27,587 bases of DNA from a virus, in the IMG/VR virus record IMGVR_UViG_3300009034_002034, positions 1 through 27,587 of that record; one strand, written 5' to 3'. The translations under genes and the position numbers were made by a program. Under the pieces are notes generated by a model. The model saw only the letters and a program-made list of their open reading frames with translations. It made no database searches and was not told the DNA's origin. Positions 1-27,587 of this stretch are shown here, in pieces; the stretch's first letter is position 1; each line of letters begins with the position of its first letter.

Positions 1-70
1 ACTTTTATAAAAGTTTACCAAAAACAGGAAATTTTTATTTTAAAAATAACTAACAAAAAAGGAGAAAATC

Positions 71-613
71 ATGGAATTAGTAGAAAAAGGAGCATCTGCG
101 GCTATAGGAAGTATTAAGAAGTTATTGGTTACGTTAGCTTGGTCTATTGCGGCTGATTTCGATCTGGCAGCTTTGGTTCAGGATAATAACGATAATTGGT
201 CTATGATCTATTTTAACAACAAAGGAGACTTAAACAGTTATCCTTATATTAAACTTGATCAAGATGCCGGAGTCGGAGATTCTGTGGACGATGGTGGAGA
301 GAATGAAGAAAATCTTACCATCGAAAAGCTTGAAGGGACTAAAAAAGTTCATCTTGTTTGCTGGGATTATGGGGCGATAAAAAATGGTTCCGCTGCAAGA
401 TTCAAAGAAAGCGATGTTAAGATAAAAGTTGTGGATGATAAAGGAACAGATCATCAAGTTTCTTTGGATACTGGAGATTTGGGTAATATTTGCTGTATTG
501 CCTCTATCGAAAACAGTCCTATCGGAGCTAATTTGATTAATTCTAGTGAGGCTGGTATCTTAAAAGAGTTCAAGAATACTAATGGAATTCTCGAAGTTCT
601 TAATCTAAATTAA
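71..613 (+). CDS. TerD-domain stress protein
   Basis: TerD-family protein of 180 residues, close to the usual size. Family members bind calcium and act in the cytoplasm in tellurite, oxidative and phage-related stress responses. Visible hallmarks are the LAWSIAADFDLAA segment (residues 22-34), where the family usually has a W-x-x-x-FDLD core, the acidic GDSVDDGGENEEN loop (69-81) matching the conserved metal-binding GDSxxxGD region, and a following strand KKVHLVCWDY. The first family position is Ala-Trp rather than Gly-Trp, and FDLAA replaces FDLDA, so one acidic ligand is missing. AAGGAG lies 6 bases before the ATG. A hairpin follows the stop codon, so this gene may form its own transcript ahead of the exchanger and TerB genes. 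The family call is firm; the physiological role is inferred. Confidence 0.88.
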   Translation: MELVEKGASAAIGSIKKLLVTLAWSIAADFDLAALVQDNNDNWSMIYFNNKGDLNSYPYIKLDQDAGVGDSVDDGGENEENLTIEKLEGTKKVHLVCWDYGAIKNGSAARFKESDVKIKVVDDKGTDHQVSLDTGDLGNICCIASIENSPIGANLINSSEAGILKEFKNTNGILEVLNLN

Positions 614-673
614 ACCAAGACCAGAGAGAGGAAGTATTATTTAAAATATAAAAACTTCCTCTCTCTCTGGTTT
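613..673 (+). terminator. Hairpin after the TerD gene
   Basis: An inverted repeat pairs ACCAGAGAGAGGAAGT (620-635) with ACTTCCTCTCTCTCTGGT (654-671). The only irregularity is a two-base CT bulge in the right arm. The loop is AT-rich, and TTTAAAA follows instead of a long T run. Its place between the TerD stop codon and the exchanger RBS fits a Rho-independent terminator or an attenuator or processing hairpin. Confidence 0.65.
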
Positions 674-699
674 AAAAATCCAATAAAGAGAATAAAACA

Positions 700-1725
700 A
701 TGGATACTTTACTAACTATTTCAATGGCCCTTTTCACTTTGGTTTCTATGTGCTATTTATTGTCTTTAATTGGTGATCCTTTAGAAAAATATGGCGTTAG
801 ATTAGGTAATCTTTTACGGGTTCCAGAAGCAGTAATAGCGTCAACATTTGCCGCATTAGCTACAAGTGGTCCCGAAATAATCATGGCGATACAAGCTATA
901 AGATTTTCAGAAGATTCTAAAGCTTGTTCGGGATTGTTAAACATGAGCTTTTCAGCTATGGATAATTTGGTTGGTATTGGATGCTTAGGAATGATTTACT
1001 TATTATGGATAAATAAGGCAGAGAAAGAAGAAGTAATTAAGTTATCTAATACCTCCCAAGTTAGTCTGATCTTTTATATAATATCATCTTTTTGCTTATC
1101 GATTTTTATTACTTTAGATTATAGAATAAGCGTGATAGAATCTTGGATACTTATGATAATTGGTATTATCTTTATAATTTCTCAATTTTTTCTTCCTGGA
1201 CTTATAAATAAAGATAATAGTGTTACTGATGAAAAAGACTATTTACCTGATACAACAATTAGTTATAGCATAGATATCTTAAAAAATCTTGTGTTGTATG
1301 CTTGTTGTATATTAGGTCTTTGGATATTTGTTAGAGAATGCCTTGAATCGACATTTACAATAGCTTCCACAGGGATTGTTAGTATAGCCGGTGTCCTTAT
1401 TATGTTTACTTCTTATGTAAGTAGCTTTCCTGAATTTATGTTAACTTATCAATACGCAAAATCAGGAAAAAAAGATATCATGCTTGCTATGTTATTTGGC
1501 TCTAATGTTATTGATTTAGCTTTTTCTGGATTTAAACCAATTTGGACAGGTAAATCTATGAAGATAATTGCTGGTTCTTTATTACCTTTATATATTTGGT
1601 TACTCCCAATAACTGCTATTGTGTTATTACTTTCTATTAACAGAGGTAAGTTGAAATATAAACATACTTATTTCATGATGGTTGGTTATTTGATTTACAT
1701 AGTTTCTGGTTTTGTGTTATTATGA
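700..1725 (+). CDS. CaCA-type Na+/Ca2+ exchanger-like membrane protein
   Basis: Hydrophobic integral membrane protein of 341 residues with about ten predicted helices. It resembles the calcium/cation antiporter (CaCA) superfamily, which exchanges Ca2+ for Na+ or H+ across the inner membrane. Two alpha-repeats are visible: ATSGPE at residues 54-59 with following helix residues, and VSSFPE at 240-245 followed by GSNVIDL at 267-273. The usual motifs are G-T-S-x-PE and GSNxxN. Here the Thr/Ser-Gly-Pro-Glu order in repeat one and Asp for Asn in GSNVID are divergent, so ion selectivity is uncertain. The central hydrophilic loop (about residues 168-190) splits two halves as in the family. The gene sits between TerD and TerB genes, which suggests a link to calcium-dependent Ter function. 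The start has an AAAGAG RBS. Confidence 0.75.
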   Translation: MDTLLTISMALFTLVSMCYLLSLIGDPLEKYGVRLGNLLRVPEAVIASTFAALATSGPEIIMAIQAIRFSEDSKACSGLLNMSFSAMDNLVGIGCLGMIYLLWINKAEKEEVIKLSNTSQVSLIFYIISSFCLSIFITLDYRISVIESWILMIIGIIFIISQFFLPGLINKDNSVTDEKDYLPDTTISYSIDILKNLVLYACCILGLWIFVRECLESTFTIASTGIVSIAGVLIMFTSYVSSFPEFMLTYQYAKSGKKDIMLAMLFGSNVIDLAFSGFKPIWTGKSMKIIAGSLLPLYIWLLPITAIVLLLSINRGKLKYKHTYFMMVGYLIYIVSGFVLL

Positions 1726-1751
1726 TTTTACTAAAATAAGGAGATAGTATT

Positions 1752-2204
1752 ATGAGTTTTGCAAGTTTTATGGATAATCTAAAAAAACATGCTGATACTT
1801 TAACCAACGAAATTAAAAAATTCCAAAATAAAAACTTCATGGAGGCAACTACGGCGGCATGTGCTATAGTTGCGGCAGCAGATGGTTCAATAGATTCAGA
1901 TGAAAAACAGAAAATGGCTGGATTTATCAAGATGAATGATTCTTTAAATATTTTTGATATGAATACTGTGATTAAATCCTTCAATAAGTTTGTAGACGGA
2001 TTGGAGTTTGATCATGGTATAGGTTTTGATGCTTGTATGAAAGCTATTGAGAAAATAGCAGATGATTTTGAGGCTGGACGTTTACTTGTTCGGGTAGCTT
2101 GCGCTATAGGAGCAGCGGACGGAGATTTTGATGATCAAGAAAAAGAAGTGGTCAGAAAGATTTGTAAGACTTGTAATCAAAACCCCAATGATTTTTCTTT
2201 ATAG
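1752..2204 (+). CDS. terB: TerB tellurite resistance protein
   Basis: TerB of 150 residues, essentially full length (enterobacterial TerB has about 151). Recognisable blocks are the amphipathic N-terminus ending in NKNFMEATTAACAIVAAADG, the SDEKQKMAGF helix, the LEFDHGIGFDACMKAIEKI segment and the C-terminal AIGAADGDFDDQEKEVVRKI. These two acidic AADG-x-x-D-x-x-E units form the metal-binding sites of the all-helical TerB fold. TerB works with TerC and TerD in membrane-associated stress complexes. No terC is seen here; a CaCA exchanger occupies the neighbouring position. AAGGAG precedes the start by 9 bases. The stop codon overlaps the RBS of the next small gene, which suggests co-transcription. 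Confidence 0.92.
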   Translation: MSFASFMDNLKKHADTLTNEIKKFQNKNFMEATTAACAIVAAADGSIDSDEKQKMAGFIKMNDSLNIFDMNTVIKSFNKFVDGLEFDHGIGFDACMKAIEKIADDFEAGRLLVRVACAIGAADGDFDDQEKEVVRKICKTCNQNPNDFSL

Positions 2205-2216
2205 GAGTCATTCATT

Positions 2217-2357
2217 ATGGAATTAATAATTAAATGTTGTTTTCTAGTATTACTTCTTATAGGATTATCCATGGCTTTTGACTTTGAATGGATTGAAGAA
2301 GTAAATAAACTTTTTGAAATTGGAGGGAAAAATGAAAGACAAAACACATATTGTTAA
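2217..2357 (+). CDS. Small single-pass membrane protein
   Basis: A 46-residue product starting MELIIKCCFLVLLLIGLSM, a single hydrophobic helix followed by a short acidic tail. AGGAG ends 9 bases before the ATG and overlaps the stop of terB, so translation is probably coupled. No family is recognised. It could be a signal-anchor peptide partner of the ter proteins, or simply a phage-type mini-gene. The evidence is the RBS, the operon position and the clean hydrophobic segment. Confidence 0.5.
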   Translation: MELIIKCCFLVLLLIGLSMAFDFEWIEEVNKLFEIGGKNERQNTYC

Positions 2358-2379
2358 TAAATCCGGTAGATCAAAATAA
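2332..2379 (+). CDS. Possible 15-residue mini-ORF
   Basis: ATG at 2332 follows GGAGGG by 4 bases and overlaps the 3' end of the preceding small gene in another frame. It would encode MKDKTHIVNKSGRSK. The strong RBS is the only support, and so short a frame may be a chance opening just ahead of the tRNA-like gene. Confidence 0.2.
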   Translation: MKDKTHIVNKSGRSK

Positions 2380-2389
2380 ATCATTATAT

Positions 2390-2464
2390 GCTGGCTTTAG
2401 CATATATGGTAATGCGCTTGATTGTGGCTCAAGAGAACAGAGTTCAAGTCCCGGAGTCAGCCCA
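2390..2464 (+). tRNA. tRNA-His (GTG)-like gene with a weak T arm
   Basis: The sequence folds as a tRNA. The acceptor GCTGGCTT (2390-2397) pairs over eight positions with GAGTCAGC (2454-2461), and an encoded CCA follows at 2462-2464. The extra G-1:C73 pair is the identity mark of tRNA-His. The D stem is GCAT/ATGC (2400-2403 and 2412-2415) with loop ATATGGTA. The anticodon stem is CTTGA/TCAAG with loop TTGTGGC, giving anticodon GTG at 2424-2426. The T loop TTCAAGT (2443-2449) is normal, but its stem shows two mismatches, and the eight-pair acceptor reading leaves that arm one base short. It is therefore either a diverged mobile-element tRNA or a decaying copy. Confidence 0.55.
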
Positions 2465-2492
2465 ATTAATTAACAAAGGAGAGAAAAACACC

Positions 2493-3089
2493 ATGACAAA
2501 GAAATCTAGCAAAAACAAAGGAGTAAAGAAAATTATAAAGAAAGCGGAGCCGACTTTGGAACTATTAAAAGATGCCGCAAATGATTTAAATGATTACATG
2601 AAGGAGATATTTTCTGACTATAAGGAAAAGGGAGGAATTGAAATCAAGGATGATTTTGATTATCTAAAGGAAACTATAACTAAAACAATAGCGGAAAATT
2701 TCTACAAGGAAGATATCTCTGAAGATAAATTAACGGTAGAGACCATGAAGGCGATTCATCTGTTGGGTATTAATATCAATGACCTAAAAAGCAGCAAGGA
2801 ATCAATTAGTAAGGAAGAGACGGCTCCTGTCGCAGAAGTAAAAGAGAAAATAGTAAACATAAAGAAAGAAAAAAGATATACTCGTTCTCATGCTCTTATA
2901 GATTCCTTATCAAGAACAGGTTTATCAAAACAGGAAATGATAGAAAAAGCTAATGGTTTATATAAAGAAAAAGGGGGTTCGGGAAAGGTTGCCGTAGCAA
3001 AAGAATTACTTAATTATGTTCTCCCATCTTTATTGATCCTTAATATAGTTAAAAAAGACACAGAAGGACTTTATTTCTTAAATGAATAA
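2493..3089 (+). CDS. Lysine-rich protein of unknown function
   Basis: A 198-residue protein that I do not recognise. I placed the start at ATG 2493 because AGGAG lies 11 bases upstream; the open frame reaches back to 2388 only by running through the tRNA-like gene. The N-terminus is very basic (MTKKSSKNKGVKKIIKK), the middle is helical and acidic, and the last 70 residues (from about RYTRSHALIDSL) look like a compact helical, winged-helix-like domain ending in a beta hairpin. That would suit DNA binding, but this is inference. It opens the replication operon, and its last 8 bases overlap the radical SAM gene. Confidence 0.6.
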   Translation: MTKKSSKNKGVKKIIKKAEPTLELLKDAANDLNDYMKEIFSDYKEKGGIEIKDDFDYLKETITKTIAENFYKEDISEDKLTVETMKAIHLLGININDLKSSKESISKEETAPVAEVKEKIVNIKKEKRYTRSHALIDSLSRTGLSKQEMIEKANGLYKEKGGSGKVAVAKELLNYVLPSLLILNIVKKDTEGLYFLNE

Positions 3090-3927
3090 ATGGAGTAAAG
3101 GGATAGTTCATTGGCAAGTCAGAGATAAAATTTATATGTCTGTGCCTTTTACTTGGCTTGTCAATGAAGCTATTTTCTTAATAAAAAAATTAAATAAAAA
3201 AGCTCCTTTTGAGCCTATAACCTACCATAATCCCTTTGCTACATTTACCACAAGAGGATGCCCAAATAAATGTAGATTCTGTGCTGTTCCTGTTATCGAA
3301 GGAGATTTTAGAGAAATTAAGAATTTTATTCCAAGACCTATTGTTTGTGATAATAATTTTTTAGCTTCCAGCAAAAAACATTTTAATAATGTTATAGATA
3401 AATTGAAATATTTTCCTTATATTGATTTTAACCAAGGATTAGAAGCAAGACTTTTTACTCCAGAAAAAGCAGATAAATTTAGAGAATTAAAACATGTAAA
3501 AATTAGATTCTCTTTTGATCAAGTTAATTATGAATCTTATGTGGTAGATGCCATAAATTTAGCAAGAAAAAAAGGATTAAAAAATATATCTTGTTATGTT
3601 TTATTTGGATTTAAAGATACCCCAGAAGAAGCTTTATATAAAGTAAATTTATTAAGTAAATTAAAAGTTAGTATATATTCTATGAGATATGAACCTTTAG
3701 ATTCGATAAAAAAAGGTTTATTTATCAATAAAGAAAAAGGCTGGTCAGATTACGAATTAAGAAGATTTAAAAGTTATTGGAGAGGAGACACAGGAAAAAA
3801 AGGACATATAACCATAAATGGTGTTTTCTTTAATGAATTTGAAACAAGAAAAGAAAAATCAAATATAAATTTAGGAATAATTCCTTCATATAAAGAAAAA
3901 AGAAAGGAAATTTATAAAGATGGATAA
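3082..3927 (+). CDS. Radical SAM protein of a phage-associated family
   Basis: A 281-residue radical SAM enzyme. Cys60, Cys64 and Cys67 in CPNKCRFC form the CxxxCxxC site for the 4Fe-4S cluster that cleaves S-adenosylmethionine. Downstream blocks such as CDNNFLASS, FNQGLEARLF, CYVLFGFKDTPEEALY and MRYEPLD are typical of a family often found next to phage methyltransferase and replication genes, whose substrate is not known to me. Family members as I recall them have a longer segment between the N-terminal FTWL motif and the cluster motif; here only about 20 residues separate them, suggesting an internal loss. The start overlaps the previous gene by 8 bases, and the end overlaps the clamp gene by 8 bases. 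Confidence 0.82.
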   Translation: MNKWSKGIVHWQVRDKIYMSVPFTWLVNEAIFLIKKLNKKAPFEPITYHNPFATFTTRGCPNKCRFCAVPVIEGDFREIKNFIPRPIVCDNNFLASSKKHFNNVIDKLKYFPYIDFNQGLEARLFTPEKADKFRELKHVKIRFSFDQVNYESYVVDAINLARKKGLKNISCYVLFGFKDTPEEALYKVNLLSKLKVSIYSMRYEPLDSIKKGLFINKEKGWSDYELRRFKSYWRGDTGKKGHITINGVFFNEFETRKEKSNINLGIIPSYKEKRKEIYKDG

Positions 3928-4918
3928 ACAATTATTAATAAATACTATAGAAAAATTAAAACCCGGAATAGATAGTTCTGGTTATTCTGACGAAAATAAA
4001 TTAATTCATTTTACTGGAAAGGAAGCTGTAAGTTTCAATGATGAAATCTTCATTAGTATTCCCTTTGAATCTGATATAATGGGATCAATTTATGCCTCTG
4101 AATTTCTGTCTTTGTTAAAGAGAATAAAAAAAGATAAAATAGTTATTGAGAAAAGGGAAAATATCTTAAATATAAAAGGGGGAAGAACAAAAGCTGGATT
4201 TAATCTGATAGAAAATATCAAGATTCCTGATATTAGTCTAGATGATTTGGAATGGAAAGCGATACTAAAAGATTTTATCCAGGGAATAGAATTCTGCTTA
4301 TTCTCTGTTTCAAAAGACATAAATGCCGATGATCTGAAATGCGTTAGTATTAAAAATAATTATGTTTGTTCTTCAGATAATATTCGGGCATCCAGATATG
4401 AAATGGAAGATAATCTTGATGATATCTTATTAATTCCCTTAAATACCGCTAAAGAACTCAAAAATTATGATTTCATGGAATATTCCAAAAGAGATAATAA
4501 AATTTATTTCAGGAACAAGAACAATGTTATTCTTAGTTGCGTTACTATGGAGGAAAATTATTTTAAGCAGTTAGAGAATTTGTTTATTTTGGAAGGAGAC
4601 GAAATTAACATTCCCGATAAACTCAAAGAATCAATAATTTTATCTGAAATATTAGCTAGAAAGGAAGAGGAGGGAGAGAATAAGGAAATTGGTATTAGAT
4701 TAGAAAAAAATAAATTTATATGTAAAGGAGAATGCGATATTGGATGGATAGAGGATATTATTGATATAGAATATGGAGGAGAAGATATAAATTTTATTGT
4801 TAATTCCTCAATAATGGGACAAATAGTGGAAAAAGCAAAGACGATGGTTGTGGGAGACAATAAGGTGTTGTTCAAAGGCGATAATTTTGAGCATGTGATG
4901 GCTATTAGAAATGAATGA
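3920..4918 (+). CDS. Sliding clamp (beta clamp)-like protein
   Basis: A 332-residue protein best read as a diverged DnaN-type sliding clamp, the ring that tethers DNA polymerase to DNA. The support is its length (DnaN about 366), the pattern of three repeated alpha/beta units, a central VCSSDNIRASRYEM block that sits where clamps have the conserved DGHRL-like segment, and a C-terminus ending in VLFKGDNFEHVMAIRNE, comparable to the MPMR-type tail. It is encoded in the same operon as a clamp loader and a family A polymerase. No single motif is decisive, so a structure comparison would be needed for certainty. It overlaps both neighbours by 8 bases, indicating translational coupling. Confidence 0.6.
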   Translation: MDKQLLINTIEKLKPGIDSSGYSDENKLIHFTGKEAVSFNDEIFISIPFESDIMGSIYASEFLSLLKRIKKDKIVIEKRENILNIKGGRTKAGFNLIENIKIPDISLDDLEWKAILKDFIQGIEFCLFSVSKDINADDLKCVSIKNNYVCSSDNIRASRYEMEDNLDDILLIPLNTAKELKNYDFMEYSKRDNKIYFRNKNNVILSCVTMEENYFKQLENLFILEGDEINIPDKLKESIILSEILARKEEEGENKEIGIRLEKNKFICKGECDIGWIEDIIDIEYGGEDINFIVNSSIMGQIVEKAKTMVVGDNKVLFKGDNFEHVMAIRNE

Positions 4919-6128
4919 ATATAATAATTTTCTTGATAAAAAAATAATAATCCATCCCGATTCCGGTTTTTCTATAGATAAGAAATTATTAAATTCCAAT
5001 CTATTTGATTTTCAATCGAGAATAGTGGAATGGTCTTTAATTAAAGGAAAATCCGCAGTATTTGCTGATACCGGGCTTGGAAAAACGCCAGTTCAGTTGG
5101 ATTGGGCTTATCAAATATACAATCAAATAAAAAAACCAATTCTTATTTTCGCTCCGTTAGCTGTATCAAAACAAACAAAAAGGGAGGGAGAGAAATTTGG
5201 AATTAAAGTTAATATTTGCGAAAATAATAATGATATAATAAAGGGAATAAATATAACTAATTATGAAAAACTTCATAAATTTTCCAATGCTAATTTAGGG
5301 GGAATAGTAATTGATGAATCCAGCATCTTAAAAGGATTTGATGGAAAATTTAGAAAAACAATAACAGAATTTTCTCAAATAATCCCCTATAGATTGGCAT
5401 GTACAGCTACTCCCGCCCCTAATGATCTTATGGAGATAATAAACCATGCCGAATTTTTGGGAATAATGAAACAAAAGGAAATAACAGGGCTTTTCTTTAT
5501 CCAAGATGGAAATGTAACCCATAAGTGGAGATTAAAACATCACGCTAAAAAAGATTTTTATAAATGGTTAGCTTCTTGGGCGGTAGCTCTTAAAAAACCC
5601 TCTGATTTAGGATTCAAGGACGATGGTTTTATTCTACCAAAACTAAACCAAAAACAAATAATAGTAAAATCGACAAAAAATACTTTAAAAAAGAATACTT
5701 TATTTTCTTTAGAAGCAAAAGGACTAAAGGAAAGACAAATTGCTAGAAGAGATAGTACAGAAGACAGAATTGAAGCTTGTTTAGATTTAATAAAAGATTC
5801 TAATGAACAATGGCTTATATGGTGTGATCTTAACAAAGAATCTAACTTATTAACAAGGAAAATAAAAGATTCTGTTAGTTTTGAAAAATTATATCAAGCA
5901 ACAAGAAGATGTTGGAGATTTGGACAAGAAAAAGAAGTAAACTCCTATATTATTACTTCGGATTTAGAAGGAGATGTTATAAAAAATATCAAAAGAAAAG
6001 AAAAAGATGTAATTGATATGATGAATAACTTAATAAAAAATATGAATTTGTCGGGACAATTAATAACAAAAAGAGAGGAAATGGAATATAAATCTGATAA
6101 ATTAATACAAAAACCCATATTTTTATAA
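4911..6128 (+). CDS. SNF2/SF2-type helicase, internally shortened
   Basis: A 405-residue superfamily 2 (SNF2-like) ATPase. Motif I is ADTGLGKT (residues 52-59), motif II is DESS (135-138) and motif III is TATP (165-168). Motif VI is in YQATRRCWRFGQ (328-339), whose arginines complete the ATP site. The C-terminal lobe begins with QWLIWCDLNKESNLL, which matches the usual start of the helicase C domain. From there to motif VI only about 15 residues remain, whereas relatives have roughly 50-60 that hold motif V (a GxGxNxQ-type loop). The gene is otherwise open and in frame. It may therefore be a catalytically damaged or streamlined helicase. It lies between the clamp and methyltransferase genes, consistent with a role in replication or DNA remodelling. 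Confidence 0.85.
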   Translation: MNEYNNFLDKKIIIHPDSGFSIDKKLLNSNLFDFQSRIVEWSLIKGKSAVFADTGLGKTPVQLDWAYQIYNQIKKPILIFAPLAVSKQTKREGEKFGIKVNICENNNDIIKGINITNYEKLHKFSNANLGGIVIDESSILKGFDGKFRKTITEFSQIIPYRLACTATPAPNDLMEIINHAEFLGIMKQKEITGLFFIQDGNVTHKWRLKHHAKKDFYKWLASWAVALKKPSDLGFKDDGFILPKLNQKQIIVKSTKNTLKKNTLFSLEAKGLKERQIARRDSTEDRIEACLDLIKDSNEQWLIWCDLNKESNLLTRKIKDSVSFEKLYQATRRCWRFGQEKEVNSYIITSDLEGDVIKNIKRKEKDVIDMMNNLIKNMNLSGQLITKREEMEYKSDKLIQKPIFL

Positions 6129-6146
6129 GGGGATAATTTCAATAAA

Positions 6147-7103
6147 ATGAAAAAACAAAATAATTATTGCGTTGATCAAATACATAAGGATAATTGGTCT
6201 CTTTACCAGGGAGATTCAATAGAAACAATTAAAATAATTCCTGATAATTCTATTGGTTTGTCTGTCTTTTCCCCTCCCTTTCCTGGCATGTACACGTTCA
6301 CAAATTCCAAACGTGATCTTGGAAACACTAAAACAATTGATGAATTAATTAATCACTTTAGTTTTATCGTGCCTGAACTTCTGAGAATCACCATGGAAGG
6401 AAGACATTGTTGTATCCATCTCTGTCAAGGGGTGGCTTTCAAGAATCAAGATGGTTATATGGGAATAAAGGATTTTAGGGGAAGAATAATATCTCTTATG
6501 GAAGAAAAGGGATGGATTTACTATGGAGAGGCATGTATTGATAAAAATCCCCAAGTAAAAGCTATCAGGACAAAGGATAGGGGTTTATTATTTAAAAGTT
6601 TAGCTACTGATGCATCTGTTTTACATCCCGCTTTGGCAGATTATCTTCTGCAATTTAAAAAACCAGGGGATAATAATATCCCAATAAAAGCAGGCATTTC
6701 CAAAAAATATAAATCTGATGGATGGATTACTGCCGATGAATGGATAGAATGGGCTGCCCCTGTATGGTATAGACAGACAAGACATTATCCCGGAGGAATA
6801 AAAGAAACGGATGTATTACAAACTAAGCATGCCAAAGATTCCAAAGATGAAAAACATCTCTGCCCCCTACAATTAGGAGTGATCGAAAGAGTAGTTAAAT
6901 TATGGAGCAATCCTAGAGACATAATCTATAGTCCTTTTGCCGGTATAGGCAGCGAGGGATGGGTGTCTTTAAAATTAAACAGAAAATTTATTGGTTGTGA
7001 GTTAAAGAAGAGTTATTTTGATGTTGCAGTAAAAAATCTGAAATCTGTAAGAAAAGGGAATACAAACTTAAATTTATTCCAGGTTGGAGGAAGTATTAAA
7101 TGA
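6147..7103 (+). CDS. Beta-class DNA amino-methyltransferase (N4C or N6A)
   Basis: A 318-residue S-adenosylmethionine-dependent DNA methyltransferase. The catalytic motif IV is SPPF (residues 42-45), the form most often seen in N4-cytosine enzymes, although some N6-adenine enzymes share it. The SAM-binding motif I, FAGIGSEG (264-271), lies near the C-terminus, so motif order is IV then I, the beta class. The block LLFKSLATDASVLHPALADYLLQFKKPG is characteristic of the phage branch of the family. No restriction endonuclease is adjacent, so a self-protection or regulatory role is more likely than restriction-modification. Length looks complete. The stop codon overlaps the next start as ATGA. Confidence 0.88.
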   Translation: MKKQNNYCVDQIHKDNWSLYQGDSIETIKIIPDNSIGLSVFSPPFPGMYTFTNSKRDLGNTKTIDELINHFSFIVPELLRITMEGRHCCIHLCQGVAFKNQDGYMGIKDFRGRIISLMEEKGWIYYGEACIDKNPQVKAIRTKDRGLLFKSLATDASVLHPALADYLLQFKKPGDNNIPIKAGISKKYKSDGWITADEWIEWAAPVWYRQTRHYPGGIKETDVLQTKHAKDSKDEKHLCPLQLGVIERVVKLWSNPRDIIYSPFAGIGSEGWVSLKLNRKFIGCELKKSYFDVAVKNLKSVRKGNTNLNLFQVGGSIK

Positions 7104-7369
7104 CAGAAAAGGAATGGGTAAATTTAATATTAAAGGAATTAAGAAAAGCAGAGGAAAAACATCCAATATGGCCTTTGGACTTGATTCATTCTGTAGCTAT
7201 AGTAAATGAGGAATCAGGGGAGGCAATAAAAGCGGCTTTAAATCATACCTATGAAAATAAACCTTTATCTGATGTAGTAAATGAATTAATTCAAACTGGG
7301 GCAATGGTAATTAGGTGTCTTAATAATATAGAAAAATTCAAAAAGGATAATAATGAAAGGGTTTTTTGA
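7100..7369 (+). CDS. MazG-like nucleotide pyrophosphohydrolase
   Basis: An 89-residue all-alpha protein related to MazG/NTP-PPase enzymes, which hydrolyse (d)NTPs to the monophosphate. The metal-binding EESGE motif is at residues 37-41. The second helix ELIQTGAMVIRCLNNI carries Glu, while the Asp of the usual ExxD is replaced here by the phage variant ELIQTGAM. Several phages encode such small forms, which clean the nucleotide pool or lower (p)ppGpp. It starts inside the methyltransferase stop codon (ATGA) and overlaps the glycosylase gene by 17 bases, so it belongs to the same translationally coupled string. Confidence 0.78.
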   Translation: MTEKEWVNLILKELRKAEEKHPIWPLDLIHSVAIVNEESGEAIKAALNHTYENKPLSDVVNELIQTGAMVIRCLNNIEKFKKDNNERVF

Positions 7370-7763
7370 TATAAAGGAAAAGAAAAAAGATAATTGTCAA
7401 TTATGTGGTTTATATAAGAATTGCCTTTCTCCAAAAATGGATTATACAGGAGAGGGAAAAAAAGAAATTCTGGTAATAGCGGAAGCTCCCGGAAAAAATG
7501 AGGATGAACAAGGTATTCAATTAATAGGTAAAGCAGGACAGAAATTAAGAGATGAATTAGATTATTTTGGCTTAGATTTAGATGCAGATTGCTGGAAAAT
7601 GAATGCTATTTTTTGCCGTCCTCCAAACAACAGAACCCCGGACAACAAAGAAATTGGTTTTTGTAGACCAAAAGTCATAAAAACAATAAAAAAATTAAAA
7701 CCAAAGAAAATATTGCTTTTAGGAAAAACAGCAATTATATCTTTCTTTGGAGTAAGGATATAG
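7353..7763 (+). CDS. Family 4/5-type uracil-DNA glycosylase, C-terminally truncated
   Basis: A 136-residue N-terminal portion of an Fe-S uracil-DNA glycosylase, an enzyme that removes uracil from DNA. The CxxC at Cys15/Cys18 and cysteines 88 and 104 are candidate 4Fe-4S ligands. The motif EAPGKNEDEQG (44-54) matches the catalytic GEAPG loop, and CRPPNNRTP (88-96) is typical. Relatives run to about 190-220 residues and carry a C-terminal HPS-type motif, which is absent. The frame stops at a TAG just after FFGVRI, while the -1 frame beyond it reads SKDIALQNRFSDHLKQ straight into the polymerase and resembles a lost glycosylase tail. A deletion plus frameshift is the likeliest cause. Activity is doubtful. 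Confidence 0.75.
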   Translation: MKGFFDIKEKKKDNCQLCGLYKNCLSPKMDYTGEGKKEILVIAEAPGKNEDEQGIQLIGKAGQKLRDELDYFGLDLDADCWKMNAIFCRPPNNRTPDNKEIGFCRPKVIKTIKKLKPKKILLLGKTAIISFFGVRI

Positions 7764-7798
7764 CCTTACAAAATAGATTTTCTGATCATCTTAAACAA

Positions 7799-9784
7799 AT
7801 GATAGAGCATAATGATCCTTTTCCTATATATAATAAAGGACTATTAAATAATGTATCGATATTAAATAAAGAAGGATTAAAAAATTTATTATGGAAGATA
7901 TATAGAAGAAAAAAGAAAATAGCTTTTGATTTTGAAACTACCGGAAAGAAACCATATAAAGAAGGACATAAAATAGTAACTGCTAGTATTTCCACAGGTT
8001 CCGATTCTGCTTTTGCTTTTCCTTGGTTTAACGATAAAGAAATTCTTGGTTTATGGAAAAAGATAATGCTAAATCCAGACATAAAAAAGATAGGATGGAA
8101 TATAAAATTTGAAGATGTGTGGAGCAGGGAGATATTGGGATATGGTATTAACGGTTGGGAGTGGGACGGGATGTTAGCATCTCATATATTAGATAATAGA
8201 GAGCAAATATCCAGTTTAGGATTTCAGACTTATGCAAGATGTGGAATATTAGGATTTAAAGACGATACAGAAAAATATCTAACTACTATAAAAAAAGGAG
8301 AAGACCCAAAAAGCGATTTGAGTTTTAATAGAATCGATGAATGTGATATGGATAAGTTATTAATAAGGAACGGATTAGATTCTTTATTTGAATATAAGAT
8401 TTGTGAAGAACAGCAAAAAGAAATACAAGATAATAATTTAATGGGGGCTTATGAATTATTTGAAGAAGGTTCGTTGAGTTTTTCTCAATCGGAATTTAAT
8501 GGAATAAATATTGATAATAATCATTACGAAGATAAAACCAATGAAATAAATATAGAGATTAAAGAATTAAAAGAAAAAATTCAATCCTCCAGACCAGCCT
8601 CCAGATGGAAAAAAGCTAAAAATAAGGAATTAAACGTAAATTCAAATCCCCAAATGACGGAACTTTTGTTTAAAATGATGGAATTAAAGCCCCCAAAAAC
8701 AACAGCAAAAGGAAATGCCTCTGTAGATGATTCGGTTATTGAGATTCTATCCAGTAAAGTTCCAATGCTTAAATATATACAGAAAGTTAAAAAACTGGAA
8801 AAATTAAAAAATACTTTTATAAGAGGAATAACCAGAGAAACTTATGATAATAAACTCCATCCTTTTTTTAATCTCCATACTGTATCTACAATGAGAAGTA
8901 GCTCCAGTTCCCCAAATTTCCAAAATAATCCAGAAAGGGATGAATACGCCAAGCAAGCGATTAAAGGAGGAATTATCCCAAGACAAGGATATAAATTAAA
9001 AGCGGTTGATTATGGAGGAATGGAATTTAATATAGCCGCTTGTTATTGGCAAGATAGAAATATGATCAAATACGCTAGTAATCCTGATTCCGATGTTCAT
9101 AGGGATTGGACATTAAAATTATATAAATTAAAAAAGGATTTAATTACTTCAAAGATAAGATATGGAGGAAAAAATAACTTTTTATTTCCCACTTTATATG
9201 GTAGTTATTATGAAAATACAGGTTCTAATTTATGGGAATACGCAAAGAACCATAAAACGGCAGAGGGACAGGATTTACCAGATTATCTGAAAAGCGTTAA
9301 TCTTAATAATAAAAATAAATTTATTAATCATGTTAAAGAAGTAGAAAGAGAATTTCATGATGAATTTAGTGATTTTGCAAAAGGTAAAGATAAGGCTATC
9401 AGAGACTATGAAGAGAAGGGATATATAGAATTACCTACAGGATTTAAAATTTATTTTGGTAAGTCGGGTTCATTAACTGTAAATAATATATTGAATACCC
9501 CGATTCAAGGCCCAGCTTTTCATTGTCTGCTATGGTCTTATAATAAATTAATGGGAAAGAAATTAGAAGATAATTGGAATAGTTTTATAATTGGACAAAT
9601 ACATGATGAAATATTGTTTGATTCCGATCCAGAGGAAGATGGTTATTTAAATCCATTAATAAAAAGAATAATGACTGAAGATGTAAGAAAACATTGGCCT
9701 TGGATAGTTGTTCCTTTAACAGTAGAAATGGAAGAGAGTGAAATTAACGGAAATTGGTTTGATATGAAGGAAGTGAGTATTTAA
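7799..9784 (+). CDS. Family A DNA polymerase with 3'-5' exonuclease domain
   Basis: A PolA-type replicative polymerase of 661 residues from the first ATG. The exonuclease has motif I FDFETTG (Asp44, Glu46) and motif II WNIKFED (Asn101, Asp106). In motif III the family YxxxD appears as RNGLD (190-194), so the usual tyrosine is arginine. Polymerase motif A is VDYGGMEF (Asp404), motif B runs from Arg454-Lys458 to LYGSYY (467-471), and motif C is QIHDE (His602-Asp603-Glu604). No RBS precedes ATG 7799, and the frame is open upstream through the end of the glycosylase. Translation may therefore depend on coupling, or the gene was once a glycosylase-polymerase fusion, an arrangement known in some phages. 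It is the replicase of this module, together with the clamp and clamp loader. Confidence 0.92.
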   Translation: MIEHNDPFPIYNKGLLNNVSILNKEGLKNLLWKIYRRKKKIAFDFETTGKKPYKEGHKIVTASISTGSDSAFAFPWFNDKEILGLWKKIMLNPDIKKIGWNIKFEDVWSREILGYGINGWEWDGMLASHILDNREQISSLGFQTYARCGILGFKDDTEKYLTTIKKGEDPKSDLSFNRIDECDMDKLLIRNGLDSLFEYKICEEQQKEIQDNNLMGAYELFEEGSLSFSQSEFNGINIDNNHYEDKTNEINIEIKELKEKIQSSRPASRWKKAKNKELNVNSNPQMTELLFKMMELKPPKTTAKGNASVDDSVIEILSSKVPMLKYIQKVKKLEKLKNTFIRGITRETYDNKLHPFFNLHTVSTMRSSSSSPNFQNNPERDEYAKQAIKGGIIPRQGYKLKAVDYGGMEFNIAACYWQDRNMIKYASNPDSDVHRDWTLKLYKLKKDLITSKIRYGGKNNFLFPTLYGSYYENTGSNLWEYAKNHKTAEGQDLPDYLKSVNLNNKNKFINHVKEVEREFHDEFSDFAKGKDKAIRDYEEKGYIELPTGFKIYFGKSGSLTVNNILNTPIQGPAFHCLLWSYNKLMGKKLEDNWNSFIIGQIHDEILFDSDPEEDGYLNPLIKRIMTEDVRKHWPWIVVPLTVEMEESEINGNWFDMKEVSI

Positions 9785-9787
9785 AAA

Positions 9788-10333
9788 ATGAAAATTCTTA
9801 TAGCTTGTGAATTCTCAGGAATTATTAGAGAAGCTTTTAAAAATAAAGGGCATGATGCTTGGAGTTGTGATTTATTGCCAACAGATATTAAAGGGTGTCA
9901 TATACAAAAAGATGTTTTACAGATATTAGATTATGAATGGGATATGATGATTGCCCATCCTCCATGTACTCATTTAGCAGTAAGCGGAGCAAGATGGTTT
10001 AAACTAAAATTACAAGAACAAAAAGAAGCTATCCAATTTGTAAAAAAACTAATATTTTGTGATATAGAAAAAATTTGTATCGAAAATCCAATAAGTATAA
10101 TTTCTACAAAAATAAGAAAACCAGACCAAATAATACAACCATGGCAATTTGGACATGGGGAAACAAAAGCTACTTGTTTGTGGCTTAAAAATTTACCAAA
10201 ACTAAAACCAACAAATATTGTTAGTGGTAGAGAACAAAAAATATGGAAAATGTCCCCAAGTAAAGATAGAAGTAAATTAAGAAGTATTACATATCAAGGA
10301 ATAGCTGATGCTATGGCTTCTCAGTGGGGATAA
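9788..10333 (+). CDS. C5-cytosine methyltransferase-like phage protein
   Basis: A 181-residue protein with a compact C5-MTase-like core. CEFSGIIREAF (residues 7-17) is the SAM-binding motif I, AHPPCTHLA (56-64) holds the PPC catalytic cysteine of motif IV, and ENP (99-101) replaces the ENV of motif VI. The segment IIQPWQFGHGETKATCLWLKNLP is typical of a short phage branch that lacks the large target-recognition domain of classical enzymes. It may methylate or otherwise modify cytosine, but the target is unknown. It follows the polymerase by 3 bases. A second methyltransferase of a different class lies at 6147, so the element probably carries two modification activities. Confidence 0.75.
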   Translation: MKILIACEFSGIIREAFKNKGHDAWSCDLLPTDIKGCHIQKDVLQILDYEWDMMIAHPPCTHLAVSGARWFKLKLQEQKEAIQFVKKLIFCDIEKICIENPISIISTKIRKPDQIIQPWQFGHGETKATCLWLKNLPKLKPTNIVSGREQKIWKMSPSKDRSKLRSITYQGIADAMASQWG

Positions 10334-10356
10334 AATAAAATCATAGGAAAAAATAA

Positions 10357-11262
10357 ATGTCATTTCATTTAAAATACAGACCAAACAATTTTGACGATGT
10401 TATAGGAAATATCACTTCGGTAAGGAAATTGAAATCCCTTCTATCCCAAAAAGATCATCCTCATGTCTTTCTTTTTCAGGGGCCGTCTGGTTGTGGCAAG
10501 ACTACTTTAGCCAGAATAATCGGGAAGGAATTAAATTGCTCAGACCGGTCTTTTATTGAGATGAACATTGCGGATACCGGGGGAGTTGATGTAGCAAGAG
10601 AGATAATAAGTAAGATGGGGTTGATGCCTTTAGATAATTCCCCGGTAAAAATTTATCTACTTGATGAAATCCAGCGTTCTACGGTTCCTTTTCAGCAAGC
10701 CCTATTAAAAGCCTTAGAGGATACGCCTAAGCATGTTTATTTCATTTTATGTACTACAAACCCGGAAAAGTTGTTAACTACCATTAAAACCCGTTGTAGC
10801 AAGTTCGATGTATCTTTATTGTCAGAAAGACAAACTATATCTTTATTAAGAAGAATAACAGAAAAGGAGGGAAATAAGCAAGTGGCTAAATCATCTAATG
10901 GGAGTCCCCGACAAGCTCTTGTTATACTGGAACAAATTATTAATTTACCCCCAGAAGATAGGAAGAAAGCTATTATAGAAATAGAAAGGAGAGAAAAACA
11001 AGCGATAGATTTATGTAGAATTTTGAATGGAGGGGAGAATTGGAGAGAAGTTACTGCTGTATTAAGAGATATAAAAAAAGATAATGACTATATAGAAACT
11101 ATAAGGAGAACAGTTTTATCTTATTTTGATTCGGTTTTAATTAAAAACAATAAAATTGATAATAAAGCATGGCTTATAATAGATTGTTTCAAGAATAACT
11201 TTTTTGATATGGGAAAAGCCGGGTTATCCTGGGCTTGCGCTCAAGTATTTATGGAGGATTGA
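10357..11262 (+). CDS. Clamp loader AAA+ ATPase (DnaX/RfcS-like)
   Basis: A 301-residue AAA+ ATPase that would load the sliding clamp on primed DNA. It starts FHLKYRPNNFDDVIGN, the classical RFC/DnaX N-terminus. Walker A is GPSGCGKT (42-49), Walker B is LLDEIQ (101-106), sensor 1 is CTTNPEKL followed by the KTRC arginine-finger region, and sensor 2 is NGSPRQAL. The stretch between the sensor 1 domain and GSPR is shorter than in relatives I recall. The C-terminal collar helices are present. Only one loader subunit gene is visible, so it probably forms a homo-oligomer or uses host subunits. Its end overlaps nothing, and the next RBS lies inside its last codons. Confidence 0.9.
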   Translation: MSFHLKYRPNNFDDVIGNITSVRKLKSLLSQKDHPHVFLFQGPSGCGKTTLARIIGKELNCSDRSFIEMNIADTGGVDVAREIISKMGLMPLDNSPVKIYLLDEIQRSTVPFQQALLKALEDTPKHVYFILCTTNPEKLLTTIKTRCSKFDVSLLSERQTISLLRRITEKEGNKQVAKSSNGSPRQALVILEQIINLPPEDRKKAIIEIERREKQAIDLCRILNGGENWREVTAVLRDIKKDNDYIETIRRTVLSYFDSVLIKNNKIDNKAWLIIDCFKNNFFDMGKAGLSWACAQVFMED

Positions 11263-11263
11263 A

Positions 11264-11707
11264 ATGAGAAAAAGAGATTATGAAAAAGACTTAAGAATTA
11301 CAGGGGATTTAAAAGAAGAGTGGAAAAAACAAGCCTCATTATATTCCTATTTTGCTAAAGAATATGCAAAAGCGGATAAAAAGAAAGATTTAATGAAAGA
11401 AAAACTAGATATTATAAAAGCAGAATTAGATTTAGAAATAAGAACAAACCCAAAGAAATTCATTGAAATTCCTAAAATAACCGAAGCAGTAGTATCAAGT
11501 CTTATACTATTACAATCAGAATATAAAAATGCAAAACAGGAATTTTTAGACACAGAAAATGAAGCTTTGATATTGAATTTAGGAGTTAAAGCATTCGAGC
11601 ACAAGAAAAAGGCATTAGAAAATTTAGTTCAATTATGTTTATCTGAAAGATGGTCAGAGCCGAAAGAGCCAAGTATGATACGAAGTAAACAAAGAAGGAA
11701 TAATTAA
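11264..11707 (+). CDS. Coiled-coil protein, possible UvsY-like recombination mediator
   Basis: A 147-residue helical, highly charged protein. I chose ATG 11264 because GGAGG ends 6 bases upstream. The frame opens earlier only inside the clamp loader. The helix beginning ASLYSYFAKEYAKADKK, the K-x-TEAVV segment and the C-terminal LENLVQLCLSERW give the profile of T4 UvsY and small phage proteins annotated as recombination or ssDNA-binding mediators. UvsY loads the UvsX recombinase onto gp32-coated ssDNA. The next gene is a gp32-like SSB, and a RecA/UvsX gene follows, so context supports the idea. Sequence similarity alone does not prove it. Confidence 0.5.
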   Translation: MRKRDYEKDLRITGDLKEEWKKQASLYSYFAKEYAKADKKKDLMKEKLDIIKAELDLEIRTNPKKFIEIPKITEAVVSSLILLQSEYKNAKQEFLDTENEALILNLGVKAFEHKKKALENLVQLCLSERWSEPKEPSMIRSKQRRNN

Positions 11708-11735
11708 TCAATTTTAATAAAAAAGGAGGAATAAA

Positions 11736-12782
11736 ATGAGAGAAAGAAAAAGCACTAAAAAATTACCTGGGGCAGACGAAAGAAGGAATGCTATCAGAAA
11801 TCGTCGTAGAGAAGAAATAGATAAATCAGATGAAAAGAAATCTGGAATTTCCGTTATGGATTTTGGGGATTTGAATATTAAATTTTATAAACCAAAAGAA
11901 TCTTCATCTAAAAATAATTATAAGCCGAATAAAATTGATATTCTTTCTTACACTATAGCGACAGATAAACATCCTGATGTAGGATTTGGATTTGAAATAG
12001 GTCATTCAGATTATAAATTAGAATACCATGTACACAGAGGTAGGGGAGTCAATAACGACAAAGATTTATTATGTCTAGCTAGAACTTATAAAAAGCCTTG
12101 CCCTATTTGTGAAGAAAAGTCTAAATTAGAATGGGAAACTGATGAGGAGACCATAAGAGATCTAACTCCTCAAAAAAGAGATATCTATAATATTAAGGAT
12201 TTAAACGATGAGGAGGGAGAAGGTTTTTGTATATGGGATGTTTCCTGGCATTCATTTGAGAATGAAATAGATGAGGTTATAAAAATTGTTAGGGCGCAAA
12301 CAGGGGAATTATTAACTCCTGATAATTGGGAAGATGGAAGGATTATTTCATTTATTGGAGAATTAAAGAAATTCACTCCAAAAAAAGGTAATAAATCGGT
12401 AGAATATGTTCAAGGGAAAAATTTTGAATTTGAGGAAAGAGATTATGTCTATCCTGATCCCGCTAGTGGAGAAATGGATGATAAAATTCTTTCTTTGGAT
12501 AAATATTTAATAGTTCCTACTTATGAAGAGGTTTATAGAATACACTTCGGAAAAGATTTATCTTCAGAAGAAGAAACAGAAGTAAAACCTGTTAAATCAG
12601 GACAATCTCTTCGCAAAGAACACAAGATTGATACCTCTCCAAAAAAAGAAGAGAAAAATAAATGTAAATTTAATCACAAATTTGGGGATGATTTTGAGAA
12701 AAAAGATGAATGTTGTGATGATAGTGAAGATGGTTGTCCTAATGAATTATATGGTGATTGCGAAGAAGAAAATAAAAAATAG
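11736..12782 (+). CDS. gp32-like single-stranded DNA-binding protein
   Basis: A 348-residue ssDNA-binding protein. The basic N-terminus (MRERKSTKKLPGADERRN) is followed by an OB-fold-like core. A zinc-binding subdomain is suggested by H98/H100, C113, C122 and C125 (CPIC). The C-terminal tail is strongly acidic and cysteine-rich (KKDECCDDSEDGCPNE), as in phage gp32 relatives where it recruits replication partners. It probably coats ssDNA during replication and recombination and works with the UvsY-like and RecA-like neighbours. AAAGGAGG lies just before the start. The N-terminal MRERK is also seen in the RecA gene of this operon. Confidence 0.82.
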   Translation: MRERKSTKKLPGADERRNAIRNRRREEIDKSDEKKSGISVMDFGDLNIKFYKPKESSSKNNYKPNKIDILSYTIATDKHPDVGFGFEIGHSDYKLEYHVHRGRGVNNDKDLLCLARTYKKPCPICEEKSKLEWETDEETIRDLTPQKRDIYNIKDLNDEEGEGFCIWDVSWHSFENEIDEVIKIVRAQTGELLTPDNWEDGRIISFIGELKKFTPKKGNKSVEYVQGKNFEFEERDYVYPDPASGEMDDKILSLDKYLIVPTYEEVYRIHFGKDLSSEEETEVKPVKSGQSLRKEHKIDTSPKKEEKNKCKFNHKFGDDFEKKDECCDDSEDGCPNELYGDCEEENKK

Positions 12783-12791
12783 GAGAAAATA

Positions 12792-13124
12792 ATGAAGACA
12801 AGACAAGGATTTGTGAGTAATAGTAGCTCTAGTAGTTTCTTAATTTATGGGGTATGTATAGAAGAAGACGAAGCTATTAAATTAGCAGAAAAATTAACTA
12901 AAGAAAATTTTGAAGAACCATGGGAAGCAAGAGAAGCGATAGATTATAAAACTAATTTTGAAACTTATTGTCCTTATGATGAGATTTTTATAGGTAAATC
13001 TTGGGATTCAATTAAAGATGATGAAACAGGAAAACAATTTAAGGATTCCATAGAAAAGGAATTAAAAGAATTAGGAATAACAGATGGATTTTCTACTCAC
13101 GAATACGCCTGGAGGGATGGTTAA
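12792..13124 (+). CDS. Protein with conserved RQGFVSNSSSSSF N-terminus
   Basis: A 110-residue protein whose first residues, MKTRQGFVSNSSSSSFLIYG, match a short N-terminal signature that recurs in phage and bacterial proteins with otherwise unrelated bodies. I know no established function for it. The remainder is acidic and helical, with one tryptophan-rich end (YAWRDG). TAGGAG gives a good RBS. It lies between the SSB and recombinase genes, so a replication-linked role is possible but unproven. The serine run could be a processing, targeting or modification site. Confidence 0.65.
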   Translation: MKTRQGFVSNSSSSSFLIYGVCIEEDEAIKLAEKLTKENFEEPWEAREAIDYKTNFETYCPYDEIFIGKSWDSIKDDETGKQFKDSIEKELKELGITDGFSTHEYAWRDG

Positions 13125-13139
13125 AAGGAGTTTAAATAT

Positions 13140-13649
13140 ATGACTAGCTATTTTATACCAAGGAATTGGGGGCTGGATACCTCCACAGCAGCAAGAAAAG
13201 CCAAAAAATGCCGTCAAACCCTTTGGAATTGGTGTAGTTATTCCAAGTATAGAGTTGGAGATAAGGGTATAGGTATTTTAATTAATAAGAATTGGAGAAT
13301 AGATTCCGGTAAATTAGATTTAATTCTTGAGGATAAAAGAAATGAATTAATTAATTTATTATTAAAAGAGTTGATAGAAGATTTTAAAGAAATAAGTAAG
13401 AGTATTTCTATTCAATTCAGAATAAAATCGGATAAAAAATTTTTAAATCTATTCAAAAAGGAGATAGGTTATTTTGGCAGAAATAGAAATGATTTAAAAA
13501 CAGTAGAAGTTCCTTTTCTTGTAATAGTAGATGATGATGGTAAAGACATAAAATCTATTCCTATTCCTTTACTTAAAAGAGAATTAATAGAGTTTTTACC
13601 CAGACTTGGTTTTAGGAAAATTAATGGTTCTTATTTACTAGAGGAATAA
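13140..13649 (+). CDS. Hypothetical protein
   Basis: A 169-residue protein not assigned to a family. The N-terminus is rich in aromatic and basic residues (YFIPRNWGLDTSTAARKAKKCRQTLWNW), and a helix-rich charged middle is followed by a beta-like VEVPFLVIVDDDG segment. The aspartates in VDDDG could bind metal, but no nuclease motif is clear. AAAGGAG precedes the start. It is co-directional and 16 bases from the RecA gene, so it is probably part of the recombination block. Confidence 0.55.
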   Translation: MTSYFIPRNWGLDTSTAARKAKKCRQTLWNWCSYSKYRVGDKGIGILINKNWRIDSGKLDLILEDKRNELINLLLKELIEDFKEISKSISIQFRIKSDKKFLNLFKKEIGYFGRNRNDLKTVEVPFLVIVDDDGKDIKSIPIPLLKRELIEFLPRLGFRKINGSYLLEE

Positions 13650-13665
13650 AGAGGAAAAATAATTA

Positions 13666-14733
13666 ATGAGAGAACGTAAAAATCTAAAAGACCAAATAAT
13701 AGAAAAAGCTAAAAATCCAAAATTTGACCTTTATCCAGATTTAATATCTACAGGATGTAATGTTTTGGATTTGGCCTTGGGTGGAGGTTTTCCTTTGGGT
13801 CAGGTGGTAAATCTGATAGGAGATACTGGGTCAGGAAAGACATTATTATCTATAGAGTGCTTGATAAATGCTATCCAATTATATGGAGATAAATTAAAAG
13901 GTAAGTACGATAATGCTGAGTCTCGGTATTCGTTTAATACTGATAGAATATATGGGGTATCCTTGGATAAGAATATCTTTGTCCATTCTCCTACTGTTGA
14001 AGATTTTAACCATAATTTTTTAAAACACATTAGGAGCATAAATCCTGACAAGGGAGAAATGGGGATATATATAGCGGATAGCTTAAACAATATGGGTTCT
14101 AGGGCAGGGCAAAAGAGAGCCGAAGAAGAATTCAAATCCATGGAGAAAGGTAAATATTACGACCAAGGAACTTATGCCATGGAGAAGCAAAAATATTTAT
14201 CTGGAGATTTCTTTGTCAATCTATCAGAGCAAGCAAGGAAAAGTAACTGCCTATTGATTATTATATCCCAAGTAAGAGACAATATTGGGGTTATATATGG
14301 AAAGAAGTTGAAAAGTTCAGGAGGAAGGGCTTTAAGGCACCAAGCTTATCAGATAATATGGCTATCAGAGACAGAAAAGCATTCCAATTCCAAAGGGAAG
14401 ATTTCTGGTGTTTCTCTCAAGGCTTTTATAGAAAAGAATAATGTCGGGTCATTTAGTCAGCATTGTTATTTTGAGGATATAATGTATTACGGAATTGATA
14501 ATGTGTGGAGTAACACCGCTTATCTTTTCGATTTAGTAACTAACACAGGCAAGAGAGTTAAGACCTTTAACATTGAATGGGATAATCAAACTTTCAAAGA
14601 CAGAAAAAAGTTTATAAAATATATAGAGGAAAACAATCAAGAAGAATTATTGAAATCAAAAACCATAGAAAAGTGGAATAAGGAGGATGAAAAAGCCGAT
14701 GAATCCAAAGATAGGAAAAAGAAATATTCCTAA
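13666..14733 (+). CDS. RecA/UvsX-type recombinase
   Basis: A 355-residue strand-exchange ATPase. Walker A is GDTGSGKT (52-59), and Walker B is IYIADSLN (134-141) where RecA has a hydrophobic strand ending in D. The L2-like region is QVRDNIGVIYGKKLKSSGGRALRHQAYQIIWL, with the conserved SGGRAL core. The N-terminal LISTGCNVLDLALGGGFPLGQVV is typical of the RecA core entry. It forms filaments on ssDNA for homologous recombination and recombination-dependent replication, with the SSB and the putative UvsY mediator encoded upstream. The C-terminus is lysine-rich. The start of the downstream Xre gene lies inside its 3' end. Confidence 0.9.
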   Translation: MRERKNLKDQIIEKAKNPKFDLYPDLISTGCNVLDLALGGGFPLGQVVNLIGDTGSGKTLLSIECLINAIQLYGDKLKGKYDNAESRYSFNTDRIYGVSLDKNIFVHSPTVEDFNHNFLKHIRSINPDKGEMGIYIADSLNNMGSRAGQKRAEEEFKSMEKGKYYDQGTYAMEKQKYLSGDFFVNLSEQARKSNCLLIIISQVRDNIGVIYGKKLKSSGGRALRHQAYQIIWLSETEKHSNSKGKISGVSLKAFIEKNNVGSFSQHCYFEDIMYYGIDNVWSNTAYLFDLVTNTGKRVKTFNIEWDNQTFKDRKKFIKYIEENNQEELLKSKTIEKWNKEDEKADESKDRKKKYS

Positions 14734-14920
14734 TAATAATATATATAAGATATTATATGATAAAAATATGACACAATCAGAATTAGCGAAAGTTATTGGT
14801 ATAGATAATGGTGAATTAAATAAAATAATAAACAGAAAGAAAAATATATTCATATCCACAGCTTTTAAGATTTGCAAAGGATTGGATAAACCTATTAATG
14901 AAGTTTTCTTCCAGGATTAA
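14699..14920 (+). CDS. Small Xre-family helix-turn-helix regulator
   Basis: A 73-residue Cro/CI-type HTH protein if started at ATG 14699. The HTH reads YKILYDKNMTQSELAKVIG followed by the recognition helix DNGELNKIINRKKN. AAGGAGG ends 12 bases before this ATG and directly abuts an alternative ATG at 14687, which gives 77 residues but leaves no spacing. The gene overlaps the recombinase gene and touches the nuclease gene (stop TAA followed directly by ATG), so it probably controls this operon or an opposing promoter. Confidence 0.8.
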   Translation: MNPKIGKRNIPNNNIYKILYDKNMTQSELAKVIGIDNGELNKIINRKKNIFISTAFKICKGLDKPINEVFFQD

Positions 14921-15313
14921 ATGAAAACTTCATCTAAAAAACAAAAAGGGAGAATGCTCCAAAAATGGGTTTGTGAATACATCAGCAAATTATTAAACAT
15001 TCCATGGGGACCAGAAGACGAAAAATTAATACAATCCCGACCGATGGGTCAAAGTGGAGTGGATGTAGTATTAAGAGGAAAAGCATTAAAGAGATTTCCC
15101 TTTTCCATAGAATGCAAAAATCAGGAAAGATGGAATATTAATGAATATATAAAAGGGGCTGTTAAGAATCAAAAAAAAGGGACTAATTGGTTGTTGTTTT
15201 TATGTAGAAATAACCTTAAAAGTAGATTAGGATTGAATAAAAAGAATCCTTTAGTGATAATGGAATCAGAATTATTTTTTGAAATTTATAGGGGTTATTT
15301 AAAACAGAAATAA
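14921..15313 (+). CDS. PD-(D/E)xK nuclease, Holliday-junction resolvase-like
   Basis: A 130-residue nuclease. The catalytic core GVDVVL (Asp48) followed by FSIECKNQ (Glu64, Lys66) is the PD-(D/E)xK pattern. Ahead of it, RMLQKWVCEYISKLLNI is the usual helix of phage resolvase-like nucleases. It would cleave branched DNA made by the recombinase encoded two genes upstream. It has no separate RBS visible beyond the end of the Xre gene, and starts immediately after that stop codon, so it is likely translated by coupling. A general endonuclease role cannot be excluded. Confidence 0.75.
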   Translation: MKTSSKKQKGRMLQKWVCEYISKLLNIPWGPEDEKLIQSRPMGQSGVDVVLRGKALKRFPFSIECKNQERWNINEYIKGAVKNQKKGTNWLLFLCRNNLKSRLGLNKKNPLVIMESELFFEIYRGYLKQK

Positions 15314-15325
15314 AAGGAATTAATA

Positions 15326-15427
15326 ATGCCTTATCTTGATGGATCATTTGTAGCTAAAGAAAAAATAATTCCAGGAAAACATAGGTCAAAGGGATGTTTT
15401 GATGAATTATGCTATAAGACTATTTAA
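15326..15427 (+). CDS. Small hypothetical protein (33 residues)
   Basis: ATG 15326 follows AAAGGA by 6 bases and runs to a TAA that directly abuts the next start. The product has two cysteines in GCFDELCYK and no recognised family. The tight packing between two genes and the RBS are the support. Confidence 0.4.
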   Translation: MPYLDGSFVAKEKIIPGKHRSKGCFDELCYKTI

Positions 15428-15652
15428 ATGGTTTATTTTTGCTCAAAGAAAGGAGTAAGAATTTTATCTACTAAATTAAATAATTGTTGTTTAAAAAACA
15501 AGTGCCCTTATGTAGAGATATTTGGTGGCATGAAAAGTTTAAAATCTTATTTAAGAATAAATTCTATTATTTTACCAAGTAAAAAGACTAAATTAAAAAG
15601 AGGCGAAAGAGTTATTAAGGAGAGAAATTTAAGATATAGTAATGATAAATGA
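15428..15652 (+). CDS. Small cysteine-containing basic protein
   Basis: A 74-residue protein, not recognised. Cysteines in VYFCSKKG and NNCCLKNKCPY could form a zinc site, and the C-terminal half is basic. It overlaps the Rad50-like gene by 11 bases. The 4-base-scale packing suggests a real phage-type gene, but no function can be read from the sequence. Confidence 0.5.
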   Translation: MVYFCSKKGVRILSTKLNNCCLKNKCPYVEIFGGMKSLKSYLRINSIILPSKKTKLKRGERVIKERNLRYSNDK

Positions 15653-16682
15653 ACTAATAATTAATAATTTTCAATCCCACAAAGAAGCCAAGCTTGAATT
15701 CCATCCTGGTATTAATATTATAGTGGGTCCATCTGATAATGGGAAAACAGCGGTCCTGAGAGCCTTAAACTGGATAATAAACAACAAACCCGATGGGGAT
15801 AATTTCAGATCAAAATGGGGAGGAGAAACAAAAGCAGAATTAATTTTAGATAGCAATGAAAAAATAACAAGAATAAAAAATAAAGAGAATATTTATAAAT
15901 TAAACGACTTAGTCTTTAAAGCTTTTGGTAGAAGTGTTCCTAAAGAAATTCAAGAAATATTAAATATCTCTCCAATAAATTTACAATATCAATTTGATTC
16001 CCCGTTTTTATTATCTAATACTTCAGGAGAAGTAGCTAAATATTTAAACAGAATAATAAATTTAGAAGATATTGATTTATCTTTTTCTAAAATAAATTCC
16101 AGAATAAGAGAAGAAAATAATGATTTAAAAAATAATGAAAATAAATTAAACGAATTGAAAATAGAATTAAAAGAGCTTGATTGGATAGATAAAACGAATT
16201 TAAAATTAATAGAATTAGAAAAATTAGAAAAATCAATAAAGGAAAAAGAATTAAAATATAATAAATTATCTGGTATAGTAAAAGTTATTGATGTAATAGA
16301 AGAAGGATTAAAGCAATATAAAGATATTAATAACATAAAAAATAAAATTAATAATTTAATGGAATTATTTTATGTCACAGAAGACGAAAGAAGAAAAATC
16401 AATAAATTATCTAATATTATAAAAGAAATTAATATTACAGAAAAGGAATTAAAGCAATACAAGAATGTTGAGTTTATGAAAAAGAAAGTTGATGGTTTAA
16501 TAAACTTATTTTATGAAATAGAAGATAAAAAAGAAAAAATTAATAATTTAAAAAGGCTGATTTCAGGAATAGATAATCTTGAACAGGAAATAAAGTTAGT
16601 AAGTAAATCCATAAATGATAAAAAAGAGAAATATAAAATGCTTTTTCCTGATATATGTCCTTTATGTGGAGTAAAACAATGA
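15642..16682 (+). CDS. Rad50/SbcC N-terminal half with terminal zinc hook
   Basis: A 346-residue SMC-type ATPase half. The N-terminal lobe has LIINNFQSHKEAKLEF and Walker A GPSDNGKT (29-36), and a Q-loop-like region around FDSPFLL. A long coiled coil covers about residues 140-335 with three imperfect internal copies (LNELKIELKEL, INITEKELKQYK, NLEQEIKLV). The polypeptide ends in CPLCGVKQ, so the zinc-hook cysteines Cys339 and Cys342 lie at the extreme C-terminus. In normal Rad50/SbcC the chain continues back through the coil to the second lobe; here that lobe is a separate gene at 19178. Together with the Mre11-like protein it should form a DNA-end processing complex. Confidence 0.88.
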   Translation: MINELIINNFQSHKEAKLEFHPGINIIVGPSDNGKTAVLRALNWIINNKPDGDNFRSKWGGETKAELILDSNEKITRIKNKENIYKLNDLVFKAFGRSVPKEIQEILNISPINLQYQFDSPFLLSNTSGEVAKYLNRIINLEDIDLSFSKINSRIREENNDLKNNENKLNELKIELKELDWIDKTNLKLIELEKLEKSIKEKELKYNKLSGIVKVIDVIEEGLKQYKDINNIKNKINNLMELFYVTEDERRKINKLSNIIKEINITEKELKQYKNVEFMKKKVDGLINLFYEIEDKKEKINNLKRLISGIDNLEQEIKLVSKSINDKKEKYKMLFPDICPLCGVKQ

Positions 16683-16786
16683 AACTTGGACAAAAAGTCC
16701 CCTCTCTTGAACTTTCCCGAGAACTCCATGAACTCGTCCTAACACATAACTTACACGAACCGTATGAAGATGGCCCTGAAACATAA
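16679..16786 (+). CDS. Possible 35-residue mini-gene
   Basis: Starts at ATG 16679, overlapping the Rad50-N stop as ATGA, a typical coupling arrangement. The product is MKLGQKVPSLELSRELHEL and 16 more residues, with no family recognised. Its codons (GTC, CCC, CTC) are less AT-rich than those of neighbours, and it overlaps another small frame at 16764, so one of the two may be false. Confidence 0.3.
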   Translation: MKLGQKVPSLELSRELHELVLTHNLHEPYEDGPET

Positions 16787-16931
16787 ATACGTAAGAATAA
16801 TATCCGATTTATACCATCGAGAAGCAAGCAAACCTATGATTGTTGGAATATTTCAATGTAAAAATTGTTATTCCACAATGTTTACGCTTAATAGTTGGGT
16901 TATAAAATCAATACCTTATAAGAAGACCTAA
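16764..16931 (+). CDS. Small CxxC protein (55 residues)
   Basis: A 55-residue basic protein with FQCKNCYST, one half of a possible zinc ribbon. No RBS is evident, and it overlaps the 35-residue frame, so support is limited to length and composition. It belongs to the string of mini-genes that separates the two Rad50 halves. Confidence 0.35.
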   Translation: MKMALKHKYVRIISDLYHREASKPMIVGIFQCKNCYSTMFTLNSWVIKSIPYKKT

Positions 16932-17016
16932 TGTTTTAATTTTTTGCAAGGAAAGAGCAAGAGAATAACCATTTGGGAGTTTATAACTAGAAAAGTTAAT
17001 TGCTTGGAGAAATAAC

Positions 17017-17226
17017 ATGCCAAAATCATCAAGGAAGAACGGGAGAAAGAAGATGAAAAAGGTAACCATTAAAGTACAAAACGGGTGTGATAGGGATAAT
17101 ATGGTAGTTGCCCTAGCTAATGCAAGATATTCCGTGCAGACAAAGAAAGTCCGAACAGATGAACCTTATTATGGTGCCCATGATTATTACGTCTGCTTTG
17201 AAGTGGATAATAAGGAGATAACATAA
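17017..17226 (+). CDS. Small hypothetical protein
   Basis: A 69-residue protein from ATG 17017 (GGAG 7 bases upstream), or 57 residues from ATG 17053, which also has a GGGAG site at 7 bases. The second start gives a tidy globular domain beginning MKKVTIKVQNGCDRDNMVVALANA and ending in DYYVCFEVD, a small alpha/beta unit I have no function for. The first 12 residues are only basic. The stop codon is followed immediately by the next mini-gene start. Confidence 0.55.
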   Translation: MPKSSRKNGRKKMKKVTIKVQNGCDRDNMVVALANARYSVQTKKVRTDEPYYGAHDYYVCFEVDNKEIT

Positions 17227-17285
17227 TGCCAAAATGCAGTGATTGCCGACATCAGAAGGAAGCGCCGAGGGTGGAGAGATGGTAA
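17226..17285 (+). CDS. Possible 19-residue CxxC mini-gene
   Basis: ATG 17226 lies 7 bases after AAGGAG and overlaps the preceding stop codon by one base. It encodes MPKCSDCRHQKEAPRVERW. The GGAG for the next gene lies inside it. It could be a coupling leader or a remnant of a zinc-ribbon protein. Confidence 0.25.
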   Translation: MPKCSDCRHQKEAPRVERW

Positions 17286-17635
17286 AAAAAACAATAATCC
17301 ACATGCAAACAGAGGAAATCCACCGGTTAAGAAAAGAACTGGATGCACGAGAGAAATACAAAATATTCCATACGGGTAAGCCTTGTTGGACACCGCAAGA
17401 TAACCTATTCCCACCTCCAATATATATGCCATCGGATAGGTTCGTTGAGTGTCATCCGCATAAACCTTGCAACTGCTTTTATACAGATTGGCGTACTTGC
17501 AAGTTTGGAGGTAAATTACTTAAAAAGAAATATAGACAGTTTGTGAAAAGTAGATTACAGAAAGAAAACGGTTTTAAAAAAATAATAACCGCAGTTGAAA
17601 CCGCAGTTGAAAAAGCGCTAGGGGTGGTGGGGTAA
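17279..17635 (+). CDS. Cys/His-containing hypothetical protein
   Basis: A 118-residue protein from ATG 17279, which has GGAG 3 to 4 bases upstream. An earlier ATG at 17243 extends it by 12 residues. A short coiled coil (EEIHRLRKELDAREKY) is followed by a cluster of cysteines and histidines, CHPHKPCNCFYTDWRTC, that looks like a metal site, and then a basic helix. No family is recognised. It lies in the mini-gene stretch between the Rad50 halves. Confidence 0.5.
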   Translation: MVKKTIIHMQTEEIHRLRKELDAREKYKIFHTGKPCWTPQDNLFPPPIYMPSDRFVECHPHKPCNCFYTDWRTCKFGGKLLKKKYRQFVKSRLQKENGFKKIITAVETAVEKALGVVG

Positions 17636-17647
17636 GTAAAAGAGTTG

Positions 17648-17722
17648 ATGTGGAAGAGGTTAAGGATATACAAAATAGACGCAAGAGAATTAATAACATC
17701 AGCGCCACGGAGATTAAAATGA
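17648..17722 (+). CDS. Possible 24-residue mini-gene coupled to SbcD
   Basis: ATG 17648 opens a 24-residue basic peptide (MWKRLRIYKIDARELITSAP and 4 more). Its TGA overlaps the preferred start of the Mre11-like gene as ATGA. The RBS is weak. The overlap suggests translational coupling, but chance is possible. Confidence 0.3.
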   Translation: MWKRLRIYKIDARELITSAPRRLK

Positions 17723-18642
17723 AACCAGCAGCTATTCTTATGGGAGATTCTCATATCAGAGAAACAGTTCCTCTTTGCAGAATTGATGATTCTTTGAAAG
17801 CCCAGGCAGAAAAAACAAGATTCGTATCTGATATTCAAAAAAAATACAACATTCCAACATTTCATTCTGGGGATTTATTAGATAAGTGGAAAGTTAATCC
17901 TTGGCTAGAGTCGTGGATGCTGGACAATTTACCAAAACGAATGTTTATTACTCCAGGCAATCATGATCTAAAACATCACAATCTCGATCTACTAGAAGAA
18001 ACCAGTATAAATCTATTGGAAAAAGCAGGAAAAATAAAAATATTGAAGAAAGGACAATCCCAATGTTTTTATTTTGAAAATCCATCTTTGGTTAATTTTA
18101 TCAATTGCTTATGCCTCAAAAGTTTTCCTTATGGAGTTAATCCAGAAAAAATCGAACCCTCTACTAATACTAGAAGTATTGCACTAATTCATATATTTAC
18201 TCATATAAATGAAACATGGCCTGATCCTTCGGTTTTAAACGCTAAACAACTATTAAGAAAAATGAAAGGATTTGATTTAGTTGTAACTGGAGATAACCAT
18301 AAACCATTCGTAGTAGAAGAAGAAGGAAGATTATTAGTAAATCCAGGATCATTAATGAGAATGACAGTAGATCAAATTGACCATAAACCTAGAATTTATT
18401 TATATTATGCAGAAAACAATACAGTAGAGCCAATTTATTTACCAATAGAAGATGATGTAATAAATAATGAGCATATAGAGATAAAAAAGAAAAAGGATGC
18501 TAGAATAGAAGCGGTTACTGAAAAACTAAAAAATCAACAGGAAATAAAATTGGATTTCAAAGAGAATCTAAAAACTTATTTTAGAGAAAATAAAACAAGA
18601 GGAAATATAGAAAAAATAACTTGGTGGAGTTTGGATAGATAA
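17719..18642 (+). CDS. Mre11/SbcD-like metallophosphoesterase
   Basis: A 307-residue calcineurin-type phosphoesterase. I chose ATG 17719 (CGGAG 8 bases upstream) because the conserved domain begins at once with AAILMGDSHIRE. An alternative GTG at 17650 adds 23 residues. Metal-binding motifs in order are GDSH, HSGDLLD, GNHD, FTHIN and GDNHKP, followed by VNPGSLMR. The C-terminal 90 residues would contact Rad50. Mre11/SbcD nucleases trim DNA ends and open hairpins together with Rad50/SbcC. Here the gene sits between the two halves of its Rad50 partner, so the three products should form one complex. The second motif is GDLLD, where GDxxD is common. Confidence 0.88.
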   Translation: MKPAAILMGDSHIRETVPLCRIDDSLKAQAEKTRFVSDIQKKYNIPTFHSGDLLDKWKVNPWLESWMLDNLPKRMFITPGNHDLKHHNLDLLEETSINLLEKAGKIKILKKGQSQCFYFENPSLVNFINCLCLKSFPYGVNPEKIEPSTNTRSIALIHIFTHINETWPDPSVLNAKQLLRKMKGFDLVVTGDNHKPFVVEEEGRLLVNPGSLMRMTVDQIDHKPRIYLYYAENNTVEPIYLPIEDDVINNEHIEIKKKKDARIEAVTEKLKNQQEIKLDFKENLKTYFRENKTRGNIEKITWWSLDR

Positions 18643-18666
18643 ACTAATATCTTTTAAGGAAATAAA

Positions 18667-18947
18667 ATGACAAAGTATAAAAATAATAGTACTGGTGTGA
18701 TAGTAGAAGCTGTTCAGTTCCTTAGACAAGGAGATGCTGGAATTTCTCATCACGAAGATCACGGCGGATTTTGTCAACAATACAAAACAAGTTTGTTTTG
18801 ATTTCATGGGTATATCGAACTGATAATGGAGGACTTAATGTTTGTCCTGAAGATTGGATCGTAACTCATAAAAATGGCGAAAAGGTTTCCATTAAACCCG
18901 ACCTATTTTTAAAAAATTATACTCCTATAAAAGAAAAGGAAAAATAA
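18667..18947 (+). pseudogene. Frameshifted small phage protein (KYRKKPVVIEA-like)
   Basis: The frame from ATG 18667 starts MTKYKNNSTGVIVEAVQF, resembling a widespread phage family that begins M-x-KYRKKPVVIEA. It stops at a TGA near 18801 after 44 codons. The -1 frame then reads WVYRTDNGGLNVCPEDWIVT and KPDLFLKNYTPI, which matches the conserved C-terminus of that family (GDWII, KPDIFxxTY). One short indel near the run TACAAAACAAG (about 18781-18791) therefore splits the gene. The family has no assigned function that I know. An RBS (AAGGA) is present at the 5' end. Confidence 0.65.
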
Positions 18948-18948
18948 A

Positions 18949-19197
18949 ATGGAAATGCTTAAAAAATTAACAAATTTTAAAGAGGAAATAGAAGATCAAG
19001 AAAAAGAAAAAAACAGAAAAGAAGGAAAACTAGACAGTTTAAAAAATCAATTATTGGATGAATTTGATTGTAAAAATAAGGAAAGAGCAATAATGAACCT
19101 AGATAAACTGAATTCAGAAATAACAAAAGACGAGAAAATATTATCAGAAGGAATTAACGAATTAGAAGAGATATTCAATGGATCTCCAAGAATATAG
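18949..19197 (+). CDS. Coiled-coil protein between Mre11 and Rad50-C
   Basis: An 82-residue, almost entirely charged coiled coil (FKEEIEDQEKEKNRKEGKLD and onward) that overlaps the Rad50 C-terminal gene by 20 bases. Its position and composition suggest it supplies part of the return coil that is missing from the split Rad50, or a separate accessory helix. It has no cysteine hook; its single cysteine is in FDCKNKE. Confidence 0.7.
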   Translation: MEMLKKLTNFKEEIEDQEKEKNRKEGKLDSLKNQLLDEFDCKNKERAIMNLDKLNSEITKDEKILSEGINELEEIFNGSPRI

Positions 19198-19780
19198 ATC
19201 GAAATTAGAGCGTAAAAAAGGAGAAAGGGATAGAGTAAATAAATCTATTCTTGTTCTTGAAGGTAAGATAAAAGATAATAAAATCGAAATAAATTATACC
19301 GAAAAAGCAAAAGCCATAATACAAGGAGTTGCTCAAAAAACTCAAGAACAAATTACCTATCAGATAAATGATATAGTCACAATGGCTAACGAGGCTATAT
19401 TTGATGATCCTTATGAATTTAATCTTGATTTTATAAGGAAAAGAGATAAAATAGAAGCTGAAATTAGTTTTATTAAGAATAAAGAAAAAATAAATCCTTT
19501 ATCTGCCAGTGGAGGAGGAGCGGTAGATGTTACTTGTTTAGCTTTAAGAATAGCTTTATGGAATTTACAAAGACCAAAAACAAGGAATGTATTAATATTG
19601 GATGAACCATTAAAATTCCTTAGTAAAAATTTATTATCTAAAGCTGGAGAGATGATTAAATCTTTAAGTGATAAATTAAACTTACAAATAATAATGGTAA
19701 CCCATTTAAAGGAATTAATTGATTTTGGGGATAAAATATTTGAAGTTAAGATAAATAATGGGATTTCGGAAGTAAAATAA
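19178..19780 (+). CDS. Rad50/SbcC C-terminal half
   Basis: A 200-residue C-terminal ATPase lobe of Rad50/SbcC. A short coiled coil (residues 5-60) leads to the ABC signature SASGGG (109-114) and AVDVTCLALRIALW. Walker B is VLILDEP (138-144), and the H-loop is VTHLKEL. Walker A is absent because it lies on the separate N-terminal gene at 15642. The two halves must associate for ATP hydrolysis, since Walker A of one lobe faces the signature of the other. The coil here is far shorter than the N-half coil unless the 82-residue upstream protein contributes. This is the last gene of the replication operon before a new promoter. Confidence 0.88.
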   Translation: MDLQEYRSKLERKKGERDRVNKSILVLEGKIKDNKIEINYTEKAKAIIQGVAQKTQEQITYQINDIVTMANEAIFDDPYEFNLDFIRKRDKIEAEISFIKNKEKINPLSASGGGAVDVTCLALRIALWNLQRPKTRNVLILDEPLKFLSKNLLSKAGEMIKSLSDKLNLQIIMVTHLKELIDFGDKIFEVKINNGISEVK

Positions 19781-19785
19781 AAAGA

Positions 19786-19814
19786 TTTACTTTCTGATTG
19801 GTTTAGGTTATAAT
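19786..19814 (+). promoter_or_regulatory. Sigma70-type promoter for the SQL-repeat gene pair
   Basis: TTTACT (19786-19791) and TATAAT (19809-19814) are separated by exactly 17 bases, with AGGT directly before the -10 box. It lies 30 bases before the start of the DUF6745-like gene, where AGGAGGGAG provides the RBS. It marks the end of the replication operon. Confidence 0.75.
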
Positions 19815-19843
19815 GAATAAATCAAAAAAGGAGGGAGTTAAAT

Positions 19844-21217
19844 ATGCATAAAATAACTAGTATAACAAAAGAGCAGGAAAATCAAATTCCAATTTTTATA
19901 GAAAAGTGGGTAAATATTCCTTTGGAGAGGGTGAATAAGAAGATAGCGAAAGAATCAATTTTTAAGTTATATGATAAAATGGGAATGGAAAACATTCCCT
20001 TGGTTATATATGGGGATTCTCCTTTATCCACTGTTATTATGGCAGCTATGCTTTTTGATTCTCAACTATATTCTCAACTAGATTCTCAACTAAATTCTCA
20101 ACTATATTCTCAACTAGATTCTCAACTAAATTCTCAACTATATTCTCAACTACGTTCTCAACTAGGTTCTCAACTATATTCTCAACTAGATTCTCAACTA
20201 AATTCTCAACTAGATTCTCAACTAAATTCTCAACTATATTCTCAACTAGATTCTCAACTATATTCTCAACTAGATTCTCAACTAGATTCTCAACTAGATT
20301 CTCAACTAAATTCTCAACTATATTCTCAACTAGATTCTCAACTACGTTCTCAACTATATTCTCAACTAGATTCTCAACTAAATTCTCAACTACGTTCTCA
20401 ACTAGATTCTCAACTAAATTCTCAACTATATTCTCAACTAGATTCTCAACTACGTTCTCAACTATATTCTCAACTAGATTCTCAACTAGATTCTCAACTA
20501 AATTCTCAACTACGTTCTCAACTAAATTCTCAACTATATTCTCAACTAGATTCTCAACTAAAGAAAATAAACAATGATTGGTATATGAGTTTGTGGTGGT
20601 TAAATTGGTGCGGTTATTATGATTTTGCTAAATATTTAGGAGTAAAATTTGATGAAGAAGTTTTCACTTTATTTATGGATTTTCAAAAGGAAATCCATTT
20701 TATAATTCCTTATAAAAAAATAGTTTTTATTTCAGAAAAACCCATAGCAATCCATTGGAAAGATAAGTTATTGCATCACGAGAAAGGCCCTGCTATAGAA
20801 TATAAAGATGGATATGTGGTTTGGTCTTTAAATGGAGTAAGGGTAACTAAAGAGTTAGTGAAAACCCCAGCAAATAAACTTGATCCAAAACTACTACTAA
20901 AAGAGAAGAATGCAGAAATAAGAAGGGAGATAGTTAGAAAAATTGGAATAGAAAGGATTTGTCAAAAACTAAAAACAAAGACTTTAGACTTATTACCAGA
21001 GCAAATATTTAATGGATTAAAAACTGATTATGAGCTACTCCAGTTAGAAATTCCAGAAATGAACCGGCCAGCGACCTATCTAAAAATGCTTAATCCATCC
21101 ATTGGCACATATCATTTGGAGGGAGTTCCTCCCGATATTGAAACATGCCAGCAGGCGATTAATTGGAGAGCCTATCAAGATAAAAATAAATTATGGAATC
21201 CTAATCAATTAACTTGA
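19844..21217 (+). CDS. DUF6745-like protein with 42 xSQL tetrapeptide repeats
   Basis: A 457-residue protein in three parts. An N-terminal helical segment (1-71) ends in MLFD. Then 42 contiguous xSQL repeats cover residues 72-239, in which x is only Asp, Tyr, Asn, Arg or Gly. The remaining 218 residues hold a tryptophan-rich block (WYMSLWWLNWCGYYDF) and a domain I recognise as DUF6745-like: IHWKDKLLHHEKGPAIEYKD, VVWSLNGVRV and the helix AEIRREIVRKIG. No enzymatic function is established that I know of. Its own promoter and the following small gene suggest a two-gene unit. The repeats could form a solenoid or an elongated spacer. Confidence 0.75.
   Translation: MHKITSITKEQENQIPIFIEKWVNIPLERVNKKIAKESIFKLYDKMGMENIPLVIYGDSPLSTVIMAAMLFDSQLYSQLDSQLNSQLYSQLDSQLNSQLYSQLRSQLGSQLYSQLDSQLNSQLDSQLNSQLYSQLDSQLYSQLDSQLDSQLDSQLNSQLYSQLDSQLRSQLYSQLDSQLNSQLRSQLDSQLNSQLYSQLDSQLRSQLYSQLDSQLDSQLNSQLRSQLNSQLYSQLDSQLKKINNDWYMSLWWLNWCGYYDFAKYLGVKFDEEVFTLFMDFQKEIHFIIPYKKIVFISEKPIAIHWKDKLLHHEKGPAIEYKDGYVVWSLNGVRVTKELVKTPANKLDPKLLLKEKNAEIRREIVRKIGIERICQKLKTKTLDLLPEQIFNGLKTDYELLQLEIPEMNRPATYLKMLNPSIGTYHLEGVPPDIETCQQAINWRAYQDKNKLWNPNQLT
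20057..20560 (+). repeat. 42 tandem 12-bp repeats (xxTTCTCAACTA)
   Basis: The 504 bases are 42 perfect-length copies of a 12-mer. In every copy positions 3-12 are TTCTCAACTA, and only the first two bases vary (GA, TA, AA, CG or GG). The order shows higher-order blocks such as Tyr-Asp-Asn (36 bp) that recur. The array is in frame with the DUF6745-like gene. Confidence 0.97.
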
Positions 21218-21229
21218 AAGGAGAATGAA

Positions 21230-21547
21230 ATGGAAAGAAGAGAATATCAAATACAGCAAGGCGACGTTATTCTGGAAAGAATTGAAGAAATCCCCAAAAA
21301 AGCCAAGAAAGTAAATCACAGAATGCTGGCCAAAGGAGAAGCTACGGGCCATCATCATTCTTTAACAAATCTTGGATTAGCTTTATTATTGCAAGATGGA
21401 GAAAATAAGTATTTAAAGGTAAAGCAAGAAACAGAGATAGAGCATCAAGAGCATAAAAAAGTCAGAGTTCCAGCAGGGAATTGGAAAGTTAAACAAGTCT
21501 TTGAATATGATCCGTTCGAAGAAGAAGCAAGAAGAGTAATAGATTAA
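21230..21547 (+). CDS. Small partner protein of the DUF6745-like gene
   Basis: A 105-residue protein starting MERREYQIQQGDVILERIEEIP, with a central AKGEATGHHHSL block, a HQEHKKVRVPAG segment and YDPFEEEARRVID at the end. In my recollection this family repeatedly lies next to DUF6745 genes. The histidines in GHHH and EHQEH could bind metal in a small beta barrel, as in cupin-like folds, but this is inference. AAGGAG precedes the start, and the gap to the upstream stop is 12 bases, so the two genes are co-transcribed. Confidence 0.7.
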   Translation: MERREYQIQQGDVILERIEEIPKKAKKVNHRMLAKGEATGHHHSLTNLGLALLLQDGENKYLKVKQETEIEHQEHKKVRVPAGNWKVKQVFEYDPFEEEARRVID

Positions 21548-21560
21548 AACCTGTTGTTCA

Positions 21561-21668
21561 ATGTTCTTGTTTGGCGAAGAGCAGGAATATATCGGGCCAC
21601 CCAGTAGTAACCATGGACAATATTACCGGGCGAATATCATAAAAGAAGCGTCTTTGATTTTATCTTAA
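21561..21668 (+). CDS. Possible 35-residue ORF in the pre-IS gap
   Basis: The 336 bases between the DUF6745 pair and the first transposase hold one short frame, MFLFGEEQEYIGPPSSNHGQ and 15 more residues. It has no RBS and may be a gene remnant left where the mobile DNA inserted. The rest of the gap (21669-21773) is AT-rich, with a weak AAGGG/CCCTT hairpin at 21748-21767 and no other feature that I can support. Confidence 0.2.
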   Translation: MFLFGEEQEYIGPPSSNHGQYYRANIIKEASLILS

Positions 21669-21786
21669 AGGCGTTTTTCTCTACTTTAAATGCCCTTATT
21701 TCAATCTTTTTAATCAAACCCATACCTAGCTATTCAAAATAAATTTTAAGGGCTTATTTTTACCCTTTTAATTCGTAATTATATAC

Positions 21787-21815
21787 TTGACGTATTCAGA
21801 AAAATAGGTTATAAT
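21787..21815 (+). promoter_or_regulatory. Promoter of transposase A
   Basis: TTGACG (21787-21792), a 17-base spacer and TATAAT (21810-21815), with AGGT just before the -10 box. The -35 box lies inside the presumed terminal repeat, so the end sequence doubles as a promoter. The 68 bases that follow form a leader before the transposase RBS AAGGGGG. Confidence 0.75.
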
Positions 21816-21883
21816 ATAAAAGACAGTTAAAGCGGAAGCAAACGAGAACATTCCTAATATATCTGATAAAAAGGGGGAAAGCA

Positions 21884-22810
21884 ATGGAAAACATAGCATT
21901 TGGGAACCCAATTTTTTATGACGAACAAAAAGCAAGGGAGTATCTGGAAGATTTATTTTGGGGTGAGGATAAATCTATATGTCCTCATTGTGGATTGATG
22001 GGTGAAGCTTATCTAATGAAAAGCAAATCAATTCGTAATGGTTTATGGAAGTGTAAAGGTTGCAAAAAACCTTTCACCGTCACTATTGGAACAATATTTC
22101 AAGGCAGTCATCTACCATTAACTAAATGGTTTCAAGCAATTTTTCTTATGTGTTCCAGTAAAAAAGGCATCTCTGCAAAACAATTAGAGAGAAATCTTGA
22201 TATTACCTATAAAACCGCTTGGTTCTTGGCCCATAGAATTAGAGAGATGTTCAAAGAAGGAGAGTTATTTAAGCTTATAGGAGATAAAGATTCTGTTATA
22301 GAAGCTGATGAAACTTTCTGGGGAAGTAAGAAAAAGAAAATACGTGGTCAAAGGGGTTGGTGGCATAAAGAGAAAATATTTTGTATGGTAAACCGGGAAA
22401 CAAAAGAAAAACGATCATTTCATGTCCAGAATGTGGATGGTAGAACACTAAAACCTATAATGAAAAAACATATAAACAAGAAATCCCGCATTATAACTGA
22501 CGATATGGGAGGATACAGTAAATTAGATGAATTATTCAAAGAACACGATATTATTTGTCATAGCAAAAAGGAATACAAAAAAGGAGAGGATATCCATACT
22601 AATACAGTAGAAGGATCATTTAGCATCCTTAAACGAGGATTAAATGGTATATTCCAATGGGTAAGCCCACATCATTTATGGAGATATTTAGTCCAGTTTG
22701 ATTTTTTATATTCTACTTGTAAAATGACTGATACAGAAAGATTCATCGAGTCATTAAAAAGGTCAGGAGGAAAAAGATTATTTTTTAAAGAACTTGTAAC
22801 TTTTGGATAA
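21884..22810 (+). CDS. IS1595-family (ISXO2-like) transposase A
   Basis: A 308-residue transposase. The N-terminal zinc ribbon has Cys33/Cys36 (CPHC) and Cys57/Cys60 (CKGC). A helix-turn-helix (KKGISAKQLERNLDITYKTA) follows. The ISXO2-like catalytic core has IEADETFWG (Asp142), IITDDMGGYSKL (Asp206 or Asp207) and HTNTVEGSFS (His238, Asn240, Glu243), the DD(N/E) arrangement of this family. Length is normal, and all motifs are intact, so the enzyme may be active. It is roughly half identical to transposase B by eye, so the two are separate arrivals and not duplicates. AAGGGGGAAAG gives the RBS. Confidence 0.92.
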   Translation: MENIAFGNPIFYDEQKAREYLEDLFWGEDKSICPHCGLMGEAYLMKSKSIRNGLWKCKGCKKPFTVTIGTIFQGSHLPLTKWFQAIFLMCSSKKGISAKQLERNLDITYKTAWFLAHRIREMFKEGELFKLIGDKDSVIEADETFWGSKKKKIRGQRGWWHKEKIFCMVNRETKEKRSFHVQNVDGRTLKPIMKKHINKKSRIITDDMGGYSKLDELFKEHDIICHSKKEYKKGEDIHTNTVEGSFSILKRGLNGIFQWVSPHHLWRYLVQFDFLYSTCKMTDTERFIESLKRSGGKRLFFKELVTFG

Positions 22811-22812
22811 GT

Positions 22813-22980
22813 ATGACAAGAGAGGAAGTAAAAGCTATTATATTTGATGTAGTTGAAAGTCGTGGTTATAAAATAAGGGAATTAAGGAAAGATGAATTTA
22901 TAGAAAATAAGAAATGGGGTACTCCAGGGAAACTATTTATTCATAGAAGTAAAAAGAAGAAAAGTAATGAAACAAATTAA
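22813..22980 (+). CDS. Small basic passenger protein of unit A
   Basis: A 55-residue frame that starts 2 bases after the transposase stop and ends in a lysine-rich tail (HRSKKKKSNETN). The sequence reads like a genuine small alpha/beta protein (REEVKAIIFDVVESRGYKIR). No RBS is obvious, so it would be translated by termination-reinitiation. No family is recognised. Confidence 0.45.
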   Translation: MTREEVKAIIFDVVESRGYKIRELRKDEFIENKKWGTPGKLFIHRSKKKKSNETN

Positions 22981-23002
22981 AGTAAAAGTGATTTTATCAA
23001 AT

Positions 23003-23034
23003 TTTATAAACGCGATTATATATTTAACATACCC
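23003..23034 (+). repeat. Left inverted repeat of element B
   Basis: TTTATAAA plus CGCGATTATATA and TTTAACATACCC. It matches the right end in inverted orientation with two differences (T for C and A for G). The -35-like TTGACA of the right end is TTAACA here, so this end is a weaker promoter. Confidence 0.8.
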
Positions 23035-23054
23035 GCGTTTAAGGAGGGAAACCC

Positions 23055-23297
23055 GTGAAAAAGGAAAATAAAAATTCCAAGCCGTTTGTTTGTTTATATG
23101 GTGTTGTAAGTTTCATCAGAAAGAAAACATCTGATGATCTCAGTCATGAACCTGCCATAAAAGAAATAATCCTAGCTATCAAAGATATTTCAGTAAAACA
23201 CAATCTTAATACTTTTGTCGTGGCGAAGATGTTACCAGAACTATCAGATTTCTTTATGAAAAGATCGAAAATCGACGATTCGCTAGAATGGAGATAA
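23055..23297 (+). CDS. Hypothetical passenger protein (80 residues)
   Basis: The start is GTG 23055, 6 bases after a near-perfect AAGGAGGG, directly inside the left end of element B. The protein is helical with one hydrophobic stretch (PFVCLYGVVSFI) and a C-terminal charged tail. No family is recognised. Its location between the terminal repeat and the SLATT gene makes it a passenger of the element, perhaps a regulator or partner of the SLATT protein, but nothing in the sequence proves it. Confidence 0.6.
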   Translation: MKKENKNSKPFVCLYGVVSFIRKKTSDDLSHEPAIKEIILAIKDISVKHNLNTFVVAKMLPELSDFFMKRSKIDDSLEWR

Positions 23298-23302
23298 TTT
23301 AC

Positions 23303-23446
23303 TCAATAATAATCATTGATAAGTTTAAGAAATTCGAACATATCGTCTAAACCTTCTCTTGTATTTCTAAAGGCAAAAACAATTCTTTCGATGGATATAT
23401 TATTTTCCCTTGGATTGTCGCTTGATTTATCTTCTTGAGAAACCAC
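23303..23446 (-). CDS. Possible antisense small ORF (47 residues)
   Basis: The minus strand is open across the gap between the 80-residue gene and the SLATT gene, and reads like a protein (NNISIERIVFAFRNTREGLD, ending in NDYY). The only starts are GTG 23446 or an upstream TTG, and no RBS is visible. It could be a gene remnant or a convergent small gene. It also covers the space where the SLATT promoter would be expected. Confidence 0.3.
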   Translation of the reverse strand: MVSQEDKSSDNPRENNISIERIVFAFRNTREGLDDMFEFLKLINDYY

Positions 23447-23474
23447 CGAAGCCAAAGAAATAATAAAGGAAAAG

Positions 23475-24020
23475 ATGGAAGAGTTAAAAAAAATAAAAGA
23501 TAACTTATTGCTTGATATTCGCCGATCTATACGATATCACAACAGACGCCGCATGTTCTTCGAGAGACTGCATGTAATATTCAGCACTTTTATATTGTTA
23601 TCAGGAATGACAGCTTTTACAACACTACTTTCAGAAATGAAGGATGGCAAGGAATATGCCATATACGCATCTTTCATAGTAGCCTTATTCTCGGCAGTTG
23701 ATATTGTAGTGGGAACTTCAAAAAAAGCACGTCTCTATCTGGATTTATCTCGTCGCTTCATAAATCTTGAGAAGTCAATGATAATAAATAACGAGATATC
23801 TGAAGAAACAATTAACAAATTTCATGCGAAAAGATTAGATATAGAATCCGAAGAACCTCCAGTTCTAAAAGTACTAGATTCTATTTGTCACAATGAACTT
23901 GCAAGATCAATGGGAAGCGAAAAGAAGGAATATGTAAAAATTCGTTTCTACCAGAGATTGTTTGCACAGCTATTTGACTTAAGGGAGCATACGATAAGGA
24001 GGGAATCATCAGCTCAATAA
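23475..24020 (+). CDS. SLATT-type two-helix membrane protein
   Basis: A 181-residue protein with the SLATT profile (SMODS and SLOG-associating 2TM effector). A basic N-terminal helix (RRSIRYHNRRRMFFERL) leads into TM1 (about 31-52) and TM2 (about 61-80, ending AVDIVVGTSKKAR). A helical cytosolic domain follows with LDLSRRFINLEKSM, ESEEPPVLKVLDSICHNELARS and a C-terminal amphipathic helix. SLATT proteins are proposed pore-forming effectors of bacterial conflict systems, usually next to nucleotide-sensing or nucleotide-synthesising genes. None of those genes is adjacent here; instead it is a passenger in an IS1595-type element. AAGGA lies 4 bases before ATG 23475. Confidence 0.8.
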   Translation: MEELKKIKDNLLLDIRRSIRYHNRRRMFFERLHVIFSTFILLSGMTAFTTLLSEMKDGKEYAIYASFIVALFSAVDIVVGTSKKARLYLDLSRRFINLEKSMIINNEISEETINKFHAKRLDIESEEPPVLKVLDSICHNELARSMGSEKKEYVKIRFYQRLFAQLFDLREHTIRRESSAQ

Positions 24021-24021
24021 A

Positions 24022-24174
24022 TTAGGGTTTAGATGTCTTTTTATTGAACTGGCCTGATTTATTGGTAATTATTGGCTTATGTTGTTTTGGTGGAGTGTTT
24101 AACATACTGGTAACAGTAGAAACAAAGTCAGCTTTAGGATAGGGTTCTTTTTTATTTTCTTTTTTATTTTTCAT
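24022..24174 (-). CDS. Small basic protein downstream of the structured element
   Basis: A 50-residue minus-strand protein starting MKNKKENKKEPYPKADFVST and ending NKSGQFNKKTSKP, very basic and proline-containing. AAAGGA lies 8 bases before the start. The 107-nt branched structure lies about 30 bases upstream, so it may be the leader of this gene. It converges with the SLATT gene (stop codons 1 base apart). Function unknown. Confidence 0.5.
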   Translation of the reverse strand: MKNKKENKKEPYPKADFVSTVTSMLNTPPKQHKPIITNKSGQFNKKTSKP

Positions 24175-24203
24175 AATTTGTTCCTTTGGTAATTTGGAAG
24201 AAA

Positions 24204-24310
24204 GGCGGTAAGGAGTTTCTGACTATGAATCAGTCGTGGGTTTTCCGCTTGCTGATTTCGCAGGTTTAATCCCGCTACTTATCAACAGTCAGGCACCCCT
24301 CCTTACCGCC
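24204..24310 (-). ncRNA. 107-nt branched structured element, unidentified
   Basis: A perfect 12-bp outer stem joins GGCGGTAAGGAG (24204-24215) with CTCCTTACCGCC (24299-24310). After an internal loop, CTGACT (24219-24224) pairs with AGTCAG (24287-24292). On the minus strand two further hairpins fit inside: GCGGG-ATTAAA-CCTGC and AATCAG...CTGATT. The first contains a G:U pair that becomes an A:C mismatch on the plus strand, so the minus strand is the better RNA. It lies between the transposase B stop and the RBS of the small basic gene. It could be a leader RNA, an antisense or transposon-derived RNA, or a DNA hairpin recognised in transposition. No known RNA family is recognised. Confidence 0.6.
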
Positions 24311-24355
24311 AACCATCAGGTTATAATATTGGTATTAGATAAGTCAATAATTAAT

Positions 24356-25273
24356 TTAAACAGCCATAGCTTGATAGTAAGTAAGTCTTTTACCTTCAGA
24401 CCATTTTAAGGCTATATTAAATCTTTCAAAATCACTAATTTTACGATGACTATAACGAAAATCAAACTCGGTAATATAACGCTGTAAATGGAATTTCCAA
24501 ACATGTTGATAAATACCAGTCAATCCACGTTTAAGAATAGAGAAAAATCCTTCAATGGTATTAGTATGGATATCCTTACCCCTAACATATTCGCCTTTGC
24601 TGTGCCTTACTACGTCATGGCTATCAAAATGAGTATCAAGTTTGCTATAAGCACCCATGTCGTCCGTCATTATTTTAGTATTCTCATATACTTGGCCTTT
24701 AAGGATCGGTTTAAGCGTATCGCCATCCACTCTATCGACGTGAAAAGACCTTACATAACCCTTTCTTTCCACCAAAGAAAAGATTTTCTCTTTATGCATA
24801 TAACCTCTTGCTCCTTTAGGAAGATTCTTTTTACTACCAAAGAAAGTTTCATCTGCTTCGATAACTTTACCAGAACCGCCAAGCTTACCGGAATCTTGAG
24901 AAATCTTCATCCCTTCCCGTATTCTATGGCACATAAACCAAGCGGATTTATAGGTTATATCAAGCATTCTATGGATTTGGTGGGCAGAAATGCCTTTTTT
25001 AGAGGAACACATAAGATGGGTAGCCAAAAGCCATTTATGGATAGGGATATGGGAACGCTCATAAACGGTTCCAATAGTAACAGTAAAAGGCTTACGGCAA
25101 TGACCGCATTTATAAAGACCTTTACGGGTAGATGCGCCTTTAAGTTTATAAGCTTTATCCATACCGCCACAATGGGGACAAGTTATGCCGTCTGACCATC
25201 TAATTGATTCAAGGTATTGTAAAGCTAGTTCTTCATTGTGGAAGATTGGGTTTGTTACTGAAAAGTTTTTCAT
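24356..25273 (-). CDS. IS1595-family (ISXO2-like) transposase B
   Basis: A 305-residue transposase with the same architecture as transposase A: zinc ribbon CPHC...CGHC, HTH KKGISAHQIHRMLDITYKSA, and catalytic blocks IEADETFFGSKK, IMTDDMGAYSKL and HTNTIEGFFSILKRGL. All motifs are intact. AGGAGG lies 8 bases before the start, and the promoter is inside the right terminal repeat. It is the only transposase inside element B, so it should mobilise the passenger genes. Confidence 0.92.
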   Translation of the reverse strand: MKNFSVTNPIFHNEELALQYLESIRWSDGITCPHCGGMDKAYKLKGASTRKGLYKCGHCRKPFTVTIGTVYERSHIPIHKWLLATHLMCSSKKGISAHQIHRMLDITYKSAWFMCHRIREGMKISQDSGKLGGSGKVIEADETFFGSKKNLPKGARGYMHKEKIFSLVERKGYVRSFHVDRVDGDTLKPILKGQVYENTKIMTDDMGAYSKLDTHFDSHDVVRHSKGEYVRGKDIHTNTIEGFFSILKRGLTGIYQHVWKFHLQRYITEFDFRYSHRKISDFERFNIALKWSEGKRLTYYQAMAV

Positions 25274-25307
25274 TGACTTACCTCCTGTTAAGTTATCATC
25301 TACTTAT

Positions 25308-25336
25308 AGTATAACCTAAAAGGATGGGTATGTCAA
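25308..25336 (-). promoter_or_regulatory. Promoter of transposase B
   Basis: On the minus strand TTGACA (25336-25331) and TATACT (25313-25308) are spaced by 17 bases, with AGGT just before the -10 box. The -35 box lies within the right inverted repeat. It reads inward to the transposase. Confidence 0.75.
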
Positions 25337-25357
25337 GTATATAATCGCGTTTATAAA
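25326..25357 (-). repeat. Right inverted repeat of element B
   Basis: Read on the minus strand from 25357: TTTATAAA, CGCGATTATATA, CTTGACATACCC. It pairs with the left end at 23003-23034 and shares ATTATATACTTGAC with the left part of unit A. Confidence 0.8.
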
Positions 25358-25368
25358 TGAGGTTAAAG

Positions 25369-25551
25369 ATGATGGATATAAATGAAATTTGGGAGCAGCA
25401 CAAGAAATTAGCAGAAAGTAGCAATTTTATAACGATAACGAGTAAATATAAACCTAAGTTAATGAATTTTACTTTTAAAGATATTTTCTTTAAAGCTGTT
25501 CATAAAGTCTTTAAAGATAGATTCTCCATATCCAGGAATAGTCATATTTAA
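25369..25551 (+). CDS. Possible small or truncated ORF next to element B
   Basis: From ATG 25369 or 25372 (GAGG about 6 bases upstream) the frame reads MMDINEIWEQHKKLAESSNF and onward for 60 residues. The first half looks protein-like, but the second half overlaps the antisense gene at 25459-25767, where the opposite strand has clearer coding character. It may be the 5' stump of a gene cut by rearrangement near the element end. Confidence 0.25.
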   Translation: MMDINEIWEQHKKLAESSNFITITSKYKPKLMNFTFKDIFFKAVHKVFKDRFSISRNSHI

Positions 25552-25767
25552 AGCAGAAAAGAGTGTTAATGTCGCTCTTGCATAATCTTTAAAAGTCCAT
25601 TTTATATAACCAACAAAATTGCAATCTTTTACACCAGGAAGGGTTTCCCCTCTAAAAATAATTGTGCAATTATCAAAAGTGCAGTTAATGAATTCATTAT
25701 TATCTAATTCTACTGTCTCGTTTTTTGAAAATGTTTGATTTTCATATTTCATAGCAATAATAATCAT
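25459..25767 (-). CDS. Small protein of a pentapeptide-like conserved family
   Basis: A 102-residue minus-strand protein, or 97 residues from the second methionine, where MKYENQTFSKNETVELDNNEF is the more natural start. The segment VELDNNEFINCTFDNCTIIFRGE has the alternating F-x-N-C-x-F pattern of a short right-handed beta-helix, followed by a helical region (WTFKDYARATLTLFSAL). I recall similar small proteins as widespread and of unknown function. No strong RBS is visible. Confidence 0.6.
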   Translation of the reverse strand: MIIIAMKYENQTFSKNETVELDNNEFINCTFDNCTIIFRGETLPGVKDCNFVGYIKWTFKDYARATLTLFSALNMTIPGYGESIFKDFMNSFKENIFKSKIH

Positions 25768-25806
25768 AAAGCATATTTACCTTGATGTCAACAGAAAGGA
25801 AATCTT

Positions 25807-25935
25807 ATGGTTAAAGTAATCAAAAAAGAGATTTTTGATAAAGCATTAAAAAGTATGAGGAAGCCAAAAAAGAAAAAAAAGCAATCTTTTAACTCTTCGA
25901 AATTAAAGAATCCTCAATCAAAAAATACTGAATAA
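25807..25935 (+). CDS. Small lysine-rich protein
   Basis: A 42-residue, very basic peptide (MVKVIKKEIFDKALKSMRKP and a KKKKK tail) with AAAGGA 8 bases upstream. Its last 47 bases overlap the minus-strand 54-residue gene. Both have good ribosome sites, so either may be real. Confidence 0.4.
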   Translation: MVKVIKKEIFDKALKSMRKPKKKKKQSFNSSKLKNPQSKNTE

Positions 25936-26053
25936 GTTTATCAGATAAGGAGAAAAAGAATATACTGGTTGGTTTTCTATCTCCTTTTATTATTTGAGGC
26001 CAGTAATTTTGTTTTAACATATATTCAAATACAGTATCTATTTCCTCATTCAT
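25889..26053 (-). CDS. Small protein coupled to the Xre regulator
   Basis: A 54-residue protein (MNEEIDTVFEYMLKQNYWPQ and onward) that starts inside the last codons of the Xre gene; AAGGAG lies 7 bases upstream. This is a translationally coupled pair, as in small regulator-partner or toxin-antitoxin-like modules. The product is not recognised, so such a role is only a possibility. Confidence 0.5.
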   Translation of the reverse strand: MNEEIDTVFEYMLKQNYWPQIIKGDRKPTSIFFFSLSDKLIQYFLIEDSLISKS

Positions 26054-26378
26054 CTTGAATCTCCTTGATTATTCTGATTATAGACAAAGATGCTTTTCTG
26101 ATATAAGGCGATAAATTTAATAAATTATGCAATTCCTCTATGGAAGCTTCCTTTTTAGATTTTAAACCCTCTATGGTAAAGGAGAATAGTTGATATAAAT
26201 TTACATCTAATCCAGTAGCTATTTTTTCAATGAAGTTTAAGGTTGGGTTCTTCTCGCCTCTTTCAATCATGGCAATATAAGAAGTTGCCATGTCCGCCTT
26301 TTCTGCCAATTCCTCTTGAGTTAACCGCTTTATTTTTCTGATCTCTTTAATTCTCTTGCCCAATTGTTTTTTAATCAT
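26046..26378 (-). CDS. Xre-family transcriptional regulator
   Basis: A 110-residue Cro/CI-type repressor. The HTH is RIKEIRKIKRLTQEELAEKADMATSYIAMIERGEKNPTL, with the classical SYIAMIERG recognition helix; a helical C-terminal half probably dimerises. The 155 bases upstream contain two inverted repeats and a promoter for the divergent beta-barrel gene, so the protein is likely to repress itself and possibly that gene. The small gene at 25889-26053 is coupled to it. Confidence 0.88.
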   Translation of the reverse strand: MIKKQLGKRIKEIRKIKRLTQEELAEKADMATSYIAMIERGEKNPTLNFIEKIATGLDVNLYQLFSFTIEGLKSKKEASIEELHNLLNLSPYIRKASLSIIRIIKEIQDE

Positions 26379-26412
26379 ATTATCTCCGTAAGGTAATTAG
26401 TATTACAGCATC

Positions 26413-26451
26413 TTACAACAAGTTGTAAACATATTACACTCACTGGGAGTG
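26413..26451. promoter_or_regulatory. Two inverted repeats, probable operators
   Basis: TTACAAC-AA-GTTGTAA (26413-26428) has two 7-base arms. CACTC-ACTGG-GAGTG (26437-26451) has two 5-base arms. They lie between the divergent Xre and beta-barrel genes, the usual place for an Xre operator. Which gene is controlled is inferred. Confidence 0.55.
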
Positions 26452-26459
26452 ATTTTTAC

Positions 26460-26488
26460 TTTACTTTTTCACCAGAAAAGGTTATAAT
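26460..26488 (+). promoter_or_regulatory. Promoter of the beta-barrel gene
   Basis: TTTACT (26460-26465), a 17-base spacer and TATAAT (26483-26488), again with AGGT before the -10 box. It is 46 bases before the start codon, which has AAAGGAGA as RBS. The second inverted repeat lies directly upstream of the -35 box. Confidence 0.75.
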
Positions 26489-26533
26489 TAATAATAGGAA
26501 CTTGTATGTTATCTAATAAAAGGAGACGAAATT

Positions 26534-27427
26534 ATGAAGAAGATTATTTGCAGTATTGTTGTTTTATTTAGTTTGCTTGGAAAATCTTATGGAACTGATG
26601 AGATTATAATCAATGTTGAAGCTCACGAATGGTTTAGTCAGGGAAATGATTCAATGAAAGTTTCTTTTTCCGATTATTGGGGAGATTCGGCAACGTCTGA
26701 CCATAGATTTGATAATCTCGACATCATGGTAAATTCCATAGAAATGGGTGCTAATCTTTCTTCCAATATTTCCCTAGAAGGATCATTTGGATTTGGTTAC
26801 ATCAATAAGGAAGAGGCAATTCAAGAAACGGATATGATGGGAAAAAGAACAGATGAAGTAGGGGTTTCAGGAGGAACTGTTTCGGTTGAATTTAATACCT
26901 ACTATAAGATATTATCATGGAATAAATCCTATATTAAAGGTTTTGGGGGATATCAATACTATTATAAGGAATTGAACATGGAAAGTGGTCGATTTAAAAC
27001 CTCTGGTTTTCCTGATTGGTATCCTTCATATCCTGATTCCTTTATGGGATATGAATTCATTCAACATACCGTTCCCCTTGGTGTAAAGGCAAGAATTTCT
27101 CTTGACAAGAAGATTAAACCATATCTTCACGATCTCTCCCTGGTGGGATCGATGTCTACAGGATATTCTTTTCTGTCTGGGGAAGACATATTAATATCCA
27201 CAAAAGAGAAATTCAGAGCCAATGGATATACTTTATCGGGAGATATTGGAATCAAATACCAACCCATTAAGACTATATCTATAGAGGCAGGTTATAAATT
27301 TTACAGCTTCAAATCAGAATCAGGACAGGGTGTGATTCAAGATTATTGGGGAATGAAGAGTGATGCTGATTATGAAATAAAATCCTTTTTTAAAGGACCG
27401 TATGTTTCTTTATCTGGAAATTTTTAA
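26534..27427 (+). CDS. Outer-membrane beta-barrel protein
   Basis: A 297-residue secreted protein. The N-terminal signal peptide (MKKIICSIVVLFSLLGKSYG) has a cleavage site near residue 20. The rest alternates polar and aromatic residues in amphipathic strands (ANLSSNISLEGSFGFGYI, YIKGFGGYQYYYKELN, TLSGDIGIKYQPI, ISIEAGYKFYSF). It ends in Phe after VSLSGN, the terminal aromatic recognised by the BAM complex. It belongs to the general 10-12 strand OMP class; no more precise family can be given. It is a host-type gene, which shows that the mobile region borders chromosomal-type DNA of a diderm bacterium, or that the element carries a surface protein. Confidence 0.8.
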   Translation: MKKIICSIVVLFSLLGKSYGTDEIIINVEAHEWFSQGNDSMKVSFSDYWGDSATSDHRFDNLDIMVNSIEMGANLSSNISLEGSFGFGYINKEEAIQETDMMGKRTDEVGVSGGTVSVEFNTYYKILSWNKSYIKGFGGYQYYYKELNMESGRFKTSGFPDWYPSYPDSFMGYEFIQHTVPLGVKARISLDKKIKPYLHDLSLVGSMSTGYSFLSGEDILISTKEKFRANGYTLSGDIGIKYQPIKTISIEAGYKFYSFKSESGQGVIQDYWGMKSDADYEIKSFFKGPYVSLSGNF

Positions 27428-27469
27428 GGTTTTCACTCACAAGAAAAATAATATTTATTTAGTTATTTA

Positions 27470-27504
27470 AAAAGCCAGAGAGTTTTAATTTTTCTCTGGC
27501 TTTT
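27470..27504 (+). terminator. Rho-independent terminator
   Basis: AAAAGCCAGAGA (27470-27481) pairs perfectly with TCTCTGGCTTTT (27493-27504), followed by TCTTGTTT-like T-rich sequence. It ends the beta-barrel transcript. Confidence 0.85.
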
Positions 27505-27587
27505 CTTGTTTCTGTGATAGAATAGTTATGCGGTGGAGGAAAGTGGCCTGATTGGAATAGTACCGAGATTAGCTTCTTGGGAAAGCC
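27505..27587. other. Window end, no assignable gene
   Basis: The last 83 bases show no open frame of useful length. GGAGGAAAGTGGCCTGATTGG and the hairpin-like GCTTCTTGGGAAAGC look RNA-gene-like, but the sequence is cut off, and neither a tRNA nor RNase P RNA fits convincingly. Confidence 0.3.

What the first reader, a model, noticed from the sequence alone, without database searches (positions are those of the whole stretch)
24204..24310. Unrecognised 107-nt branched structure between transposase and small gene
A perfect 12-bp closing stem, a second 6-bp stem and two inner hairpins form a multi-branched fold. One inner stem has a G:U pair that is viable only on the minus strand, so it is likely RNA. 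It matches no riboswitch or tRNA that I know. It may be a conserved transposon-linked RNA.
Basis: seen in the sequence. Interest (0 to 1): 0.65.

Follow-up and report, generated by a model that had tools for sequence, protein, structure and literature searches.

The report
Structured RNA inside an IS1595 transposon
The folded 107-base sequence is real and is cargo of a jumping gene sitting in an AT-rich virus genome; one half of it looks like part of a transfer RNA, but no relatives were found, so whether it is a worn-out tRNA-like RNA or something new stays open.

Summary
The structure is real: a perfect 12-bp closing stem, fold z = -6.9 (+ strand) and -8.1 (- strand), and the highest G+C of any 107-nt stretch in the record (51% against 31%).

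The element lies inside an intact 2339-bp IS1595 (ISXO2-like) transposon, 23011-25349, with 24-bp inverted ends and an 8-bp target duplication (TTTATAAA), between the transposase and passenger genes.

No homologue was found, so covariation could not be tested. Its minus-strand 5' half resembles the 5' half of a class II tRNA: best match in the window, 1 of 5000 shuffles scores as well. In related transposons, five elements with exact 8-bp duplications, and a sixth bounded by TIRs, carry tRNA or irregular tRNA-like genes as cargo. I therefore read it as a transposon-borne, decayed or irregular class II tRNA-like RNA (confidence about 0.4). The acceptor pairing, anticodon loop, CCA and T loop of a working tRNA are absent. 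A structured leader of the 50-aa gene just downstream is the main rival.

The parts
23003..23010 (.). left copy of the 8-bp target-site duplication TTTATAAA
   Evidence: exact 8/8 duplication flanking the ends; sequence
23011..23034 (+). left terminal inverted repeat CGCGATTATATATTTAACATACCC
   Evidence: 94% complementary arms (I5); second-best hit in the whole window of an end profile built from 43 other transposons
23055..23297 (+). 80-aa passenger ORF, unknown
   Evidence: ORF list; no Pfam/NCBIfam/PADLOC match
23475..24020 (+). 181-aa SLATT-like membrane protein, passenger gene
   Evidence: weak NCBIfam SLATT_4 (E 7e-4, below cut-off); phrog_11791 E 1e-49, unknown function; relatives in viral contigs
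24022..24174 (-). 50-aa ORF with LNTPPKQHK motif, directly downstream of the 107-nt element on the same strand
   Evidence: similar small ORFs in at least 9 other IS1595-family loci
24204..24310 (-). the 107-nt structured element (strand inferred)
24260..24302 (-). stretch aligning to class II tRNA positions 1-44 (acceptor 5' strand, D arm, anticodon arm)
   Evidence: nhmmer 8.3 bits, E 0.057 for the whole window, 1 of 5000 shuffles
24320..24347 (-). promoter-like TTGACT-16-TATAAC ending 9 nt before the element
   Evidence: read by eye; NOT listed by the consensus scan, which demands T at the end of the second hexamer; weak
24356..25273 (-). IS1595-family (ISXO2-like) DDE transposase with zinc ribbon
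   Evidence: Pfam PF12762 E 5e-30, PF12760 E 2.5e-14
25308..25336 (-). transposase promoter-like TTGACA-17-TATACT overlapping the right end
   Evidence: seen in sequence
25326..25349 (-). right terminal inverted repeat (reads CGCGATTATATACTTGACATACCC inward)
   Evidence: best hit in the window of the end profile, 33.5 bits
25350..25357 (.). right copy of the 8-bp target-site duplication TTTATAAA

Best explanation
The element is a passenger of an IS1595-family transposon. It most likely encodes a stable RNA on the transposase strand, of class II tRNA ancestry, that has lost tRNA function. Shown: the transposon, its boundaries, and the fold. Supported but not proven: tRNA ancestry of the 5' half. 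Inferred: transcription from the transposase promoter at the transposon end, or from a weak promoter just upstream of the element. Inferred mechanism: the RNA is kept for its fold, not for decoding, as a stable cap or leader between the transposase transcript and the 50-aa gene, in the way irregular tRNA-like sequences ride on other elements of this transposon group.
For: Transposon: complementary ends, exact 8-bp duplication, and the two ends are the top two hits in the window of an end profile built without the window. Structure: z -8.05; G+C maximum of the record. tRNA likeness: a blastn sample of 337 genomes returned two matches at E<=0.001, both tRNA-Tyr genes; a class II tRNA profile, also without those two genes, puts the element first in the window, starting at tRNA position 1 (E 0.057-0.091, next best about 60); 1 of 5000 dinucleotide shuffles scores as high; a class II covariance model also ranks it first (13.1 bits, above the window's true tRNA-His at 11.7). 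Context: other transposons of the same group carry tRNA or irregular tRNA-like genes between their ends: L005 (two), L031, L034, L040, L152 with 8/8 target duplications, and L028 (two) with TIRs.
Against: The tRNA model was chosen after seeing the blastn hit, so the shuffle figure flatters it; the blastn hits themselves (E 3.5e-4 and 6.7e-4 per genome) are near chance over 337 genomes. A third matched piece (L045, E 0.0024) is not in a recognised tRNA. Rfam tRNA does not match even at E 10. Only 4 of 7 acceptor pairs form with the tRNA-like start; the anticodon loop has 6 nt; no CCA; the T-like hairpin lacks the consensus loop. The fold is not a cloverleaf. The element is not clearly similar to the irregular tRNA-likes of the other transposons (best 4 and 8 of 500 shuffles among 18 comparisons). 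The eight outer pairs of the closing stem are unexplained by tRNA descent.
Confidence: 0.4

Rival explanations
1. A structured 5' leader (cis-regulatory RNA) of the 50-aa gene: transcription starts next to the element on the minus strand, the fold controls translation or read-through into the small gene, and the tRNA likeness is accidental or mimicry.
For: The element lies directly upstream of the ORF on the same strand, with AAAGGAAC before the ATG; promoter-like hexamers end 9 nt before it.
Against: Nine other transposon loci have a similar small ORF, and none has a structured upstream region (z between -1.3 and +0.8, against -7.7 here). The promoter match is weak and not listed by the scan.
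Confidence: 0.25
2. A DNA-level palindrome: a small MITE-like or other hairpin element that inserted between transposase and cargo, with no RNA role.
For: Both strands fold about equally; the two halves are imperfect inverted copies; the outer 12 bp are perfect.
Against: No second copy in the record and none found elsewhere; no target duplication longer than AA flanks it.
Confidence: 0.2
3. A novel branched RNA family tied to this transposon group, unrelated to tRNA.
For: Strong fold; cargo position.
Against: About 77 related transposon loci hold no match to a covariance model of the element. Their strong folds just after the transposase, where I looked, are mostly simple terminator-type hairpins.
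Confidence: 0.1

Closest known systems
IS1595-family transposons with passenger genes (ISXO2-type transposase)
   Same: Transposase domains, inverted ends with an overlapping promoter, 8-bp target duplication, passenger genes. The window element meets all of these.
   Different: Carries a 107-nt structured element; a noncoding passenger of this kind was not found described in the papers I could read.
Irregular allo-tRNA-like sequences (Mukai et al. 2017, as reviewed in PMC7609411)
   Same: tRNA-like, disrupted stems, unusual acceptor lengths; [quoted passage not shown]
   Different: The window element shows no 8/4 or 9/3 acceptor/T composition, no consensus T loop and no CCA on the minus strand.
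Class II tRNA-Tyr of Alphaproteobacteria
   Same: First 14 nt identical to two tRNA-Tyr genes, and the anticodon arm lies at the same offset.
   Different: Second half unrelated; acceptor mismatched; 6-nt anticodon loop.

Membership tests
IS1595-family transposon | DDE transposase with PF12762 and zinc ribbon PF12760 | tested here: met
IS1595-family transposon | terminal inverted repeats shared with the group | tested here: met
IS1595-family transposon | 8-bp target-site duplication | tested here: met
   TTTATAAA, 8/8; 7-9 bp reported for IS1016-type members in PMC12561309
functional tRNA (class II) | 7-bp acceptor stem with tRNA-like 5' strand | tested here: not met
   GGAGGGG against AAACTCC, 4 of 7 pairs (read from the sequence)
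functional tRNA (class II) | 7-nt anticodon loop on a 5-bp stem | tested here: not met
   GCGGG-ATTAAA-CCTGC, 6-nt loop
functional tRNA (class II) | T arm with TTCRA loop | tested here: not met
   CTGA-TTCATAG-TCAG: TTC present near the expected place, A58 missing
functional tRNA (class II) | recognised by tRNA detectors | tested here: not met
   ARAGORN and Rfam negative
class II tRNA ancestry | sequence similarity to class II tRNAs beyond chance | tested here: inconclusive
   1 of 5000 shuffles, window E 0.057-0.13 with a model chosen post hoc
allo-tRNA | 12-bp acceptor domain as 8/4 or 9/3 | tested here: not met
   no matching T stem beside the closing stem on either strand (read by eye)
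conserved structured RNA | covarying pairs in homologues | not testable with these tools
   no homologue found

The most novel reading that the evidence does not exclude
IS1595-family transposons use tRNA-like RNAs, often with changed anticodons or lost anticodon arms, as functional non-coding cargo (for example as mistranslating or decoy RNAs in a toxin-antitoxin or defence setting), and the 107-nt element is a highly derived member.
Probability: 0.15. Interest if true: 0.65.

Novelty: new variant of a known kind. Interest (0 to 1): 0.36.

Why it matters
If right, it shows a transposon family that repeatedly picks up tRNA genes and lets them drift into irregular structured RNAs, and it gives the 'irregular tRNA' sequences reported from soil metagenomes a concrete vehicle that can be searched for. 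The element itself, without homologues, remains a single case.

Tried and rejected
Rfam at gathering and relaxed thresholds; arm-pattern and internal-pattern scans of viral and genome contigs; blastn in phages and plasmids, where phage PRD1-type hits cover only 25 nt at E 1; single-sequence covariance model over 82 sources and 299 genomes. Integron attC site: rejected, no RYYYAAC/GTTRRRY core at the ends (read by eye). Intrinsic terminator: rejected, loop of 83 nt and no T run. A structure conserved downstream of the transposase across the group: apparent in z-scores, but the sequences I inspected are mostly ordinary short hairpins of terminator type (whose output was partly cut). Plus-strand tRNA reading (GGTAAGGAG...CTCCTTACC-G-CCA with a CTATGAA anticodon-type loop, 9.1 bits): rejected, no T arm beside the acceptor. 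L007's tRNA-like gene: not counted, because a right transposon end lies before it; L033's tRNA-Gly lies outside its transposon. A search for close relatives of the virus by its recombinase gave none, so no empty site could be compared.

Full report
Observation. The stretch 24204-24310 contains a perfect 12-bp inverted repeat and folds far better than dinucleotide shuffles on both strands: -47.7 kcal/mol, z -6.9 (+) and -49.9 kcal/mol, z -8.05 (-), none of 200 shuffles as good. It is the G+C peak of the record: no other 107-nt position tested reaches its 51%, against 31% overall and 28-30% in the 200-nt flanks. This is the usual look of a structured RNA in an AT-rich genome, though it is not proof of one. 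The likely minus-strand fold is a three-way junction: the closing stem, a long arm that ends in GCGGG-AUUAAA-CCUGC, and a short 3' hairpin. On the plus strand the whole stretch makes a rod. The G:U argument for the strand is therefore weak.

Setting. The record is a 27,588-base virus contig with phage-type replication genes. The 107-nt element is inside a complete transposon. The transposase at 24356-25273 (-) has the IS1595/ISXO2 domains. A 32-bp inverted repeat at 23003-23034 and 25326-25357 resolves into 24-bp ends, 23011-23034 and 25326-25349, plus an exact 8-bp direct repeat TTTATAAA outside, which is palindromic and so had extended the apparent repeat. An end profile built from 43 other transposons with exact 8-bp duplications gives these two places as the two best in the whole window (33.5 and 27.9 bits; next 20.7, the left end of a second IS1595 element at 21774). 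The transposon is 2339 bp. Its cargo is an 80-aa ORF, a SLATT-like gene (weak SLATT_4; phrog_11791), a 50-aa ORF on the transposase strand, and the 107-nt element between that ORF and the transposase.

Relatives. No copy of the element was found: not a second one in the record; none in viral contigs, genome contigs, phages or plasmids; none by a covariance model of the element in the window plus 81 loci or in 299 genomes. The model does recover the element itself (132.7 bits). Genome samples with no known positive prove little.

tRNA likeness. A blastn sample of 337 genomes of one class, taken around an alphaproteobacterium, returned two matches at E <= 0.001. Both are tRNA-Tyr genes, aligned from just before the tRNA's first base through the anticodon arm. 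A profile of 32 class II tRNAs from these genomes ranks the element first in the window (E 0.057; second best 58), and so does a profile without the two genes that raised the idea (E 0.091). One of 5000 dinucleotide shuffles of the element scores as high. A class II covariance model ranks it first as well, 13.1 bits, just above the window's genuine tRNA-His. These tests share the same 44 nt, and the model was picked after the first hit, so they count as one moderate piece of evidence. Against a working tRNA: 4 of 7 acceptor pairs, a 6-nt anticodon loop, no CCA, no consensus T loop, and no call by ARAGORN or Rfam. The outer 8 bp of the closing stem are not tRNA-derived.

Other transposons of the group. 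Inside the bounded elements ARAGORN or the covariance model finds tRNA or tRNA-like genes in L005 (two), L031, L034, L040 and L152 (8/8 duplications) and L028 (two, TIRs only). Several are odd. L028, L034 and L040 have Leu-like bodies (judged from general knowledge of the D arm and discriminator) with NGG (Pro) anticodons. L152 and the second L028 gene keep acceptor and T arms but have no normal middle. The second L005 gene has a 9-bp acceptor with a 4-bp T stem. ARAGORN found the first gene of L005 and those of L031, L034, L040 and L028 independently of my model; four of these genes were then used in building R1, so their high R1 scores are by construction. I did not compute a formal enrichment; at ordinary tRNA gene density (general knowledge) about one such gene would be expected in this much cargo. 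[quoted passage not shown] The window element was not clearly similar to any of these irregular genes.

Mechanism. I commit, at about 0.4, to a transposon-borne RNA of class II tRNA descent that has lost decoding function and is kept as a stable fold. Transcription is inferred: either read-through from the transposase promoter in the transposon end (TTGACA-17-TATACT, seen) or a weak promoter (TTGACT-16-TATAAC) that ends 9 nt before the element (not accepted by the scan). The main rival, at 0.25, is a leader of the 50-aa gene. It fits the position, but nine other loci with a similar small ORF show no folded leader. A DNA palindrome without an RNA role (0.2) and an unrelated new RNA family (0.1) follow.

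Verdict. Real and structured; ordinary as transposon cargo; unusual as a noncoding passenger; no evidence of conservation. The more interesting lead is the recurrence of odd tRNA genes in this transposon group, which needs a proper census.

Noticed in passing
L028 5242-5327 (-), L034 5624-5708 (-), L040 5597-5682 (-): tRNA genes with Leu-like bodies but NGG (Pro) anticodons, inside IS1595-family transposons of Sphingomonadales and a SAR202 genome; charged with Leu they would misread Pro codons.
   Followed up: partly
L152 2620-2690 (-), L028 5032-5103 (-), L014 5183-5277 (-), L005 4198-4284 (-): Irregular tRNA-like sequences: acceptor and T arm kept, D and anticodon arms altered or replaced by other stems; L014's right transposon end is not on the contig.
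   Followed up: partly
window 24022-24174 (-); also L012, L016, L033, L114, L116, L121, L128, L133, L135: A recurrent small basic protein (about 46-106 aa) with an LxTPPKPH-like motif in or beside IS1595-family transposons; no domain-library search of it was completed beyond NCBIfam and PADLOC for the window copy.
   Followed up: partly
window 21774-22810: A second IS1595-family transposase with a recognisable left end (20.7 bits) but no right end found; the 2339-bp transposon may have inserted into its cargo.
   Followed up: partly
window 19844-21217: 457-aa DUF6745 protein with a long run of SQLxSQL-type repeats.
   Followed up: no
L009 2989-4605: A SLATT-like relative close to a tyrosine-recombinase-like ORF and an IS91-like fragment, judged by eye from the translations.
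   Followed up: no
window 26457-26488 and 21784-21815: Two promoter-like direct repeats, 78% identical, upstream of the transposase at 21884 and of the 297-aa ORF at 26534 (D1).
   Followed up: no
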